Positions 1-64,000 of a stretch of DNA of 64,000 nucleotides are shown one piece after another. The translations under genes and the position numbers were made by a program. This stretch comes from Aquirufa antheringensis. GTDB lineage: Bacteria; Bacteroidota; Bacteroidia; Cytophagales; Spirosomataceae. The notes beneath the pieces are model-generated. The model was given only the letters and a program-made list of their open reading frames with translations, was not told the origin of the DNA and did no database searches. Location: NCBI RefSeq assembly GCF_004307425.1, contig NZ_SEWZ01000001.1, positions 497,662 through 561,661 on the forward strand, written 5' to 3'. Position 1 is the stretch's first letter; each line of letters starts with the position of its first letter.

Positions 1-68
1 AAGCTCTTTACCTTGTGGTTCGCACAAAGGGCATTGATTTCATTTTTGTATGCTGTAAGCGTGTTCAT
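1..68 (-). CDS. Partial nucleotidyltransferase-like protein, N-terminus only
   Basis: An ATG on the minus strand at 68 opens a frame that continues off the left edge. The 22 visible residues begin MNTLTAYKNEINALCANHKV. This resembles the start of small nucleotidyltransferase-domain (MNT/Pol beta superfamily) proteins common in Bacteroidota, where an LC-x2-H-x-V segment precedes the GS motif. The GS and DxD residues that would prove it lie outside the window, so the family is an inference from the N-terminus. It is oriented like the thioredoxin gene upstream of it, 47 bases away. Confidence 0.4.
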   Translation of the reverse strand, partial: MNTLTAYKNEINALCANHKVKS

Positions 69-115
69 AATACGAATTAGAACGTAAACTTAACGTAAAT
101 CAATGCCGAAGCAAA

Positions 116-529
116 CTATTTAATACTTTTCGCAATCGCTAGCAGCTCTTTCGCGCCACCCTGCGGCAGGCCTAGAACCTTCTTCTTCACTTTGCCTGAG
201 GCATCTAAAAAGAAGACCGTAGGATAACCTTCTAATGGATACATATTCGCTAAGGCTGGGCCTTCTCCCGCTTCCATGTCCACACCGATAGACACGAAGT
301 GTTCGTTGATGTAAGCGCCTAATTCTGGATTAGGGAATACCTTTGACTTTAATACCTTACAAGGACCACACCAAGTCGTATACGCATCGAACATGATGCC
401 TTTGTTCTCTTTCTTGGCTTTGGCCATCGCTTGTCTGAAAGTTCCTTCGAAGAAACGTACACCCGCTGGCTCGTCTTGCGCAGTTGTGGTTAACGAGATG
501 GCTAATAGGGCAATTAGTAGGTATTTCAT
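116..529 (-). CDS. Thioredoxin-fold protein, secreted or periplasmic
   Basis: This is a 137-residue thioredoxin-like protein. The start chosen is the ATG at 529, because it gives a clean signal peptide (MKYLLIALLAISLTTTAQ). The ORF can be extended to 556, but that only adds residues lying in repeat sequence. The redox motif WCGPC is at residues 53-57 and the cis-proline segment GYPTVFFLD at about 101-109. An N-terminal FxGTFxxAMAKAKKENK helix is typical of DUF255/thioredoxin_7-like proteins that reduce envelope disulfides. A heptad repeat element lies directly upstream (544-641). The exact substrate is unknown. Confidence 0.8.
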   Translation of the reverse strand: MKYLLIALLAISLTTTAQDEPAGVRFFEGTFRQAMAKAKKENKGIMFDAYTTWCGPCKVLKSKVFPNPELGAYINEHFVSIGVDMEAGEGPALANMYPLEGYPTVFFLDASGKVKKKVLGLPQGGAKELLAIAKSIK

Positions 530-543
530 AGGTTTAAGTCGGG

Positions 544-641
544 AGTCGCTAGTCACTAGTCACTAGCAAAATTTTAAATTATATCTCTACTCTATAATCT
601 TTGCTCTTTAACTGTCGACTATCGACTAGCGACTGTCGACT
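544..641. repeat. Heptad repeat element F (gtcgact/agtcact words, inverted arms)
   Basis: The left arm has consecutive 7-bp words agtcgct, agtcact, agtcact at 544-564. The right arm has gtcgact, atcgact, agcgact, gtcgact at 614-641. The right arm read on the other strand gives agtcgac-type words, so the arms are imperfect inverted repeats. Between them lies tctctactctataatct (584-600), which recurs exactly at 33903-33919 in element D. The element fills the gap between the thioredoxin gene and dnaN. Function is unknown. Confidence 0.75.
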
Positions 642-692
642 ATGTTAAATTCATACAATTAATCCGGAGGATTAATTGTATGAATTTAACAT
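642..692. repeat. 24-bp perfect inverted repeat spanning the dnaN stop codon
   Basis: Positions 642-665 are the exact reverse complement of 669-692, with a 3-base spacer (gga, 666-668). The right arm holds the last six sense codons region and stop of dnaN (stop 672-674). The dnaN mRNA would therefore end in a long, AU-rich, fully paired hairpin. It has no T-run on the dnaN side and is not a standard terminator. It abuts heptad element F. Confidence 0.9.
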
Positions 693-1796
693 CACCGGCA
701 TCACAAGTAACAAAATATCCTCATTCTCATCTTGATCCGATGGAATAATTAATCCAGCCTTGTTAGGCTCGCTTAATTTGATGTCTACGAATTTCGCAGA
801 AAGGTTTGATAACAATTCAGAAACTAATTTCGCGTTGAAACCGATCTCCATGTCTTTTCCTGCGTAGTCGCAAGCAAGTACTTCGTTCGCCTCGTTCGAG
901 TAATCCAAGTCCTCTGCTGAAAGCGTTAACTTGTTCGCAGATAGCTTTAAGCGGATTTGGTGGGTTGTTTTATTCGAGTAGATCGAGATACGTTTTACCG
1001 AGCTCAAGAACTCTAAACGGTTGATCGTTAAGATCTCGTTGTTTTCTTTCGGGATCGCGTTCTCGTATTCTGGGAAGCGCTCGTCGATGATACGGCAGAT
1101 TAAGGAGAAGCTTTGGAAGCTGAAGAAAGCGTTTGAGGCGCTGAATTCAACGGTTACGTTCGTGTCATCTGCAGGTAGCGTGGATTTTAATAGGGCCAAA
1201 GCCTTCTTTGGCAAAATCAAACTACTCTGTGCATCCGGACGAATGTCATTACGACGGTAACGCACTAAACGGTGACCGTCAGTGGCTACAAAGTTCGTGT
1301 GATCGCCCATCATTTGGATTAAAACACCGGTCATCGCTGGACGCATATCGTCGTTAGAAACCGCTAATAAAGTATTGGCGATCGCTTCTCCTAAGACCAT
1401 AGATGTTAACGAAATCGTTTGATTCTTCGCTACTTCTGGGATACGTGGGAAGTCGATAGGGTTTTCGCCTGATAATTTGAAACGACCGTTTTGAGTCGAG
1501 ATCTCAGCGCCAAAAGTCGCTTGATCCGCCGAAATCGTCACCGGTTGCTCTGGTAAGCTACGTAAAGTCTCTAACAATAAACGCGCTGGTAAAGCGATCG
1601 ATCCGTTTTCGAATCCTTCCACTTCTAAACGCGTCGTCATCACCGTTTGTAAGTCTGATGCCGTTAAGATCAAGGTATTACCCTCTAATTCCACTAAGAT
1701 GTTCTCTAAGATAGGAATGATAGGATTGCTAGCAACCACACCATTGATGGCTGATAATTGCTTTAATAAGACATTAGAGGCTACAAGAAACTTCAT
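672..1796 (-). CDS. dnaN: DNA polymerase III sliding clamp (beta subunit)
   Basis: This is the 374-residue processivity clamp, which forms a dimeric ring tethering the replicative polymerase to DNA. Three clamp folds of about 120 residues each are recognisable: MKFLVASNVLLKQLSAINGV at the N-terminus, a central domain around residues 130-250, and a C-terminal domain ending in the typical LLLVMPVMLN tail. Length matches the family (365-375). It stands without dnaA, recF or any visible DnaA-box cluster, as is common in Bacteroidota, so it is not evidence for an origin here. Its stop codon lies in a 24-bp inverted repeat. Confidence 0.97.
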   Translation of the reverse strand: MKFLVASNVLLKQLSAINGVVASNPIIPILENILVELEGNTLILTASDLQTVMTTRLEVEGFENGSIALPARLLLETLRSLPEQPVTISADQATFGAEISTQNGRFKLSGENPIDFPRIPEVAKNQTISLTSMVLGEAIANTLLAVSNDDMRPAMTGVLIQMMGDHTNFVATDGHRLVRYRRNDIRPDAQSSLILPKKALALLKSTLPADDTNVTVEFSASNAFFSFQSFSLICRIIDERFPEYENAIPKENNEILTINRLEFLSSVKRISIYSNKTTHQIRLKLSANKLTLSAEDLDYSNEANEVLACDYAGKDMEIGFNAKLVSELLSNLSAKFVDIKLSEPNKAGLIIPSDQDENEDILLLVMPVMLNSYN

Positions 1797-1871
1797 TATA
1801 ATTTAGCTTTAAGATACGTGTAAAAGGGTTTTCGACAGGCTGTCGTTCAAACCTTGAAGTTAAAATAATTT

Positions 1872-1890
1872 AAGCTTTCTACCAAAGCTT
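1872..1890 (-). terminator. Weak hairpin after gldG
   Basis: AAGCTTT (1872-1878) pairs with AAAGCTT (1884-1890) around a 5-base loop directly after the gldG stop at 1891. On the minus strand it is followed by an A/T-rich stretch with TTTT. It is a plausible but AU-rich terminator. Confidence 0.45.
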
Positions 1891-3549
1891 TTAGCGATTG
1901 TATTTCCGCTTTCGGTAAAACACAACCCCTAAACTCAGCAACGTCGCAAAAAGAAGTGGCACCGCAATATTAATCACTTGGTAGAAGGTGCCGTCTGCTT
2001 GGATTTTGGCCTTATCTAAAGGTCGAAGCTGTATCGATTTAGACCGCGCTAACAGCGGCGAATTCTCCTCGATTAAATACGTGAACGCGTTCAACAGAAA
2101 GTCCTTGTTTGCGAAGGTATTCTTCATAAACGGGTCAAAACCCAGCGGCAGCGCCTGCTGCGACTGATAATCCACCCCATTCAAGGCCACATCGCCATCG
2201 CCCACGACTAGAATCGCAGATTCTTTGTCGCTGGAAGCCACGAAGTTCGTGTCCTGCGTTAAATTATTATAGGCAGACTCGAATTTGCCCTCCACAAGAT
2301 ACGCGGCCGTCTGAACCCCCGCATTATAAGCCGCTGGGTCAAAATCCTTGCCCGCAGAACTAAACGACAGCAGGGAAGGGGCTTTCGCCACCTGCGTATA
2401 CTGACTGGTGCGTAATAAAGGCGTTTTGCGCAAAGCGACGCCTGAAATCGTATCGACCGTAGAAACGAAACGGCCATAAACCGCATCCAGATTTTTCGTG
2501 ATCAAGTTCTTCGGATTTCCATTCAATAACGGGAAAGACGGCCAAGGCATCAGCTGGATGTTTGGCTTATTGCCCATATTGCCCACCTTCAAAGGAATCA
2601 TCCCAGAAAGCTGCGCGTCCTTCACCAGGTTCGCATTGATGCGTAGACCATAATGGAACAGGATATTTTCTAAACCGGTTTTGCGGGGACTGATGGCTAA
2701 ACCTTGGTTCTCCAATGTATCGATTTTCACGCCATCCACCAGGAACAGGGCCTTACCACCTTTGACGATAAACTGATCAATTTTATAGGCGTCTGATTCG
2801 CTGAATTCACGTGTCGGATTCAAGACGCAGATCGCATCCAAGCCGTCCAAGGTAGGAGAAGCCGCTAAGTCCACCGGGAATAGGTCATACTTGCGTTTTA
2901 AGCTATTCACCAGATCGATTTGGGCAATCGCCGGGGTAGACGAATATTCGACAAAGAAACCGATCTTCTTGCGCTCTTGTGGCAACAAGGTTTGGATCCC
3001 TTGCACGATCTCGTATTCTAATCCTTCGACAGACTGATTAATAATCTCTTCTGGACCCGCTAATTTGTTTCCTTTCAGTAGAAGCACGCCTGTTTTTAAG
3101 GCGCCTTTGGAAATAACCAAACCCGGAAAAACTAATTGTTGTACCTGCTTGCCATTCTCCTGATGAACTAAATTAGTGGGCGGAATGCCTAAAGAATCTA
3201 ATTGCTGTGTCAAAGAAGCGCGCGCCTCTTCCGTAGGATATTCGTCATAGACATCGATCACTTCCACCTCCATCTTCGCGCTGGCGCTAGATTGCATGTC
3301 GGCGAGTAGGTCCAACGTTTCTTTTTGGAGACGTTTAAATCCTCCCGGCAAATCATCCCCACCTAAATAAACTTGCACTAAAAGGGGCGCATCGATGCTA
3401 TTCAAGATGATCTCACTCGACTCACTCAGCGTATACTTGCCGTCCTCGCTCAGGTCAAAACGTCCGCGCACATAAGGGCTCAACGCCATCAGAAGGACTC
3501 CGATACCGATGAGGTAATAAGCGCTAAAACGTTTTAAGTGCGTCTTCAT
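1891..3549 (-). CDS. gldG: Gliding motility ABC transporter auxiliary protein GldG
   Basis: This 552-residue protein has an N-terminal membrane anchor (YYLIGIGVLLMALSPYV), a large extracytoplasmic ABC_transp_aux/DUF4350-type region, and a C-terminal membrane helix followed by RKRKYNR. This is the GldG layout. GldG is thought to work with the ATPase GldA and permease GldF in gliding and T9SS function. The ATG at 3549 is preferred to the one at 3573, because the latter lies inside the terminator hairpin of the upstream gene. gldF is not next to it; a gldA-like gene lies at 46077-46766. A heptad of genes around it shows no motility theme. Confidence 0.85.
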   Translation of the reverse strand: MKTHLKRFSAYYLIGIGVLLMALSPYVRGRFDLSEDGKYTLSESSEIILNSIDAPLLVQVYLGGDDLPGGFKRLQKETLDLLADMQSSASAKMEVEVIDVYDEYPTEEARASLTQQLDSLGIPPTNLVHQENGKQVQQLVFPGLVISKGALKTGVLLLKGNKLAGPEEIINQSVEGLEYEIVQGIQTLLPQERKKIGFFVEYSSTPAIAQIDLVNSLKRKYDLFPVDLAASPTLDGLDAICVLNPTREFSESDAYKIDQFIVKGGKALFLVDGVKIDTLENQGLAISPRKTGLENILFHYGLRINANLVKDAQLSGMIPLKVGNMGNKPNIQLMPWPSFPLLNGNPKNLITKNLDAVYGRFVSTVDTISGVALRKTPLLRTSQYTQVAKAPSLLSFSSAGKDFDPAAYNAGVQTAAYLVEGKFESAYNNLTQDTNFVASSDKESAILVVGDGDVALNGVDYQSQQALPLGFDPFMKNTFANKDFLLNAFTYLIEENSPLLARSKSIQLRPLDKAKIQADGTFYQVINIAVPLLFATLLSLGVVFYRKRKYNR

Positions 3550-3563
3550 ATAGGTGGTAAACA

Positions 3564-3593
3564 AGAAAAGCATCCCTTGCAGAATGCTTTTCT
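3564..3593 (-). terminator. Terminator after the PpiD-like gene
   Basis: Perfect 10-bp arms agaaaagcat (3564-3573) and atgcttttct (3584-3593) surround a 10-base loop, 19 bases past the stop of the foldase gene. The minus-strand transcript ends the stem in a short T-rich run. The hairpin contains the longer alternative start codon of gldG, which argues for the shorter gldG. Confidence 0.65.
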
Positions 3594-3611
3594 AATCGAA
3601 ATTTCTAATTC

Positions 3612-5729
3612 CTAGTAGAACTTGTAGCGCTTGTCTACAATGTTCGCATTTTCTTTAATCGCTTCGTTAATGTAGAAGGATGAACGTTGTGTGTTCATCA
3701 TTTGGATTTGGTTCTTGAAATTAGAGTAATCCGCTAAAGCTGGAGCAGGAGCACCGCCTAATTTCTCAGCGATAAACACACCGTTATCTCCTACGAATAC
3801 TTTCGAACGCTTACCGTTTTTCAAACCAGCGATGCGACCTAAAGCAACTGCATCAGGACCAGCCGTATTTAACATACCACTAGCTAACGTAATATCTTGA
3901 ACCGATTCTACTAAAGCACCCGCGCCATAAGCTTGTGCGATTTGCTCTAATGAACCTTTCTTGTTCTCTAATTTCTTAGCGATCATTTCGCCTTTCAATT
4001 GATTGCGAACTAAAGCCGTTAATTCTAAACGGAAGTCTTCTACTTTCACATTGTCTTTCTCAGACTTTCCTGTTACGTAAGCCACGATGTATTGAGAATC
4101 TTGCTCGAATACCTTCTTAGAACCATCGCCTACCGCTGTGTTGTCATCAAATGCCCAACGTACGATTTCACGTGCGTTCGATAAGTTATTTACCGCAGAA
4201 GCATTTTCTGTCAAACGCTCAGCACGCATCATGATCAAATTTTTGTCCTTTTTCAACGCCACTTCGAACGAAGCTAAGTTGCCGTTTGCATTCGCAAACG
4301 CATCAGCCGTCGTGAACACTTTGTCCATCGTCGCTTGAGAAGGAGCAATCGTTTTGTTGATCGCTGCTAACTTGTAGCTCGTGTTTGTTTTCGCGTCCGT
4401 TACTTTCACTACGTGGAAACCAAATTCCGTCTCTACGATACCTGGCATTAATCCAGCACCATTGAAACCGAATAACGCTTTCTCGAATGACTTCGCCATT
4501 CCACCGTTGTTTTTAAAGTATCCTAAGTCACCACCTTGTTGTGCGGTGCCGTCCATGCCGTTCATTTGGGCCAAAGTCTCGAAGCTCGCGCCTCCCTTAA
4601 TTTGTGCCAAAATTCCTTCCGCACGTGTTCTCGCTTGCGCCTTCGCTGAATCCGACTTGTTCGCTGGTGCGATCAAGATGTGGCTAGCACGCATCGTGAA
4701 CAAGGTATCTTTCTTCACGCCACCGTATTTGTAGATTGAATACGTTAAACCTTCCTTGAACGGTCCGTAGATACCACCCACTTGGAACGTAGGTAATTGC
4801 TCTTTCACCGCTTGTGGAATTTCTGAGTAAGAAACTAAATATGGAGTACGGACATCTGAATTCAATACCGCGAACGCTGAATCGTTTTGGGCTACCGCTA
4901 AATCCTTCGCTAACTTCTTGATTGAGTTATAGAACTCTACCGTATCTTGTTTCGTAGGAATTACTGGGAACGTAGCGTATTGGATAGAACGCGTGTTCGT
5001 TCCTTTGAACTCATCTTTGTGCTTCGCTAAATACTCCTCTAATTGAGAATCTTGCACCTTAATGCTCGAATCTGGGATAGAGAAGAACGGAACAAATAAG
5101 AATTTCGAATTGAACTTCGCCGTTTGCGCTTGGTATTCCTTCGCTGCATCTGCTTGAGTCACGTAGTTAGACATACGCATCAAGTTCTCATATTTCGCAC
5201 GGATACGATCTTGAGAGATAGACTTCTCAAAACGATCCCACGCTTGTTGTTGCTCTACAGGCAATGTTTTCAAGTTCTTCAAGAACTGAACCACGAAAGT
5301 CTTGTCGAATTGACCCGTTTGAGGGTTAGTGAATTGCTGACGAACAGATGGGTGGATGTTATTTCCTTGCACCATGTCGATTAATTCTTCGTCAGAAACC
5401 TTGATTCCTAAGGCATCGAATTCTTTCTTGTAAGCGATGTCTAAGATTAATTGGTTCCAAACTTGGTCACGAATCATGCTCGCCTCTTGCTCAGATGGTC
5501 CTTTACCCGTTTGGGCAGTGTAATTCTGCGTAGCTTCTTCTACTTTCTTTTGGAAATCTTGAATTAGGATGCTCTCTCCAGCGATTTCACCTACTTCTTG
5601 CGAGTTAGACCCGAACAAAGAGGATTTACCTTGGAAAATATCACTTCCTACTAGGAACAATACTAAACTGATAGCAATCGCCGCCGCCGCTACTCCTGAC
5701 TTCTCTCTAATTTTTGTAATTAATGCCAT
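3612..5729 (-). CDS. Membrane-anchored parvulin peptidyl-prolyl isomerase, PpiD/SurA type
   Basis: This is a 705-residue periplasmic folding factor. It has a short cytoplasmic start (MALITKIREKSG), one membrane helix (AAAAIAISLVLFLVGSDIF), a SurA-N-like chaperone region, and one clear parvulin domain at roughly residues 340-450 (SHILIAP at its start, GGDLGYF and ETEFGFHVVKV within). The long C-terminal part is a second chaperone-like region. Domain order and length match the PpiD-like proteins of Bacteroidota. These assist outer-membrane and secreted protein folding at the Sec exit. It appears to be a single-gene unit with its own terminator. Confidence 0.88.
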   Translation of the reverse strand: MALITKIREKSGVAAAAIAISLVLFLVGSDIFQGKSSLFGSNSQEVGEIAGESILIQDFQKKVEEATQNYTAQTGKGPSEQEASMIRDQVWNQLILDIAYKKEFDALGIKVSDEELIDMVQGNNIHPSVRQQFTNPQTGQFDKTFVVQFLKNLKTLPVEQQQAWDRFEKSISQDRIRAKYENLMRMSNYVTQADAAKEYQAQTAKFNSKFLFVPFFSIPDSSIKVQDSQLEEYLAKHKDEFKGTNTRSIQYATFPVIPTKQDTVEFYNSIKKLAKDLAVAQNDSAFAVLNSDVRTPYLVSYSEIPQAVKEQLPTFQVGGIYGPFKEGLTYSIYKYGGVKKDTLFTMRASHILIAPANKSDSAKAQARTRAEGILAQIKGGASFETLAQMNGMDGTAQQGGDLGYFKNNGGMAKSFEKALFGFNGAGLMPGIVETEFGFHVVKVTDAKTNTSYKLAAINKTIAPSQATMDKVFTTADAFANANGNLASFEVALKKDKNLIMMRAERLTENASAVNNLSNAREIVRWAFDDNTAVGDGSKKVFEQDSQYIVAYVTGKSEKDNVKVEDFRLELTALVRNQLKGEMIAKKLENKKGSLEQIAQAYGAGALVESVQDITLASGMLNTAGPDAVALGRIAGLKNGKRSKVFVGDNGVFIAEKLGGAPAPALADYSNFKNQIQMMNTQRSSFYINEAIKENANIVDKRYKFY

Positions 5730-5824
5730 TATAAGGATAAATAATTGTTTTTACGCTTTATTTTGCTCTTGTGTTTTGAACAAAGAAACGCAAAATAATC
5801 ACATTTCTAGTTCAAAAGCAAGGG

Positions 5825-6949
5825 TTAATTTGCTAAAACCGTTTTTAAACTCTGTAAAAATTGGTCCGCAATTTTTTGATCGATCGCTAAGCTCGGCAAA
5901 AGACGCAAGGTGTGCTTCCCAGAATAACCGCAGAAGATGTGTTCTTTAAATAATAAAGCATCTCTCACAGTCCCTACAGGCTGCTCTACCTCAATCCCGA
6001 TCATCAATCCGCGACCTCTCACTTCCGTAATTCCGTTTATGCCTTTCAGCTCTTTCTGAATATAGTCACCCACCTTCGATGCATTCTCGATCAACTTTTC
6101 TTCTTGAATCACATCCAGCACCACATTCGCCGCCGTACAAGCCAGGTGATTCCCCCCAAAAGTCGTCCCCAGCAAACCATAACTCGCCTGAATATGCGGC
6201 GCGATTAATACGCCACCGATAGGGAAGCCGTTGCCCATACCTTTGGCAGTCGTCATCATATCCGGATGAATTCCTGCAAACTGGTGCGAGAAAAACTGCC
6301 CAGAACGGCCATAGCCACACTGCACCGAGTCCAAAATCAATTGCGCCCCCGTCTCATCACAACGCTTTCTCAACGCCTGCAAGAACGCATCACTCGCCAC
6401 CTGAATACCACCCACACCCTGAATTCCTTCCACAATCACCGCCGCCGTTTCCTCCGTAATCCCCGCTTCCAATCCCTCCAAACCATTAAATGGCAAGAAA
6501 CTCACATGCGACGTGTCATTAATTGGCGCCACAATGCTCGGATTATCCGTCACCGCCACCGCCCCAGCCGTTCTCCCGTGGAAAGCCTTCGAAAACGCTA
6601 CCACCTTCTTACGACCCGTATGAAACGACGCTAATTTCAAGGCGTTCTCATTCGATTCCGCTCCTGAATTCGTTAAAAACAAGGTATAATCTTCGTATCC
6701 AGACACGCGACCCAGCTTTTCCGCCAGCTCCTGCTGACCCGAAATGATAATCGAATTCGAGTAGAAACCGATATTGTTCAGCTGCTCCGTCATTCGCTTC
6801 ACATAGGTAGGATGCGAGTGTCCGATGGAAATCACCGCGTGACCACCATATAAATCCAGGTATTCCTGGCCGTTTTTGTCCCACACCGTACTTCCTTTGG
6901 CTTTTACAAGCTCAATGTCGTAGAGGGGGTATACGTTGAATAAGTTCAT
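5825..6949 (-). CDS. argD: Acetylornithine (or succinylornithine) aminotransferase
   Basis: This 374-residue class III PLP aminotransferase is the last gene of the arginine operon. It makes N-acyl-ornithine from the semialdehyde produced by ArgC. The PLP lysine is K236 in TTAKGMGNG. The GAESNENALKLA segment (about 97-108) and the GTTFGGNHLA loop are typical. One oddity is that the usual D-E-V-Q motif reads DSVQ (207-210). In Bacteroidota the acyl group may be succinyl instead of acetyl, and the sequence alone does not decide this. It is separated from argC by heptad repeat element A, unlike the tightly spaced genes upstream. Confidence 0.9.
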   Translation of the reverse strand: MNLFNVYPLYDIELVKAKGSTVWDKNGQEYLDLYGGHAVISIGHSHPTYVKRMTEQLNNIGFYSNSIIISGQQELAEKLGRVSGYEDYTLFLTNSGAESNENALKLASFHTGRKKVVAFSKAFHGRTAGAVAVTDNPSIVAPINDTSHVSFLPFNGLEGLEAGITEETAAVIVEGIQGVGGIQVASDAFLQALRKRCDETGAQLILDSVQCGYGRSGQFFSHQFAGIHPDMMTTAKGMGNGFPIGGVLIAPHIQASYGLLGTTFGGNHLACTAANVVLDVIQEEKLIENASKVGDYIQKELKGINGITEVRGRGLMIGIEVEQPVGTVRDALLFKEHIFCGYSGKHTLRLLPSLAIDQKIADQFLQSLKTVLAN

Positions 6950-6953
6950 AATT

Positions 6954-7084
6954 CAAATTTCAAAGAGCAAAGCTCAAAGTTCAAAGTTCAAAGTTCAAAG
7001 AGTAAAGTTCAGTGGGGGCATTTCATCAATTCATCCGCGCAGCGGATTCGAACTTTGAACTTTGAACTTTGCTCTTTGGTATTT
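6954..7084. repeat. Heptad repeat element A (caaagtt words) inside the arg operon
   Basis: Eight consecutive 7-bp words of the form caaagNN run from 6954 to 7009, and five complementary words (gaacttt, gctcttt, ggtattt) from 7050 to 7084. The core between them (7010-7049) carries the palindrome ATCCGC-gca-GCGGAT (7033-7047). The transcript could form a long hairpin between argC and argD. It shares its words and core with elements at 11.8, 28.1 and 33.8 kb. Confidence 0.85.
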
Positions 7085-7090
7085 GTAAAG

Positions 7091-8032
7091 CTAAAATCCG
7101 ATGGATTTAAGCTTTAATCCTAAATCTTCCTCCCACCCCAGCATCAAATTCATATTCTGAACCGCTTGGCCGGAGGCACCTTTGATCAAGTTATCGATCA
7201 CGGAGCTGATGAGGATTTGGCCTTCATGGACCTGTAAATAAAGAAAACACTTGTTTGTATTCACCACTTGCTTCACATCCACCGCGGCTGGGCTAAGGAA
7301 AACAAAGGGCGAATTCGCGTAGAAATCTTCGTATAGTTTTTCGGCCTGCTCCTGCGTCCCGCTGTAAGGCGTGTACACATTTGCCATAATCCCGCGCGAG
7401 AAATTGCCGCGGTAAGGGATAAAATGGATAGCCTTTTTTGTACCTAAAGTCTGTTTAATTTCTGCCAAATGCTGGTGCGTAAACGTCTTATACACACTCA
7501 CATTGTTATTTCTCCAGGAGAAATGGCTCGTAGGCGAAAGTGATTGACCCGCGCCAGTTGAACCGGTGATGGCTGAAACGTGCACGTCTTCGGTGATTAG
7601 ACCGGCTGCCGCTAGAGGCAAAAGGGCTAATTCGATGGAAGTGGCGAAACAGCCAGGGTTGGCGATTTTAGTCGCGGATTGGATCTTTTCTTTTTGGAAC
7701 TCAGCTAAACCGTAGACAAAGCCTTCGGATTCATCGCGGAAGTCCGTGCTTAAATCAATGATTTTGGTGTGCCAAGGAATGTCGTTCGCGGCTAAGAATT
7801 TCTTCGATTCGCCGTGTCCAGAACATAAGAAGAGGACGTCTACGGGTGTTAGGTTTTTACTAAAACGTAAATGCGTAGAGCCCAATAAATCCGTGTGCAC
7901 ATCCGAGATCAATTTTCCCGCCTGTGAATTCGATAAAATACAGGTCAAATGCACATCCGGGTGATTCACTAAGATTCTTAGTAATTCGCCTCCAGTGTAG
8001 CCTGCGGCCCCAACGATTCCGATCTTTGCCAT
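7091..8032 (-). CDS. argC: N-acetyl-gamma-glutamyl-phosphate reductase
   Basis: This 313-residue NADPH-dependent reductase catalyses the third step of ornithine/arginine synthesis. The Rossmann start IGIVGAAGYTGGELLRI (4-20) and the active-site Cys128 in ANPGCFATS are intact. The size is at the short end of the family (type without the long insert). The gene starts 1 base after the argG stop codon (8034), so the two are almost certainly translationally coupled. The C-terminal GLKLKSIGF is close to the family's usual ending. Confidence 0.95.
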   Translation of the reverse strand: MAKIGIVGAAGYTGGELLRILVNHPDVHLTCILSNSQAGKLISDVHTDLLGSTHLRFSKNLTPVDVLFLCSGHGESKKFLAANDIPWHTKIIDLSTDFRDESEGFVYGLAEFQKEKIQSATKIANPGCFATSIELALLPLAAAGLITEDVHVSAITGSTGAGQSLSPTSHFSWRNNNVSVYKTFTHQHLAEIKQTLGTKKAIHFIPYRGNFSRGIMANVYTPYSGTQEQAEKLYEDFYANSPFVFLSPAAVDVKQVVNTNKCFLYLQVHEGQILISSVIDNLIKGASGQAVQNMNLMLGWEEDLGLKLKSIGF

Positions 8033-8033
8033 C

Positions 8034-9227
8034 TTATTGTTCGTTCACTTTCCGGTGGATCATCGTTTGATTCGAGGCGATTTTCGAGAATCCTCTCACG
8101 TCGTCACCTGTCCACGCTTTGTTCATTTCTCCGTACGCCCCAAAAACAGACGACATCAAATCATATTTCGATTTCATTCCCGTCACCATAAATTGGTAAG
8201 GAGACAAAGTCACGTAAACCGTTCCCGTCACATTTCCTTGCGTATCCGCTAAGAACGTTTCGAAATTACGCATCACAGGCTCAAGGAATTGACCTTCGTG
8301 CAATAGCGTTCCGTACATATCACCGATGTTTTGTTTCCAATACAATTGGTGCTTCGTCAATACGTGTTTCTCTAATAAATGGTGTGCTTTAATGATGATC
8401 AAGGGCGCCGGAGCCTCGAAGCCCACACGTCCCTTAATCCCGATGATCGTATCACCCACGTGGATGTCTCGGCCGATCGCGAAAGCACCTGCTCTTTCCG
8501 TTAACTCCCGGATCGCAGCGACAGTTGATGGGAATTTCTTGCCATCTAAACCGACTAATTGACCCGCTTCGAATTGCAAGCTGATTTTCTCAGGAGTAGT
8601 CTTTGTTAATTGTGTAGGCCAAGCCTCTTCTGGTAAATAATCATCTGAGGTTAACGTTTCTTTTCCACCTACGGATGTACCCCAAAGGCCTTTATTGATC
8701 GAATAAGTCGACTTGTGCCATTCTTGCACCACGCCTTTCGATTTTAAGAATTCGATTTCTGCCTCTCTGGATAATTGCAAGTCGCGGATAGGCGTGATCA
8801 CCTCGCACTCCGGTGCTAGGATTCTGAACACCACATCGAAGCGAACTTGGTCGTTACCCGCGCCTGTACTTCCGTGCGCGATGGCTTTGGCTCCTAATTT
8901 GGCAGCATACTTAGCGACTGCCGTAGCTTGAAAAACGCGTTCTGCAGAGACTGAAAGGGGATAGGTATTGTTTTTTAAGACGTTTCCGTACACTAAATAC
9001 TTCAAACAATCCTGGTAGTATTCCTCCACCACATCCAAGGTCACGTGTGAAGTCACACCTAATGAATAGGCTTTCTTCTCGATCGTTTTCAACTCCGCCG
9101 GCGAGAATCCACCCGTGTCTACTAAGGCCGAATGCACTTCCATGCCGCGCTCTTCCGTTAAATATTTCACACAAAAGGAGGTGTCTAAACCACCACTAAA
9201 CGCTAGAATTACTTTAGGCTTGCTCAT
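8034..9227 (-). CDS. argG: Argininosuccinate synthase
   Basis: This 397-residue enzyme joins citrulline and aspartate using ATP. The PP-loop AFSGGLDTS is at residues 9-17, and the STGAGNDQVRFD and YSINKGLWG segments of the substrate pocket are present. Length is normal. It follows the GNAT gene after only 7 bases and precedes argC by 1 base, so it sits in the middle of a co-transcribed arginine unit. Order in the operon does not follow pathway order. Confidence 0.96.
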   Translation of the reverse strand: MSKPKVILAFSGGLDTSFCVKYLTEERGMEVHSALVDTGGFSPAELKTIEKKAYSLGVTSHVTLDVVEEYYQDCLKYLVYGNVLKNNTYPLSVSAERVFQATAVAKYAAKLGAKAIAHGSTGAGNDQVRFDVVFRILAPECEVITPIRDLQLSREAEIEFLKSKGVVQEWHKSTYSINKGLWGTSVGGKETLTSDDYLPEEAWPTQLTKTTPEKISLQFEAGQLVGLDGKKFPSTVAAIRELTERAGAFAIGRDIHVGDTIIGIKGRVGFEAPAPLIIIKAHHLLEKHVLTKHQLYWKQNIGDMYGTLLHEGQFLEPVMRNFETFLADTQGNVTGTVYVTLSPYQFMVTGMKSKYDLMSSVFGAYGEMNKAWTGDDVRGFSKIASNQTMIHRKVNEQ

Positions 9228-9234
9228 ATTATTT

Positions 9235-9897
9235 CTATTTTGCTTTCTTCGTGAAAGGCAGTAGTAATTTTTCTTTAAACTTCTTTAGACGGGTAAAATC
9301 GGCGATATTCTTTAAGAATAACCACTTCTCATCTTTCTCTTCTGTTGTTTTCTTATCCGGGTTCTCTGGATCATAAATCATTCCCGTGCATAAACAGATC
9401 TTGCGTTCCGTTCTAGTTAGGATGTCAAAATTCACACAAGACTCGCAGCCTTTCCAAAAATTATCGTCTACCGGTAATTCCGCAAAAGTCGTGGGCTCAT
9501 ACCCTAAGTCCGAGTTGATTTTCATCACCGCTAGGGACGTGGTGATACCAATGATTTTAGCATCTGGATAGCGGCTGCGCGATAATTCGAAGGCTTTCAT
9601 CTTCACGGCTTTGGCCACCCCATACTGGCGGTAGCTAGGCTTGACGATCAAACCGGAGTTCGCGACAAACTTGCCGTGTTGCCAGGTTTCAATGTAACAG
9701 AAACCCACAAAAGAGCCATCCACGTCATCTGTGGCGATGATCGCTTTCCCTTCGGACATCTTTTCTTGTAAGTATTCGGGAGTACGCTTGGCAATTCCGG
9801 TTCCGCGGGCTTTGGCTGATTCAGCCATCTCGTGGCAGATGGATTCGGCTAGGTCGAAATGTTGTTCGCTAGCCACTTGAACGGTATATTTATTCAT
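9235..9897 (-). CDS. GNAT acetyltransferase with cysteine cluster; candidate N-acetylglutamate synthase
   Basis: This 220-residue protein is the first full gene of the arginine operon. Residues 1-145 are a GNAT fold with the acetyl-CoA loop RQYGVAK (90-96) and GLIVKPSYR before it. After the fold come four cysteines (C151, C154, C168, C170; CxxC then CxC) that could bind a metal. No argA or argJ is nearby, so a role as the acetyl- (or other acyl-) glutamate-forming first enzyme is a reasonable inference from position, not proven. The translation start follows an Arg-rich leader peptide by 52 bases. Confidence 0.75.
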   Translation of the reverse strand: MNKYTVQVASEQHFDLAESICHEMAESAKARGTGIAKRTPEYLQEKMSEGKAIIATDDVDGSFVGFCYIETWQHGKFVANSGLIVKPSYRQYGVAKAVKMKAFELSRSRYPDAKIIGITTSLAVMKINSDLGYEPTTFAELPVDDNFWKGCESCVNFDILTRTERKICLCTGMIYDPENPDKKTTEEKDEKWLFLKNIADFTRLKKFKEKLLLPFTKKAK

Positions 9898-9944
9898 GTA
9901 AGGACGAAAAAAAAAGAAGGAAACAAATTACACAAAAACCTGCT

Positions 9945-9991
9945 GGGTATCAGACCCGGAAGATAAATCGTCTCCTTCGTCGAAGAGGAGA
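9945..9991 (-). promoter_or_regulatory. Candidate attenuator region of the arg operon
   Basis: In the transcript, TCTCC-TC-TTC pairs with GAAGGAGA (9971-9991) directly over the Arg codons of the leader peptide. A second small hairpin GGGT-ctgat-ACCC (9945-9957) overlaps its stop codon and is followed a few bases later by TTTTT (9934-9938). Ribosome stalling at the Arg codons would disrupt the first hairpin. The second stem is short, so a classical terminator is not proven. Confidence 0.5.
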
Positions 9992-10024
9992 GGTAGCGTA
10001 ATAATTTGATTTAATAAAGGCCAT
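9950..10024 (-). CDS. Arginine-rich leader peptide of the arg operon
   Basis: A 24-codon ORF runs from ATG at 10024 to TGA at 9950-9952: MAFIKSNYYATSPL, then five consecutive Arg codons (CGA CGA AGG AGA CGA), then FIFRV with a sixth Arg (CGG). Its stop is 52 bases upstream of the first arg gene. Six Arg in 24 residues, five in a row, in front of an arginine biosynthesis operon is the signature of a ribosome-sensing leader peptide. Low charged Arg-tRNA would stall the ribosome there. It is too short for ordinary gene callers. Mixed use of four Arg codons suggests it senses several Arg-tRNAs. Confidence 0.8.
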   Translation of the reverse strand: MAFIKSNYYATSPLRRRRRFIFRV

Positions 10025-10037
10025 TCTTTAGTTTTGC

Positions 10038-10058
10038 CAAAGCTTTGTCACGTGACAA
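10038..10058. promoter_or_regulatory. Overlapping palindromes in the arg/aat divergent promoter region
   Basis: TTGTCACGTGACAA (10045-10058) is a perfect 14-bp palindrome, and CAAAGCTTTG (10038-10047) is a perfect 10-bp palindrome overlapping it. On the minus strand AAGCTTTG (10045-10038) differs by one base from the TAnnTTTG -7 element and lies 13 bases before the leader ATG. An operator for a dimeric regulator is plausible. It does not match the known ArgR box. Confidence 0.45.
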
Positions 10059-10122
10059 CCGCGTTTAAAGGTCGAATTTCGTGAAATCTTCGTTTAAATC
10101 CCAATAATCAATAAATTATTTC

Positions 10123-10731
10123 ATGGCCGCTTCTACGCCACTTACTGCAGAAACACTCGTCTACGCGTATGCGTCTGGCGTGTTTCCCATGGCAGAAGAG
10201 ACCGGAGAGATTTTGTGGTACAGCCCAGATCCTCGCGCGATAATCCCGATCCAAAGTTACCAGCCCGCTAAATCGCTTCGGCCTTTTATCAATCAAAAGC
10301 GCTTCGAAATTCGCATTGACACCAGTTTCGAACAAGTCATGCGTAATTGTGCCTTGCCGCGTCCCACGGAGAATGAGACCTGGATTTCGGAAGAAATGAT
10401 TGCCGCTTACACGGAATTACATCGGATGGGTTTAGCTCATTCGGTCGAAGCTTGGCAAGACGGAAAATTAGTGGGAGGATTGTATGGAGTGGCTTTGGGC
10501 GCGGCCTTTTTCGGTGAATCGATGTTCTCATTTGTCTCTAATTCCTCGAAAATTGCCTTTCATTATTTGGTCCAAATCCTACGCGAACAAAATTACCAGC
10601 TCTTAGATTCGCAGATGATGAACGATAACGTCTTGCGCTACGGAGCCGTTGACATTCCGCGTTCAGCTTACCTGAGAAGACTTGCCAAAGCCCTAAAAAG
10701 CACCTGCCATTTTCAGAAACCCACAATTTAA
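10123..10731 (+). CDS. aat: Leucyl/phenylalanyl-tRNA--protein transferase
   Basis: This 202-residue cytoplasmic enzyme adds Leu or Phe to proteins with N-terminal Lys or Arg, marking them for ClpS/ClpAP. The diagnostic N-terminal segment with GVFPMAEETGEILWYSPDPRAIIP and the central GLYGVALGAAFFGESMFS are intact. Length fits the family (about 200-240). It is transcribed away from the arg operon and lies 13 bases before proB, with which it probably shares a transcript. Confidence 0.94.
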   Translation: MAASTPLTAETLVYAYASGVFPMAEETGEILWYSPDPRAIIPIQSYQPAKSLRPFINQKRFEIRIDTSFEQVMRNCALPRPTENETWISEEMIAAYTELHRMGLAHSVEAWQDGKLVGGLYGVALGAAFFGESMFSFVSNSSKIAFHYLVQILREQNYQLLDSQMMNDNVLRYGAVDIPRSAYLRRLAKALKSTCHFQKPTI

Positions 10732-10744
10732 CGTAAATTGCGGT

Positions 10745-11773
10745 ATGTCTAAGCCCATTCTAGTCATCAAATTCGGCTCCTCTTCCATCACCCACAAGAA
10801 CGGGGAGGTGAACGAGCAGACGTTGGAGAAAATCGCTGAACAAGTTTCCAGCCTCACAAAAGACTACCACATCGTCCTCGTCTCCTCCGGAGCCGTCGCC
10901 GCTGGGAAGGCATTTTTAAGCAATTACAAAGGCACACTTTCAGAACGAAAAGCGGCCGCAGCGATCGGAAACCCCATCCTCATCGCTAAATACAACCAGT
11001 ATTTCTCAAAATACGGCATCGCCATCGCCCAATCGCTTTGCGAACGCCACCACTTTTCCCGCCGCGAATCTTTCCTCCAATTAAAGGAAACCTACACGGA
11101 ACTTTGGAAAAGCAACGTCATTCCCATCGCAAACGAAAATGACGTCGTCTCTAACACCGAACTTAAATTCTCCGACAACGACGAACTCGCGACCTTGATC
11201 GCGACCGGCTTTGGCGCAGAAAAACTTTTAATATCTACTTCCGTAGGTGGCCTTTTAGACGCAAACGGCGAAATCATCCGCCACGTGCCTAAAATCGACG
11301 CCTCCACTTTATCCGTCGTTTCCTCTGACACCTCATCCACCGGATTAGGAGGAATGATCTCGAAACTCACCTTCACCCGCCTAGCCATGCGCTTAGGGAT
11401 TAAGGTCGTGATTTTCGGACTAGACAACGCAGGCGGAATCGTAGACGCCTTACACGAAAAAATAGGCACGGTCTTCGAAGCAGGCAAAGCCAGCTTAACC
11501 GCCCGCCAAAAATGGCTCGCCGCCGGCAGCCTCATCACCGGCAAAGTCGTCCTTGACAAAGGCGCCGTCAAAGCCATCACCTCCCGCAAAAGCCTCCTTT
11601 CCGTGGGCATCACCGAAATACTCGGCGATTTCATGAAAGGCGAGGTCATCGAATTACTAGATTCCACTAAAACACCTTTCGCAATCGCCAGAGCAAGATG
11701 CTCGAAAGCGGAGCTGGAGGGGGCAAGCAGTGGAGTGGAAGTCGCAAACGCCGACGACATCGTATTAATCTAA
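10745..11773 (+). CDS. proB: Glutamate 5-kinase with PUA domain
   Basis: This 342-residue enzyme phosphorylates glutamate in the first step of proline synthesis. The amino-acid kinase domain (about 1-255) starts ILVIKFGSSSIT and contains VSSGAVAAGK and FSDNDELATLIA. A C-terminal PUA domain begins at about GKVVLDKGAVKAI. proA is not adjacent. The gene's wobble positions are strongly C-rich compared with other plus-strand genes here, and its antisense frame is open for 222 codons as a result. A heptad element with a bidirectional terminator follows. Confidence 0.93.
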   Translation: MSKPILVIKFGSSSITHKNGEVNEQTLEKIAEQVSSLTKDYHIVLVSSGAVAAGKAFLSNYKGTLSERKAAAAIGNPILIAKYNQYFSKYGIAIAQSLCERHHFSRRESFLQLKETYTELWKSNVIPIANENDVVSNTELKFSDNDELATLIATGFGAEKLLISTSVGGLLDANGEIIRHVPKIDASTLSVVSSDTSSTGLGGMISKLTFTRLAMRLGIKVVIFGLDNAGGIVDALHEKIGTVFEAGKASLTARQKWLAAGSLITGKVVLDKGAVKAITSRKSLLSVGITEILGDFMKGEVIELLDSTKTPFAIARARCSKAELEGASSGVEVANADDIVLI

Positions 11774-11777
11774 TTTT

Positions 11778-11924
11778 CAAAGACCAAAGCAAAAAGTTCA
11801 AAGTCGGTATCCGCTTCGCGTATGAACTCGTGAAATATTTTGCATTTTCTTCTAAAACTAAAAATGGGACCTGAGTCCCATTTTTAACCAACTTTGAACT
11901 TTTTGCTTTGAACTTTGCACTTTG
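11778..11924. repeat. Heptad repeat element B between proB and secA
   Basis: The left arm has words caaagac, caaagca, aaaagtt, caaagtc at 11778-11805. The right arm has aactttg, aactttt, tgctttg, aactttg, cactttg at 11890-11924. The core after the left arm (ggtatccgc..., then tcgtgaa and an A/T run) aligns with the cores of elements C and D, but here a terminator hairpin is inserted. The flanking genes converge. Confidence 0.8.
11860..11885. terminator. Bidirectional terminator between proB and secA
   Basis: AAAAATGGGAC (11860-11870) and GTCCCATTTTT (11875-11885) form a perfect 11-bp stem with a 4-base loop. A-run and T-run on both sides make it work in both directions, serving the convergent proB and secA. 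Confidence 0.88.
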
Positions 11925-11945
11925 CTTAGTTGCGCTCCGCGCCGA

Positions 11946-14900
11946 CTATGCTATCACCACCGCTCTCCCGCTCTCCACATCCTGCTCCACCGTCTTGTAC
12001 TTCACATCTTCTTTGATGCTTCCGTCAGCGTATTGAACAGTCACGCGTTGGTTACGGTCTGCAATTTTGATGGCTTGGCGAGGTGCCGCGCGTTCTACTG
12101 AAGGAGTAGACGGATCGTGGTATTCCTCTTGTGCGCCGGCTAGGCCACCTAATAGAGAAGAAATCGCATCGTCCTTGCTCATTTGCAATTTAGGTGCTTT
12201 CTCTTTCGGTGCTTTGGCAGCAGACTGATTCGTTTGTTGAACCGCTGGAATTTCGGCTTTGATCACAAAGCTGATGGTATCCATGTTCACGCGGGCTACG
12301 AAACGCTGGAACAAGTTTACGGATTCGAATTTGTAGATCAATAAAGGATCTTTTTGTTCGAATACCGCATTTTGAACCGATTGTTTCAAATCATCCATTT
12401 CGCGTAAGTGCTCTTTCCACTCTTGGTCGATCAGCGATAAGGTGATGAATTTCTCCATCTCTTTGACCACCTCTTTACCTTGCGTTGAAATCGTTTTGTC
12501 TGCATCTACGACGATACCTGTCGTCATTTGGCCATTGCTAATCGGCACTTGAATGCCAGAATAGCCGTGTTGTTTCGCTTCTTGCGCCACCTGAATGACC
12601 TGAGAGGCGATGACCTCGTTTTTCGACTTATAATGTTGCTCTGCCGCTAGGAATAATTGTTCCGTTCGTTGGTCATTAGTCAATTTATTGAACGCTGACG
12701 CATCGAATGGCGGCTCCATTCCAAGAAGTTCGATCGTTTTCAATTCGAAATCATCGTAGCTTGTGAACTGCGTCGAAATATCGCGGCAAACGTCGAACAA
12801 GATGTTGACGATATCCAATGATAGTCGCTCGCCTAAAAGGGCGTTTTGACGACGTTTGTAGATGGCATTACGTTGGTAGTTCATCACGTCATCGTATTCT
12901 AATAGACGTTTACGAATGCCAAAGTTATTCTCTTCCACCTTCTTCTGCGCTCTTTCAATCGATGAGGTAATCATCGAGTGTTGGATCACTTCGCCTTCTT
13001 CCATTCCCAGTCGGTCCATCACTTTCGCGATACGGTCTGATCCGAAAAGACGCATCAAGTTATCCTCTAGTGAAACGAAGAATTGTGACGATCCCACATC
13101 CCCTTGACGTCCTGCACGACCACGTAATTGGCGATCGACGCGACGCGACTCGTGGCGCTCGGTACCAATGATCGCAAGACCACCCGCCGCCTTCGACTCT
13201 GGGCTTAGTTTAATATCGGTACCACGACCCGCCATATTCGTAGCGATCGTAACCTTGCCTGACTGACCCGCTTCGGCGACGATTTCTGCCTCGCGTGCGT
13301 GTTGTTTGGCATTCAATACATTGTGTTGAATCTTGCGAATCGTTAACAAGCGACTCAATAATTCCGAGTTCTCCACCGAAGTCGTACCTACTAAGACCGG
13401 ACGTCCGCTCGCTACTAATTCTTGAATCTCTTCCGCCACCGCGTTGTATTTCTCGCGCACCGTGCGGTACACTTTATCTTCGTGGTCCTTACGTTGAATG
13501 ACACGATTCGTAGGAATTGAAACGACATCTAATTTATAGATCGTCCAAAACTCGCCCGCTTCCGTCTCCGCCGTTCCTGTCATACCACCTAATTTGTGGT
13601 ACATACGGAAGTAGTTTTGGAGGGTAACCGTAGCATAGGTTTGGGATGCATCTTCTACATTCACGCCTTCCTTCGCCTCAATCGCTTGGTGCAAGCCATC
13701 CGAATAACGACGACCTTCCATTACACGACCCGTTTGCTCATCCACGATCTTCACCTTGCCATCTACTAAGATATATTCCGTATCCTTCTCGAATAGGGTA
13801 TAGGCCTTCAATAACTGGCTCACCGTGTGAATACGCGATGCTTTCTCGTTGTATTCTTGGATCAATTGCTCCTTCGCGCCTAAACGGTCAGCGTCAGATA
13901 ATTCCTTGTTTTGCTCTATCTTGTTTAAATCAATAGACAAATCCGGTAGTACGAAGAAGTTCGGATTCTCGGTGTTGCCACTCATGAATTCCAAACCTTT
14001 TTCGGTCATCTCTACCTGGTTGTTCTTCTCCTCGATCGTGAACAATAACGGCGCTACTGCCTCTGGCATCAACTTTTGGTTGTCTGCTAGGAACGTACTT
14101 TCCGTCTCGTTCATTAATTGCTTCATGCCGTTTTCGGACAAGAATTTGATTAATGGCTTCGACTTAGGTAAACCTTTGTAGGCGCGGTATAGGGCCAAAC
14201 CACCCTCTTTCTTGTCGCCCGCAGCGATTAATTTCTTCGCTTCCACTAAGAAGTTCTGAACGATCTGCTTCTGCGCTTCTACTAATTTAAAAATACGCGG
14301 CTGGAACGTTTCAAACTCTTGTTCGTCACCTCTTGGAATCGGTCCAGAGATAATCAATGGCGTTCTCGCGTCATCGATTAACACGGAATCGACCTCATCG
14401 ACCATCGCGAAATGGTGTGGTCTTTGGACTTGATCCTCTAAACTACGCGCCATGTTGTCGCGCAAGTAATCAAAGCCAAATTCATTATTCGTACCATACG
14501 TAATGTCCGCCATATAAGCGACACGACGCTCTTCTGTATTCGGCTCGTGCTTATCGATGCAATCCACCTTTAAGCCGTGGAATTCAAATAAAGGCGCGTT
14601 CCATTCGGAGTCACGTTTCGCTAAGTAATCATTCACTGTTACTAAGTGAACCCCACGACCAGCAAGTGCATTTAAATACGTAGGAAGGGTGGAAACGAGT
14701 GTTTTTCCTTCACCCGTACCCATTTCTGAAATCTTTCCTTGGTGTAATACGATACCCCCGATTAGCTGCACATCATAGTGCACCATATCCCAGGTAATCT
14801 CATTTCCAGCGGCTAACCATTGATTTTTCCAAATGGCTTTCTCCCCCTCAATCACCACATTCTTCTTCTTAGAAGCGATGAATTTATCTTCTACGGTTGC

Positions 14901-15299
14901 TGTTACAACTAATTGTTTGTTCTCTGTAAAGCGACGTGCAGTTTCTTTCACAACAGCGAAAGCTTCTGGCAAGATCTCCATCAATACAACCTCTAAGCGC
15001 GTATTACGCTCTAGTTGAAGGGCATCGATTTCTTGGAAAAAACGGTCTTTCGCATCTACATCTTCTGTTTCTTCTGCAGAGGTATGTAGGGAAGTAATTT
15101 GATTATCTATATCGGATAAGAAAGCGGCGATGCGCGATTTGAACTCCGCTGTTTTACCACGTAATTCGTCATCGGACAAGCTGGCTAATTTAGCGTACTC
15201 GTTTTTTATATTCTCAACGATAGGCATCAACGCTTTAATGTCGCGCTCTGATTTCGTGCCAAAAATTTTCGTTACCGATTTACTGATGAATGAAATCAT
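11946..15299 (-). CDS. secA: Preprotein translocase ATPase SecA
   Basis: This 1117-residue motor drives proteins through SecYEG. Walker A MGTGEGKT is at residues 193-200, followed by the DEVDS box, the helicase motif ATNMAGRGTDIKL and RQLRGRAGRQGD. Bacteroidota-type insertions explain the length against about 900 in E. coli. The C-terminus ends QRVTVQYADGSIKEDVKYKT and a short tail, with no cysteine-rich zinc (SEC-C) motif, which many SecA proteins use to bind SecB and lipids. It is a single gene, divergent from the small membrane protein at 15452. Confidence 0.97.
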   Translation of the reverse strand: MISFISKSVTKIFGTKSERDIKALMPIVENIKNEYAKLASLSDDELRGKTAEFKSRIAAFLSDIDNQITSLHTSAEETEDVDAKDRFFQEIDALQLERNTRLEVVLMEILPEAFAVVKETARRFTENKQLVVTATVEDKFIASKKKNVVIEGEKAIWKNQWLAAGNEITWDMVHYDVQLIGGIVLHQGKISEMGTGEGKTLVSTLPTYLNALAGRGVHLVTVNDYLAKRDSEWNAPLFEFHGLKVDCIDKHEPNTEERRVAYMADITYGTNNEFGFDYLRDNMARSLEDQVQRPHHFAMVDEVDSVLIDDARTPLIISGPIPRGDEQEFETFQPRIFKLVEAQKQIVQNFLVEAKKLIAAGDKKEGGLALYRAYKGLPKSKPLIKFLSENGMKQLMNETESTFLADNQKLMPEAVAPLLFTIEEKNNQVEMTEKGLEFMSGNTENPNFFVLPDLSIDLNKIEQNKELSDADRLGAKEQLIQEYNEKASRIHTVSQLLKAYTLFEKDTEYILVDGKVKIVDEQTGRVMEGRRYSDGLHQAIEAKEGVNVEDASQTYATVTLQNYFRMYHKLGGMTGTAETEAGEFWTIYKLDVVSIPTNRVIQRKDHEDKVYRTVREKYNAVAEEIQELVASGRPVLVGTTSVENSELLSRLLTIRKIQHNVLNAKQHAREAEIVAEAGQSGKVTIATNMAGRGTDIKLSPESKAAGGLAIIGTERHESRRVDRQLRGRAGRQGDVGSSQFFVSLEDNLMRLFGSDRIAKVMDRLGMEEGEVIQHSMITSSIERAQKKVEENNFGIRKRLLEYDDVMNYQRNAIYKRRQNALLGERLSLDIVNILFDVCRDISTQFTSYDDFELKTIELLGMEPPFDASAFNKLTNDQRTEQLFLAAEQHYKSKNEVIASQVIQVAQEAKQHGYSGIQVPISNGQMTTGIVVDADKTISTQGKEVVKEMEKFITLSLIDQEWKEHLREMDDLKQSVQNAVFEQKDPLLIYKFESVNLFQRFVARVNMDTISFVIKAEIPAVQQTNQSAAKAPKEKAPKLQMSKDDAISSLLGGLAGAQEEYHDPSTPSVERAAPRQAIKIADRNQRVTVQYADGSIKEDVKYKTVEQDVESGRAVVIA

Positions 15300-15451
15300 T
15301 ATAATATTCTGTGCTTGTTAGGCGTTTGGAAAAATGAAAAGGCAATTTACCAATTTGAATTTTTATCCTAACTATAATCGATAAATTAATCCGAAAAAAT
15401 GTTAGAATCCAATCAAAATTAGTTGATTTGTAAATTAATCTCCTCAACAAA

Positions 15452-15925
15452 ATGTCAGACGTTCCAGTTCCACCGCGCAGAGCTCCCCGTAAAAAATTAA
15501 AAATGCCCCTTTTCGGAGGAATGGGTGGCGGCGGATCGGCGAACAAGGATGACTTTTTTGGCAAGAACTTTGGCTCTATCTTAATCGCCATGACCGGAAT
15601 GGCCTTCGCGGCGCAGATTTTTCTGCCTAACATTTGGTCTCAAAAAGTATATAACGATGCGGATGAAATCACGGAGATGACCTGGAATGGAACCATCCGC
15701 AAGAAATATACCGACGCAAAATACAAGAGTGAAATCCATTATTATCTCGTGATTAAAGGCGAGAAGGGTAAAAAACAGGTCATCGACTTGGTGGATGCGG
15801 ACCCCGTTTTCTTTGATCAGATCGCTGTTCCTCAGCGCGTAACGAAAGCCGCGAATTCATTGGATGTGCGCGTGCAGCGTTTTTCCAAGCCGGATACGAC
15901 TTTGCGCATTAAATTCCTCGACTAA
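15452..15925 (+). CDS. Small single-pass membrane protein, unknown function
   Basis: I do not recognise this 157-residue protein. It has a proline/lysine-rich cytoplasmic start (SDVPVPPRRAPRKKLKMP), a glycine stretch (GGMGGGG), one membrane helix at about residues 45-65 (ILIAMTGMAFAAQIFLP), and a basic soluble C-terminal region of about 90 residues that would face the periplasm if the positive-inside rule holds. The stop is 1 base before the start of the DUF1800 gene, so the three genes to 18838 look like one operon. A role linked to its DUF1800/DUF1501 partners is only a guess. Confidence 0.7.
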   Translation: MSDVPVPPRRAPRKKLKMPLFGGMGGGGSANKDDFFGKNFGSILIAMTGMAFAAQIFLPNIWSQKVYNDADEITEMTWNGTIRKKYTDAKYKSEIHYYLVIKGEKGKKQVIDLVDADPVFFDQIAVPQRVTKAANSLDVRVQRFSKPDTTLRIKFLD

Positions 15926-15926
15926 G

Positions 15927-17297
15927 ATGGCCGCCTGGAATTCAACACATGTGAAGCACTTAGTAGCGAGGACACTCTTTGGGTATTCGAAGAATGATGT
16001 ATCGGTCGCTATGAGCTACGGCTCGTTTTCAGAACTACTTGACGCAGCCCTGTTACAAGAGATTCCGGCTCCCGCAGCTCCGAACGCCTGGGTAAATACT
16101 CCGCCTGCCGCTTCTCAAGTCACCTCGAACGAGGTAGGCACCTGGTACCGGGAATTTAATTATTGGTGGTTTAAATTAATGTACAAAGAGGGCCTGAACA
16201 TGCAGGAGAAAATGGTACTCTTCCTGCATAATCATTTTGCGAATGAGCGGGATAAGGTTCAGTATCCCCAAAACATGTACGCCCAGAATGCCTTGTTTAG
16301 AAAGTATGCTTTTGGCAATTTCAAACAACTGGTAAAAGAGATCTCCATTGATCCCGCCATGTTGATCTACTTAGATGGAAATAATTCCCGCGGCTCCGTA
16401 CCGAATGAAAATTATGCCCGAGAGCTTTTGGAATTATTCACGATGGGGATTGGGAATTACTCAGAAGCGGATGTAAAGCAGGCTGCTAAAGTCCTATCTG
16501 GCTGGCAAGTAAGCGGCTTAAAAGCGAATTTTGTGGCTGGTCGCTGGTATACCGAATCCTCGGTAACGGTATTGGGTAAAACGGCAAAATTCGATATTAA
16601 CTCCTTAGTGGATCATATTTTTGAACAAAAAGCCACGGCGGAATTCCTCTGTCGAAAACTCTACAAGGAATTCGTCTACTACAAACCGAACGAGGCTTTT
16701 GTCCTACAAATGGCCGCTGTCTTGCGTGCAAACAACTACGAAATAAAACCGCTACTTAAGTTCCTGTTTAGTTCGGAAGAATTTTTTACGCCCGCTTACC
16801 TGGGAAGTAAAATCAAAAACCCGACGGAATTAATGGTGGGTGCTTGTAAGTTATTAGAATTGCCTACTCCGGATTACATCAATATGTATGAGCTTTCCAA
16901 AGTCCTTCAAATGCAACTCTTCCAACCACCCGATGTGGCGGGCTGGCCGGGTCAGCGCGAATGGATTTCGTCCACTACCTATTCCTACCGAGGTGGATTT
17001 AGTGATTCCTTAATCACAGGTAAGCGCTACAATGGGGTGGCAGTGTCAGGTAAATTAGTTCCGGTGCCGTATGCGCAAACTTTCCTGAATTCAGAGAATG
17101 CGGTGGAATTCGTCGACGACGTGTTAGCCTTATTTTTGCAATTTCCGGTCACCGCAAAGAAAAAAGCCTTTTTGCTTGAGACGCTATTAGGTGGAACCAT
17201 CGTTAAAAACTGGTCTACCTACACTCCAGGAGCTAATGTGAATTTGCAGCAATTTTTCAAAGCGGTCATGCGCCTACCTGAATTTCAACTCTGCTAA
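15927..17297 (+). CDS. DUF1800 family protein
   Basis: This 456-residue protein of the DUF1800 family has no settled biochemical function. The family is nearly always encoded next to a DUF1501 protein, as here. The ATG at 15927 is used rather than the in-frame ATG at 15864, because the latter would overlap the upstream gene by 62 bases. Typical features are VKHLVARTLFGYS at the start, the MVLFLHNHFANER and NENYARELLELFTMGIGNYSE segments, and PPDVAGWPGQREWI near residue 340. No signal peptide is visible. The DUF1501 gene starts 3 bases after the stop. Confidence 0.88.
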   Translation: MAAWNSTHVKHLVARTLFGYSKNDVSVAMSYGSFSELLDAALLQEIPAPAAPNAWVNTPPAASQVTSNEVGTWYREFNYWWFKLMYKEGLNMQEKMVLFLHNHFANERDKVQYPQNMYAQNALFRKYAFGNFKQLVKEISIDPAMLIYLDGNNSRGSVPNENYARELLELFTMGIGNYSEADVKQAAKVLSGWQVSGLKANFVAGRWYTESSVTVLGKTAKFDINSLVDHIFEQKATAEFLCRKLYKEFVYYKPNEAFVLQMAAVLRANNYEIKPLLKFLFSSEEFFTPAYLGSKIKNPTELMVGACKLLELPTPDYINMYELSKVLQMQLFQPPDVAGWPGQREWISSTTYSYRGGFSDSLITGKRYNGVAVSGKLVPVPYAQTFLNSENAVEFVDDVLALFLQFPVTAKKKAFLLETLLGGTIVKNWSTYTPGANVNLQQFFKAVMRLPEFQLC

Positions 17298-17299
17298 AA

Positions 17300-18838
17300 A
17301 TGAAGAAGGAACTAACTAGGTCTGAGTTTTTACGGCGGATGGCGCTTCTTTCGGGAGGGGTCGGATTAGGCATTTCGGGTATTCCCGGGCAGGCCTACGC
17401 CGCATTGCCTGCTGGTTTAGCGGCCTCTGTGCCTGCAGGAAATGCGTTAGTAATCATTCAATTGTCTGGGGGGAATGACGGATTAAATACGGTGATTCCA
17501 GCGGAAAACGATACGTACTTTGCGAAAAGACCAGACATCGCGATCAAAAAAGTCGACGCGCTCGCCCTTAAAAATGGGATGTATTTGCATCCTTCGATGA
17601 CGGGAATTAAATCCTTGTATGATCAAGGAAATGTGGCAATAGTTCAAAGCGTAGGCTACGCAAACCCCAACCGTTCCCACTTCCGCGCCACCGACATCTG
17701 GAATACCGGATCGGATGCGAATGTTGTCTGGGAGGAAGGCTGGGCGGCACGTTATTTGGCTGAAAAATACCCTGCATACCCCATTTCGATGCCCGCTCAC
17801 CCCATGGCGATCCAATTAGGTTCCGTGGAATCCCTTTTATTTCAATCGGACATGGGTCGATTTGGCACCGTTTTTGAAGACCCTAACCTCTTCTATCAAC
17901 TCGTCTCTGGCACTTTATCAGATGACGAAATTCCTCCGGCAACCTTAGCGGGGGATGAATTAGCGTTTTTAAAACAGGTCTCCAGCACCTCGATTCAGTA
18001 TTCTACTGTCATTCGAGATGGGGCTTTGAAAGGAGCCAATTCCGTTACCTATCCGGCCACTAATCTGGCTAAGCAGCTAGGTATCGTCGCAAAACTGATC
18101 TCAGGAGGACTCGAGACCCCTGTTTATTTGTGCACGATCGGTGGTTTTGATACCCATGCGAATCAATTGAATCAGCACGCGAATCTGTGGAAACAGATTT
18201 CGGATGCGGTAACCGCCTTTCAGAAAGATTTAAAAACCCAAAACAAAGCAGACAAAGTCACCCTGATGACCTTCTCGGAATTTGGGCGACGGGTGAACCA
18301 AAACGGCACCACCGGAACCGACCACGGAACGGCAGCTCCTATGTTCGTCATCGGAAATACCGTACGCGGAGGCTTAATAGGGGAGAATCCGAATCTAGTA
18401 AATCTAGATTCCAACGGCGATTTAAAACCTAATTTTGACTACCGTCAAGTGTATTCCACCGTTTTATCGGATCATTTAGGCTTGTCCACCACGAGCACTG
18501 CCGGTATTTTCAAAAAGTCGTTTGATCGATTACCCATCTTCTTGAATTCGCCGCTCATCGCTGAGGCGGGTGTCAAAGTGACCTTGCTTGATCCAGCGCC
18601 TAATCCAGCCTCCGGTCAAGTTCGAATCCAATTCGCAGCCTTTGAGGCGATGCGCATTGAGCTTGCTTTATTCGACATGCAAGGTCAAAAACTGGGATCG
18701 ATTTTCGCCGGCGAAGTGCCGAGCGGAACCTATACCTATCCAGTAGATATAACGCAATTCCCGGCGGGCACGTATTTAGTTAGTTTAGCCGCTTCCACCG
18801 GAGCAAGAATTACCAAACGATTAATCATAGTAAATTAG
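17300..18838 (+). CDS. DUF1501 protein with T9SS C-terminal sorting domain
   Basis: This is a 512-residue secreted protein. The N-terminus TRSEFLRRMALLSGGVGLGI resembles a Tat signal but lacks a clean SRRxFLK order. The DUF1501 (sulfatase/phosphatase-like fold) body starts at about residue 48 (NALVIIQLSGGNDGLNTVIP) and contains GGFDTHANQ and FSEFGRRVNQN. Residues from about 430 (DPAPNPASGQVRIQF) to the end (TKRLIIVN) form a type A T9SS sorting domain, so the protein should be exported across the outer membrane or anchored on the cell surface. It pairs with DUF1800. Confidence 0.9.
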   Translation: MKKELTRSEFLRRMALLSGGVGLGISGIPGQAYAALPAGLAASVPAGNALVIIQLSGGNDGLNTVIPAENDTYFAKRPDIAIKKVDALALKNGMYLHPSMTGIKSLYDQGNVAIVQSVGYANPNRSHFRATDIWNTGSDANVVWEEGWAARYLAEKYPAYPISMPAHPMAIQLGSVESLLFQSDMGRFGTVFEDPNLFYQLVSGTLSDDEIPPATLAGDELAFLKQVSSTSIQYSTVIRDGALKGANSVTYPATNLAKQLGIVAKLISGGLETPVYLCTIGGFDTHANQLNQHANLWKQISDAVTAFQKDLKTQNKADKVTLMTFSEFGRRVNQNGTTGTDHGTAAPMFVIGNTVRGGLIGENPNLVNLDSNGDLKPNFDYRQVYSTVLSDHLGLSTTSTAGIFKKSFDRLPIFLNSPLIAEAGVKVTLLDPAPNPASGQVRIQFAAFEAMRIELALFDMQGQKLGSIFAGEVPSGTYTYPVDITQFPAGTYLVSLAASTGARITKRLIIVN

Positions 18839-18849
18839 AATCAGATGCT

Positions 18850-18857
18850 TATCTTTG
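18850..18857 (+). promoter_or_regulatory. -7 element TATCTTTG before DUF6089 gene
   Basis: The sequence matches the Bacteroidota -7 consensus TAnnTTTG and ends 7 bases before the ATG at 18865. The mRNA would have almost no 5' leader. No clear -33 TTG is seen. Confidence 0.4.
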
Positions 18858-18864
18858 TAGATTG

Positions 18865-19557
18865 ATGAAAAAGAACTTCTATTTATTGCTTTTACTTACG
18901 TTGTTTAGCTTGTCTGCAAGCGCACAACGCTGGTCTTATGGTGCTGGTTTAGGAGGCTCCCTCTACCACGGAACCTGGGCAAATTGGCATACACTCCCTA
19001 ACAATAAGGAGTTTGCGATGACTCGTCCGGCCTTAAATCTACAGGTGCGCTATCAAAACAGCCCCACTTTTGCTTACCGACTTCAAGCCGTGTTTACGGA
19101 TTTGAAAGGTGGCACCGGTAACCGTGTTTCTCCGGTGACAGTGGCGCTTCCTGTAACGAATTTTGCCACGTCCATATTCGGTTTAGACGCCTTGATGGAA
19201 TACAATTTCTTGAATTACCAAAACTCCGTTAGACGCGTAAACAACTGGACGCCCTATTTCTATGCGGGTATTTCTACGGTTTTTGCCAAAGTATCCGGCA
19301 ACCTAGATGGCGTCGGTTTCAAGACCAATACGAAAATGAATTATGCCTTGCCTTTCGGGGTAGGGGTGAAATACCAACTGTCTCCTAGCTGGGGAATTCA
19401 ATTCGATTTAGGGGCGAGAAAGACCTTTACAGATGCATTAGATCGTCCTTTGTCAGAGGGCGAAGCATCCTTTAATCTGACGAAAGGGGATCAATTTCTG
19501 AATTCCTCCCTCACCGTTACCTACACGATTCAATCCGTTTTTTGTCCTACCTATTAA
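18865..19557 (+). CDS. DUF6089 family outer-membrane beta-barrel protein
   Basis: This is a 230-residue protein with a signal peptide (MKKNFYLLLLLTLFSLSASAQ) and a series of amphipathic strands. It ends in an aromatic-rich strand region typical of small OmpA-like barrels. The ATG at 18865 is preferred over the TTG at 18862. DUF6089 genes sit before uppS and bamA in many Bacteroidota, as here, which suggests a part in envelope assembly. The family has no established function. It has its own promoter-like element. Confidence 0.82.
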   Translation: MKKNFYLLLLLTLFSLSASAQRWSYGAGLGGSLYHGTWANWHTLPNNKEFAMTRPALNLQVRYQNSPTFAYRLQAVFTDLKGGTGNRVSPVTVALPVTNFATSIFGLDALMEYNFLNYQNSVRRVNNWTPYFYAGISTVFAKVSGNLDGVGFKTNTKMNYALPFGVGVKYQLSPSWGIQFDLGARKTFTDALDRPLSEGEASFNLTKGDQFLNSSLTVTYTIQSVFCPTY

Positions 19558-19567
19558 CAAGTTTTAA

Positions 19568-19598
19568 TTGGATAGGGTGGCCAATATGACTACATTTG
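19568..19598 (+). promoter_or_regulatory. Promoter of uppS-bamA unit
   Basis: TTG (19568-19570), 20 bases, then TACATTTG (19591-19598) matches the Bacteroidota -33/-7 promoter with normal spacing, 30 bases before the uppS start codon. Confidence 0.6.
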
Positions 19599-19628
19599 CC
19601 CCTTATTGATTACAAATTCTGAATTACA

Positions 19629-20369
19629 TTGAAAGAGTTAATTGATCTACATCATGTTCCTGTTCACATCGCCGTTATTATGGATGGTAATGGACGTTGG
19701 GCTAAGCAACAAGGCATCATGGATCGTGTTTTTGGACATAGATCTGCCTTGAAAGCGGTGCGGGAGACCATCGAAGGTTGTGGAGAATTAGGAGTGAAGT
19801 TTTTGACCTTGTATGCCTTTTCTACAGAGAATTGGAATCGGCCTAAAGCAGAGGTAACTGCCTTAATGAGTCTTTTAGTGGGCGCCATTAAAGATGAATT
19901 GCCTGGAATGATCCAGAAAGATATTCGCCTGAAAGCGATAGGGGATCTCAGTAAATTACCCGCCTCATCCCGCGCTGAATTAGAAAAAGCGATGGAGAAA
20001 ACGGCGAACAATCAGGGATTGACCTTGAATTTAGCCTTGTCTTATTCCGGTAAATGGGATCTAGTACAGGCGACTCAGCAGATTGCTGAGAAAGTAAAAA
20101 GTGGCGAATTAAACGCAGCATCGATTACGGCTGATACGATAAACGAGTACTTGTCTACGGCAGGAATGCCTGACCCTGATTTAATGATCAGAACAGGGGG
20201 AGACCACCGGATTAGTAATTTTATGTTGTGGCAATTAGCCTATGCAGAGTTGTATATTTTTGAAGATTTGTTTTGGCCTGATTTTAGAAAAGAACATCTA
20301 AATGAAGCGATTATAGACTTTCAAATGCGTGAGAGACGTTTTGGAAAGATTAGTGAACAATTAAATTAA
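19629..20369 (+). CDS. uppS: Undecaprenyl diphosphate synthase (isoprenyl transferase)
   Basis: This 246-residue cis-prenyltransferase makes the C55 lipid carrier for peptidoglycan and O-antigen. The catalytic Asp19 lies in IAVIMDGNGRWAKQQ, and the ENW and RTGGDHRISNFMLWQ motifs and the final RERRFG are intact. The only start that keeps the conserved N-terminus is TTG at 19629, so the gene seems to use a rare start codon. bamA follows after 16 bases, in the common uppS-bamA order. Confidence 0.95.
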   Translation: MKELIDLHHVPVHIAVIMDGNGRWAKQQGIMDRVFGHRSALKAVRETIEGCGELGVKFLTLYAFSTENWNRPKAEVTALMSLLVGAIKDELPGMIQKDIRLKAIGDLSKLPASSRAELEKAMEKTANNQGLTLNLALSYSGKWDLVQATQQIAEKVKSGELNAASITADTINEYLSTAGMPDPDLMIRTGGDHRISNFMLWQLAYAELYIFEDLFWPDFRKEHLNEAIIDFQMRERRFGKISEQLN

Positions 20370-20385
20370 GGGCTGAGGCCCCCGT

Positions 20386-23040
20386 ATGAAAAAATCAATT
20401 GCCATCCGATTACACAATAACCGTAGCCTCTTTTTTGGCCTACTTATTTTTATCCTAGGAGCTTATTCTGCCTCTGCCCAAATTTTGGGTGGCGCTCGTT
20501 CCCTCAGCTCTGCACTGCCTGAAACCAATTTTTCGTATGCAGATCCGAAGGAATATACCATTGCGGATATTCAAGTAACGGGTTCTCAGTTTTACGACGG
20601 AACTTCGATGATTAATATCTCCGGTCTTCAAGTGGGAGATAAAATCAAGGTTCCAGGTGATGCGATCGGTTCTGCGATTCGCAAGATCATGAATCAAGGG
20701 ATTTTAGATGAAGTCCAAATCTATGCCACGAAGGCCGAGGAAGGAAAAATTTGGTTGATGATCGAATTGAAAGAACGTCCTCGTTTATTCTCTATCCAAT
20801 ACACAGGGATCAGAAAAGGCGAGCAAGAAGCTTTGAACGAAAAGATGAAGACGTATAAAGGTAAGATCATCACAGAGACCCTTCGTAAAAACTTAGAATT
20901 AACGATTCGCAAATATTACCAAGAAAAAGGTCGCCTTAATGCGAAGACCAAGTCGACGATTAAGACAGACACCTTGCGTGGAAACAATGCCATCCTTCAA
21001 ATTGCAGTAGATAAAGGGGAGAAGGTGAAAGTAAACAAAATCATCATTAACGGGATTGACGAAAGTCAGCGTTCACTGATTTTGCGTAAGATTAAAAATA
21101 CCAAGCAGATTCGTTTTGGCCGTATTTTCAAGCCGTCTAAATTCGTTCCTAAGAAATGGGATGAAGACAAGGAAAAGTTACTAGCGGCGATGAATAAATT
21201 AGGTTACCGTGATTTCCAATTGAAGTCTGACTCCATTGGTAATTTCAATAAAGAGTCCATTAACCTAGTACTAACTATTGAACAAGGGCGAAAATATTAT
21301 TACCGCACTATTCGATTTGAAGGAAATTACATTTACCCAGATTCTTTATTGCGCGATGTATTAGGCGTTAAGAAGGGGGATGTCTACAATACAGAAGAAT
21401 TAGACAAGAAAATGAATTCAAATCCAGGCGAGGATTTAAGTTCAGTTTACATGGATAATGGGTATCTATACTACCGAGCAGAACCTGTAGAAACGGCTAT
21501 CGAGGGAGATTCCATCGACTTGACCATTCGCATCTCAGAGGGAAAGCAAGCGACCATTAATAAAGTTACCTTGAACGGAAATACGAAGACTTCAGATCAC
21601 GTGGTGATGCGGGAGATTCGGACGCTTCCGGGTCAAAAATTCAATAAGTCTGCCATCATTCGTACCGTACGTGAGCTTTCGACGATTGGTTATTTTAACC
21701 CGGAGAAGATTAGCCCTAACCCGATTCCGCGTCCAGACGGAACCGTGGATATCGAGTACAATGTAGAGGAGAAAGCATCCGATCAAATTGAGCTCTCAGG
21801 AGGTTGGGGTGGCTACATCGGTTTTGTAGGTACTTTAGGGGTTGTTTTTAATAACTTCTCGGCTAAGAATATCTTTAATCCGAAATCATATCATCCATTG
21901 CCTGCAGGGGATGGCCAAAAGCTAGCCGTTAAGTTCCAAGCAAACGGAGCATCGTTCCAGAATTACAGCTTAACATTTACGGAGCCTTGGTTAGGGGGTA
22001 AGAAGCCTAATTCTTTCTCTATTTCCTTAAATAGCAGTATTTCCTACCCTTATAAATTCCGCCAAACAGGTTATAACAACTTTGGTGGTAGTGGACTAGG
22101 TGGTTACGGCGGAGGCTATGGTGGCTATGGTGGCTATGGAAGTGGTTACGGCGGTTATGGTGGTGCGCTGGGTGGTGGCTACGGAAATTATGCGGTGCCG
22201 GATTCCTTAGTAGACGCGCACTTTAACGTAACAAGTTTGTCTTTAAGCTTAGGAAAAAGATTAAAGTGGCCGGATGATTACTTCTCGTTAAGTCATTCCT
22301 TAGCTTTCTCGCGTTTCGATGTGGATCGTTACTATACGTGGGCTTATCCTCAAGGTATTTCTACGTCTGTCACGTTCATGACGAATCTTTCGAGAAATAG
22401 TATTGATAATCCTACTTTCCCACGTTCAGGGTCTAGTTTCTCTTTATCAGGTACTTTAACGCCTCCGTTCAGCATGTTAGGCTTGAATAAGGATAACTTA
22501 TTGATTGAGTACCATAAGTGGATGATGGACGCGAGTTGGTTTAGTCCATTAGTAGGTAAATTCATCTTACATACGCGCGCTCACTTAGGTTTCTTAGGTT
22601 CTTATGGGGGTAAAGAGATTACTCGCTTTGAGCGCTTTGATTTAGGGGGCTCTGGTATGGTGCAAGGATTCTCCTTTAACCGGGATATCGTGGGTCTAAG
22701 AGGATACAAAGACCGCGTTATTGGGCCTTCTGGTTCGTATGGTAACGGTGGGGTTGCTTATAACAAGTTTGTGATGGAAGTGCGTTATCCTGTATCCTTA
22801 AACCCATCAGCGACGATCTTCGTTTTAGGTTTTGCGGAGGGTGGGAATAACTTCTCTTCTTTAGGGGAATACAATCCATTTAATCTATATAAGTCGGCTG
22901 GATTTGGAGCGCGTATCTTTATGCCAGCCTTTGGTATGATTGGAATTGATTATGGTATGGGCTTTGATAAGCCGCGTCCAGGAGAATCAGATTTTGGCCG
23001 TCAAGCCTTCACTTTCTCGATTGGTCAACAACTTAGATAG
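20386..23040 (+). CDS. bamA: Outer-membrane protein assembly factor BamA
   Basis: This 884-residue Omp85 protein inserts beta-barrels into the outer membrane. After the signal peptide (ending SASAQ at about residue 31) come POTRA repeats to about residue 470, then a 16-strand barrel ending FTFSIGQQL. The conserved VxG(R/K) loop region is suggested by FSFNRDIVGLRGYKDR. An unusual Gly/Tyr low-complexity stretch (GYGG repeats, about residues 566-603) sits early in the barrel, probably in a surface loop. The OmpH/Skp genes follow directly (2 bases), as expected for an outer-membrane biogenesis operon. Confidence 0.96.
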   Translation: MKKSIAIRLHNNRSLFFGLLIFILGAYSASAQILGGARSLSSALPETNFSYADPKEYTIADIQVTGSQFYDGTSMINISGLQVGDKIKVPGDAIGSAIRKIMNQGILDEVQIYATKAEEGKIWLMIELKERPRLFSIQYTGIRKGEQEALNEKMKTYKGKIITETLRKNLELTIRKYYQEKGRLNAKTKSTIKTDTLRGNNAILQIAVDKGEKVKVNKIIINGIDESQRSLILRKIKNTKQIRFGRIFKPSKFVPKKWDEDKEKLLAAMNKLGYRDFQLKSDSIGNFNKESINLVLTIEQGRKYYYRTIRFEGNYIYPDSLLRDVLGVKKGDVYNTEELDKKMNSNPGEDLSSVYMDNGYLYYRAEPVETAIEGDSIDLTIRISEGKQATINKVTLNGNTKTSDHVVMREIRTLPGQKFNKSAIIRTVRELSTIGYFNPEKISPNPIPRPDGTVDIEYNVEEKASDQIELSGGWGGYIGFVGTLGVVFNNFSAKNIFNPKSYHPLPAGDGQKLAVKFQANGASFQNYSLTFTEPWLGGKKPNSFSISLNSSISYPYKFRQTGYNNFGGSGLGGYGGGYGGYGGYGSGYGGYGGALGGGYGNYAVPDSLVDAHFNVTSLSLSLGKRLKWPDDYFSLSHSLAFSRFDVDRYYTWAYPQGISTSVTFMTNLSRNSIDNPTFPRSGSSFSLSGTLTPPFSMLGLNKDNLLIEYHKWMMDASWFSPLVGKFILHTRAHLGFLGSYGGKEITRFERFDLGGSGMVQGFSFNRDIVGLRGYKDRVIGPSGSYGNGGVAYNKFVMEVRYPVSLNPSATIFVLGFAEGGNNFSSLGEYNPFNLYKSAGFGARIFMPAFGMIGIDYGMGFDKPRPGESDFGRQAFTFSIGQQLR

Positions 23041-23042
23041 GA

Positions 23043-23627
23043 ATGAGACGTTTGTTGCTTATATCGCTGGGGATTCTGTTTTTTGCAAGCCACACGTTTG
23101 CACAGAAGTTCGGTTATGTAGACACGGAATTTATTACCTCTAAGATGCCGGATTATGCGAAAGTCCAGCAGCAAATCGATCAGAATACGAAGACTTGGTT
23201 AGCTGAAGTAGAAAAGAAAAAGTTGAGTTTAGAGAAGCTCGAAAAGGAATACAAGCTAGAGGAGCTTTTGTTAACGGAGGATTTGAAGCAGCAACGACTA
23301 GCGGAGATTCAAGCGAAGAGCAAAGAGGCGAAGGCTTTTGAGAATCAGGTTTTTGGGGAAGAGGGAGAGTTGTTCAAGTTAAAGCAAGCAGCCTACAAGT
23401 CGATCTTAGATCAAATTTCGAAGGCGATTGAGAAGGTGGTTCGGGCGAAACGTTTGGATTTTATCTTTGACAAAGCAAATGATGGATTAGTCCTCTTGTA
23501 CACAAATCCGGTTCATGACTATTCTGACTATGTTTTAGAAGAATTAGGACTAGAGTTAGATCCTAATTTGGTAGAAAAAGCAAAGAAAGAGGAGGCGCAA
23601 GAGCCGAAAAGTCCTAAAAAGAATTAA
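23043..23627 (+). CDS. OmpH/Skp-family periplasmic chaperone (copy 1)
   Basis: This 194-residue protein has a signal peptide (LLLISLGILFFASHTFAQ) and a long central coiled coil rich in Lys and Glu (about residues 50-120), the tentacle part of Skp trimers that hold unfolded outer-membrane proteins. It begins KFGYVDTEFITSKMPDY, the usual OmpH start. The C-terminal tail is charged (KKEEAQEPKSPKKN). It starts 2 bases after bamA and is followed by a second OmpH gene, so it belongs to the bamA operon. Confidence 0.9.
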   Translation: MRRLLLISLGILFFASHTFAQKFGYVDTEFITSKMPDYAKVQQQIDQNTKTWLAEVEKKKLSLEKLEKEYKLEELLLTEDLKQQRLAEIQAKSKEAKAFENQVFGEEGELFKLKQAAYKSILDQISKAIEKVVRAKRLDFIFDKANDGLVLLYTNPVHDYSDYVLEELGLELDPNLVEKAKKEEAQEPKSPKKN

Positions 23628-23673
23628 TTTTACCCTAAATAATACAGAGAACACAAACAAATTATTAATACAC

Positions 23674-24282
23674 ATGAAAAACAAGTTTATTTTGGCCGCA
23701 GGCCTACTTTTCGGATTAGCTGCGTTGCCTGCAACGGCTCAAGTAAAAATCGGATTCATCTACCAAGAGAAAATTTATAGCCAAATGCCTGAGGCTAAGC
23801 AAGTAGAGGAAGATTTGAAGAACACGGAGAAGCAATACCAAACCTTGATCCAAGCTAAAATCAAAGATTTCCAAGACAAAGCGGCTGTTTACGAGAAAAT
23901 GCCAGCCAACACGTCTGACATCATCAAGCAAGACAAAGAGAAGGAATTACAAAACTTACAAACTTCGATCCAAGAGTTTCAACAAAATGCACAAACTTCG
24001 ATTCAAAAGAAGCAAGCTCAATTGTTACAACCAATCGTGAAGAAGATTGAAGAGAACATGCACGCAGTAGCAAACGAGAATGCATACACATTCGTATTCA
24101 ACAACTACGAGCCAGGAACAGGTGCTAACCCTGTTTTATTGCACTTCCCAGCGGAGGCAGATATTTCTGACTTAGTATTAAAGAAAATGGGAATTACGCC
24201 TCGTCCAGCAGGTGCTCCAGCTCCAGCGGCAGCGGCTCCAGCAGCAGCGCCAGCAGCGAAGCCAGCAGCTCCTAAGAAGTAA
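23674..24282 (+). CDS. OmpH/Skp-family periplasmic chaperone (copy 2)
   Basis: This 202-residue protein has a signal peptide (FILAAGLLFGLAALPATAQ), the OmpH start VKIGFIYQEKIYSQMPEAK, a coiled coil with many Gln and Lys (about 45-115), and a low-complexity Ala/Pro tail from about residue 172 ending APKK. Copy 1 and copy 2 are similar in layout but differ in charge and tail. It closes the bamA unit before a strong terminator. Confidence 0.9.
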   Translation: MKNKFILAAGLLFGLAALPATAQVKIGFIYQEKIYSQMPEAKQVEEDLKNTEKQYQTLIQAKIKDFQDKAAVYEKMPANTSDIIKQDKEKELQNLQTSIQEFQQNAQTSIQKKQAQLLQPIVKKIEENMHAVANENAYTFVFNNYEPGTGANPVLLHFPAEADISDLVLKKMGITPRPAGAPAPAAAAPAAAPAAKPAAPKK

Positions 24283-24302
24283 TGGCTAAAGCCTTTATAA
24301 GG

Positions 24303-24333
24303 AAGCCTGATCGGAAACGGTCAGGCTTTTTTT
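24303..24333 (+). terminator. Terminator of the bamA operon
   Basis: aagcctgatc (24303-24312) pairs with ggtcaggctt (24319-24328) with one G-U pair, followed by seven T. It overlaps the stop region of the convergent TauE gene and may act in both directions. Confidence 0.85.
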
Positions 24334-25063
24334 ATGCCCTAAAGTATTGGATCGTTTGTAGAATAGAAATGGTTCCTATTACGCCTAAGACAACGTAATG
24401 GAAGTATTTCTCTGGGATGAAGGCCAATACCTTTTTACCCAGGTAGGAACCTAACACGGCGATGACAATTAGAAAAGGAATCAGAATAATATGTTCGCTT
24501 GTAAAATATCCCTGCATAATATAGACCACGGCTCTACTTGAATCCACGCCTAAATCGATCAGGGCAGATGTGGCTATAAACATATCTTTTTCCAGGCCAA
24601 AAGCCGCCAGCGTAATTCCCCTTATAGCTCCACCCGTACCGATTAGACCCGCTAAAAAGCCAGAAATAATGCCGCCCGTATACAGATTGAAATTCGTTTG
24701 TTTAATTTTTTTGCCTGCCCCTGAAATCAAGAATACGGTTAATCCCAGGATGATTAAATTCATGCTGAGCTCAATCTCTTTCAAAGGAATAACGGAGGTC
24801 AAATAAGCTCCCAAAATCACGAAAAGGACAGCGGGAATCCCTAATTTTAGGGCGATGTTTTGGTGGATTCCTTTTTGGAAAAGAAAAATCTTCGACAGAT
24901 TACTAAAAACATGGAAAACGGCTGTGATGCCTAATACTAGTTTGAAATCAATAAAAAGCGATGCTAAAGGAACGAATAGGATAGAGGATCCAAAACCACT
25001 AATCGTACCAACGATCTCCGCTAGCAAGGCTAATAAAAAGAAAAGATAAAAGCCTTGATTCAT
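24332..25063 (-). CDS. TauE/SafE family membrane transporter
   Basis: This 243-residue protein of about eight membrane helices is from the TauE/SafE (sulfite/organosulfonate exporter) family. The paired domains each carry a Gly-rich signature, SGFGSSILFVPLASL near residue 22 and GLIGTGGAIRGITLAAFGL near residue 138. The substrate cannot be deduced and may be sulfite, a sulfonate or another anion. It is 4 bases downstream of lspA and may be the last gene of the proline dehydrogenase-lspA-TauE unit. Confidence 0.85.
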   Translation of the reverse strand: MNQGFYLFFLLALLAEIVGTISGFGSSILFVPLASLFIDFKLVLGITAVFHVFSNLSKIFLFQKGIHQNIALKLGIPAVLFVILGAYLTSVIPLKEIELSMNLIILGLTVFLISGAGKKIKQTNFNLYTGGIISGFLAGLIGTGGAIRGITLAAFGLEKDMFIATSALIDLGVDSSRAVVYIMQGYFTSEHIILIPFLIVIAVLGSYLGKKVLAFIPEKYFHYVVLGVIGTISILQTIQYFRA

Positions 25064-25067
25064 TTGC

Positions 25068-25643
25068 TTACTCCTTAATGAGAAACTTGTTCTGAAAAAA
25101 CAAGATGGCCATTACCCCACAAAAGATGGCCGCGTCCGCGAAATTAAAGATAGGGGTAGAATAATAGGAACCACCCCAAAGTGGAATCCACGAAGGCAAC
25201 GGACCCTCATAGAAATCCGCAAAGAACATATCGATGACTTGGCCGTGAAACCAGCTCATCGGAGCTCCTGCCGGCGCATTATTAAACCAAACCCCATAAA
25301 ATACGGAGTCAATTAGGTTGCCAATCGCACCCCCTAAAATCAAAGCTACGGATATTAAAAGGCCCGTAGGGCTCTTCTTAACAGTCAAGGAATGTAGGTA
25401 GTAGCCTATTCCGAACATCGCCACGATGCGGAAGGTCGTCAAGATTAATTTGCCCCAAATCGACCCGATTTGAATTCCAAAGGCCATGCCCGGATTTAAG
25501 GTGTAATGTAATTTGAAAAAGTCGCCTATCAGAGGGATTTGGCCAAAATAACCAGGCTCCATCCAGGTATGCACCGCTAGTTTAATTCCCTGATCTAGGG
25601 CAATAATCAACAGACTTAACAGGAAATAGCGGTAGTTTTTCAT
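25068..25643 (-). CDS. lspA: Lipoprotein signal peptidase (signal peptidase II)
   Basis: This 191-residue inner-membrane aspartyl protease cleaves prolipoproteins before the lipidated cysteine. It has four membrane helices, with the catalytic aspartates expected in GQVIDMFFADF and in FNFADAAIFCG. The GGAIGNLIDSVFYGVWF segment is typical. The periplasmic loop between helices 3 and 4 is longer than in E. coli (GPLPSWIPLWGGSYYSTP), as usual in Bacteroidota. The start overlaps the stop of the proline dehydrogenase gene by 4 bases, so the two are coupled. Confidence 0.95.
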   Translation of the reverse strand: MKNYRYFLLSLLIIALDQGIKLAVHTWMEPGYFGQIPLIGDFFKLHYTLNPGMAFGIQIGSIWGKLILTTFRIVAMFGIGYYLHSLTVKKSPTGLLISVALILGGAIGNLIDSVFYGVWFNNAPAGAPMSWFHGQVIDMFFADFYEGPLPSWIPLWGGSYYSTPIFNFADAAIFCGVMAILFFQNKFLIKE

Positions 25644-26839
25644 GCGTTGTTTCGGCGGTTTACTTCTTTTTGTAATAAGGCAAATTCGCGGGACGTTTGT
25701 CCAGCGATGGAACTATTTTCTTCTGCGCGTCTAAATAAATAGGGCATTACCGCATCTACCGGGCCGTAAGGTACGTATTTGGCCACATTATAGCCAGAGG
25801 CAGCTAAATTATAAGAGATGTTGTCAGACATACCTAATAATTGCGCGAAATAGATATTGGGATGATTGCTAGGGATTTGCAAGGCGTTCATCGCATCACA
25901 AAGTCGTAAACAGCTCGACTCATTGTGTGTTCCCATGCAGAAATGAACGCGATCCACGTGTTTTAAGCATAATTCAACGCCTAAATCATAATCGCGATCT
26001 GTATCTTCTTTACAGACGTGAAGGGGTTCGGAATACTCGTCTTCGTGCGCTTTTTGGCGTTCTTTTTCTAAATAGGCCCCTCGCACTAATTTAACTCCTA
26101 GGAAATAGTTCTTTTCCTCCGCCGCTGCGATTGCCTCTTTTAAGTTCGCTAGCATATCGTGGCGGTACATTTGGAAGGTATTGTAGATGATGGCTGTTTC
26201 TTGATTGTATTTTGCCATCATTTCGTAGGTCAATTGGTCGATCGTTGTCTGGATCCAGCTCTCCTCTGCATCGATGAATAAGCGAACCTTTAAGGCGTGT
26301 GCTAGGTCACAAATTTCGATTAATAAGTCTTTGCTATGGTTAAATAATTCCTGCTCCTCCTCACTTAAAGCTGCTTCGGTTTGTGCTTTCTCCAAAAGTT
26401 CTGCCTTAAAAATCCCCGTTACCTTAAATACGGCGAAGGGAATGGCCGGATTTTCGGCGGATTTACGGATGGTTTTGAGGATTTCTTCCTTGGTTTTTTG
26501 GAAAGATTTTTCGCTTTCTTCCCCTTCTACTGAGTAATCCAAAATGGTCCCAATTTTCGCTTTTTCAAGTTCTTGAATCGTTGATTCACAGCCATCTATG
26601 GTTTCTCCCCCACAAAATTGAGCGAAAATGGTACTTTTTATGATTTTTTTAACCGGAAAATGCAGGAAAAGGAACAATTTGATGAAAAAAGTGCCTAAAT
26701 TTACGAGCCAATTTTGGTTCATTGTGGCGAAAATCCAATAGGACTTCTTCAGCTGAAAATTGTCTTTCGAAGCAAAGGCGATTTGCGTATCCTCAAAAGA
26801 TAAACTTACAGAGGATTGTGTTGATGATTTTTTTGTCAT
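25640..26839 (-). CDS. Proline dehydrogenase
   Basis: This 399-residue monofunctional FAD enzyme oxidises proline to pyrroline-5-carboxylate. The barrel carries LGVKLVRGAYLEKER and the C-terminal YGPVDAVMPYLFRRAEENSS with its substrate-binding arginines. The ATG at 26839 is used. The longer frame starts with a TTG that lies inside a -7 promoter element (26858-26865). The PutA aldehyde dehydrogenase domain is absent and would be a separate gene elsewhere. The N-terminal FEDTQIAFASKDNFQLKKSY is typical for Bacteroidota. Confidence 0.92.
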   Translation of the reverse strand: MTKKSSTQSSVSLSFEDTQIAFASKDNFQLKKSYWIFATMNQNWLVNLGTFFIKLFLFLHFPVKKIIKSTIFAQFCGGETIDGCESTIQELEKAKIGTILDYSVEGEESEKSFQKTKEEILKTIRKSAENPAIPFAVFKVTGIFKAELLEKAQTEAALSEEEQELFNHSKDLLIEICDLAHALKVRLFIDAEESWIQTTIDQLTYEMMAKYNQETAIIYNTFQMYRHDMLANLKEAIAAAEEKNYFLGVKLVRGAYLEKERQKAHEDEYSEPLHVCKEDTDRDYDLGVELCLKHVDRVHFCMGTHNESSCLRLCDAMNALQIPSNHPNIYFAQLLGMSDNISYNLAASGYNVAKYVPYGPVDAVMPYLFRRAEENSSIAGQTSREFALLQKEVNRRNNA

Positions 26840-26857
26840 TTGTGCGAAAAATTGTTG

Positions 26858-26865
26858 CAAATATA
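26858..26865 (-). promoter_or_regulatory. -7 element TATATTTG before proline dehydrogenase
   Basis: The minus strand reads TATATTTG, an exact TAnnTTTG match, 18 bases before the ATG at 26839. It overlaps the alternative TTG start, supporting the shorter protein. Confidence 0.45.
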
Positions 26866-26945
26866 AGTGAATTATTATCGATTGCTTAAGAAATAAATAA
26901 ACAAATCAATAGGGGACGGAAGTCCTCGTTAACCGTCAGATTATT

Positions 26946-28040
26946 ATGAATGCCAATTTAGACATTGTACCGATGCAGGACTGGATTCAGACGAACGGCA
27001 AGCCCTTGATTATCGCGGGTCCCTGTTCAGCTGAGACAGAAGAGCAAGTATTAGAAACCGCTCGCCGTATCAAAGCGGAGGGTTATGCTCACATCATGAG
27101 AGCGGGTGTTTGGAAACCTCGTACACGTCCAGGCAGTTTTGAAGGGATGGGAGAACCAGCTTTGAAATGGTTAGTAGAAGCAAAGAAAGAAACAGGATTA
27201 CCTTTAGCGATTGAAGTAGCTACTCCAGAGCACATCGAATTAGCCTTGAAATACGGCGTTGATGTTTTATGGATCGGTGCTCGTACAACGGTTAACCCGT
27301 TTAACGTACAAGATTTAGCGGATGCTTTGAAAGGAGTAGACGTTCCTGTATTAGTAAAGAATCCAGTGAATCCAGATTTAGCTCTTTGGGTAGGTGCTTT
27401 CGAGCGTCTTCAAGGATCAGGTATCAAGAAATTAGGTGCTATCCACCGTGGTTTCTCGAATGCACAAGAAACAAAATACCGTAACTCACCTATGTGGGCG
27501 ATGGCAGTTGAATTAAAGCGTTTGTTCCCTCAAATGCCTTTAATCGGTGACCCATCTCACATGGCAGGTAAGCGTGCGTTATTGATGGAATTATCTCAAC
27601 GTATTTTGGATTTGAACTACGATGGTATGATCATCGAGACTCACCGCGATCCAGATGCAGCGTGGTCAGATGCTTCACAACAAGTAACTCCGGAGAAATT
27701 AGGCGAAATGTTACGTGATCTAGAAGTTCGCAACGCGAGCTATGGCGCAGACTTCTCTGATGAATTAGCAGGTCTTCGTGAGAAAATCGACAACATCGAC
27801 CGTGAATTATTAGAGGTTTTGGCTGCACGTATGGCTGTAGTGGAGAAACTAGGGGAATACAAGCGTGATAACAACGTAGCGGTATTACAATTAGATCGTT
27901 GGAAGCAATTACACAACGACCGTGCTAACCAAGCGAAAGGTTTAGCTTTATATCCAGAATTCGTAGAAGAACTATTCAAATTAGTTCACTTAGAGTCTAT
28001 CCGTAAGCAAACGGAAGTGATGAATAATGCGGCTGTTTAA
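26946..28040 (+). CDS. DAHP synthase / chorismate mutase fusion
   Basis: This 364-residue bifunctional enzyme of aromatic amino-acid synthesis has two domains. Residues 1-265 are a KDO8P-synthase-like (type I beta) DAHP synthase with IIAGPCSAETEEQ, GVWKPRTRPGSFEG and the metal-binding IGDPSHMAG. Residues 275-360 are an AroQ-type chorismate mutase (LREKIDNIDRELLEVLAARM). The fusion allows prephenate to feed back on the first step. The same fold is seen in kdsA at 50769. A small hairpin (ggggac...gtcctc) lies in its 5' leader, but no Phe/Tyr/Trp-rich leader peptide was found. Confidence 0.95.
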   Translation: MNANLDIVPMQDWIQTNGKPLIIAGPCSAETEEQVLETARRIKAEGYAHIMRAGVWKPRTRPGSFEGMGEPALKWLVEAKKETGLPLAIEVATPEHIELALKYGVDVLWIGARTTVNPFNVQDLADALKGVDVPVLVKNPVNPDLALWVGAFERLQGSGIKKLGAIHRGFSNAQETKYRNSPMWAMAVELKRLFPQMPLIGDPSHMAGKRALLMELSQRILDLNYDGMIIETHRDPDAAWSDASQQVTPEKLGEMLRDLEVRNASYGADFSDELAGLREKIDNIDRELLEVLAARMAVVEKLGEYKRDNNVAVLQLDRWKQLHNDRANQAKGLALYPEFVEELFKLVHLESIRKQTEVMNNAAV

Positions 28041-28054
28041 TCGCTTAATTTTAT

Positions 28055-28086
28055 AAAAAAAAGGCCCTTCAAAGGGTCTTTTTTTT
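28055..28086 (+). terminator. Terminator after DAHP synthase/chorismate mutase gene
   Basis: The A-run plus ggccctt (to 28069) pairs with aagggtc plus a T-run (28072-28086) with one G-U pair and a small loop. It is an intrinsic terminator 15 bases after the stop. Confidence 0.8.
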
Positions 28087-28094
28087 ATAAATTT

Positions 28095-28256
28095 AAAAGT
28101 TCAAAGACCAAAGTTCAAAGTTCAAAGGTGGTATCGCCTGCGGCGATGAGTTCGTGAAGGATTTTTCTTGAATGTATCCGCGAAGCGGATTCCGAATTTG
28201 CTCTTTGCTCTTTGCTCTTTGCTCTTTGAACTTTGCTATTTGAACTTTGCTATTTG
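28095..28256. repeat. Heptad repeat element C, the most complete copy
   Basis: The left arm has aaaagtt, caaagac, caaagtt, caaagtt, caaaggt (28095-28129). The core has two perfect palindromes, ATCGCC-tgc-GGCGAT (28133-28147) and ATCCGC-gaa-GCGGAT (28176-28190). The right arm has nine words, gaatttg, ctctttg four times, then aactttg and ctatttg alternating (28194-28256). The last word runs into the stop codon of the convergent EamA gene (28250-28252). Confidence 0.88.
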
Positions 28257-29143
28257 TCGCGGCGACTAACCGCGTACCCCGCCCACACAATCAGCCCCAT
28301 TCCCAAAATGGTAATGAAATCAGGTAATCCGTGGCCTAACACCACCTCAATCGCAATAGAAAAGATAACCGCGCTATTTCCCACTACGCCTACGATGCTG
28401 GCTTTTTCGTTCAATAGCGCCTGCGTCGTAAAGTATTGAACGCCTAAAGCTAAAAGACCCATCACTAAGGCCCAAATCCATTCCGCGAGAGAAGGCTGCA
28501 CCCAAACACCCGTCACGAAGCTATTCTCAAAACCACCTAGTGTTCCCGTTAAGAGGGAAATGGTCGAAGCGATTAATCCTGCCCCCATAAAAGAAACGAC
28601 GACCCAGCGGGAGTCATAATACTTTTGGGCCTCTTTGATCGCTAAATAGCCTAAGGCTGTTCCCATTGCGTAGATGATCCCGGTACTATGATGCCAAAGC
28701 GATCCTCCGCTTCCGGGCTGGAAAATAAGTAAGATGCCGAAAAAGCCGATCAGTAGAAATAAAACTTGTTTGCTGGAAAGTCCCTCATTTGGCAATAAAA
28801 AGAAGCTAAAAACCGCGATGAAGAGTGGAAATGCCTGGCCATAGGTGTTCGTTAAGGACAAACCAAGGTGTTCCAGCGTGTAGAAGAGGCAATACAAGGT
28901 GAAGGCGCCCAAAAGTCCGCGTAGGATAATGAAATAGAGTTTGCCGCCTGCTTGAACGGCTGGTTTACGGTAAAGGCTTGTCAATAAAAAGGGGAGACCT
29001 ACGGCGCTGCGGAAAAAGACGAGCTGGATGGAGCTGAACGTCTGGCTCATCTCTTTTGCGATCGCGGACATGATCGCGAAGCAAAGCGAGGAGAGTAACA
29101 TGAAAAATACACCCTTATTCGAATAAATTCGTTTTAACATCAT
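28250..29143 (-). CDS. EamA/DMT-family transporter
   Basis: This 297-residue protein has ten predicted membrane helices in two EamA repeats, each starting near FFMLLSSLCFAIMSAIAKEM and IYAMGTALGYLAIKEAQKY. The family exports or imports amino acids, nucleotide sugars or other small metabolites, and the substrate cannot be told. A double ATG (29143 and 29140) leaves the exact start open. The last codon and stop lie in the final 7-bp word of heptad element C, so the repeat has replaced or shaped the C-terminus. Confidence 0.88.
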   Translation of the reverse strand: MMLKRIYSNKGVFFMLLSSLCFAIMSAIAKEMSQTFSSIQLVFFRSAVGLPFLLTSLYRKPAVQAGGKLYFIILRGLLGAFTLYCLFYTLEHLGLSLTNTYGQAFPLFIAVFSFFLLPNEGLSSKQVLFLLIGFFGILLIFQPGSGGSLWHHSTGIIYAMGTALGYLAIKEAQKYYDSRWVVVSFMGAGLIASTISLLTGTLGGFENSFVTGVWVQPSLAEWIWALVMGLLALGVQYFTTQALLNEKASIVGVVGNSAVIFSIAIEVVLGHGLPDFITILGMGLIVWAGYAVSRRDK

Positions 29144-29198
29144 TTATAAACTTCGAGGATTAGCTCAAATTTTCTAACTTGCATTTCATTTCAAAGGT

Positions 29199-29570
29199 AT
29201 GACAAAAAAAATAATTTTATCTCCTGATGCACCCGCTCCCATTGGGCCTTATTCCCAGGCAGTTGAGGTGAATAACACGCTTTATGTGTCTGGACAGATT
29301 GCTTTGGCAGTTTTCGAGGCAGGTGGATCGATCGAAGAAGAGACGAATCAAGTGATGCTGAATTTGCAGCATATTTTGACGGCGGCGGGTTATACGTTCG
29401 AACAGGTGGTGAAGTGTTCCATTTTCGTGAAGGATATGGGTCATTTTGGCCAAATAAATGAAGTCTACGGTCGTTATTTCGTTCAAAATCCTCCCGCTAG
29501 AGAGACGGTAGAGGTGGCGCGCTTGCCTAAGGACGTGCGTGTTGAAATTTCCTGTATTGCCTATAAATAA
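29199..29570 (+). CDS. ridA: RidA family enamine/imine deaminase
   Basis: This 123-residue cytosolic protein hydrolyses reactive enamines and imines released by PLP enzymes. It has the family signature: APAPIGPYSQAVEVNNTLYVSGQIA near the N-terminus and PARETVEVARLPKDVRVEISCIAYK at the end, with the substrate-binding Arg in PARETVEV. Length is near the usual 125-130. It is followed after 7 bases by gltX and lies divergent from EamA. Confidence 0.93.
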   Translation: MTKKIILSPDAPAPIGPYSQAVEVNNTLYVSGQIALAVFEAGGSIEEETNQVMLNLQHILTAAGYTFEQVVKCSIFVKDMGHFGQINEVYGRYFVQNPPARETVEVARLPKDVRVEISCIAYK

Positions 29571-29577
29571 GAGATAA

Positions 29578-31080
29578 ATGTCTGATTCAGTACGTGTTCG
29601 CTTTGCGCCTAGTCCTACCGGACCACTCCACATCGGAGGGGTAAGAACCGCTTTATATAATTACCTGTTTGCCCGCAAAATGGGGGGTAAATTCTTGTTA
29701 CGTATCGAAGATACTGACCAGGCGCGTTTTGTGCCGGGTGCGGAAAACTACATTTTAGAGAGTTTAGCTTGGTTAGGCATCAGCCCAGACGAGGGTGTAG
29801 GGGTGGGTGGGCCACACGAACCTTATCGCCAAAGCGAACGCAAAGACCTCTACAAAGCCTATGCTGACCAATTATTAGCAGATGGCAAAGCCTATTACGC
29901 CTTTGACACCTCAGAGGAATTAGATGCGATGCGTGCTAGTTTTGAGAGCCAAGGTTCTGCTTTTCAATACAATTCATTGACCCGTGTGAAGTTGAAAAAT
30001 TCGATTGCTTTAGCTTCGGCCGAAGTGGATCAATTAATCGCTTCCGGAACGCCTTACGTGATTCGCCTGAAAGTTCCGGCGAAAGGGGAGGTGCGTTTCC
30101 AAGACAGCATTCGCGATTGGGTACACGTGCATACGTCCAGCATCGATGACAAAGTCTTGATGAAGTCAGACGGGATGCCTACCTACCACCTAGCGAACGT
30201 GGTGGATGATCACATCATGGAAATTACCCACGTGATTCGGGGTGAGGAATGGTTGCCATCCGCACCATTGCATATTTTATTATACCAAGCATTTGGGTGG
30301 AAAGCACCTCAGTTTGCCCATTTGCCTCTTTTATTAAAGCCAGAGGGCAATGGTAAGTTGTCCAAAAGAGACGCAGATCTAGGTGGCTTCCCCGTATTCC
30401 CTATGGAATGGACGGATCCAGCGACGGGTGCGATTTCGAAAGGATTTAAGCAGGAAGGCTACCTGAAGGAAGCCACCTTGAATTTCTTAGCTTTCTTAGG
30501 CTGGAATCCAGGCACAGAGCAAGAGATGTTCAGCTTAACAGAGCTAGCAGACGCGTTCTCGTTAGAACGCATTAATAAAGCGGGTGCGAAGTTCGATGTA
30601 AAAAAAGCCCAATGGTTTAATGAGCAATACATTAAGCAACAAGATCCGGTAGCTTTGGCGGCGGATTATTTGCCTAGCTTACCTGCAGAACAAGGTCTCG
30701 CTTTCGTGCACTTATTCTTAGATCGCATTACGTTCCCACAAGAATTAGCGGTGAAAGTGGCGGAGTTTCAAGCGCGTCCAGCGATTTACGAAGAAGCCGT
30801 TCTGGCTTCGAAGTGGAATGCTGATGCGGCGTCAGGTTTACAGTTTATTGCACAAGCCTTGCCTAGTGTGGATTCGTGGGAGCCGGAAGGCATCAAGCAG
30901 GCGATTCACGAAGTATTAGAGGCGAATGGAATTAAGATGGGAAAAGTGATGCAGATTTTGCGCGTAGCCTTGAGTGGAAACGGAGCAGGTCCAGATTTGA
31001 TGATTTCGATGCAATTATGGGGCAAAGCGGAGGTGATCGAGCGATTGTCTACGGCTTTGGCAAAATTCCCTGCACTCTAA
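29578..31080 (+). CDS. gltX: Glutamate--tRNA ligase
   Basis: This 500-residue class I synthetase has HIGH as HIGG (residues 18-21, in PSPTGPLHIGGVRTALYN) and KMSKS as KLSKR (in GNGKLSKRDADLGG, about residue 260). The C-terminal anticodon-binding part is complete. Since gatC follows in the same unit, it may be the non-discriminating form that also charges tRNA-Gln for the GatCAB pathway (inference). A 60-codon ORF and gatC lie directly downstream. Confidence 0.96.
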   Translation: MSDSVRVRFAPSPTGPLHIGGVRTALYNYLFARKMGGKFLLRIEDTDQARFVPGAENYILESLAWLGISPDEGVGVGGPHEPYRQSERKDLYKAYADQLLADGKAYYAFDTSEELDAMRASFESQGSAFQYNSLTRVKLKNSIALASAEVDQLIASGTPYVIRLKVPAKGEVRFQDSIRDWVHVHTSSIDDKVLMKSDGMPTYHLANVVDDHIMEITHVIRGEEWLPSAPLHILLYQAFGWKAPQFAHLPLLLKPEGNGKLSKRDADLGGFPVFPMEWTDPATGAISKGFKQEGYLKEATLNFLAFLGWNPGTEQEMFSLTELADAFSLERINKAGAKFDVKKAQWFNEQYIKQQDPVALAADYLPSLPAEQGLAFVHLFLDRITFPQELAVKVAEFQARPAIYEEAVLASKWNADAASGLQFIAQALPSVDSWEPEGIKQAIHEVLEANGIKMGKVMQILRVALSGNGAGPDLMISMQLWGKAEVIERLSTALAKFPAL

Positions 31081-31086
31081 AAGGAC

Positions 31087-31269
31087 ATGGCTAAAAAGGA
31101 CAAAAAGAAGGAATTGCCCACGGTTCATCCAGAATTAGCGGGATTTGAAATGAATATCGATTCATTAGGCACGATTACGTCTAGTCTTGATCGAGATCGT
31201 TTGAATGCTTTTTTGGACAAGCACATGCCCGAGGATAAAAAATTAAAACCGAAAGAAAATGAAGGTTAG
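31087..31269 (+). CDS. Small conserved-looking protein between gltX and gatC
   Basis: This 60-residue charged protein (KKDKKKELPTVHPELAGFEM at the start, KKLKPKENEG at the end) has a short central region around FEMNIDSLGTITSSLDRDRL. I recognise no domain. It starts 6 bases after gltX and overlaps gatC by 11 bases, which supports it as a real coupled gene rather than a chance ORF. A role with GltX or GatCAB is possible but unproven. Confidence 0.65.
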   Translation: MAKKDKKKELPTVHPELAGFEMNIDSLGTITSSLDRDRLNAFLDKHMPEDKKLKPKENEG

Positions 31270-31546
31270 TCAAGAAGATGTGAAGAAAGTCGCGCATTTG
31301 GCTCGATTAGAGATGCCCGAATCTAAATTAGGCGAAATGCAAGATTCTATTAACAAGGTTTTAGTCTGGATGGAAGCGCTAAATTCGGTGGACACAACGT
31401 CTGTGGAGCCTTTGGTCCATATGACCTCTGCCTTAAATCATTTCCGCGAAGACGAAGGTAAACTGACCTTAGATCGTGCCAAAGCCTTAGCTTTAGGTCC
31501 TGACACCAATGATACCTATTTCAAAGTGCCGCAAGTAATCGAATAA
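31259..31546 (+). CDS. gatC: Asp/Glu-tRNA amidotransferase subunit C
   Basis: This 95-residue small subunit of GatCAB converts Glu-tRNA(Gln) to Gln-tRNA(Gln) and Asp-tRNA(Asn) to Asn-tRNA(Asn). It has the usual start VKKVAHLARLEMPESKL and the mid-part VDTTSVEPLVHMTSALNHFREDE, and ends FKVPQVIE. gatA and gatB are not in the window. It overlaps the 60-codon ORF, and is convergent with aroB. Confidence 0.93.
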   Translation: MKVSQEDVKKVAHLARLEMPESKLGEMQDSINKVLVWMEALNSVDTTSVEPLVHMTSALNHFREDEGKLTLDRAKALALGPDTNDTYFKVPQVIE

Positions 31547-31557
31547 TAATGGAATAA

Positions 31558-32586
31558 TTAGCCAATATAGTACTCAATCGCCTTTTTCATTTCCGATTTA
31601 CTCACCGGAATATCATAGCCGCAATCTCCTATACCTGTTAACAGCGAGAAGCGAACTTCTCCACCTTTGTTCTTCTTGTCTTGAAGCGTTAACGCTATAA
31701 TCGCAGGAATTTCAGACGCTTTCAGCGGCACCCTTCCATAGGTCTCAAACAAGTATATTTCGATATCACCTAATTCTTGTTCACTAATCAATCCCCGTTG
31801 AAAGGCTACAAAAGCTTCCATAATCATTCCTACGGCGATTGCTTCCCCGTGTAAGATCTTACGCTTTCCTTGTTCCAACAAGAACGTTTCCACCGCATGA
31901 CCTAAGGTATGTCCCCAATTTAAGATCTTGCGCAATCCTTTTTCGGTCGGATCCTCAGTCACCACTGCCTTCTTAATTTCAACGGAATGTTCGATAAGAC
32001 TAGCGAAATCAACCTCCGAGAAATCCGTATGGCTTATTTGCTCCCATTTCTCCGCATCGCGAATCAGGCAATGCTTGATGATTTCAGCATAACCTGAAAG
32101 CTTTTGAGAAGCCGGTAAAGTTTGAATGAAAGTAGGGTCGATTAATACCGTTTTAGGTAAATTGAATACCCCAATGTGGTTCTTTAAACCTTGAAAATCC
32201 ACTCCTAATTTTCCACCCACACTTGCATCTACTTGAGCTAATAAGGTCGTAGGGATCTGAATAAAGTCGATTCCTCGCTTATAGATAGAAGCACAGAATC
32301 CACCTAAATCACCGATCACCCCACCACCTAAATTAATCAATAGGCCGTGGCGATCCATATTCGCCTTTGTCATCGCTTCCCACACTTTTTCGCAAGTTGC
32401 TAAATGCTTGTTATTCTCTCCAGACTTAATCTGAATCTTGATGAAGCTCTTGGGTAAATAGGCTTGAATTAACGGAAGGCAATGTTTTGAAGTCTGCTCG
32501 TCTACCAGAACCGCTATTTGCAAATAGGAATTTTGGCTCAAAAAAGCCGGCAAAGAATTTGAAATAGGGGCGATTTCTACTGACAT
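31558..32586 (-). CDS. aroB: 3-Dehydroquinate synthase
   Basis: This 342-residue NAD- and metal-dependent enzyme catalyses the second shikimate step. GGGVIGDLGGFCASIYKRGIDFIQIPTTLLAQVDASVGGK is the core nucleotide and substrate site (about residues 85-125, shown as one contiguous family landmark of roughly 40 residues), and the metal ligands appear in GYAEIIKHCLI, NWGHTLGHAVE and HGEAIAVGM. Length is normal. It is divergent from pdhB with a shared 110-bp promoter region carrying a -7 element for each gene. Confidence 0.96.
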   Translation of the reverse strand: MSVEIAPISNSLPAFLSQNSYLQIAVLVDEQTSKHCLPLIQAYLPKSFIKIQIKSGENNKHLATCEKVWEAMTKANMDRHGLLINLGGGVIGDLGGFCASIYKRGIDFIQIPTTLLAQVDASVGGKLGVDFQGLKNHIGVFNLPKTVLIDPTFIQTLPASQKLSGYAEIIKHCLIRDAEKWEQISHTDFSEVDFASLIEHSVEIKKAVVTEDPTEKGLRKILNWGHTLGHAVETFLLEQGKRKILHGEAIAVGMIMEAFVAFQRGLISEQELGDIEIYLFETYGRVPLKASEIPAIIALTLQDKKNKGGEVRFSLLTGIGDCGYDIPVSKSEMKKAIEYYIG

Positions 32587-32611
32587 AGGATTTTTTCTTC
32601 AATGGATTCCT

Positions 32612-32619
32612 CAAAATTA
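32612..32619 (-). promoter_or_regulatory. -7 element TAATTTTG of aroB
   Basis: The minus strand reads TAATTTTG, an exact TAnnTTTG match 25 bases before the aroB ATG. No clear -33 TTG is visible. Confidence 0.4.
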
Positions 32620-32627
32620 CCATGATT

Positions 32628-32660
32628 TTGTGAAAATGGACTATTTTTTGCCTAATTTTG
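32628..32660 (+). promoter_or_regulatory. Promoter of pdhB
   Basis: TTG (32628-32630), 22 bases, then TAATTTTG (32653-32660) fits the Bacteroidota -33/-7 pattern and ends 37 bases before the ATG at 32698. Confidence 0.55.
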
Positions 32661-32697
32661 TACCCGCTTGTTAATCCCACAAGATTTACATTTTTTT

Positions 32698-33681
32698 ATG
32701 AGAGAAATTCAGTTTAGAGAAGCCTTACGTGAGGCAATGTCAGAGGAAATGCGTCGTGATGCATCTGTTTTTTTAATGGGTGAGGAAGTGGCGGAATACA
32801 ACGGAGCCTACAAAGTTTCCCAAGGAATGTTAGACGAATTCGGTCCTGAGCGCGTGATCGATACCCCCATCGCTGAATTAGGTTTCGGTGGTATTGCTGT
32901 GGGTGCTTCTGCGAATGGTCTTCGTCCCGTTGTTGAATTCATGACCTTTAACTTCTCTTTAGTCGCGATTGACCAAATCATCAACTCCGCTGCTAAATTG
33001 ATGTCTATGTCCGGTGGGCAATTTTCTTGTCCTATTGTTTTCCGTGGGCCTACGGGAAATGCTGGCCAATTATCTTCTCAGCACTCGTCTAACTTCGAGA
33101 ACTGGTTTGCTAACACTCCAGGTTTAAAAGTAGTCGTACCTTCTAATCCTGCAGATGCGAAAGGTTTATTAAAATCAGCGATTCGTGATAACGACCCGGT
33201 GATCTTCATGGAATCTGAAGTGATGTATGGTGATAAAGGTTTAGTACCAGAAGGCGAATACTTAATCCCAATCGGCAAAGCGAATATCGTAAAACCAGGT
33301 TCAGCGGTAACGATCGTAACTTTTGGTAAAATGCTTTCTCGTGTGGTGATGCCAGCGGTAGAGGAATTAGAGAAGCAAGGAATCTCTTGCGAAGTAATCG
33401 ACTTACGTTCTGTTCGTCCGATTGATTATATCACCGTGGTAGAATCAGTGAAGAAAACGAATCGTTGCGTTGTAGTAGAAGAAGCGAATCCATTATCGGC
33501 TATCTCTTCGGAGATCGCTTACCACTTACAACGTTGGGCATTTGATTACTTAGATGCACCAGTGGTTCGTGTGAATTCACGTGACTTACCACTTCCATAC
33601 GCACCTACCTTGATCGAAGAAATTCTTCCAAGCATCGAGCGTACAATCCAAGCGGTTAAAACAGTAACTTATAAGAAGTAA
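32698..33681 (+). CDS. pdhB: Pyruvate dehydrogenase E1 component, beta subunit
   Basis: This 327-residue protein is half of the E1 decarboxylase that feeds pyruvate into acetyl-CoA. The ATG at 32698 gives the usual start MREIQFREALREAMSEEM; the ATG at 32668 would add ten residues of poor match. The transketolase pyrimidine-binding domain contains FLMGEEVAEYNGAYKVSQG and DTPIAELGFGGIAVG, and the C-terminal domain includes VVVEEANPLSAISSEIAY. The alpha subunit is not adjacent. A strong terminator follows. Confidence 0.95.
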   Translation: MREIQFREALREAMSEEMRRDASVFLMGEEVAEYNGAYKVSQGMLDEFGPERVIDTPIAELGFGGIAVGASANGLRPVVEFMTFNFSLVAIDQIINSAAKLMSMSGGQFSCPIVFRGPTGNAGQLSSQHSSNFENWFANTPGLKVVVPSNPADAKGLLKSAIRDNDPVIFMESEVMYGDKGLVPEGEYLIPIGKANIVKPGSAVTIVTFGKMLSRVVMPAVEELEKQGISCEVIDLRSVRPIDYITVVESVKKTNRCVVVEEANPLSAISSEIAYHLQRWAFDYLDAPVVRVNSRDLPLPYAPTLIEEILPSIERTIQAVKTVTYKK

Positions 33682-33700
33682 TTACCTTCTTCTGTGTATA

Positions 33701-33740
33701 AAAAAAAGCCGGAGCTTTGTTAGAAGCTTCGGCTTTTTTT
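33701..33740 (+). terminator. Terminator of pdhB
   Basis: An A-run with gccggagctt (to 33717) pairs with aagcttcggc and a T-run (33724-33740) with one G-U pair and a 6-base loop. It is a strong intrinsic terminator, possibly bidirectional. Confidence 0.9.
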
Positions 33741-33743
33741 AGT

Positions 33744-33922
33744 GGACAGTTGACAGTCGCGACTTTTTAAAGTTCAAAGAGCAAAGTTCAAAGTTCAAAG
33801 ATGGTATCGCCTGGGGCGATTCATTTGTGAAGTATTTTTCACAATTTCATCCGCGAAGCGGATACCTCCTTTGAACTTTGCTCTTTGAACTTTGCAATTT
33901 GCTCTCTACTCTATAATCTACA
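33744..33922. repeat. Heptad repeat element D, composite with nested words
   Basis: Outer left words ggacagt, tgacagt, cgcgact (33744-33764) resemble element F. Inner left words taaagtt, caaagag, caaagtt, caaagtt, caaagat span 33768-33802. The core has ATCGCC-tgg-GGCGAT (33806-33820) and ATCCGC-gaa-GCGGAT (33849-33863). Right words tcctttg, aactttg, ctctttg, aactttg, caatttg span 33867-33901. Then ctct-type words follow to 33922, including the 17-mer shared with element F. It lies between convergent pdhB and degP-like genes. Confidence 0.88.
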
Positions 33923-33924
33923 CT

Positions 33925-35400
33925 CTAAAGTACGTAGATAAACCTTGACCCATCCACATCCACACCTTCCAGCTTGATGCGTCCTTTTCTGGATTCTAAA
34001 GCCTCAACTGCCTCCTTAGGACTGTTTATTGCGCGGTCATTGATCTTAGTGATCACAGAACCTTTCGCAAGTCCGTACATTTCTAAACGACCGTCTGCTA
34101 GTACTTCGGCGATCTTCACACCAGAGCTAACTCCGAATTTCTTCATCTCAGCAGGAGTCAAGCTCGCAAACTTAGCGCCTAAGAATTCTGATTTCGCTGA
34201 TTCAGTAGAATTATCGCCTTTTACGATTTCGGTGTTGCCGTCTTTGTTCTTTAAGGTAACCTTGAATTCTTTTGTAGCGCCATCGCGGTTAACGGTTACT
34301 TGAATAGCCTCACCTGGGCGCTTGCGGCTAACGATTTCCATTAATTTCGAAGATGATTTAGTCTCTACTCCGTCGATCTTCACGATCACATCATTGATTT
34401 TGATACCTGCATCTTTCGCAGCTGAGTTTTCAGAGAAACCACCCACGTACACTCCGGCGCTAGTTTTAAGGTCTTTTTCGTCCGCTAGTTTGGCATTCAC
34501 CTCAGAGATTTGAACTCCTAAGAAACCGCGCTGAACGTTACCGTATTTGATTAAGTCACCTGACACTTTCTTCACGATGCTCACAGGAACGGCGAAAGAA
34601 TAGCCGGCAAATTGACCTGTACGAGAGTAAATCGCTGTGTTGATACCGATTAATTCGCCTTTTAAGTTCACCAAAGCCCCTCCAGAGTTACCCGGGTTAA
34701 CCGCAGCATCCGTTTGGATGAAGGACTCTAATGGATTCACGTCTGGAGAATCGCGGTCGATGATGTTCTGGCGACCTTTGGCAGAAACAATACCTGCTGT
34801 TACAGTTGACTCTAAATTAAAGGGATTACCCACGGCTAATACCCACTCGCCCACGCGTAGGGCGTCTGAATCGCCAAAAGTCAAGAAAGGTAAATTCGTT
34901 TCCTTGATTTGGATAACCGCTAAATCCGAAGATGGATCTGTTGAAATGACTTTGGCCTTGTACTCGCGCTTGTCATTTAGAATGACCGTCACTTCTGAAG
35001 CTTCAGCCACCACGTGATTATTCGTTACGATATAGCCATCGGCTGAGATGATGACGCCAGAGCCAGACGCTTCCTGTGGTTGTTGCTGTTGTCTACGACC
35101 ACCGCCACCGAATGGATCGCCAAAACCGAAGAAATCATCAAAAGGGCTCGAGGACTGTTGTCTCTGGCGCACTTCCATTTTCGTCTTAATGTGAACTACC
35201 GCAGGAGTCGTTTTCTCCGCAGCATAGGTGAATTCACCAGGATTGCCGGGTACGTTTGGATTAGATACGGAAGTAGTAAAAGCGGAGGGTGCATCCGAGA
35301 ATCCGGATGAGTTTCCTAAATTAAAAAGAGAATAGGCACCTAAAGTGACTCCACTGGACATTAATGCAATGATCGCATACGACTTAAGCTGATTATTCAT
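33925..35400 (-). CDS. DegP/HtrA-type periplasmic serine protease
   Basis: This 491-residue Do-family protease/chaperone degrades misfolded envelope proteins. The ATG at 35400 gives an N-terminal signal anchor (LKSYAIIALMSSGVTLGAYSL); the longer frame adds 48 unlikely residues. The catalytic triad is visible: His in VTNNHVVAEA, Asp in SSDLAVIQI, Ser in NPGNSGGALVN. A Gln/Gly-rich linker (FGGGGRRQQQQPQEAS) precedes the protease core. Two PDZ regions follow, the second short. The stop codon touches the edge of heptad element D. Confidence 0.94.
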   Translation of the reverse strand: MNNQLKSYAIIALMSSGVTLGAYSLFNLGNSSGFSDAPSAFTTSVSNPNVPGNPGEFTYAAEKTTPAVVHIKTKMEVRQRQQSSSPFDDFFGFGDPFGGGGRRQQQQPQEASGSGVIISADGYIVTNNHVVAEASEVTVILNDKREYKAKVISTDPSSDLAVIQIKETNLPFLTFGDSDALRVGEWVLAVGNPFNLESTVTAGIVSAKGRQNIIDRDSPDVNPLESFIQTDAAVNPGNSGGALVNLKGELIGINTAIYSRTGQFAGYSFAVPVSIVKKVSGDLIKYGNVQRGFLGVQISEVNAKLADEKDLKTSAGVYVGGFSENSAAKDAGIKINDVIVKIDGVETKSSSKLMEIVSRKRPGEAIQVTVNRDGATKEFKVTLKNKDGNTEIVKGDNSTESAKSEFLGAKFASLTPAEMKKFGVSSGVKIAEVLADGRLEMYGLAKGSVITKINDRAINSPKEAVEALESRKGRIKLEGVDVDGSRFIYVL

Positions 35401-35510
35401 TTTTATTTTTGATTTAAATTTAAAAATTACTGCTGCGAAATTAATCGAAAATTCGCCTCGCACAACCTCATTAACAAGTTTTAAGAGTTTTAAATCCCAA
35501 AGGAAATGGC

Positions 35511-35518
35511 TAATTTTG
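35511..35518 (+). promoter_or_regulatory. -7 element TAATTTTG of lysS
   Basis: This exact TAnnTTTG match ends 26 bases before the lysS ATG at 35545, in the divergent region shared with the DegP-like gene. Confidence 0.45.
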
Positions 35519-35544
35519 TGGTTCATTCGTAAAAACACGTTCAA

Positions 35545-37260
35545 ATGATTTTAAGTGAGCAAGAATTATTGAGGAGACAGAAGCGCCAAGAATTATTGGC
35601 GATGGGAATTGATCCTTATCCTGCACAGGAATACCCGGTGAATGTTTATTCTGATCAGATTTTGGCAGAATTTAAACCGGAGTCTGGCAATTTCCAAGAC
35701 GTGGTATTGGCAGGTCGCTTGATGGGCTTCCGTATCATGGGAAATGCCTCTTTTGCGGAACTTCAGGACGCGAATGGCCGTATTCAATTGTACTTCCGCC
35801 GCGACGACCTTTGTCCGGGCGAGGATAAAACCTTGTACAATACGGTATTTAAAAAGTTACTAGACATCGGTGACATCATCGGTGTAAAAGGATATGTTTT
35901 CACGACGCAGATGGGAGAAATCTCCGTTCACGTACGTGAGTTTACGATTCTCTCCAAAGCCTTAAAGCCACTTCCTGTCGTTAAAGAAGCAGATGGCCAA
36001 ACCTACGACGCCTTTTCTGATCCAGAAATGCGTTACAGACAGCGTTACGTAGATTTAATCGTTAACCCTTCCGTAAAGGACATCTTTATCAAGCGTGCGA
36101 AGATCATCTCGACGATGCGTGCAATGTTTGACGAACGTGGTTGGTTAGAGGTGGAAACACCGGTATTGCAAGCGGTACACGGTGGAGCTTCGGCTCGTCC
36201 GTTCAAGACCCACCACAATACCTTAGATATGCCTCTTTATTTGCGTATCGCGAATGAATTGTATCTGAAGCGTCTGATCGTGGGTGGTTTTGATGGCGTA
36301 TATGAGTTTGGTAAAATGTTCCGTAACGAAGGAATGGACCGCACGCATAATCCGGAATTCACTTCGTTAGAATTCTATGTAGCCTACAAGGATTACAATT
36401 GGATGATGAGCCTGACAGAGTTAATCTTCGAAACGGTTGCCTCTCGTTTACACGATAAAACCAAAATCGCGGTAGGGGAGAACGAAATCGAATTTGCTGG
36501 ACCTTATCCTCGTTTAACTATCTCGGGTGCTATTTTACAGTATTCCGGAGTAGATGTGGATGCCTTGTCAGAAGATGAATTGCGCGCGAAGTGTGTGGAT
36601 TTCGGAATGGAAGTGGATAAAGGAATGGGCAAAGGAAAGCTGATCGATGAGTTATTCGGCGAGAAAGTAGAAGCAAACTTGATTCAGCCTACCTTTATCA
36701 CCGATTATCCAGTAGAGATGTCACCTTTAACGAAAAAGCACCGTTCGAAAGAGGGTTTAGTAGAGCGTTTTGAGTTATTCGTGAATGGAAAAGAAATTGC
36801 GAATGCCTACTCTGAATTAAATGACCCCATCGATCAAAAAGAACGTTTCGAAGATCAATTAGCCTTAGCTGAGCGCGGAGATGATGAGGCGATGGCGATG
36901 GATCACGATTTCATTCGCTCCTTAGAATATGCGATGCCACCTACCTCAGGTATTGGTATCGGAATTGACCGCTTAACGATGTTGATGACGAATCAATCCT
37001 CTATTCAAGAAGTATTGTTCTTTCCTCAAATGCGGGCAGAAGTGATTAAGGAAGTGGATTCTGAATCAGCTTTCGCGGAAAGAGGCATCTCTGAAGTATG
37101 GATCCCAGCCTTACAAAAGATGGGCATCTTAACATTAGAAGCCTTGGATGCTGCAAACCCGAACAAAGTCTTTAATGACTTAGGTGGAATGCGCAAAAAA
37201 TTAAAGATTGATGCGGCATTGCCGACGAAGGACGAAGTGACTGCTTGGATTCAAGGATAA
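35545..37260 (+). CDS. lysS: Lysine--tRNA ligase (class II)
   Basis: This 571-residue synthetase has an OB-fold anticodon domain (about 55-150, AGRLMGFRIMGNASFAELQD) and a class II catalytic core with motif 2 (FRNEGMDRTHNPEFT) and motif 3 (GIGIGIDRLTMLM). The C-terminus extends about 70 residues beyond E. coli LysS (from about residue 500, EVDSESAFAERGISE), with a helix-hairpin-like region (ALQKMGILTLEALDAANPNKV). This extension is common in Bacteroidota. A strong terminator follows. Confidence 0.96.
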   Translation: MILSEQELLRRQKRQELLAMGIDPYPAQEYPVNVYSDQILAEFKPESGNFQDVVLAGRLMGFRIMGNASFAELQDANGRIQLYFRRDDLCPGEDKTLYNTVFKKLLDIGDIIGVKGYVFTTQMGEISVHVREFTILSKALKPLPVVKEADGQTYDAFSDPEMRYRQRYVDLIVNPSVKDIFIKRAKIISTMRAMFDERGWLEVETPVLQAVHGGASARPFKTHHNTLDMPLYLRIANELYLKRLIVGGFDGVYEFGKMFRNEGMDRTHNPEFTSLEFYVAYKDYNWMMSLTELIFETVASRLHDKTKIAVGENEIEFAGPYPRLTISGAILQYSGVDVDALSEDELRAKCVDFGMEVDKGMGKGKLIDELFGEKVEANLIQPTFITDYPVEMSPLTKKHRSKEGLVERFELFVNGKEIANAYSELNDPIDQKERFEDQLALAERGDDEAMAMDHDFIRSLEYAMPPTSGIGIGIDRLTMLMTNQSSIQEVLFFPQMRAEVIKEVDSESAFAERGISEVWIPALQKMGILTLEALDAANPNKVFNDLGGMRKKLKIDAALPTKDEVTAWIQG

Positions 37261-37278
37261 TCGCTTCACCTATTGCAT

Positions 37279-37310
37279 AAAAAAAGCCTTCCGTAAAGAA
37301 GGCTTTTTTT
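37279..37310 (+). terminator. Terminator of lysS
   Basis: A perfect 13-bp stem (37279-37291 with 37298-37310), GC core GCCTTC/GAAGGC, 6-base loop and T7 run. The A-run on the other side allows bidirectional use. Confidence 0.92.
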
Positions 37311-37411
37311 ATTTCTCTTTAACTAGAGATCAATGTTGCAATTTTTGTAGGTAAACCTAAATATATATTGTAAAATACTGATTTGCTCTAATCAAAAAAA
37401 CGAAAGAAAAA

Positions 37412-37606
37412 TTAGATTTTCTTTACGTTGATAGCGTTTGCGCCACGCTTTCCATCAGTAACTTCATAAGATACTGAATCATTTTCGCGGATAGTAACAC
37501 CTGAAAGGCCAGTTACGTGTACGAAAATGTCTTCACCTGTTTGATCGTCAACGATGAATCCGAAACCTTTCGTCTCGTTGAAAAATTTTACTTTACCAGT
37601 TTGCAT
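37412..37606 (-). CDS. Cold-shock domain protein
   Basis: This 64-residue single OB-fold nucleic-acid chaperone starts MQTGKVKFFNETKGFGFIVD. RNP1 is KGFGFIV and RNP2 DIFVHVT. The ATG at 37606 is chosen; the longer ORF adds 35 residues that do not fit the family. It has a promoter at 37660-37689 and a 5' leader of about 50 bases, where cold-shock mRNAs often carry temperature-sensitive structure (inference). Confidence 0.95.
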   Translation of the reverse strand: MQTGKVKFFNETKGFGFIVDDQTGEDIFVHVTGLSGVTIRENDSVSYEVTDGKRGANAINVKKI

Positions 37607-37659
37607 AAAAAAAATGTTAAAAATATTAATGCCATCCAGACGAAAGTCTTTCAAGCTCT

Positions 37660-37689
37660 CAAATGTAGAAAAAAAACAATTGTATGCAA
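37660..37689 (-). promoter_or_regulatory. Promoter of the cold-shock gene
   Basis: On the minus strand TTG (37689-37687), 19 bases, then TACATTTG (37667-37660): an exact Bacteroidota -33/-7 promoter, 53 bases before the ATG. Confidence 0.65.
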
Positions 37690-37790
37690 GACTTTTAAAA
37701 TAATAAATCACTTATTTGAAAATATAATTATATTATTCATATAATATATATAACTATTTTAATTATGTGTCATTTGCGTTTAAATTTGAC

Positions 37791-37798
37791 TAAATTTG
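37791..37798 (+). promoter_or_regulatory. -7 element TAAATTTG before the PspC gene
   Basis: Two exact TAnnTTTG copies, 37781-37788 and 37791-37798, lie 19-29 bases before the ATG at 37818. Which one is used is unknown. Confidence 0.45.
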
Positions 37799-37817
37799 TT
37801 CCTTCAATCAATCACTT

Positions 37818-38039
37818 ATGGAAAAGCTGAAATTTTTTGTTGAGAATCAGGCATTTGGCGTGTGTACTCACCTAGGAGAGAAGTTTAAAATCTCCACAAG
37901 TAGTATTCGATTGTACTTTATCTACACCTCGTTTATCACGATGGGTTCCCCGGTGATTATTTATTTGATTTTGGCTTTTTGGATGAATATCCGTCGCTAT
38001 TTACGTCAAAGAAATAACCCAAGTGTCTGGGATATCTAA
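37818..38039 (+). CDS. PspC-domain membrane protein
   Basis: This 73-residue protein has a short N-terminal part (MEKLKFFVENQAFGVCTHLG) and the PspC core SSIRLYFIYTSFITMGSPVIIYLILAF as one or two membrane helices, ending in a basic tail. In enterobacteria PspC is part of the phage-shock membrane-stress response; in Bacteroidota small stand-alone PspC proteins are common and less understood. Its stop overlaps the stop of the convergent glycosyltransferase gene by 4 bases. Confidence 0.85.
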   Translation: MEKLKFFVENQAFGVCTHLGEKFKISTSSIRLYFIYTSFITMGSPVIIYLILAFWMNIRRYLRQRNNPSVWDI

Positions 38040-39028
38040 AATTTGATTTGATTGAATTTCTTTTTGCCTCGAAGGAAATAGTCTACTAGAATGTTTCCGG
38101 TATAACTTTTTATCCAGTTTTTCTGAACAGGGGACGCTTTTGGTTCGAAGAACAAATAGTGATAGAAGCCATAATGGGCTTTTAAGATCGCTAAAAAGGA
38201 ACTGAATTTCCCTTCTGTTAAAAATTTGATTCCTGCGATTCCGTCTAAGATCATTCGGATGAAAATAGTCTTAAAACGTAAAGAGGGTTCTACGTTTTTA
38301 TAGAGCAAAATCAAGTTATTACGGAAATTCAGGTAGGTTTTGAAAGGATTTTCTTTGTTTAACGTCCCGCCACCTACGTGTAATACTTCACTTTCAGCCA
38401 CTGCTGCGATGGAATATCCTGCTCTTTGCATGCGCCAGCAAAGGTCGATTTCTTCCATGTGAGCAAAAAGGTAAGCGTCTAATCCTCCTACTAAGTGAAA
38501 AACCTCAGTTCGAACCATTAAACAGGCGCCCGTCGCCCAGTTTACCATGGAGGTTGCATATTGCCCCTCATTTTTTTCAATGGTATCGAATAGTCTTCCA
38601 CGGCAGAAAGGGTAGCCATAGGAATCCCAAAATCCACCCGCAGCTCCCGCGTATTCAAAATACTCCGGTTTATGATAATCTAATAGAAACGGTTGTGCCG
38701 CAGCAACGGAAGGATTTGCTTCGAAATAGGCTACTAAAGGTTGTAACCAATTTTTACGTGGCGCTATATCGGAATTCATTAGCACGAAATAGTCGGCTTG
38801 TATTTGGCCCAAAGCAAAATTATAGCCACCCGCATAGCCTAAATTCTCAGCCCAGGAAAGGACGGAAACGCTAGGGAAATTAGCTGCTAATAAGGCCAAT
38901 GAATCGTCAGAAGAGCCATTGTCTGCTACATAAATCGCCGCATCCTGCGTGTTTTCGAGGACGATAGGCAAGAAGTCGGCTAAGAATTTCCGACCATTGT
39001 AATTTAAAATAACGACGGCGACTGACAT
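38036..39028 (-). CDS. Family 2 glycosyltransferase
   Basis: This 330-residue GT2 enzyme starts MSVAVVILNYNGRKFLADFL (ATG at 39028, chosen because the family begins there). It has ADNGSSDDSLALL, the NSD metal-site region in YFVLMNSDIAPR, and HMEEIDLCWRMQRAGY in the acceptor region. It resembles rhamnosyltransferase-like enzymes of polysaccharide synthesis, but donor and acceptor cannot be told. The C-terminal 90 residues carry hydrophobic helices. No polysaccharide cluster surrounds it. Confidence 0.88.
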   Translation of the reverse strand: MSVAVVILNYNGRKFLADFLPIVLENTQDAAIYVADNGSSDDSLALLAANFPSVSVLSWAENLGYAGGYNFALGQIQADYFVLMNSDIAPRKNWLQPLVAYFEANPSVAAAQPFLLDYHKPEYFEYAGAAGGFWDSYGYPFCRGRLFDTIEKNEGQYATSMVNWATGACLMVRTEVFHLVGGLDAYLFAHMEEIDLCWRMQRAGYSIAAVAESEVLHVGGGTLNKENPFKTYLNFRNNLILLYKNVEPSLRFKTIFIRMILDGIAGIKFLTEGKFSSFLAILKAHYGFYHYLFFEPKASPVQKNWIKSYTGNILVDYFLRGKKKFNQIKF

Positions 39029-39032
39029 GTCA

Positions 39033-39040
39033 CAAAGGTA
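39033..39040 (-). promoter_or_regulatory. -7 element TACCTTTG of the glycosyltransferase gene
   Basis: The minus strand reads TACCTTTG, ending only 4 bases before the ATG at 39028. If used, transcription would start at or next to the start codon. Confidence 0.4.
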
Positions 39041-39079
39041 ATCGAAATCAATCAAATTAGAATTTCTTTCAGAAAGATG

Positions 39080-39087
39080 TATTTTTG
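39080..39087 (+). promoter_or_regulatory. -7 element TATTTTTG of the permease gene
   Basis: This exact TAnnTTTG match lies 26 bases before the ATG at 39114. No clear -33 TTG is visible. Confidence 0.4.
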
Positions 39088-39113
39088 TCTCTTCATTAAC
39101 AATCCAATACCGT

Positions 39114-40823
39114 ATGTGGTCAAGTTTTTTTCGCAAGAAATCCATCGATAAAATTATTTCAGATCAGTTAGAGATTGAAAGCATAGAAGGTAATTCTATG
39201 GACAGAAATCTGGGAGTGCGCGATTTGACCTTTATGGGTGTGGCGGCCATCATCGGGGCGAGTATTTTCTCTGCGATCGGTCAGGCATCTGCTAATGGCG
39301 GTCCAGCGGTATCGATGTTATTTGTGTTTACGGCGATGGCCTGTATGTTTACGGCCTTCTGTTATGCACGTTTTGCAGCTACCGTTCCTATTTCTGGTAG
39401 TGCTTATACGTATGCTTATACGAGTTTGGGTGAGATTGTTGCCTGGATTTTGGGATGGAATTTACTGTTAGAATATGCCATTTCGAACGTAGCTGTGGCT
39501 ATTTCGTGGTCAAAATACTTTGTGGATTTGTTAGAAGGTTTAGGTGTTCACGTGCCAGAGTTTATGACGATGGATTATTTGTCTGCCAAAAGAGCCTTCA
39601 CCGAAACCTCCTCCGCACTAGCTAGTGGCGAGAAATTTGAAGCTTTATCTGTTAACCTACGCGAAGGTTTTACCGCCTATCAATCGGCTCCTACCATTTT
39701 TGGTTGGCATTTTGTTGCTAATATTCCGGCGCTTTTGATCACGGTAGCCATTACCTATTTGGTCTACATTGGAATTAAGGAGTCTAAAAACACGAACAAT
39801 ATTCTGGTGATTTTGAAACTATTGGTCATTATGATTGTAGTAGGGGTGGGCGCTTTTTATGTGCAGGTAGAGAACTGGACACCCTTTGCGCCGAATGGAA
39901 TTTCTGGGGTGTTGAAAAGTGTGGCGGCCGTTTGTTTTGCTTACATCGGTTTCGACTCGATCTCGACTACCGCAGAAGAATGCAAGAATCCGCAGCGGGA
40001 TATTCCCAAAGCCATGATGTATGCCCTAATCATCTGTACGGTCCTTTACGTATTAGTTACCTTGGTCTTAACGGGTATCGTGCCATCTGAAAATTTAGCT
40101 GGAATTGAGGATCCTTTGGCCTTCATGTTTATGCAAGTAGGCTTGCCAGGAGTAGCCGGAATCGTAGCGGCGAGTGCGGTAATCGCCTTAACTTCAGCCC
40201 TTTTAGTCTATCAATTAGGTCAGCCACGTATTTGGATGACGATGTCACGTGATGGTTTATTGCCAAAAGCCTTCTCACGTATTCACCCCAAATACCGTAC
40301 CCCATCGTTCTCCACGATTATGACGGGCGTTTTAGTAGGTGTTCCAGCCTTGTTCGCAAACCTAGAAGAGGTGATCAATTTAAGTAGTATCGGAACGCTC
40401 TTCGCCTTCGTATTAGTCTGCGGTGGTGTTTTAGTATTAGATCTAGATCCAGAGAATCAAAAGAAATCCAAATTCAAGATCCCTTACATCAATTCAAGTT
40501 ACTACGTGGGTTTGTCGCTTATTTTAGCGCTTGGTCTGATTTCCTATTCAGGTGTAAATCTGGGCGAATGGTTAGAGGGCCTATATTCAGGTGAAACGAA
40601 GGCGGATCACTTTATTATGTTCGGGTTCTTCATTATCTGGTCTGTAATGTCCTTCTTTAGCATTACAAAGAAATTATCATTAATCCCTGTGTTAGGATTA
40701 TTAGTGAACCTCTATTTAATGACCCAAATGGGCTCCACAAACTGGGAACGTTTTATGTACTGGTGCTTGGCGGGGGTTGTTATTTATTTTGGGTATAGTT
40801 ATAGACGTTCGAAACTAGCCTAA
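39114..40823 (+). CDS. APC-family amino acid permease
   Basis: This 569-residue transporter has 12-14 membrane helices. The amphipathic start (MWSSFFRKKSIDKIISDQLE) and the core LGVRDLTFMGVAAIIGASIF, GSAYTYAYTSLGEIVAWILGW and AYIGFDSISTTAEECKNPQRD match the cationic amino-acid transporter branch of the APC superfamily. The substrate is probably a basic or neutral amino acid (inference). Length exceeds the bacterial norm of about 480 because of a long extracellular loop and two extra C-terminal helices. Heptad element E begins 1 base after the stop. Confidence 0.9.
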   Translation: MWSSFFRKKSIDKIISDQLEIESIEGNSMDRNLGVRDLTFMGVAAIIGASIFSAIGQASANGGPAVSMLFVFTAMACMFTAFCYARFAATVPISGSAYTYAYTSLGEIVAWILGWNLLLEYAISNVAVAISWSKYFVDLLEGLGVHVPEFMTMDYLSAKRAFTETSSALASGEKFEALSVNLREGFTAYQSAPTIFGWHFVANIPALLITVAITYLVYIGIKESKNTNNILVILKLLVIMIVVGVGAFYVQVENWTPFAPNGISGVLKSVAAVCFAYIGFDSISTTAEECKNPQRDIPKAMMYALIICTVLYVLVTLVLTGIVPSENLAGIEDPLAFMFMQVGLPGVAGIVAASAVIALTSALLVYQLGQPRIWMTMSRDGLLPKAFSRIHPKYRTPSFSTIMTGVLVGVPALFANLEEVINLSSIGTLFAFVLVCGGVLVLDLDPENQKKSKFKIPYINSSYYVGLSLILALGLISYSGVNLGEWLEGLYSGETKADHFIMFGFFIIWSVMSFFSITKKLSLIPVLGLLVNLYLMTQMGSTNWERFMYWCLAGVVIYFGYSYRRSKLA

Positions 40824-40824
40824 G

Positions 40825-40911
40825 AATGGTAAATGGTAAATGATGAATGGTAAATGTTGACTGTGAATTTATTTTTCATTCACCATTTACCATTCACAAT
40901 TCACCATTTTT
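40825..40911. repeat. Heptad repeat element E (aatggta/cattcac words)
   Basis: The left arm has aatggta, aatggta, aatgatg, aatggta, aatgttg (40825-40859). The right arm has cattcac, catttac, cattcac, aattcac, cattttt (40877-40911). The arms are imperfect inverted repeats, same 7-bp period as the other elements but a different word and no GC palindrome core. It fills the whole gap between two convergent stop codons (40821-40823 and 40912-40914). Confidence 0.85.
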
Positions 40912-41592
40912 TTAGTCATTTCGTCTCCCACCCAACAAATTCAAATAATACAGCAACTGCGCTAACATACCGAGCGCGGCCACGACATAGGTCATAGCAG
41001 CCCACCAAAGCGCATCCTTTGACATCGCATATTCCGTAGGCGTTACGATTCCTTTTTCTTTAATCCAGTTTAGGGCTCTATTGGAAGCGTCAAATTCAAC
41101 AGGTAAAGTCACAAAGCTAAATAAAGTGGCCATTGCAAAGAGAGCGACACCTATCGCTAGCAAGGTGGTGTTTCCGGTGGAATACAAGACCATCATTCCG
41201 ATCATTAATAGGATGGGCATAAAGCCATTTGCAATGCTCAGCATGGGAACCATGGCGCTGCGGAATTGCAAGAAGGCGTAAGCTTTAGCGTGTTGAACCG
41301 CGTGGCCACATTCGTGCGCTGAAACAGCAGCGGCTGCTGCGTTACGGCCGTGATACACATCTGCACTTAAGTTGACTGTTTTGTCAGCAGGATTATAATG
41401 GTCAGTTAATTGTCCTTCTACAGAAATAACCCGAACATCCGTGATGCCATGATCTGCTAGCATACGCTCAGCAATTTCGTGGCCAGATAGGTTGCTCTGG
41501 ATGGGTGTTTGTGAATAGGTTTTGAACTTGGATTTTAGTCGCCAAGAGATAAGCATACCTGCGACTCCGAAAAGGATGGCAATGAAATACAT
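40912..41592 (-). CDS. Membrane zinc metallopeptidase (YugP-like)
   Basis: This 226-residue protein of the Zn_peptidase_2 family has an N-terminal membrane helix (YFIAILFGVAGMLISW), the zinc site HECGH in AVSAHECGHAVQHAKAYAF, and three further C-terminal membrane helices. The YHGRNAAAAAVSAHE segment before the zinc site is typical. Substrates are unknown. It starts 4 bases after the stop of the adenylyltransferase gene, so the three genes 43049-40912 form one unit. Confidence 0.88.
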   Translation of the reverse strand: MYFIAILFGVAGMLISWRLKSKFKTYSQTPIQSNLSGHEIAERMLADHGITDVRVISVEGQLTDHYNPADKTVNLSADVYHGRNAAAAAVSAHECGHAVQHAKAYAFLQFRSAMVPMLSIANGFMPILLMIGMMVLYSTGNTTLLAIGVALFAMATLFSFVTLPVEFDASNRALNWIKEKGIVTPTEYAMSKDALWWAAMTYVVAALGMLAQLLYYLNLLGGRRND

Positions 41593-41596
41593 GGTT

Positions 41597-42082
41597 TTAT
41601 TGTTTAAGTTTTTGAATGATTTTAGTAGTAGAGTAATCAGGGACTAGCGCGATGGTTTTGACGGATCCGCCAGCGGCAATCACTTCTTTGGCCCCCACAA
41701 TCGTCTCAATAGTATAATCGTCACCTTTTACAAGGACATCTGGCTGAAGGGCTTGAATGAGTTCTAAAGGGGTCGAATCCCCGAAAATGATAACCATCGA
41801 AACAAAACCCAGTGCAGCGATTAAGCGCGCACGGGCATACTCCGCATTCACCGGTCTTTCGACTCCTTTCTCTAGGGTACGAACAGAGGCATCCGAGTTA
41901 ACGGCAACGATCATTTTAGTGCCAAATTCGCTGGATTTCTCCAAATAATCCACATGGCCTAAATGCAAAATATCGAAACATCCGTTCGTGAAAACGACTT
42001 TGTCTCCGTTTGCTTTCCATTGCTTACGGAGTTCGATTCCCTGGGCCAAAGTGACAATTTTATGTTCAGTTCTGTTCGACAC
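41597..42082 (-). CDS. rfaE2: D-glycero-beta-D-manno-heptose 1-phosphate adenylyltransferase
   Basis: This 161-residue nucleotidyltransferase matches the C-terminal domain of HldE. It has TNGCFDILHLGHVDYLEKS with the HxGH site, and ends VPDYSTTKIIQKLK with the conserved STT. It makes ADP-heptose for lipopolysaccharide core. The kinase domain of HldE is a separate gene elsewhere. The start overlaps the flippase-like gene by 17 bases. Confidence 0.92.
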   Translation of the reverse strand: MSNRTEHKIVTLAQGIELRKQWKANGDKVVFTNGCFDILHLGHVDYLEKSSEFGTKMIVAVNSDASVRTLEKGVERPVNAEYARARLIAALGFVSMVIIFGDSTPLELIQALQPDVLVKGDDYTIETIVGAKEVIAAGGSVKTIALVPDYSTTKIIQKLKQ

Positions 42083-43049
42083 GTGAGCTAATTTTGGGTA
42101 AAAATAGGGTTAAAATAAAACTAAATCCACCCAATAACAACAAAGTAATCATTTGAGTTCCGTGGAAAAAGGTGGCTAGCATAAAGCCATCTTTATAAGT
42201 GAGCGAGTAGAAAACGAAGGCTGAGGCCACTAGGCTGTGGTACGCCCCAATTCCTCCTTGCGTAGGCGTTGCCATCCCAAAGGTGCCCATCACTAAAACA
42301 GTCAACGCCGCGCTCATTCCTAAGTGTTCGCTACTAGGGAAAGCAAGAAAGAGGGTATAGGTGCTCAAATAATAGCACAACCAAATGCCCACACTATATC
42401 CAATAAATTTTCCGGGTTGAGCTAGGTGGCGAATGCTACCAATTCCAGCGACCCAGCCGAGGATCATTTTGCCCACTTTCGATTCGGCGCCGATGTTTTG
42501 GAGAAAATCTTTAAACTTCCATAAAATCACTAATCCCATTAAGCCTAGTATGGAAGCGGTGATAATTAAGGTGCCAGACGGCAAATGCAAGGTAGGGAAA
42601 AGGCTCTTCTGTAGGGGTTCCCACTCAAATAGAAACGTAATTCCAACCAGGGCTACTAGACTCAATAAATCCACAATCCTCTCTGTAATAACGGTGCCAA
42701 AGGATTCCTCAAACGGAATATCCGCCGTCTTTTTTAATGATCCGCAACGGGATACTTCGCCCAAGCGGGGGACTAGAAAGTTTGCAAAATAGCCAATTAA
42801 TACGGCTGAAAAGGTGCGTACAGTGCCCGGCTGATAGTTCATTGCGTCTAATAATTGTTCCCAACGCAAGGCGCGCAATAGGTGGGAAAGGATGGCGATG
42901 ACCACGGAAACGGCAACCCAATTGTAATCGGCTTGCTGGAAGGTGCTGATGATGTCATTCCAATGCAATTGGCTTTTAGAAAAAGCCCAATACAATAGGC
43001 CTCCGGCTAATAAACTAGATATAAGGTATTTTAAGATTGATTTTAGCAT
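42066..43049 (-). CDS. LPG-synthase-TM / flippase-like membrane protein
   Basis: This 327-residue protein has eight or more membrane helices and belongs to the lysylphosphatidylglycerol synthase TM-region family (AglD2/MprF N-domain-like). Landmarks are LRALRWEQLLDAMNYQPGT, GYFANFLVPRLGEVSRCG and PTQGGIGAYHSLVASAF. It lacks the soluble aminoacyl-transfer domain of MprF, so it is probably a lipid translocase (inference). It overlaps rfaE2 by 17 bases, pointing to an envelope lipid role. Confidence 0.85.
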   Translation of the reverse strand: MLKSILKYLISSLLAGGLLYWAFSKSQLHWNDIISTFQQADYNWVAVSVVIAILSHLLRALRWEQLLDAMNYQPGTVRTFSAVLIGYFANFLVPRLGEVSRCGSLKKTADIPFEESFGTVITERIVDLLSLVALVGITFLFEWEPLQKSLFPTLHLPSGTLIITASILGLMGLVILWKFKDFLQNIGAESKVGKMILGWVAGIGSIRHLAQPGKFIGYSVGIWLCYYLSTYTLFLAFPSSEHLGMSAALTVLVMGTFGMATPTQGGIGAYHSLVASAFVFYSLTYKDGFMLATFFHGTQMITLLLLGGFSFILTLFLPKISSRVEQN

Positions 43050-43173
43050 CTGGTTCTTTAATCAGAAGGCAAATTAAAGACCTTTCATTGTATAATGATG
43101 GTGATAATCCGATTATTTTTTTGTATTTTTGTAATGTTTTTTGGGGTAATTTGCCCCTAGTAATCAATTTAGA

Positions 43174-43983
43174 ATGGCCAAATTACGTATTCTTTACGTT
43201 TCAAGTGAGGTAGATCCTTTTCAAAACACGTCAAAAATTGCTGATTTCGTACGCGCTCTTCCTACTGCTATGCAGGAGAGGGGAATGGAAATTAGAATTT
43301 TAGTGCCCCGATTCGGTTCGATCAATGAGCGTAAAAACCGATTGCACGAAGTAGTTCGTCTTTCAGGTATTACCATTCCAATGGGTGAGGAAGAAAAACC
43401 TTTGACCATTAAAGTAGCGAGTATTCCAGCTGCGAAATTACAAGTATACTTCATCGATAACGAAGATTATTACCAACGTAAATATGTGCTTACTGATAAA
43501 GAAGGCGCATTTTATGCGGACAATCACGAGCGTGCTATCTTCTTCTGTAAAGGAGCTTTAGAAACAGTTGTGAAGTTAGGTTGGGCTCCTGATATCATTC
43601 ACTGCAATGACTGGATGTCTAGTTTAGTTCCTTTGTATGTATCGACGCATTACCAAAATCACCCGATTTACAAAGATTCGAAAACTATTTTCTCTCCACA
43701 CAATTCTGCCTTTGATTTTGCGTTTGAAGCAGACGATTTGATCGAAAAAGTGAAGATCGGAGATTTAGATGAAGCACATTTAGGTAGCTTAGCCGGTGGA
43801 AATTACGAGGCATTTATCAAGATAGGTGCGGAGTATGCAGACAAAATAGTTTCTTTAGAAAATGCGGATAACAGCCGTATCCAATCGATTATTGATGAAT
43901 ATCAACATAAAACCTCTCAAAACATTGCCGACAATGACCTCGATTTCTTCGAAAAAACGTACTTGGAAATGTCCGGCAATTAA
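43174..43983 (+). CDS. Short GT5-like glycogen/starch-synthase-domain protein
   Basis: This 269-residue protein matches only the N-terminal half of GT5 glycogen synthases: RILYVSSEVDPFQNTSKIADFVRALP, EIRILVPRFGSINERKN, and WAPDIIHCNDWMSSLVPLYV. The ADP-glucose-binding C-terminal half is absent, so catalysis is doubtful. Such short forms are conserved in Bacteroidota, usually before a DUF4270 gene as here, hence not a random truncation. It overlaps that gene by 50 bases. Function unknown. Confidence 0.85.
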   Translation: MAKLRILYVSSEVDPFQNTSKIADFVRALPTAMQERGMEIRILVPRFGSINERKNRLHEVVRLSGITIPMGEEEKPLTIKVASIPAAKLQVYFIDNEDYYQRKYVLTDKEGAFYADNHERAIFFCKGALETVVKLGWAPDIIHCNDWMSSLVPLYVSTHYQNHPIYKDSKTIFSPHNSAFDFAFEADDLIEKVKIGDLDEAHLGSLAGGNYEAFIKIGAEYADKIVSLENADNSRIQSIIDEYQHKTSQNIADNDLDFFEKTYLEMSGN

Positions 43984-45304
43984 ATGGGTAGGAATTCTTT
44001 CCTTATTCCTTGCATCTTGTGATACACCTAAAGAAATCGGCGACGATTTATTTAGTGTGGAAGTAGGGTTGAATTATTCAGATACGGTTACGATTAAGTC
44101 GTCTACCGTATTGATTGATTCGATCTATACGGGTTCGCCTAATACCTTGTTAGTCGGAAATTACACCCATCCCGTGTTAGGTACAGCTGAGGCCGCAGCG
44201 TATACACAGCTGTCTAATATTGATACACTTCGGGCTAAAAGCACGTCTGTTTTTGATTCATTGACACTTCGTTTAGCCTATGCTAATTACCAAGGAGATA
44301 CGACAAAAACACAGACCATAAGTGTGTACCGTTTGTTAGATAGCTTAAATCGGGGAACTGATTATTTTGCTAATTCGGCTGTTCGCAACGACGCTTCGCT
44401 TTTAGGTAGACATACCTTTACTCCTAGACCTATTCGTTCGAAAGCCATTAATGGGGATTCTGTTCGTCTTGACACCTTGCGTTTTAGAATGTCAGATACG
44501 TTTGGGCGGGAATTACTCAGTAAATACGCGGATGTTACCGTAGGGGCTGGAAGTAAAGGATTTAGAGATTATTTTCCGGGTATGTTGTTTAAGGCATCGG
44601 CTACCTCTACGGGGGCATTAATCGGATTTAATCCAGGTTACTCTCGGATGACTTTGTATTACCACAACCCTGGTGATACGACTAAATATAATTTGGACTA
44701 TTATTTTAGTCTTTCTAATGCCCTTTATCCTGAATTATTAGCTCGATTTAACCAGATTAAGTCTACTAAATCGGGTGCTTTAGCAGCTCTGCAAAATCCA
44801 GGTAACATCGTTTCATCCACTGCTACAAGTGGTATCACCTATATCCAGGCGGGTACGGGTGTAGCCACGAAAGTAGAATTTCCTTATCTACTTAACTTAA
44901 AAGGGAATCGCAATGTGGCAGTGAATAAGGCGGAATTGGTTTTGACAGCTGCAGACAATATTGATTTACAACAAACCATCGGTCAATTATCCATTGTAGA
45001 AACAAATGCGACGAATCGTACGCTACGAAATAGTTATGGTTTGAAGTATTTGCTATCAGAGGGTGGTTCGAGTGTGTTAACTGCCGCGATTGATCCAGGT
45101 GCTAAGACGTATACCTTCAATGTTACGACGGCTGTTCAATCGCTTTTAGTAGGAAAGCAGCCTAATACGGGTTGGTTGATTACGCCGGCTTTGACAGCTA
45201 ACTCTGCAGGAAACACTAGAATTATCAATGAAAGTGCGCGTTTTGTGCCATTACAGGCCATGAAAGCTCGTTTGAAAATCTATTATTCTTATATTGCCAA
45301 ATAA
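43934..45304 (+). CDS. DUF4270 lipoprotein
   Basis: This 456-residue protein starts at the ATG at 43934 within the end of the preceding gene; no later in-frame ATG precedes the signal sequence. The n-region is basic, then WVGILSLFLASC gives a lipobox (LASC), so it is an outer-membrane or periplasmic lipoprotein. The DUF4270 body is beta-rich, with EIGDDLFSVEVGLNYSDTV just after the cysteine and TYTFNVTTAVQSLLVGKQPN near the end. Its role in the envelope is unknown. Confidence 0.87.
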   Translation: MTSISSKKRTWKCPAIKWVGILSLFLASCDTPKEIGDDLFSVEVGLNYSDTVTIKSSTVLIDSIYTGSPNTLLVGNYTHPVLGTAEAAAYTQLSNIDTLRAKSTSVFDSLTLRLAYANYQGDTTKTQTISVYRLLDSLNRGTDYFANSAVRNDASLLGRHTFTPRPIRSKAINGDSVRLDTLRFRMSDTFGRELLSKYADVTVGAGSKGFRDYFPGMLFKASATSTGALIGFNPGYSRMTLYYHNPGDTTKYNLDYYFSLSNALYPELLARFNQIKSTKSGALAALQNPGNIVSSTATSGITYIQAGTGVATKVEFPYLLNLKGNRNVAVNKAELVLTAADNIDLQQTIGQLSIVETNATNRTLRNSYGLKYLLSEGGSSVLTAAIDPGAKTYTFNVTTAVQSLLVGKQPNTGWLITPALTANSAGNTRIINESARFVPLQAMKARLKIYYSYIAK

Positions 45305-45316
45305 ACACCGGCAATC

Positions 45317-46096
45317 ATGACGAATCTACGGGTAAGCTTAGTTCAAACCGATTTAGTTTGGGAGGATCCTGCCGCTAATTGTGCTCAATTAGAGGAAAAG
45401 CTCGCTGACTTAGCTGGTAAAACAGATGTGGTCGTTTTGCCGGAAATGTTTGCAACGGGTTTCTCCATGTCACCCTCCGGTGCCGAAATAGGTAGAGGAC
45501 CTGTACTTCAGTGGATGCAGGTTCAAGCAAGTCGATTAGGGGCATTAATGATAGGCTCTCTAAAAGTAAAACAACAAAATTCCTTTTTAAATCGCCTCTA
45601 TGCCGTCCATCCAGATGGCTCTTTTGTGTCGTATGATAAACGCCATTTGTTTCGAATGGGTGCAGAAAACGAATTTTATCAAGCAGGTGACAAGCAGGTA
45701 ATTGTTTCTTACAAGGGCTGGAACTTAGCGGTATTTATTTGCTATGATCTTCGCTTTCCTGTTTGGTCTCGTAATGTAGGAATGGCTTATGATGCGGCTA
45801 TTTATGTAGCGAATTGGCCGGCTCCTCGGGCGAATGCTTGGAGGACTTTATTGCAGGCTCGCGCGATTGAAAATTTAGCCTATGTAGTGGGAGTGAATCG
45901 CGTAGGGACTGATGCGAATAACTTATCCTATGCGGGAGATTCCTTGCTTGTGGATTTTAAGGGCGGACTACATTTGGATTTGCAGGCTAAGGATCAAATC
46001 TTAACGAGTGAATTGTCCGCTGTTGACTTAGCAGATTTCAGAGCGAAATTCCCCGCGCACTTAGATGCTGATTTGTTTAGCTTGTCTTCTCTTTAA
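45317..46096 (+). CDS. Nitrilase-superfamily amidase (omega-amidase-like)
   Basis: This 259-residue hydrolase has the Glu-Lys-Cys triad in VVLPEMFATGFSM (Glu about 42), YDKRHLF (Lys about 112) and AVFICYDLRFPVW (Cys about 146). It best fits the YafV/Nit2 omega-amidase branch, which hydrolyses alpha-ketoglutaramate. The exact substrate is inferred. It follows DUF4270 by 12 bases and its last 20 bases overlap the convergent gldA gene. Confidence 0.88.
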   Translation: MTNLRVSLVQTDLVWEDPAANCAQLEEKLADLAGKTDVVVLPEMFATGFSMSPSGAEIGRGPVLQWMQVQASRLGALMIGSLKVKQQNSFLNRLYAVHPDGSFVSYDKRHLFRMGAENEFYQAGDKQVIVSYKGWNLAVFICYDLRFPVWSRNVGMAYDAAIYVANWPAPRANAWRTLLQARAIENLAYVVGVNRVGTDANNLSYAGDSLLVDFKGGLHLDLQAKDQILTSELSAVDLADFRAKFPAHLDADLFSLSSL

Positions 46097-46766
46097 AGAA
46101 CTTCTCTAAATCCTTGATTTCCTTCATTGGACGGTCACAGACTAATTTACCTTGGTGAATCAGTAGGACACGGTCACAAATGGCTTCCACCTCCGATAGG
46201 ATGTGACTGGAGAATAAAATGATCCGGTCTTTTTGTAGACTTTTGATTAAGTGGCGGATTTCATCCCGTTGGTTCGGGTCTAGGCCGCTAGTGGGTTCGT
46301 CCAAAATCAATACCTTAGGATCATGTAAGATCGCCAGAGCAATGCCTACACGTTGCTGGTATCCTTTAGAGAGCTCCTGAATTTTCTTGTGCGCTTCTTT
46401 TTCAAGCCCCACCCATTCGATTACTTCTTGGATTCGCTTGTCTAGATTCGAGAGCTCGTGGATGTTTCCGATAAAGGCCAAAAACTCTCGGACATACATT
46501 TCCGGGTAGAGCGGATTTTTCTCGGCTAAATAGCCAATTCGCTTTTTGAGGCTAATCTCCTGTTCTTGGGGGTCTTTGCCATCGACAAGTACGCTACCTG
46601 TTGAGGGAGAAATGAGTCCTAACAGCATTTTTAATGTTGTCGATTTTCCCGCGCCGTTGGGTCCTAGAAATCCCACGATTTGGCCCTGTTCTAAACGGAA
46701 GTTTAGGTCCTGAACAGCGGATTGTTTTCCGTAGTTTTTAGAAAGATTTTTAGCCTCGATGAACAT
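46077..46766 (-). CDS. gldA: ABC transporter ATPase, GldA-like
   Basis: This 229-residue ATPase starts MFIEAKNLSKNYGKQSAVQD (ATG at 46766). It has Walker A GPNGAGKST, signature LSKGYQQRVGIA, Walker B VLILDEPTSGLDP and the switch His in LFSSHILSEVEAICDR. RIGYLAEKNPLYPEMYVREFL matches the GldA/NosF-like subgroup, where GldA powers the GldFG complex in gliding. Typical GldA has about 300 residues; here the C-terminal extension is missing. gldG is at 1891 and gldF is not visible. A generic ABC-2 exporter remains possible. Confidence 0.75.
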   Translation of the reverse strand: MFIEAKNLSKNYGKQSAVQDLNFRLEQGQIVGFLGPNGAGKSTTLKMLLGLISPSTGSVLVDGKDPQEQEISLKKRIGYLAEKNPLYPEMYVREFLAFIGNIHELSNLDKRIQEVIEWVGLEKEAHKKIQELSKGYQQRVGIALAILHDPKVLILDEPTSGLDPNQRDEIRHLIKSLQKDRIILFSSHILSEVEAICDRVLLIHQGKLVCDRPMKEIKDLEKFFKEKTS

Positions 46767-46771
46767 ATTGA

Positions 46772-46779
46772 CAAAGGTA
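46772..46779 (-). promoter_or_regulatory. -7 element TACCTTTG of gldA
   Basis: The minus strand reads TACCTTTG, ending 5 bases before the ATG at 46766, which predicts a leaderless or nearly leaderless mRNA. Confidence 0.4.
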
Positions 46780-46802
46780 GTCAAAAAGGGAATTATTTCG
46801 TG

Positions 46803-46810
46803 TAACTTTG
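46803..46810 (+). promoter_or_regulatory. -7 element TAACTTTG of ribBA
   Basis: This exact TAnnTTTG match ends 25 bases before the ribBA ATG at 46836. No FMN riboswitch is present in the short leader. Confidence 0.45.
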
Positions 46811-46835
46811 TGTTTCTGATTCAAATGCCTACAAA

Positions 46836-48047
46836 ATGCTAGATAAAATTCGCTTAGATCGTATCGAAGATGCCTTGGAAGATATTCGCCAAGGGAAAAT
46901 AATTATAGTCGCTGACGATGAAGATCGAGAGAACGAGGGCGACATGATTTGCGCGTCGGAAGCGATTACGCCTGAGATTGTGAACTTTATGATTAAGGAG
47001 GCGCGTGGTTTGATGTGTGTGTCCTTGACGGATGAGCGTTGCCAGGCTTTGGGTTTAGAGATGATGGTGAATCAAAATACGACCTCTCACGAGACGCCAT
47101 TTACGGTGTCTGTCGATTTGTTAGGCAATGGTTGCACCACGGGTATTTCTGCGCAAGATCGAGCAAAAACGATACAAGCGCTGGTCGACCCGGCTACTCA
47201 GCCGGCAGACCTAGGAAGGCCCGGTCATATTTTTCCTTTAAAATCGCGTACCGAAGGTGTTTTGCGTCGTACGGGTCACACGGAAGCATCGATGGATTTC
47301 GCACGTCTAGCAGGCTTTAAACCCTCTGGTGTATTGATCGAAATCTTGAACGAGGATGGTAGTATGGCACGTTTGCCGGACTTGCGCGTGATCGCGGATA
47401 AGTTTGATTTGAAATTAGTGACCATTAAGGACTTGATCGAATACCGTTTGGCGAAAGAATCCCTTATCAAAAGAGAGATTGGCGTGAATATGCCTACCGA
47501 GTGGGGTTCCTTCGAATTAGTCGCTTTCAAGCAGATTAATACTGGCGACACCCACTTAGCGTTGATCAAGGGAAGCTGGGAGAAAGATGAACCGGTGATG
47601 GTGCGTGTTCATAGTTCTTGTGTGACAGGGGATATTTTTGGATCTTGTCGCTGTGATTGTGGCGAACAATTGCACGCCGCAATGGAAATGGTGGAGAAAG
47701 AGGGAAAAGGAGTGATTTTATATATGTTCCAAGAGGGTCGAGGAATCGGTCTAATCAATAAATTGAAAGCCTATAAATTGCAAGAGCAGGGCCGTGACAC
47801 GGTGGAAGCTAATTTAGAACTAGGCTTTGCAATGGATGAGCGCGATTACGGCGTAGGTGCCCAGATCTTACGTGATTTAGGCATTCACAAGATCCGTTTG
47901 ATTTCGAATAATCCGAAGAAAAGAGCGGGATTGATGGGTTATGGATTAGAGATTGTTGATTCGATCGGAATTGAGATACCAGCTAATCCACACAACAAGA
48001 AATACTTAGAAACGAAACGAGATAAAATGGGGCACGCGATTCGCTAG
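46836..48047 (+). CDS. ribBA: Bifunctional DHBP synthase / GTP cyclohydrolase II
   Basis: This 403-residue enzyme starts both branches of riboflavin synthesis. The N-terminal RibB domain (about 1-205) has the metal/acid motif [11 protein letters not shown] and [16 protein letters not shown]. The C-terminal RibA domain has the zinc ligands in [18 protein letters not shown] and the [13 protein letters not shown] site. Both domains look complete. It is followed by a bidirectional terminator whose loop contains the stop codon. Confidence 0.96.
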
Positions 48048-48065
48048 AATCACGTACCCCATTTT
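48024..48065. terminator. Bidirectional terminator between ribBA and the prohibitin gene
   Basis: aaaatggggcacgcgatt (48024-48041) pairs with 48048-48065 apart from two mismatches. The 6-base loop holds the ribBA stop codon. A-run and T-run flank it on both sides, serving both convergent genes. Confidence 0.75.
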
Positions 48066-48066
48066 A

Positions 48067-48969
48067 TTATTGATTCCCTAAAATGATGGGAGCACTTTTA
48101 CCTCCCATAATAATCACTTTTGCGTTAGGGGATTTAGCTAATTCTTTTTGGGCAATAATCGACTCATATTGCAATTGCTTGTCGCTCAATCCCGTCGATA
48201 AAATCTTCTGGTAATCCGCGATACCCTGCGCCTCTACACGCTTTCTCTCCGCTTCTTGCTTCTCTTTCTGTAAGACGAATTGCATTTTCTGTGCGTCTTG
48301 TTCTGCATTGATTTTTGACTCAATGGTGGTCTTAACAGAAGTAGGAAGGTTGATATTACGGATCAATAATTGCTCTAACACTAAGCCACGTTTCTTGAAG
48401 TTCTTCTCGATGTCAGAGTAAATGCGTTGCTGGAATTCGTTCCGTTTTAACGAATAAAGGCCTACCGCATCGTAATAAACGGCATTATCGCGAATCATCG
48501 TACGGGTGATGGGACGAACAACCTTGTCCTTGTAGTTTTCTCCAATCTCCGCTAAAACATGCGGAGCTTCCGAAGGAATAATTCGAAAAAGTACAGTCAA
48601 GTCTACTACCACCTCTAATCCATCTTTCGTTAAAACGCGAATGGCATCGTCTCCGGCTTTGTCGCCCTCGTCGTGTACGCTAGACATGGTGTAGTTTTGT
48701 GTTTTGGCATCGAAAACGACCACTTTAGCTAAGGGATTCACGAAATTAAGTCCACTATTTAAAGTGGAAGATTGCACTTTTCCAAAGACGCTTTGAACGC
48801 CTACTTCACCTGCGTCTACTTGCACTACGGCAGAACTAGTTAGCCCTAGGATGGCAAAAACGGCCCCTACGACTTTCAACGTTTTGCTGTATTTAGAGAA
48901 TACTAAATTAGGGTTAGCGATCGCGTTACCGCCGATAAACAACAAAACCCCGAGGAAGATGAAAAACAT
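48067..48969 (-). CDS. Prohibitin-family (SPFH) membrane protein
   Basis: This 300-residue protein has two N-terminal membrane segments (FFIFLGVLLFIGGNAIA and VVGAVFAILGLTSSAVV), an SPFH domain (about 50-220, EVGVQSVFGKVQSSTLNSGL) and a C-terminal coiled coil rich in Gln, Lys and Glu. It resembles mitochondrial prohibitin and HflK/C proteins, which form membrane rings that modulate FtsH protease. ftsH is not adjacent. It is a single gene with a -7 element at 48992-48999. Confidence 0.9.
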   Translation of the reverse strand: MFFIFLGVLLFIGGNAIANPNLVFSKYSKTLKVVGAVFAILGLTSSAVVQVDAGEVGVQSVFGKVQSSTLNSGLNFVNPLAKVVVFDAKTQNYTMSSVHDEGDKAGDDAIRVLTKDGLEVVVDLTVLFRIIPSEAPHVLAEIGENYKDKVVRPITRTMIRDNAVYYDAVGLYSLKRNEFQQRIYSDIEKNFKKRGLVLEQLLIRNINLPTSVKTTIESKINAEQDAQKMQFVLQKEKQEAERKRVEAQGIADYQKILSTGLSDKQLQYESIIAQKELAKSPNAKVIIMGGKSAPIILGNQ

Positions 48970-48991
48970 AGATTTTTGATTTAAATGTTAT

Positions 48992-48999
48992 CAAATTTA
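48992..48999 (-). promoter_or_regulatory. -7 element TAAATTTG of the prohibitin gene
   Basis: The minus strand reads TAAATTTG, an exact TAnnTTTG match 22 bases before the ATG at 48969. Confidence 0.45.
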
Positions 49000-49021
49000 T
49001 CATAAAGTATTCAATAATCCC

Positions 49022-49029
49022 TAATTTTG
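49022..49029 (+). promoter_or_regulatory. -7 element TAATTTTG of the Mla-type ATPase gene
   Basis: The exact TAnnTTTG match ends only 3 bases before the ATG at 49033, predicting a leaderless mRNA. The upstream TTG codon at 49027 is part of this element, so it is unlikely to be the start. Confidence 0.45.
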
Positions 49030-49032
49030 AAT

Positions 49033-49761
49033 ATGATTGAAATCAAGGGTTTATCTAAATCTTTTAACGGTCGTGTGGTGCTCGATGACATTAGTGCGAA
49101 TTTCCAACAAGGAAAGACGAATATGGTGATCGGTGGTAGTGGTACAGGTAAATCTGTACTGTTGAAATGCATGATCGGGATTTTAGTTCCAGAGCGAGGT
49201 AAAGTGCTGTATGATGGGCGTGATTTTTTAAAGGCTCATCAAGATGTGGTGAAAGAAATTAGACGCGAAATGGGCGTTTTGTTTCAAGGAGGAGCCCTTT
49301 TTGATTCTAAATCCGTTTTGGAAAATGTACGTTTCCCCTTGGATACCCTTACCTCCCAAACCCTCGAAGAAAAGAACGCACAAGCGATGCTTTGCTTGCA
49401 ACGCGTCGGTCTAGAGAGTGCTGCTTTATTGATGCCATCCGAGATTTCAGGCGGTATGAAAAAGCGAGTGGGAATTGCGCGTGCCATTGTCATGAATCCC
49501 AAATATTTATTTTGTGATGAGCCTAATTCAGGTTTGGACCCATTAACCGCGGTAAAAATTGATTATTTAATTCAAGAAATTACGCAGGAATACAATATGA
49601 CCACGGTGGTGATTTCGCATGATATGAATTCGGTGATGCGGATGGGTGAATCGATCATTTTCTTGAAGGATGGGAAAAAGATTTGGGAAGGAAATTCAGA
49701 CACCTTTCACCATTCTGGCGTTCCTGAATTAGAGGAGTTTTTGTCTACTAAATTAGTTTAA
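49033..49761 (+). CDS. ABC transporter ATPase, MlaF-like
   Basis: This 242-residue ATPase starts MIEIKGLSKSFNGRVVLDD. It has Walker A GGSGTGKS, Q-loop LFQGGALFDSKSVLENV, signature ISGGMKKRVGIARA and Walker B YLFCDEPNSGLDP. The GGALFDSKSVLENVRFPL pattern identifies the MlaF/Ttg2A branch, which moves phospholipids across the envelope. The MlaE permease normally sits directly upstream but here a divergent gene occupies that place, so the complex is split. murB begins 1 base after the stop. Confidence 0.9.
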   Translation: MIEIKGLSKSFNGRVVLDDISANFQQGKTNMVIGGSGTGKSVLLKCMIGILVPERGKVLYDGRDFLKAHQDVVKEIRREMGVLFQGGALFDSKSVLENVRFPLDTLTSQTLEEKNAQAMLCLQRVGLESAALLMPSEISGGMKKRVGIARAIVMNPKYLFCDEPNSGLDPLTAVKIDYLIQEITQEYNMTTVVISHDMNSVMRMGESIIFLKDGKKIWEGNSDTFHHSGVPELEEFLSTKLV

Positions 49762-49762
49762 T

Positions 49763-50767
49763 ATGTTTTCTCTACGTGCATTTAATACGTTTGGGATTGA
49801 GGCGGAAGCTCGTCAATTCGTAGAGATTAGTTCCATTGATCAATATGTTGCCCTTCGTACATCAGGGGAATATGCCCATTTACCCCATCTTTTTTTAGGG
49901 GGGGGGAGTAATGTTTTGCTTACGCAAGCCCAAGAGGCTCTTATAGTTAAAATTTCGATTCCAGGTATTTCTGTCGTAAAGGAGGATGCTGATTTTGTGT
50001 GGTTGAAAGGCGGAGCTGGAGTGGTTTGGGATGAATTTGTACAATATGCAGTGAACCATGGCTGGTCCGGATTAGAGAATTTATCCTTGATTCCGGGAAC
50101 GGTAGGTGCGGCTCCCATGCAAAATATAGGAGCTTATGGTGCAGAAATTAAAGATACGTTTGCCTCCTTGGAGGCATTGAATCTACAGACATTGGCGATA
50201 GAGGTGTTTGATGCCAAAGCTTGTGCTTTTGGCTACCGTGAAAGCTTTTTCAAACGTGCCGGGAAAGGTTTATACCTAATCGGTTCTGTTACGTTCAAGT
50301 TATCCAAGAAACCTTCTGTTAAAACGTCATACGGCGCCATTCAGGAAGTCTTAGCGACTAAAGGTATTACCCAGCCCTCCATCCGAGACGTGGCAGATGC
50401 TGTGATTGAAATCCGCAAAAGTAAATTGCCTGATCCCAAAGAAATCGGTAACTCCGGTAGCTTCTTTAAGAATCCAACCGTTTCTGCCTCAGAGGCGTCA
50501 CGACTAATGGCTGAGTTTCCTGGCATTCCGAATTATCCTGTAGAAGGTAGTACGGAGGTTAAGTTTCCGGCTGGTTGGTTTATTGAAAAAGCGGGTTGGA
50601 AAGGATTTAGAAGAGGGGATGCGGGGGTGCATGCAAAGCAGGCACTCGTTTTAGTGAATTATGGAGAGGCAACGGGCGCTGAGATTTTGGCCCTATCTGA
50701 AGAAATAAAGCAATCAATTAAAGACACATTCGGCGTTTCTTTAGAGACCGAAGTAAATATTTTATAA
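49763..50767 (+). CDS. murB: UDP-N-acetylmuramate dehydrogenase
   Basis: This 334-residue FAD enzyme (type I) makes UDP-MurNAc. FNTFGIEAEARQFVEI at the start, LFLGGGSNVLL and LSLIPGTVGAAPMQNIGAYGAE form the FAD site, and GNSGSFFKNPTVS carries the catalytic Ser. The GGGSN motif is encoded by a run of T7-A-G9 (49901-49916), a slippage-prone site inside an essential gene. It is 1 base after the Mla-type ATPase and 1 base before kdsA, so cell-envelope genes share one unit. Confidence 0.95.
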   Translation: MFSLRAFNTFGIEAEARQFVEISSIDQYVALRTSGEYAHLPHLFLGGGSNVLLTQAQEALIVKISIPGISVVKEDADFVWLKGGAGVVWDEFVQYAVNHGWSGLENLSLIPGTVGAAPMQNIGAYGAEIKDTFASLEALNLQTLAIEVFDAKACAFGYRESFFKRAGKGLYLIGSVTFKLSKKPSVKTSYGAIQEVLATKGITQPSIRDVADAVIEIRKSKLPDPKEIGNSGSFFKNPTVSASEASRLMAEFPGIPNYPVEGSTEVKFPAGWFIEKAGWKGFRRGDAGVHAKQALVLVNYGEATGAEILALSEEIKQSIKDTFGVSLETEVNIL

Positions 50768-50768
50768 C

Positions 50769-51578
50769 ATGACATTACCGACTTTAGATAATTTAGGCAA
50801 AGGCCCCTTCTTTTTGATGGCTGGATCTTGTGCGATTGAGAGCAACGATTTAGCTTTTGAGATTGCAGAAAAAATAGATGGTATCACGAAGGCGATGGGT
50901 ATTCCTTATATTTTCAAAGGTTCCTACCGCAAAGCGAATCGGACTAAAATTGATTCCTTTACCGGTATTGGTGATATCAAAGCCTTGGAAATTCTGCAAG
51001 CGGTGGGTAAACATTATTCCTTGCCTACGGTGACAGATATTCACGAAAGTGCAGAAGCAGCCATGGCAGCGGCTTATGTCGATGTTTTGCAAATTCCCGC
51101 TTTCCTTTGCCGTCAAACCGATTTATTAGCAGCTGCTGCCCAAACAGGCAAAGCCGTGAATATCAAAAAAGGTCAGTTCATGTCAGGGGCTTCCATGCGT
51201 TTTGCCGTAGAAAAAGTATTACACGAGAATCCTGAGGCGGTTGTTTACTTAACAGATCGAGGTAATTCTTTTGGTTATGGTGATCTAGTAGTGGATTACC
51301 GTAATCTTCCAGAGATGTCTGCGATGAATGTCCCCGTTATTATGGATTGCACGCACTCCTTACAACGTCCGAATCAAACGACGGGTGTAACCGGTGGGCA
51401 ACCTGCTTTGATTGAAACCATCGCTAAAGCAGCCATCGCTGTAGGTGCAGATGGAATCTTTATCGAAACTCATCCGAATCCTTCGGTAGCAAAATCAGAT
51501 GGTGCTAATATGTTGCCATTAGATCAATTAGAGGGTCTACTTGAGAAATTATTGCGCGTTCGCGAAGCGATCGTTTAA
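50769..51578 (+). CDS. kdsA: 3-Deoxy-8-phosphooctulonate synthase
   Basis: This 269-residue enzyme condenses arabinose-5-phosphate and PEP for the Kdo of lipid A. FFLMAGSCAIES carries a Cys in the metal position, so this is probably the metal-dependent class; the E. coli class has Asn there. YRKANRTKIDSFTGIG and DCTHSLQRPNQ are typical. Its stop overlaps the stop of the convergent helix-hairpin-helix gene by 4 bases. Confidence 0.94.
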   Translation: MTLPTLDNLGKGPFFLMAGSCAIESNDLAFEIAEKIDGITKAMGIPYIFKGSYRKANRTKIDSFTGIGDIKALEILQAVGKHYSLPTVTDIHESAEAAMAAAYVDVLQIPAFLCRQTDLLAAAAQTGKAVNIKKGQFMSGASMRFAVEKVLHENPEAVVYLTDRGNSFGYGDLVVDYRNLPEMSAMNVPVIMDCTHSLQRPNQTTGVTGGQPALIETIAKAAIAVGADGIFIETHPNPSVAKSDGANMLPLDQLEGLLEKLLRVREAIV

Positions 51579-53473
51579 TGCATTTTATAGCTGATTTGAA
51601 GGGTAATATCGGTTTTGGTATTCCCTTCAATCGTATCTAAGCCAGAACCCACCTCCGTTCGATCGTGGTATTGAATACGTGCCCACTTAGCCGCTACAGA
51701 GATTTCTCTATTCCATTGATAGGCCATTACTAAGGTCGTTTTGATGGCCTTGCCCGCATACGCAGGCAAGAGGAAAGAATAGGGAACACCTGGTTCATAG
51801 GCATAATTTCGGGTATCATAGGTAGGCGTATTCATATAGGCAAAACGTCCCTGTACATTCCATTTGCCCTGATCCCATTTGATGTCTTGCAATAGTAAGT
51901 ACCCGATCTCTGCACCTAGTTTAGAGGCCATTGCACGCACGTGAAAATCCCAGGACTTAAGGGCTATGTAGTGTCCGTCCAGGCTGATTTGAAGCAGATT
52001 ATTATCTTCTTTTCGAGTCCATTTGCCTTGAATGAATCCGCGGGCGCTATGCCTTTTATCCCACTGCAATCGACTCAAGAATTCCCAACCAGAGGTATTA
52101 GTGGCTACAATTTGGTATTTAGGGCCAGGGAAGCGAAAATAATCGACATAGGAGCTAAGCTTCATTCGCTTGTTGATTTGGTAACCTAGGCCAAGGAATA
52201 GGCCTATTTCGTTGAGATTTTCCGAGTTTTCAGATAGGCCATTGGATTTAGGACTAAAATAGCCTGCCCCATAGTACCGGAATAAATAAGATACGTCCAC
52301 TTTTTTAGAAAGTGAAGTGGCGGCGGATTGTATCAGAGAATAGTGATGATTATTTGAGTAGGCAAATTCACCCACCATTCGGATGTTTCGAAGGGGATAT
52401 TGAAAGCTGATGGAATAATTTTCTAGTTCATTTCCAGCCCATTCGGGTTGTTTATAACCTAAACCAATAGGCTTAGATAAGGACCAATGAGTGAAAACAC
52501 CAGTGAACTGAATGACGAGTGGCCTACTTAGAGGAGAATAAACTAGATTCGCCCCCGCCGTTTTTTCTTGCATCGCGTCTTTGTGGCTGATTTCCGAATT
52601 AGTTCGATGGAAGCCATCTTCTACTCTTGTGCGTAAGTAGTTGCTTCCGGTAGAGTCAATTCCCGTTGTGGCATCTAAGTTTCTGTAGGATGCGAAAGTT
52701 TGGATTCGTAGGAATTCGCTGAGTTTTAGGGTGGTGTTGATTCCGCGATAAAAACCATATTCCATGCTGGAACTGTAGGCTAATCCTCCTAGGTTGAATT
52801 TTTGGGTAGCTTTAATGCTTTCAAAACTCTTACCTAAAGAAAATCCACCCGATTGAACAAGCCCTTGACCCCATTGGTTGATGAAATCGCCTAGGATGAT
52901 TTTCTCTAAAATTCCTTTCGATTTAAACTCCACAAACCCACTACTAAAGTCGCTTAGGTTTTTTTCTCCAGCATCCTTTTGCAATAGAAATCCGATCCGA
53001 AGGTTCGCATTTAACTGCCCGCGGTATCGAAGCGTTTGATTCGTTCGGTCCCCCACATAACGTGTTTTGCTGCGCAAATCGGGTGCTGTAAACCCTTTCT
53101 TTGTCTCCGCTGTCCAATCCGTTTTAAATAATATCTGATGGGTAGAGGAATGGGGTTTCCACCAGCGGGGATTAGGCGGATGGCATACTAAAAAGTCCTG
53201 AATCCTGCGTAGGAAGTCAAGGTCCCAATTCGGAATGCTTTGTAACTCTAAAATAGATTGGAAGGTCCCTATTTGTTTGCGAAAGGCTATAAATGCAGCG
53301 ATTTGTTCAGCGCTAAATAGGAGGGAGGATTGTAGTTCCGTTTCAGATACTAAATTGATATTTAGCGGATTGGTGATATAATAATCAAAACTGGATTGCT
53401 TTTCCTCTTCCTCCTGCGTGGGGATTTGGGCAAAACAGGCGAAAGAGGTTAGAAAAAACAAGATTGTTTTCAA
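51575..53473 (-). CDS. Helix-hairpin-helix protein with predicted beta-barrel
   Basis: This 632-residue protein has a signal peptide (TILFFLTSFACFA) and a ComEA-like helix-hairpin-helix region at about residues 35-85 (NPLNINLVSETELQ and FRKQIGTFQSILELQSI), followed by about 500 residues of alternating hydrophobic strands ending in TDITLQISYKMH, which looks like an outer-membrane barrel. Such HHH-barrel proteins are common in Bacteroidota and unassigned. DNA uptake has been proposed for HHH proteins generally, but nothing here proves it. Confidence 0.8.
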   Translation of the reverse strand: MKTILFFLTSFACFAQIPTQEEEEKQSSFDYYITNPLNINLVSETELQSSLLFSAEQIAAFIAFRKQIGTFQSILELQSIPNWDLDFLRRIQDFLVCHPPNPRWWKPHSSTHQILFKTDWTAETKKGFTAPDLRSKTRYVGDRTNQTLRYRGQLNANLRIGFLLQKDAGEKNLSDFSSGFVEFKSKGILEKIILGDFINQWGQGLVQSGGFSLGKSFESIKATQKFNLGGLAYSSSMEYGFYRGINTTLKLSEFLRIQTFASYRNLDATTGIDSTGSNYLRTRVEDGFHRTNSEISHKDAMQEKTAGANLVYSPLSRPLVIQFTGVFTHWSLSKPIGLGYKQPEWAGNELENYSISFQYPLRNIRMVGEFAYSNNHHYSLIQSAATSLSKKVDVSYLFRYYGAGYFSPKSNGLSENSENLNEIGLFLGLGYQINKRMKLSSYVDYFRFPGPKYQIVATNTSGWEFLSRLQWDKRHSARGFIQGKWTRKEDNNLLQISLDGHYIALKSWDFHVRAMASKLGAEIGYLLLQDIKWDQGKWNVQGRFAYMNTPTYDTRNYAYEPGVPYSFLLPAYAGKAIKTTLVMAYQWNREISVAAKWARIQYHDRTEVGSGLDTIEGNTKTDITLQISYKMH

Positions 53474-53525
53474 GGGATTATTTTTCCTTGAAATTACCGG
53501 GTGTTCTAGGTTAAATGCGTGTTAA

Positions 53526-53546
53526 AACTGATAATGAAAATCAGTT
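53526..53546 (-). terminator. Possible terminator after the acpP-fabF-rnc unit
   Basis: AACTGAT (53526-53532) pairs with ATCAGTT (53540-53546) around a 7-base loop, overlapping the stop at 53545-53547 and followed by TTTTAA on the minus strand. The stem is short and AT-rich. Confidence 0.4.
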
Positions 53547-54291
53547 AGTTGAACTTCCGTTCGATGAGTTGGTGTAGTTCTTCCCAGATAGCTTCATTTT
53601 CCGCTAAGCGATACGCCTCATAACGTTCTAAGAGGGCTTGAGACCAGGTTTCAGCTTCCGCCTCTTCATCGATGAATTGAATCAATGATTCTAGTTGCGC
53701 CACATCCCCTAGGAATATTTTCTGGATGAATTGAATTCGCTGGTGAAGGCTGATGGTGTCAGCGATGCGTTGGGTCATTTGTGATTCGACTTTGGACTTC
53801 AAAGAATCCGACGAACCACTTAATAAATCCTTTAGTCGCGTAAATTCCTCTTCCGAAGAATCTTCTAGGCTTTCTGGAGCCTCAAAATAAACCTCTGTAT
53901 TCAATAAGTCGAAGGGCTCTGCTGGCGTTTCCGCTGGAGCATAGGGCGCATCTGGTGCTTCATAGGCATTCAATAAATCGGCAAAACTAGGCTGCGGTGT
54001 ATCTGCAACGGGAACAGCCAAGCTTTCTATCCACGAGCCCCAAATGAATGCTGGTAATGCTACTTGGTATAACAAGGTTTGGGCGATGCCTTCCCATTTC
54101 TCTAAAAAGCGTGGATTAGACCAGGGAAAATTAGGGAAGTTTTCTTGGGCTCGCGCTGAATTTAGCTGAGCTAACAAATCCACTTGAATGGATTCTATGA
54201 TAGGAGTGGGAACCTCCCAGGCTAATACCTCTTGAAATGTGATTGATTCAGGTGAATCATTCCAGTATTGCAAGAATATATTAGGTGCCAT
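53545..54291 (-). CDS. Acidic hypothetical protein after rnc
   Basis: I do not recognise a named domain in this 248-residue acidic protein. The middle (about residues 95-150) is low-complexity with Ala, Pro and Glu. The C-terminal third (SLHQRIQFIQKIFLGDVAQL through ELHQLIERKF) resembles a helical module seen at the C-terminus of other Bacteroidota hypotheticals. It begins 9 bases after rnc and closes that operon. No signal peptide or membrane helix is evident, so it is probably cytoplasmic. Confidence 0.65.
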   Translation of the reverse strand: MAPNIFLQYWNDSPESITFQEVLAWEVPTPIIESIQVDLLAQLNSARAQENFPNFPWSNPRFLEKWEGIAQTLLYQVALPAFIWGSWIESLAVPVADTPQPSFADLLNAYEAPDAPYAPAETPAEPFDLLNTEVYFEAPESLEDSSEEEFTRLKDLLSGSSDSLKSKVESQMTQRIADTISLHQRIQFIQKIFLGDVAQLESLIQFIDEEAEAETWSQALLERYEAYRLAENEAIWEELHQLIERKFN

Positions 54292-54300
54292 AGGTGTTGA

Positions 54301-55044
54301 TTATTTAATGTCTAATTGTTCACAAGCCATTCTAGCGGCTGTTTGTTCTGCTTTCTTCTTCGAGTAACCTTTCCCTTCAGAGATCTTTTCGCCGTCTAAG
54401 ATGACCAAAGCCGTAAATTCGCGGTTGTGGTGCTCTCCCTCTTGATCTAGCTCAAAAGAGACCTTTTTGCCTTCTTTTTGAGCCCATTCGATCAACATTG
54501 ACTTGAAGTTTGGGTTGTTTTGTACAACGGCTTCTAGGTCAAAGTATTGCGTCAGAATCTTTTTAATGATGAAGTTTTGGGTGAATGCGAAACCTTTGTC
54601 TAAATATATAGCTCCCACAAAAGCCTCCAAAGCATCTCCGTACATCGAAGTGCGGGACATCGCGTTTTTACGCTGTGTTTCGTACTCGATCACTTCCTCC
54701 AAGCCTAATTTGCGACCAATCACGTTCAAAGACTCCCGGCTGACCATACGAGAACGTATTTCAGTCAAAAAACCTTCATCTTTAAATGGGAATTTTTGGA
54801 ACAAATACGTCGCTGTGATCATCCCTAGGACAGAATCGCCTAAGAATTCCAGGCGTTCATTCGACTCTTTGTAATTTTCTGCCACACTCTCTTTCGAAGC
54901 AGAGGAGTGTAAAAAGGCTAGTCTGTATAACGTTAAATTACTTGGACTAGCCCCAATAAGATGTGTAACCGATTTCTTTAAGAATTTCTCTCGTTCGTCT
55001 AGTCGAATCGGATCTAACCAGTTTAGGAGAGATTTTACGGCCAT
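54301..55044 (-). CDS. rnc: Ribonuclease III
   Basis: This 247-residue double-strand-specific endonuclease matures rRNA and regulates mRNAs. The ATG at 55044 is used (MAVKSLLNWLDPIRLDEREK); the longer ORF overlaps fabF. The signature NERLEFLGDSVLG and the second acidic site DALEAFVGAIYLDKGF form the catalytic domain; a dsRNA-binding domain occupies the last 70 residues (MLIEWAQKEGKKVSFELDQE). fabF-rnc linkage is usual in Bacteroidota. Confidence 0.95.
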   Translation of the reverse strand: MAVKSLLNWLDPIRLDEREKFLKKSVTHLIGASPSNLTLYRLAFLHSSASKESVAENYKESNERLEFLGDSVLGMITATYLFQKFPFKDEGFLTEIRSRMVSRESLNVIGRKLGLEEVIEYETQRKNAMSRTSMYGDALEAFVGAIYLDKGFAFTQNFIIKKILTQYFDLEAVVQNNPNFKSMLIEWAQKEGKKVSFELDQEGEHHNREFTALVILDGEKISEGKGYSKKKAEQTAARMACEQLDIK

Positions 55045-55051
55045 ATTTGTA

Positions 55052-56299
55052 TTAGATTTTTCTGAAAATAACCGTTGCGTTATGACCACCGAAACCAAAT
55101 CCGTTGCTCAATGCCACATCGATTTTGCGTGCTTTTCCTACGTTTTCCGTTAAGTCGATGCGTTGATCGATTTCTGGATCGCGGTTAAATACGTTAATCG
55201 TAGGCGGGACAAATTGGTGTTGAATCGCTAATACAGACGCTACCGCCTCTACTGCTCCTGCACCACCTAATAAGTGACCCGTCATCGACTTCGTAGACGA
55301 GATGGCCATTTTGTAAGCGTGCTCTCCAAAACAATCCACGATCGCTTTAATCTCTTGTGGATCACCGATCGGAGTGGATGTTCCGTGTGTATTCACGTAA
55401 TCAACTTCTTCTGGCTTGATGTTCGCATCTTCTAAGGCATCGATCATCGACAATAAAGCGCCATAACCTTCTGGGTGTGGTGCTGTAATGTGGTGAGCAT
55501 CCGAAGAGAAACCTCCACCGATTAATTCCGCATATATTTTTGCTCCACGCGCTTTAGCGTGCTCGTATTCTTCTAAAATCAAGGCACCCGCTCCTTCTCC
55601 TACCACGAAACCATCGCGATCTACGTCATAAGGACGAGAAGCTGTAGCTGGATCGTCATTACGAGTGGACATGGCGTGCATTGCGGTGAAACCACCTACC
55701 GATGCAATCGTCACTGGAGCCTCAGAACCGCCCGTTACACACACGTTAATACGGCCTGTGCGGATATAGTTGAACGCATCAATGATCGCGTTGTTCGCAG
55801 AAGAACAAGCTGAAACGGTAACGTAGTTAGGGCCACGGAATCCGTTGCGGATCGAAATTTGGCCTGATGATGAATCTGCAATCATCTTAGGGATAAAGAA
55901 TGGATTGATTTTCGGGGTTCCGTCTCCTTGTCCGAAATAAATCATTTCGTCTTCAAATGTCTTCAAACCACCGATACCTGATCCCCAGATAACGCCTACT
56001 TTATTTTTATTTAAGGAATCCATGTCAAAATTCGCATCAGCGATGGCTTCATCAGCCGCCACCACAGCGTATTGAGTGAATGGGTCCATTTTACGCGCTT
56101 CTTTGGCATTGATAAAATCTTCTACCTTGAAATTCTTTAATTCGCAAGCAAAACGAGTTCTGAATTTTTCCGCATCGAACTTCGTGATGGGTCCGCAACC
56201 GCTTACGCCGTTCTTTAATCCATCCCAATATTCACTGACTGTGTTCCCGATGGGGGTTAGGGCGCCTAAGCCCGTGACAACTACTCGTTTTAACTCCAT
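55052..56299 (-). CDS. fabF: 3-Oxoacyl-ACP synthase II
   Basis: This 415-residue condensing enzyme elongates fatty acids. The ATG at 56299 (MELKRVVVTGLGALTPIGN) is preferred to the in-frame TTG at 56341. The catalytic Cys lies in VTVSACSSANNAI and the two His residues in NTHGTSTPIGD and KSMTGHLLGGAGAVE. Length is normal. acpP lies 118 bases upstream and rnc 7 bases downstream. Confidence 0.96.
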   Translation of the reverse strand: MELKRVVVTGLGALTPIGNTVSEYWDGLKNGVSGCGPITKFDAEKFRTRFACELKNFKVEDFINAKEARKMDPFTQYAVVAADEAIADANFDMDSLNKNKVGVIWGSGIGGLKTFEDEMIYFGQGDGTPKINPFFIPKMIADSSSGQISIRNGFRGPNYVTVSACSSANNAIIDAFNYIRTGRINVCVTGGSEAPVTIASVGGFTAMHAMSTRNDDPATASRPYDVDRDGFVVGEGAGALILEEYEHAKARGAKIYAELIGGGFSSDAHHITAPHPEGYGALLSMIDALEDANIKPEEVDYVNTHGTSTPIGDPQEIKAIVDCFGEHAYKMAISSTKSMTGHLLGGAGAVEAVASVLAIQHQFVPPTINVFNRDPEIDQRIDLTENVGKARKIDVALSNGFGFGGHNATVIFRKI

Positions 56300-56417
56300 A
56301 TTCTTGTTATTTATGAATCTGCTTAAAATAAAAAATGTCAATCAGTCCGAGAAATCCCATGGAAAAATCCACCTGATTACTGTTAACTAATTGACATAAT
56401 TTTTATGGTTGCTTCGA

Positions 56418-56654
56418 TTACTTTGCGTTCTCTTCCAAATAAGTAATAGCTTGGCCTACTGTTTGGATGTTCTCCGCTTGATCATCTGGAATAGAAACAG
56501 AGAATTCTTTTTCGAATTCCATGATTAACTCAACTGTATCTAGCGAGTCAGCTCCCAAATCGTTTGTGAAAGATGCCTCAGGAGTAACTTCTGATGCTTC
56601 TACACCTAATTTTTCAACGATGATGCTTTTTACTTTTTCTGCAATATCTGACAT
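56418..56654 (-). CDS. acpP: Acyl carrier protein
   Basis: This 78-residue acidic four-helix protein carries acyl chains on a phosphopantetheine arm at Ser37, in the motif [13 protein letters not shown]. The ATG at 56654 gives the usual N-terminus [18 protein letters not shown]; the longer frame adds 22 residues foreign to the family. It directly precedes fabF on the same strand. Confidence 0.97.
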
Positions 56655-56756
56655 TTTAATATTATTTTGGGGTTCAAAAACGTTGCAAAGATTAGAATTA
56701 AAGTTGAATTTATCAAACAAATTTCATTCTAATTAGCCTGTTCTAGGCTGTTTACC

Positions 56757-57674
56757 TTAAAAACAAAGCGATGCAGCCCCTAAAAGACCTGCGTCATTGC
56801 CTAATAAGGCTTTCTTAATAGTTAATTTTTCCAAATAAGCTGGCGTTAACCAGTAATTTAACTGCTTCTCCATACTTGGTAAAATGAAGTCGTAAGAGGC
56901 TGATAATCCGCCACCTATGAAGATGTTTTTGATATCTAGGATACGAATCAATGAAACGAGCATATCACCTAGCATCGTTCCTACTTCGTGCCAAATCGCT
57001 AAGGCTAATTCATCTCCTTCTTCTGCACCTACGACTAAAGCTGTCGTTGAAATAGTTCCATCTGCAGGAAGCGAGGTTTTGCCCGTGTAGGCCGCACGCA
57101 TGGCGGTAGCCATTTGTAATAATTCTTTCTTTCCTACGTTTCGCTCTAATACTTTTCCATCGCGAGAAGGCACGTGACCTGGCTCCATCGCATTACCATC
57201 ACCACCTAAGAAGATTTTGCGGTCAATGACTGCCGCTCCACCTACACCTGTTCCCAAGGTAATGAAAATGAAGTCCTCTGGCATATTTGTTTTCTCAGGA
57301 GAGAAGTAAAATTCGCCTAAAGCCGCTGCGTTCGCATCGTTTTCCATAAAGAAAGCATGCTCAGGAAAACGTTTTTCCAGCATATCAATCATAGGAGATC
57401 CATCAATTTCAGGGATGGCCGTGATCTCAATTAAGGTACGGCGGTCTTTTGTTAGGATACCTGGAAGACCAATTCCCACTTTCTTGACATTCTTGTGTTG
57501 GTATAATTGCAAGGCAATCGCATCCGCTAAACGCTCTAAAAAATGGTGTGATTCTCTCCAGGTAGCAGTATCATAACTTTGAAAATTGTTGATTTGACCT
57601 GTGTCTGCGTGGACGATTCCCATTTTAACGCCGGTTCCACCTACATCGATTCCTAAGTATTCTGCTGCTGCCAT
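56757..57674 (-). CDS. ROK-family sugar kinase
   Basis: This 305-residue kinase has ATP site LGIDVGGTGVKMGIV (about residues 6-20), catalytic Asp in ENDANAAALGEF, and FITLGTGVGGAAV. The EPGHVPSRDGKVLER region is where ROK kinases normally have a CxCGxxGC zinc site. Here those cysteines are absent, though the His of EPGHVP remains. The substrate may be glucose or another hexose; polyphosphate glucokinase-like enzymes also lack the zinc site. It stands alone between acpP and the YkgJ gene. Confidence 0.85.
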   Translation of the reverse strand: MAAAEYLGIDVGGTGVKMGIVHADTGQINNFQSYDTATWRESHHFLERLADAIALQLYQHKNVKKVGIGLPGILTKDRRTLIEITAIPEIDGSPMIDMLEKRFPEHAFFMENDANAAALGEFYFSPEKTNMPEDFIFITLGTGVGGAAVIDRKIFLGGDGNAMEPGHVPSRDGKVLERNVGKKELLQMATAMRAAYTGKTSLPADGTISTTALVVGAEEGDELALAIWHEVGTMLGDMLVSLIRILDIKNIFIGGGLSASYDFILPSMEKQLNYWLTPAYLEKLTIKKALLGNDAGLLGAASLCF

Positions 57675-57737
57675 AGTTTTGATTTATTGAATTACGAAAT
57701 TGCCGATTTTTGACGTGAATTTCAAATCAAAAGTGGT

Positions 57738-58202
57738 TCAAGGGTAAATTTGCTCGATTTTTTCTAGAATTTGTGTCACTGCGGGGCAAATGAGCGCATT
57801 TTTTGAGGTTAATCCTAAAATCCCCATGATGTTCTTTCTATCGGTATGGGGGTATTCGCGGCAGGCTTTGGGGCGGTGATCGTAGATGCCGCATTTATTA
57901 TCTTCCAAGTCTAAAAAGGGGCAAGGAGCTGCGGGGTAAACCCAATCGCCGTCTGAATCTTGGACTAAATAGGCATCCAAGAAAGCGGAGGTCTTCATTT
58001 TGAATAAATGAGAAACGCGCTGGATATCCGTATCATTCCACATCGGACTAGTCGTGCGACAGCAATTGCCACAGGTCAGGCAATCCGTTTTCTTGAAAAC
58101 TTCGGTGTGAGCTTGAAAAAATTGCTGGTCCAGGTTCTTAGGCTTACGAGCCACTAAACGTTGGATGAGTTTTCGGAAAGAGGGGTCTTTAGTTTTGGCC
58201 AT
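57738..58202 (-). CDS. YkgJ-family cysteine-cluster protein
   Basis: This 154-residue protein (ATG at 58202, [19 protein letters not shown]) has the family pattern [15 protein letters not shown], then [27 protein letters not shown], which together can bind an iron-sulfur or zinc center. The family is widely distributed and mostly uncharacterised. The start lies 14 bases inside the end of tdk, so the two are translationally coupled. Confidence 0.87.
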
Positions 58203-58773
58203 GGAAGCAAGAACGGCAGCGAGCCTCATAAGACTCTGTTTCGCCTAATAAGACGGTTTGTTGTTGCTCCACCTTGCGGTAAGAGTAATGCGCAGCCGCT
58301 CCACAATTTACACAAACGGCGTGTACCTTAGTGACGAATTCAGCGATGGCCATTAAGCCGGGCATAGGTCCAAAAGGTTGCCCTTTAAAGTCCATATCCA
58401 ATCCTGCCACGATGATTCGCTTACCTTGATTCGCTAGAGAATTACATACCTCTACGATGTGATCATCAAAGAATTGTACTTCATCTAAACCGATCACGTC
58501 GCAATCGCCAGCTAACAAAAGGATTTCTCCCGAGTTGTTTACCGGTGTAGAGCGGATGGAATTTTGGTTATGCGAAACGATATCCTCATCGTGATAGCGG
58601 GTATCCGCCATTGGTTTGAAGATTTCGACGCGCATTTGTGCGATTTTCGCGCGCTTTAGGCGGCGAATCAGTTCCTCTGTTTTACCAGAGAACATGGAAC
58701 CGCATATCACTTCAATCCAACCAGCAGGTGGATTGCGTTCAGCAGATTTGGAATGGGTAGGTTCTAAAAACAA
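58189..58773 (-). CDS. tdk: Thymidine kinase (type II)
   Basis: This enzyme phosphorylates thymidine for dTTP salvage. P-loop [23 protein letters not shown] and the zinc cysteines in [12 protein letters not shown] and EARCRSC are intact. The first in-frame ATG (58800) lies inside the loop of a terminator hairpin (58784-58809), so I prefer the TTG at 58773, which gives the usual FLEPTHSKS start and 194 residues. The ATG form would be 203 residues. The downstream YkgJ gene overlaps its end. Confidence 0.9.
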
Positions 58774-58783
58774 GGGCGTAAAA

Positions 58784-58809
58784 AGCCCCTGAAATTGCAT
58801 CCAGGGGCT
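58784..58809 (-). terminator. Terminator of the sdhCAB operon
   Basis: AGCCCCTG (58784-58791) pairs with CAGGGGCT (58802-58809) with a 10-base loop, 13 bases past the sdhB stop. On the minus strand it is followed by a T5 run. It contains the upstream ATG of tdk. Confidence 0.85.
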
Positions 58810-58821
58810 ATAAAATGAAAA

Positions 58822-59580
58822 TTATTTAGACGAGAATGTCGCTGAGAAATATTCGCGGTTCATACGCGCGATGTTCTCAATCGAGATGCCTTTAGGGCAT
58901 TCAGCCTCGCAAGCACCAGTGTTTGAACAAGCACCGAAACCTTCTTCGTCCATCTGAGCAACCATCGCTTGTGCGCGTGACGCTGCTTCTACCTGTCCTT
59001 GAGGAAGTAAAGCTAACTGAGAAACTTTAGCAGACGTAAACAACATCGCTGAGGCATTCTTACAGGCCGCTACGCAAGCACCGCAACCGATACAAGCCGC
59101 TGCTGCAAAAGCTTCGTCTGCATTTTCTTTCGGAATGGGTAGGTTGTTTGCATCTTGTGCATTTCCTGTATTTACGGAAACGAATCCGCCTGCCGCGATA
59201 ATGCGGTCAAAAGCAGAACGATTCACCACTAAGTCTTTAATCACTGGGAACGCACTCGCTCTCCAAGGCTCAACCGTGATCGTTTCGCCATCTTGGAAAG
59301 AACGCATGTGTAATTGGCAAGTCGTCACACCTCGGTTTGGCCCGTGAGGACGACCGTTAATGTACATCGAGCACATACCGCAAATACCTTCGCGGCAATC
59401 GTGGTCAAACGCTACCGGATCATCTCCTTCTTCGATCAAACGGTTGTTTAACACGTCAATCATTTCCAAAAATGACATATCTGTGGAGATGCCGCTCACC
59501 TGATAAGTTTCGAACTTACCAGCTACGCTTGCATTTTTTTGTCTCCAAATTTTGAGTGTCAGGTTTAAATGTCCTTCCAT
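58822..59580 (-). CDS. sdhB: Succinate dehydrogenase/fumarate reductase iron-sulfur subunit
   Basis: This 252-residue subunit transfers electrons from flavin to quinone. The [2Fe-2S] site is [17 protein letters not shown] (about 62-78), and the C-terminal ferredoxin domain has [15 protein letters not shown] and [16 protein letters not shown] for the other two clusters. Length and spacing fit the B-type complex of Bacteroidota. It lies 9 bases after sdhA and is the last gene of the unit. Confidence 0.96.
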
Positions 59581-59589
59581 TGTATCGAA

Positions 59590-61569
59590 TTATTTATAAG
59601 ATCTTTGAGCAATTTTGATGTTTTCGTATTTCAATTCTTCTTTGTGAAGTTTGAAGCTCGATTGTTTTTCGTATTCCCAAGCCGCTACGTAGGCGTAGTT
59701 CTCATCATCACGAAGGGCTTCCCCGTCTTCTGTTTGGTATTCCGTACGGAAGTGACCACCACAACTTTCGTTGCGATCCAAGGCATCAATACACATTAAC
59801 TCGCCTAATTCTAAGAAGTCAGCCACACGGCCCGCTTTCTCTAATTCAGGGTTTAAGTTATCGATCTCACCTGGAATCTTCACATCTGACCAGAATTCTT
59901 TCTGCAGAGCTTGAATCTCCTTGATAGAAGCTTTCAAACCTTCTGCGCTACGAGCCATACCGCACTCGTCCCACATGATCTTACCTAAACGCTTGTGGAA
60001 GTAATCGACTGGCTTAGATCCTTTAATGTTCATCAAGGTCTCTAAACGATCACGTACCGCTTTCTCTGCCGCTACGAAGTCTTCTGAATCCGTTGACATC
60101 GCTGGCGTACGAATCTCTGATGCTAAATAAGCACCGATCGTGTAAGGAATCACGAAATAACCATCTGCTAAACCTTGCATCAAGGCTGAAGCTCCTAAAC
60201 GGTTAGCGCCGTGATCAGAGAAGTTAGCTTCTCCTAAAGCGTATAAACCTGGAACAGTCGTCATTAAGTTATAATCTACCCAAAGTCCGCCCATCGTATA
60301 GTGAACCGCTGGATAAATACGCATAGGCACCTCGTAAGGATCTTCACCCGTAATTTGCTTGTACATATCAAACAAGTTACCGTATTTCTCTTTCACGACT
60401 GCTTTACCCATCGCTTGAATCTCTTCGTCGGATGGATTGTGCATATTGTTTTTATTAGCTTCTCCTTTTCCGTAACGGATGATCGCCGCAGCATAGTCTA
60501 AGTAAACAGCCATTTTAGACGTTCCTACACCATAACCTGCATCACAACGCTCCTTAGCTGCACGTGACGCAATATCACGAGGTACTAAGTTTCCGAATGC
60601 AGGGTAACGACGCTCTAAGTAGTAATCTCTTTCGTCTTCTGGAATCTCGTTCGCCTTACGGTTATCGTTTTGTTTCTTAGGAACCCAAATACGACCATCA
60701 TTACGAAGGGACTCAGACATCAAGGTTAATTTCGACTGGTGATCGCCTGAAACCGGGATACACGTTGGGTGAATCTGTGTGTAACAAGGGTTAGCGAAGT
60801 AAGCACCTTTTTTGTGTGCTTTCCAAGCCGCTGTTACGTTCGATCCCATCGCATTGGTAGACAAGTAGAATACGTTACCGTAACCACCTGTACACAATAA
60901 TACCGCGTGTCCGAAGTGACGCTCTAAAGCCCCTGTCACTGAATCACGAGCAATAATACCACGTGCCTTTCCGTCGATCGTTACGACATCTAGCATTTCG
61001 TGACGTGTATACATTTTTACGTTACCCATTCCCACTTGGCGTTGCAAAGCAGAATAAGCACCTAATAATAATTGCTGACCCGTTTGACCTGCCGCGTAGA
61101 ACGTACGTTGTACTTGCGTTCCACCAAATGAACGGTTAGAAAGCAATCCACCGTATTCACGAGCGAAAGGAACCCCTTGCGCTACGCACTGGTCGATAAT
61201 GTTTCCTGAGACTTCAGAAAGACGGTGAACGTTCGCTTCACGCGCACGGTAGTCACCACCTTTAATCGTATCATAGAATAGACGGTAAACCGAGTCGCCA
61301 TCGTTTTGGTAGTTTTTCGCTGCGTTGATACCTCCTTGTGCGGCAATCGAGTGTGCACGACGTGGAGAATCTTGGAAACAGAATACTTTTACTTTATATC
61401 CTAATTCAGCTAACGATGCAGCGGCAGATGCACCTGCTAGGCCTGAACCTACCACGATGATTTCTAAGCTACGTTTGTTCGCAGGGTTTACTAGGGAAAC
61501 GCTGGAACGATATTTGGTCCATTTGTCGGCTAACGCGCCTTCTGGAATTTTGGCATCTAATTTTGTCAT
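59590..61569 (-). CDS. sdhA: Succinate dehydrogenase/fumarate reductase flavoprotein subunit
   Basis: This 659-residue catalytic subunit has the FAD-binding start [19 protein letters not shown], the His that links FAD covalently in [18 protein letters not shown], the substrate region [15 protein letters not shown] and [21 protein letters not shown]. The C-terminal capping part is complete. Length is larger than in E. coli SdhA (588), as usual for the B-type enzymes of Bacteroidota. The gene is 21 bases after sdhC. Confidence 0.96.
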
Positions 61570-61590
61570 ATCAATCGTATCGCTGAAATA

Positions 61591-62256
61591 TTAATGAATC
61601 AAATGGAAATAAAAGGCAATCGGCATCGCAGCAAAAGCCGCTGGGATAACGATAGAGAAGATAGCTCCGATCGTTTTAATCGTAGGCGTATACTTAGGGT
61701 GATTCCAACCAATCGACTGGAATGCACTCGAGAAACCGTGTAAAAGGTGATATCCTAACGAAATACAACCTAACACATACACCACTACAACGACTGGGTT
61801 CATAAATACCGCTTGCATCTCTGCATATAAAGTATGGTCTTCTAAACCCTCTGTTAAGCGAGAGAAGTACCAAAAATGCTTCAAGTGAAGGATTAAGAAC
61901 AATAATAATAGCGTTCCTAAAAGGCCCATCGAGCGAGAGTACCACTTGCTATTCGCAGCGCCATCTACCTTCGCATAAGCGACAGGACGCTTCGATTTGT
62001 TTTCTAACCAAAGGCGTAAACCATCATAAATGTGTAATAACAATCCTGCGAACAACACAATCTCCATGGTACGGATGATTGGGTTAGTGCCCATGAACTC
62101 GGCGCCCTCATTAAAAGCGACACCTCCATCATTTAGGAAGATTAGAGCGTTCAAGCTGCAGTGAACTAACAGGAAGCTAATTAAAAAGAGGCCCGTAATG
62201 GCCATCAGGAGCTTTTTCCCGAGAGATGAATTAAGTGATTTTGCTAACCAAGCCAT
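61591..62256 (-). CDS. sdhC: Succinate dehydrogenase cytochrome b subunit
   Basis: This 221-residue membrane anchor has five helices and His ligands for two hemes (HCSLNAL, LHIYDGLRLW, LHLKHFWYF, GYHLLHGFSSAFQ). A single anchor of this size marks the type B enzyme, which uses menaquinone and can work as succinate dehydrogenase or fumarate reductase. It is the first gene of sdhCAB and diverges from the secreted protein at 62428 with a 171-base gap, in which I see no clear promoter match. Confidence 0.95.
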   Translation of the reverse strand: MAWLAKSLNSSLGKKLLMAITGLFLISFLLVHCSLNALIFLNDGGVAFNEGAEFMGTNPIIRTMEIVLFAGLLLHIYDGLRLWLENKSKRPVAYAKVDGAANSKWYSRSMGLLGTLLLLFLILHLKHFWYFSRLTEGLEDHTLYAEMQAVFMNPVVVVVYVLGCISLGYHLLHGFSSAFQSIGWNHPKYTPTIKTIGAIFSIVIPAAFAAMPIAFYFHLIH

Positions 62257-62427
62257 AAATAAATGTATTTGTTAAGAGGAAATAAAAATAAACGAACAGG
62301 TTCGATTTTTTTTAGCTACCAAAACTACAATCGAAACGCCGCTCTATCAAATTTAAAACGTAAAAAATCCATTTTTTTTGAAAAAAACGAATTGCCTTCT
62401 TAACTTACAGCTAATCAAAAATGTTTT

Positions 62428-64000
62428 ATGTACCTGAAAAGAATAAGCCTTTATTTTCTGTTTTTGTGCGGGCTAAGTTTTGCAGCACAAGCGACCCACT
62501 TAAAGGGGGGGGAGATCACAGTAAAGCGTGTGTCAGATAAAACATTGACTTTCGAATTCACCTTAACGACGTACACGGAAAATAACAGAGCGAACGTGGA
62601 GCAGAATGTGGTGAATTTTTGCTTTGGTGACGGTTCTTCCATTTTACCGGCGCGTCGTTCTGCAGGTTATCCCATTAATCTGGGAAATGGGACAATGAAA
62701 AATGTCTATAAAATTCAATATACCTATCCAGCCGCTTCCTTATTTTACAAGGTGTCTGTGGCAGTTCCTAACCGAAATGATGGTGTGTTGAACATCACTC
62801 GCTCGGTCGATGTTGCTTTTTATGTAGAAACGATATTTTCCATTAATGCGGGTCTAGGCTTAAATTCAACTCCTATATTATTAAATCCCGCAGTCGATTT
62901 GACTGCTGTAGTCGGTCAGCCCTTTATACATAATTCGAATGCGGTAGACGCGGAGGGAGATTCTTTGGCCTACCGCTTATCTGTTTCCAGAACGGGAGCA
63001 GAACTTAGCTGTGATCCGGCAGGCAGAGGTTTATTAGCCCCTAATTTCAAACAACCGAATGAAGTCTCGGCTACCCCATCCTCTTTTACGATGAATGCTA
63101 AAACCGGGGATTTAATCTGGAAATCACCCCAAGAAGTAGGCTTTTATAACTGCGCTTTTATCATCGAGGAATGGAGGAATGGAGTTAAAATATCTGAAAC
63201 TGTTCGGGATATGCAGATTGAAGTGAAGGATTTAGACAATCGAGGACCTCTTCTAAACGTCCCTGCAGACGTGTGCGTTCAGGCAGGAACCCGGATTAAT
63301 CAAACGATCACAGCCATTGATCAGGTTTCCAAAACGGGCCGGGTGGATCCGATATCCATTACAAGTAGCGGAAATGTCTATGCGATTGATTCCTCCTATT
63401 CGGTAAAACCTCCTAACGCAACTTTCGTGTCGGCGGCTCGCCAAACGGCTCTGACGGCCATAGGTACTTTCAATTGGCAAACGGATTGCGTGCACATTCG
63501 AAAAGAAGGCTATGACGTCTTTTTCAAGGCAGAGGACTTTCCGCCTGTGACGAATGCAGGAGTAAGTAATTTAGTGGATAGTAAGATTTGGAACATCCGC
63601 GTCTTAGCTCCAGCGGTGAAAAATGTGACGGCTACAGCAGGCCTTGGAACCTCCATCGCACTTAAATGGACTTCTTATACTTGCGCCTTATCTAACGCTA
63701 CGTTGATTTTGTACCGCAAACAAGGTGCCTGTGATGCCACGGTGAATGCGAATTGTGCGACCGGAATGACGGCTTCTGGCTATACAGAACTGACTCGATT
63801 GCCTATCAGCACATCGAGCTATACGGATAATGCGATCGTGAAAAACACAAACTACTCCTATGTGTTAGTGGTGGCCTTTACGAATTCGAAAGGAGTAGAT
63901 GATTTCAGTCCGATGTCTAATTCGGCTTGTTATTTGATCGCGAGCGCTTCGCCTATCATGACGAATGTTTCGGTACTTAAGACGAGCACGACGGCAGGGG
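62428..64000 (+). CDS. Large secreted surface protein, partial at right edge
   Basis: An ATG at 62428 opens a frame still open at base 64000 (524 codons so far). It has a signal peptide (ISLYFLFLCGLSFAAQ) directly followed by THLKGGEITVKRVSDKTLTF. The THxxGGEI start is typical of long Bacteroidota cell-surface proteins that carry PKD or Ig-like repeats and a T9SS or gliding-associated C-terminal domain (the end is not visible). The second half (from about residue 395, PAVKNVTATAGLGTSIALKW) looks like fibronectin-type III repeats. A run of G8 lies near codon 26. Confidence 0.85.
   Translation, partial: MYLKRISLYFLFLCGLSFAAQATHLKGGEITVKRVSDKTLTFEFTLTTYTENNRANVEQNVVNFCFGDGSSILPARRSAGYPINLGNGTMKNVYKIQYTYPAASLFYKVSVAVPNRNDGVLNITRSVDVAFYVETIFSINAGLGLNSTPILLNPAVDLTAVVGQPFIHNSNAVDAEGDSLAYRLSVSRTGAELSCDPAGRGLLAPNFKQPNEVSATPSSFTMNAKTGDLIWKSPQEVGFYNCAFIIEEWRNGVKISETVRDMQIEVKDLDNRGPLLNVPADVCVQAGTRINQTITAIDQVSKTGRVDPISITSSGNVYAIDSSYSVKPPNATFVSAARQTALTAIGTFNWQTDCVHIRKEGYDVFFKAEDFPPVTNAGVSNLVDSKIWNIRVLAPAVKNVTATAGLGTSIALKWTSYTCALSNATLILYRKQGACDATVNANCATGMTASGYTELTRLPISTSSYTDNAIVKNTNYSYVLVVAFTNSKGVDDFSPMSNSACYLIASASPIMTNVSVLKTSTTAG

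Follow-up and report, generated by a model that had tools for sequence, protein, structure and literature searches.

A heptad element between two convergent genes

The gap near 28.2 kb of the window, i.e., the whole 64,000-nt stretch of Aquirufa antheringensis DNA analysed here (genome G000), is flanked by two convergent genes, those of a DAHP synthase/chorismate mutase and of an EamA transporter. It holds two inverted arms of 7-bp words, five on the left and nine on the right, around a core of hairpins (Table 1). The first-pass annotation had described this copy as 14 words flanking two perfect palindromes; the words and the perfect 6-bp stems are there, but the "palindromes" are hairpins with 3-nt loops, and an imperfect third hairpin sits between the two perfect ones. 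The terminator-like hairpin that follows the DAHP synthase gene folds as a single hairpin, and the RNA fold of the 28.2 kb stretch including this terminator has a z-score of -6.8. No Rfam family was matched within the window at gathering score. When the 28.2 kb DNA was compared with its own 2.5 Mb genome, 105 BLAST pieces were returned, corresponding to 62 candidate places.

Table 1. Heptad arrays and associated hairpins in the window (strand "." where none is assigned)
Feature	Position	Strand	Description
28.2 kb element, whole	28096..28256		arm, hairpin A, centre with third hairpin, hairpin B, inverted arm
Left heptad arm	28096..28127	+	AAAG + TTC/ACC/TTC/TTC, then final AAAG; TRF period 7 and word list
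Hairpin slot A	28133..28147	+	ATCGCC TGC GGCGAT
Centre, 28 nt	28148..28175	+	imperfect third hairpin TTCGTGAA GGATTT TTCTTGAA at 28151-28172
Hairpin slot B	28176..28190	+	ATCCGC GAA GCGGAT
Right heptad arm, inverted	28197..28256	-	CTTTGNN / ATTTGNN type
Bidirectional intrinsic-terminator-like hairpin	28055..28086	.	A8-GGCCCTTCAAAGGGTC-T8; follows the DAHP synthase stop codon and lies just outside the element
Second complete copy (33.8 kb)	33769..33902	+	between transketolase gene and convergent ORF; 25-bp perfect heptad stem; hairpin A 33806-33820; centre 33821-33848; hairpin B 33849-33863
Copy with two slot types (11.8 kb)	11776..11924	+	slot A plain hairpin, one mismatch; slot B terminator-like
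Terminator-like hairpin of that slot B	11860-11885		A5-TGGGACCTGAGTCCCA-T5
Copy with long heptad arms (7.0 kb)	6942..7078	.	one hairpin, ATCCGC GCA GCGGAT; covariance-model match E 2e-7
Inverted heptad pair, other word family (40.9 kb)	40825..40908	.	GGTAAAT / ATTTACC; short loop, without cloverleaf core
Inverted heptads, AGTC / GACT word family (0.6 kb)	544..643	.	CTCTATAATCT words in between; inversion by reading

Inverted period-7 arrays had been announced in six gaps of the window and were found in all six, the pair near 0.6 kb by reading. Their grouping into one family holds in part: the AAAG-word copies near 7.0, 11.8, 28.2 and 33.8 kb share parts of a cloverleaf core, whereas those near 0.6 and 40.9 kb are built of other words and lack it. 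The cleanest copy is the one at 33.8 kb, which as a single strand forms a cloverleaf, its heptad stem closing three hairpins, with fold z-scores of -11.2 for DNA and of -10.4 (+) and -9.2 (-) for RNA; its covariance-model match of 101 bits is by construction, since this copy is included in the model.

Period 7 in intergenic gaps

We examined 464 kb of this genome, consisting of the window and 20 evenly placed 20-kb stretches, with 164 gaps of at least 40 nt. These gaps contain 19 period-7 runs versus none in five first-order Markov shuffles, so that the arrays are not, as the first-pass annotation had considered possible, as frequent in shuffled intergenic sequence; periods 2-6 and 8-13 gave 0-1 runs, and periods up to 30 that are not multiples of 7 gave at most 2. 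With the window excluded, the remaining 138 gaps hold 11 period-7 runs, and no other period between 4 and 13 gives more than one. Coding sequence gave one run at lag 7, like other lags (1-4), and a looser threshold yielded 44 heptad runs in 29 kb of gaps versus 2 in 430 kb of coding sequence.

The same count in relatives gave 23 period-7 runs in 460 kb of whole stretches from the genus (next non-multiple 3), 12 in 309 kb from other families of the order and 13 in 598 kb from the wider phylum (next non-multiple 5). Nine of the 12 runs of the order come from G026, the sole order relative that matches the element by BLAST; minus G026, there are 3 runs in 269 kb, with 0-2 at other periods. Similarly, 10 of the 39 phylum stretches belong to genomes chosen for matches to the pattern or the reversed pattern, and minus these the sample holds 9 runs in 463 kb, the next non-multiple being 5 (period 15). 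The period-7 peak is thus pronounced in G026 and across the genus, and modest in the remaining samples.

Inverted partners of any word were present within 220 nt for 12/21 runs in G000 (1/201 control stretches), 10/23 in genus relatives (4/213), 6/12 in the order (3/107) and 3/13 in the phylum (0/121), direct partners in the same test numbering 6, 5, 4 and 2, respectively. A word-agnostic consensus test of 137 adjacent runs classified 39 as inverted, 19 as direct and 79 as neither; with shuffled partners, the means were 11.7 inverted (maximum 20) and 8.6 direct (maximum 19).

As for the words themselves, the CTTTGNN-type collection of this genome comprises 60 arrays and 326 words, in which the TTT positions are near-invariant and the final two free (AA in 134 words, CT in 78, GT in 32, others in 82), the collection rule of CTTTG with at most one mismatch inflating the apparent fixed positions. 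The statement that words vary while period and polarity stay constant was borne out. By eye, other word families (AGTCNNN/GACTNNN, ACTGNNN, CATTYAC, CTMTANT) occur in the same gaps. Heptad runs are purine/pyrimidine skewed, with a median of 0.39 (n = 56) versus 0.125. Long inverted GAATGTA/GAATGAA heptad arrays were also seen in G016 (L128 731-1066), a genus member without the cloverleaf core.

Inverted pairs beyond the clade and agreement between arms

The exact pattern CAAAGNNCAAAGNNCAAAG-N60-90-CTTTGNNCTTTGNNCTTTG had 45 hits in named genomes, with ~1e-5 expected by chance: 17 in Cytophagaceae or Spirosoma MAGs, 7 in other Bacteroidota and 21 in other phyla or unplaced, the labels being the records' own. 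Sequences were examined for 33 of the 45. Inverted CAAAGNN pairs thus far from the clade occur in genomes labelled as other phyla; a plain four-word array is present in 16/296 phylum genomes. Carriage by phages or plasmids was rejected, as viral contigs gave 0 hits for two exact patterns and plasmids 0 hits in one BLAST search.

The two arms of a pair tend to speak the same dialect. In a set of 49 inverted AAAG pairs, drawn from the genus and from named relatives, both arms use dialect A in 33 and dialect B in 12, and the arms disagree in 4; this agreement of 45/49 (Fisher 6e-8) is not corrected for relatedness, includes orthologues and uses dialect classes defined after seeing the words. Outside the Cytophagaceae MAGs, the arms of 28 loci have 66 matching words versus 15.2 when arms are swapped between loci (0/2000). 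The 17 loci from Cytophagaceae MAGs have one common dialect, so that swapping their arms has no effect (1480/2000). Word order is another matter: it is slightly mirrored in the 49 pairs (12/1000 permutations reach the observed value) and not clearly so in the 28 loci (133/2000), the 17 MAG loci giving 103/2000. We therefore did not retain the idea that one arm is simply copied from the other in mirror order; quasi-palindrome correction of this kind would explain at most part of the pattern.

A clade-specific core with two unlike hairpin slots

The initial set of 20 hairpin pairs includes some artefacts. We aligned the 14 pairs with a 28-nt centre (13 loci, 8 species), 13 of them coming from two orthologous gaps (DAHP and transketolase) or from a copy next to one, and left out two true pairs with other centres, of 31 and 43 nt (L047). 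The aligned cores were selected for their 28-nt centre and therefore give no evidence for a fixed core length; the length is indeed not fixed, given the 31- and 43-nt centres and the many model matches elsewhere that span 70-124 nt instead of 86. The covariance model proposed in the first-pass annotation was built, and copies were counted: at E 0.01, 10 of the 38 genus genomes contain the core and the remaining 28 give no match, core-bearing genomes having 13-71 model matches each, both strands counted. The family that had been proposed, with hairpins at its core and heptad arms in inverted orientation, is real and dispersed.

Standard pairs fill 90% of the cells of the alignment, against 34-51% in slid versions and 88.2% with shuffled 3' letters. 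Pairs with two-sided change number 8 versus 5.0, a value reached by 14/500 shuffles; the covariation score is reached by 5/500 shuffles and the number of cells with two-sided change by 97/500. Two-sided changes are mostly located in the arms, only three such cells being in the three core hairpins.

The stem triplet adjoining the arm is perfectly complementary in 59 of 90 candidates versus a shuffled mean of 15.6, over five triplet types, the candidates being taken from a regex with false positives included. Of the 54 arm pairs whose arms lie 45-125 nt apart, 33 have both slots identified, and slots A and B differ in 32 of these; the same type was thus seen in 1/33 versus 7.6 expected (P 0.0016), and this sole element is one terminator seen from both sides. 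Thirteen of the 33 elements belong to the two orthologous gaps; after manual collapsing of the set to 16 gaps, same-type slots number 0 versus 3.4 expected (P 0.018), with only 5 of the 16 gaps without a terminator.

Half-units (arm plus hairpin) occur both single and paired. At L057 1070-1383 (G000 C3:402070), a half-unit of arm, hairpin and tail is repeated three times in tandem, with about 85-92 bp per unit. A closely similar heptad/terminator stretch is found towards both ends of contig C1 and at the start of C3 (L026 4814-5177, L053 36-228, L050 895-1153), so that the assembly may break in such repeats.

Turnover in two orthologous gaps

The DAHP and transketolase loci were each fetched from 30 of the 38 genus genomes, some cut by contig ends. 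The comparison of orthologous gaps that had been suggested turned up many without a period-7 run, namely 14 of the 28 readable DAHP gaps and 18/30 transketolase gaps, the remaining 14 and 12 having one.

Words change from one species to another in the same gap. At the DAHP gap, they are of CAAAGTT type in G000, G047 and G023, of AAAGCAC/AAAGAAT type in G013 and G002, CTCTACT in G015, and TAAGAGG and relatives in G003, G043, G006, G012, G022, G041, G042 and G011; the other 11 gaps hold no heptads and, by eye, mostly a terminator-like hairpin. Strings of TTAGTC-joined hairpins (TCGCGAAGCGA, GTCACTTCGTGAC, etc.) replace the heptad element in G007, G021 and G008 (L068, L069, L072), and similar TTAGTC-joined small hairpins, a second kind of repeat mosaic, were seen at L061 905-1104.

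At the transketolase gap, the core is kept, with arms of CAAAGTT type in G000 and G045, of AAAGCAC type in G047, G021, G015, G013 and G023, and mixed in G007; G043, G006, G022 and G041 have ACTAGTG-type words without the cloverleaf core. Tandem AGTCCGAAGGGAATT / AGTCCGGAGGAAATG units, a longer-period palindrome-bearing repeat, were seen in this gap of G002 (L100) and in L071. The core is oriented one way in G000, G007, G021 and G045 and the opposite way in G047, G015, G013 and G023, which, read by hand on a two-gene tree with some weakly supported nodes, would need at least two inversions.

Placement relative to genes and terminators

Heptad runs of any word prefer convergent gaps in this genome: they occur in 10/28 convergent, 7/86 tandem and 1/50 divergent gaps (6/22, 5/74 and 1/42 with the window excluded), the genes being ORFs called in this analysis and not the annotation. 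Among the AAAG-word non-coding arrays of this genome, part of whose loci entered the set through their match to the element, 41/67 lie in convergent gaps, and the gene on the 5' side points toward the array in 51/67. Single arrays in tandem gaps run along the direction of the upstream gene in 12 cases and against it in 5; G000 alone gives 7 to 5 with the 100-aa ORF cut-off used here and 8 to 2 with 60 aa. Loci from other phyla do not follow this bias (12/33, with crude gene calls). An orientation as 3'-UTR tails was rejected: the own clade is biased, the tandem singles stand at 12 to 5, and the other-phyla loci are unbiased.

The arms enclose a terminator-like hairpin in 15 of 57 inverted pairs; in 13 more, such a hairpin lies outside the arms at a distance of up to 80 nt, and 29 have one in neither place (the totals of 49, 54 and 57 pairs differ because array and spacing rules differ). 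When inside, it mostly occupies a hairpin slot, e.g., ATC-AAAAAAGCGGC..GCCGCTTTTTT-GAT. One has to consider that such hairpins are common in convergent gaps generally (15/28), and their presence between arms may thus reflect the gap only.

Relation to known repeats

The heptad arrays described here may resemble the STRR sequences of cyanobacteria. Heptamer arrays are a known kind of repeat: published studies present tandem heptamers as the most abundant repeats of prokaryotic intergenic regions (PMC6344855), report heptamer repeats from five Bacteroidetes (PMC4679880) and count 70 inverted heptamer pairs in Xcc and 75 in Xac (PMC4692102). The novelty put forward in the first-pass annotation was, in light of these sources, overstated; in the open-access literature, we found neither this element described nor any account of inverted heptad pairs from Bacteroidota. 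As in the heptameric intergenic repeats of Xanthomonas (GGGANTN) and Nostoc (GGGGAYT) and in the TAACTGA repeats of Beggiatoaceae, cyanobacteria and five Bacteroidetes, head-to-tail 7-nt units exceed other periods, lie between genes, combine fixed and free positions and are numerous in the genome; inverted pairs also occur in Xanthomonas (PMC4692102). Unlike in those repeats, several word families coexist here in one genome, the arms enclose a clade-specific three-hairpin core and agree in a dialect that varies from one species to another, and the core also occurs in inverted orientation.

The core resembles REP dimers: REP/BIME are likewise short dispersed extragenic hairpins, present as singles and inverted dimers with a structured spacer, and always heterodimers in some families (PMC3733652). 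With regard to a MITE, the arms are inverted and variable in length, and gaps without the element exist. Bidirectional intrinsic terminators occupy the same convergent gaps, and some pairs do enclose a terminator-like hairpin. In the other copies, the hairpins are plain and lack A/T tracts, or none was recognised; the heptad stem and the third hairpin are further differences.

Possible explanations

We tentatively favour, with a confidence that stays somewhat below even, a dispersed palindromic repeat located where genes end, most often between two convergent ones, that would act as a bidirectional 3'-end structure. Arrays would grow and shrink through slippage in steps of 7, selection or local recombination would maintain arm pairing, and recombination or template switching between inverted arms could flip the core and mix words, resulting in a shared vocabulary with a weakly shared order; the module might help to end or protect transcripts from both sides, as a terminator or a transcript-end hairpin. 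Convergent bias, terminators in slots, stem-triplet complementarity and unlike slots speak for such a 3'-end role, as do matched arm dialects, cloverleaf pairing and opposite core orientations. Several results count against it: 29/57 pairs come without a terminator, mirror order is weak, tandem singles are 12 to 5 and other phyla unbiased, pairing is still 88% after the 3'-letter shuffle, the number of cells with two-sided change is reached by 97/500 shuffles and only three such cells are in the core hairpins, and about half or more of the orthologous gaps lack a run. Moreover, where an external terminator works, a single RNA would not contain both arms. Finally, a 3'-end role does not explain the step of 7.

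A close rival, which explains almost as much and which we regard as a serious possibility on the doubtful side of even, is a non-functional repeat produced by heptad slippage and palindrome-driven template switching, tolerated where it is least harmful, between convergent genes; matched arms would then come from the mechanism (inversion or conversion between arms) and not from selection. The turnover of words and presence between species in the same gap, a vocabulary shared by the arms with no clearly shared order, and the variable element length outside the two best-sampled gaps all fit this proposal; the low count in divergent gaps (1/50) fits promoter avoidance, and a polymerase-slippage origin of heptamers has already been proposed (cited in PMC4679880 and PMC4692102). 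On the other hand, hairpin slots keep their complementarity over five stem triplets and avoid being identical, and slippage alone predicts neither one exclusive period nor the recurrence of the same three leading words across 60 arrays.

Much less probable, in our opinion, is a REP/BIME-like selfish element, in which the half-unit would be the REP, the full element a head-to-head heterodimer, and a transposase would act in trans. Dispersal over the 10 core-bearing genomes with their many model matches, single and paired half-units, heterodimers as in some REP families (PMC3733652) and orthologous gaps without the element are in line with it. However, the RAYT domain Y1_Tnp (PF01797) was found 0 times in the own genome and in 0/10 core-bearing genomes, several of which are only 73-90% complete, versus 12/28 other genus genomes; the consensus of the 14 cores (13 from two orthologous gaps) has no GTAG or CGTC tag at hairpin ends, the variable-length heptad arms give no fixed ends, and the viral-contig patterns and plasmid BLAST search had 0 matches. 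The RAYT-driven version is thus disfavoured, and Y1/RAYT mobilisation was rejected for the present genomes, even if it may have occurred in the past.

We find it similarly hard to believe that the arrays are binding sites, each heptad being putatively bound by a protein whose footprint spans 7 nt, e.g., a cold-shock-domain protein on the pyrimidine-rich strand, with which arm pairing would compete. The three commonest words (AACTTTG, CTCTTTG, GTCTTTG) recall d(GTCTTTG/C), the heptamer preferred by BsCspB (PMC7825780); heptad runs have the skew mentioned above, and a CSP-heptamer link was suggested for the TAACTGA repeats (PMC4679880). Nevertheless, the AGTCGAT and GACTATC families of the same genome are not pyrimidine-rich, CSPs are described as having limited binding selectivity, and the agreement of a single motif with a single class of words may be coincidental.

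A broader idea, which we consider unlikely yet worth stating, is that heptad arrays across Bacteria could be one phenomenon, with inverted pairs made and kept by an intrinsic 7-nt-step process, locus-specific interchangeable vocabularies and arms evolving in concert; the cloverleaf would be an elaborated form of it with a flipping hairpin/terminator core.

A genus as a test bed

Whatever the explanation, the genus offers a test bed in which the same gaps carry different words, arms agree, the core exists in both orientations, and more distant members have element-free gaps. With such comparative material, strains and reads make it possible to test what the elements do at transcript ends and by what mechanism they came to be inverted and to have a step of 7. 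Related species that keep the shape and change the words thus provide a handle on the old puzzle of bacterial 7-letter repeats.
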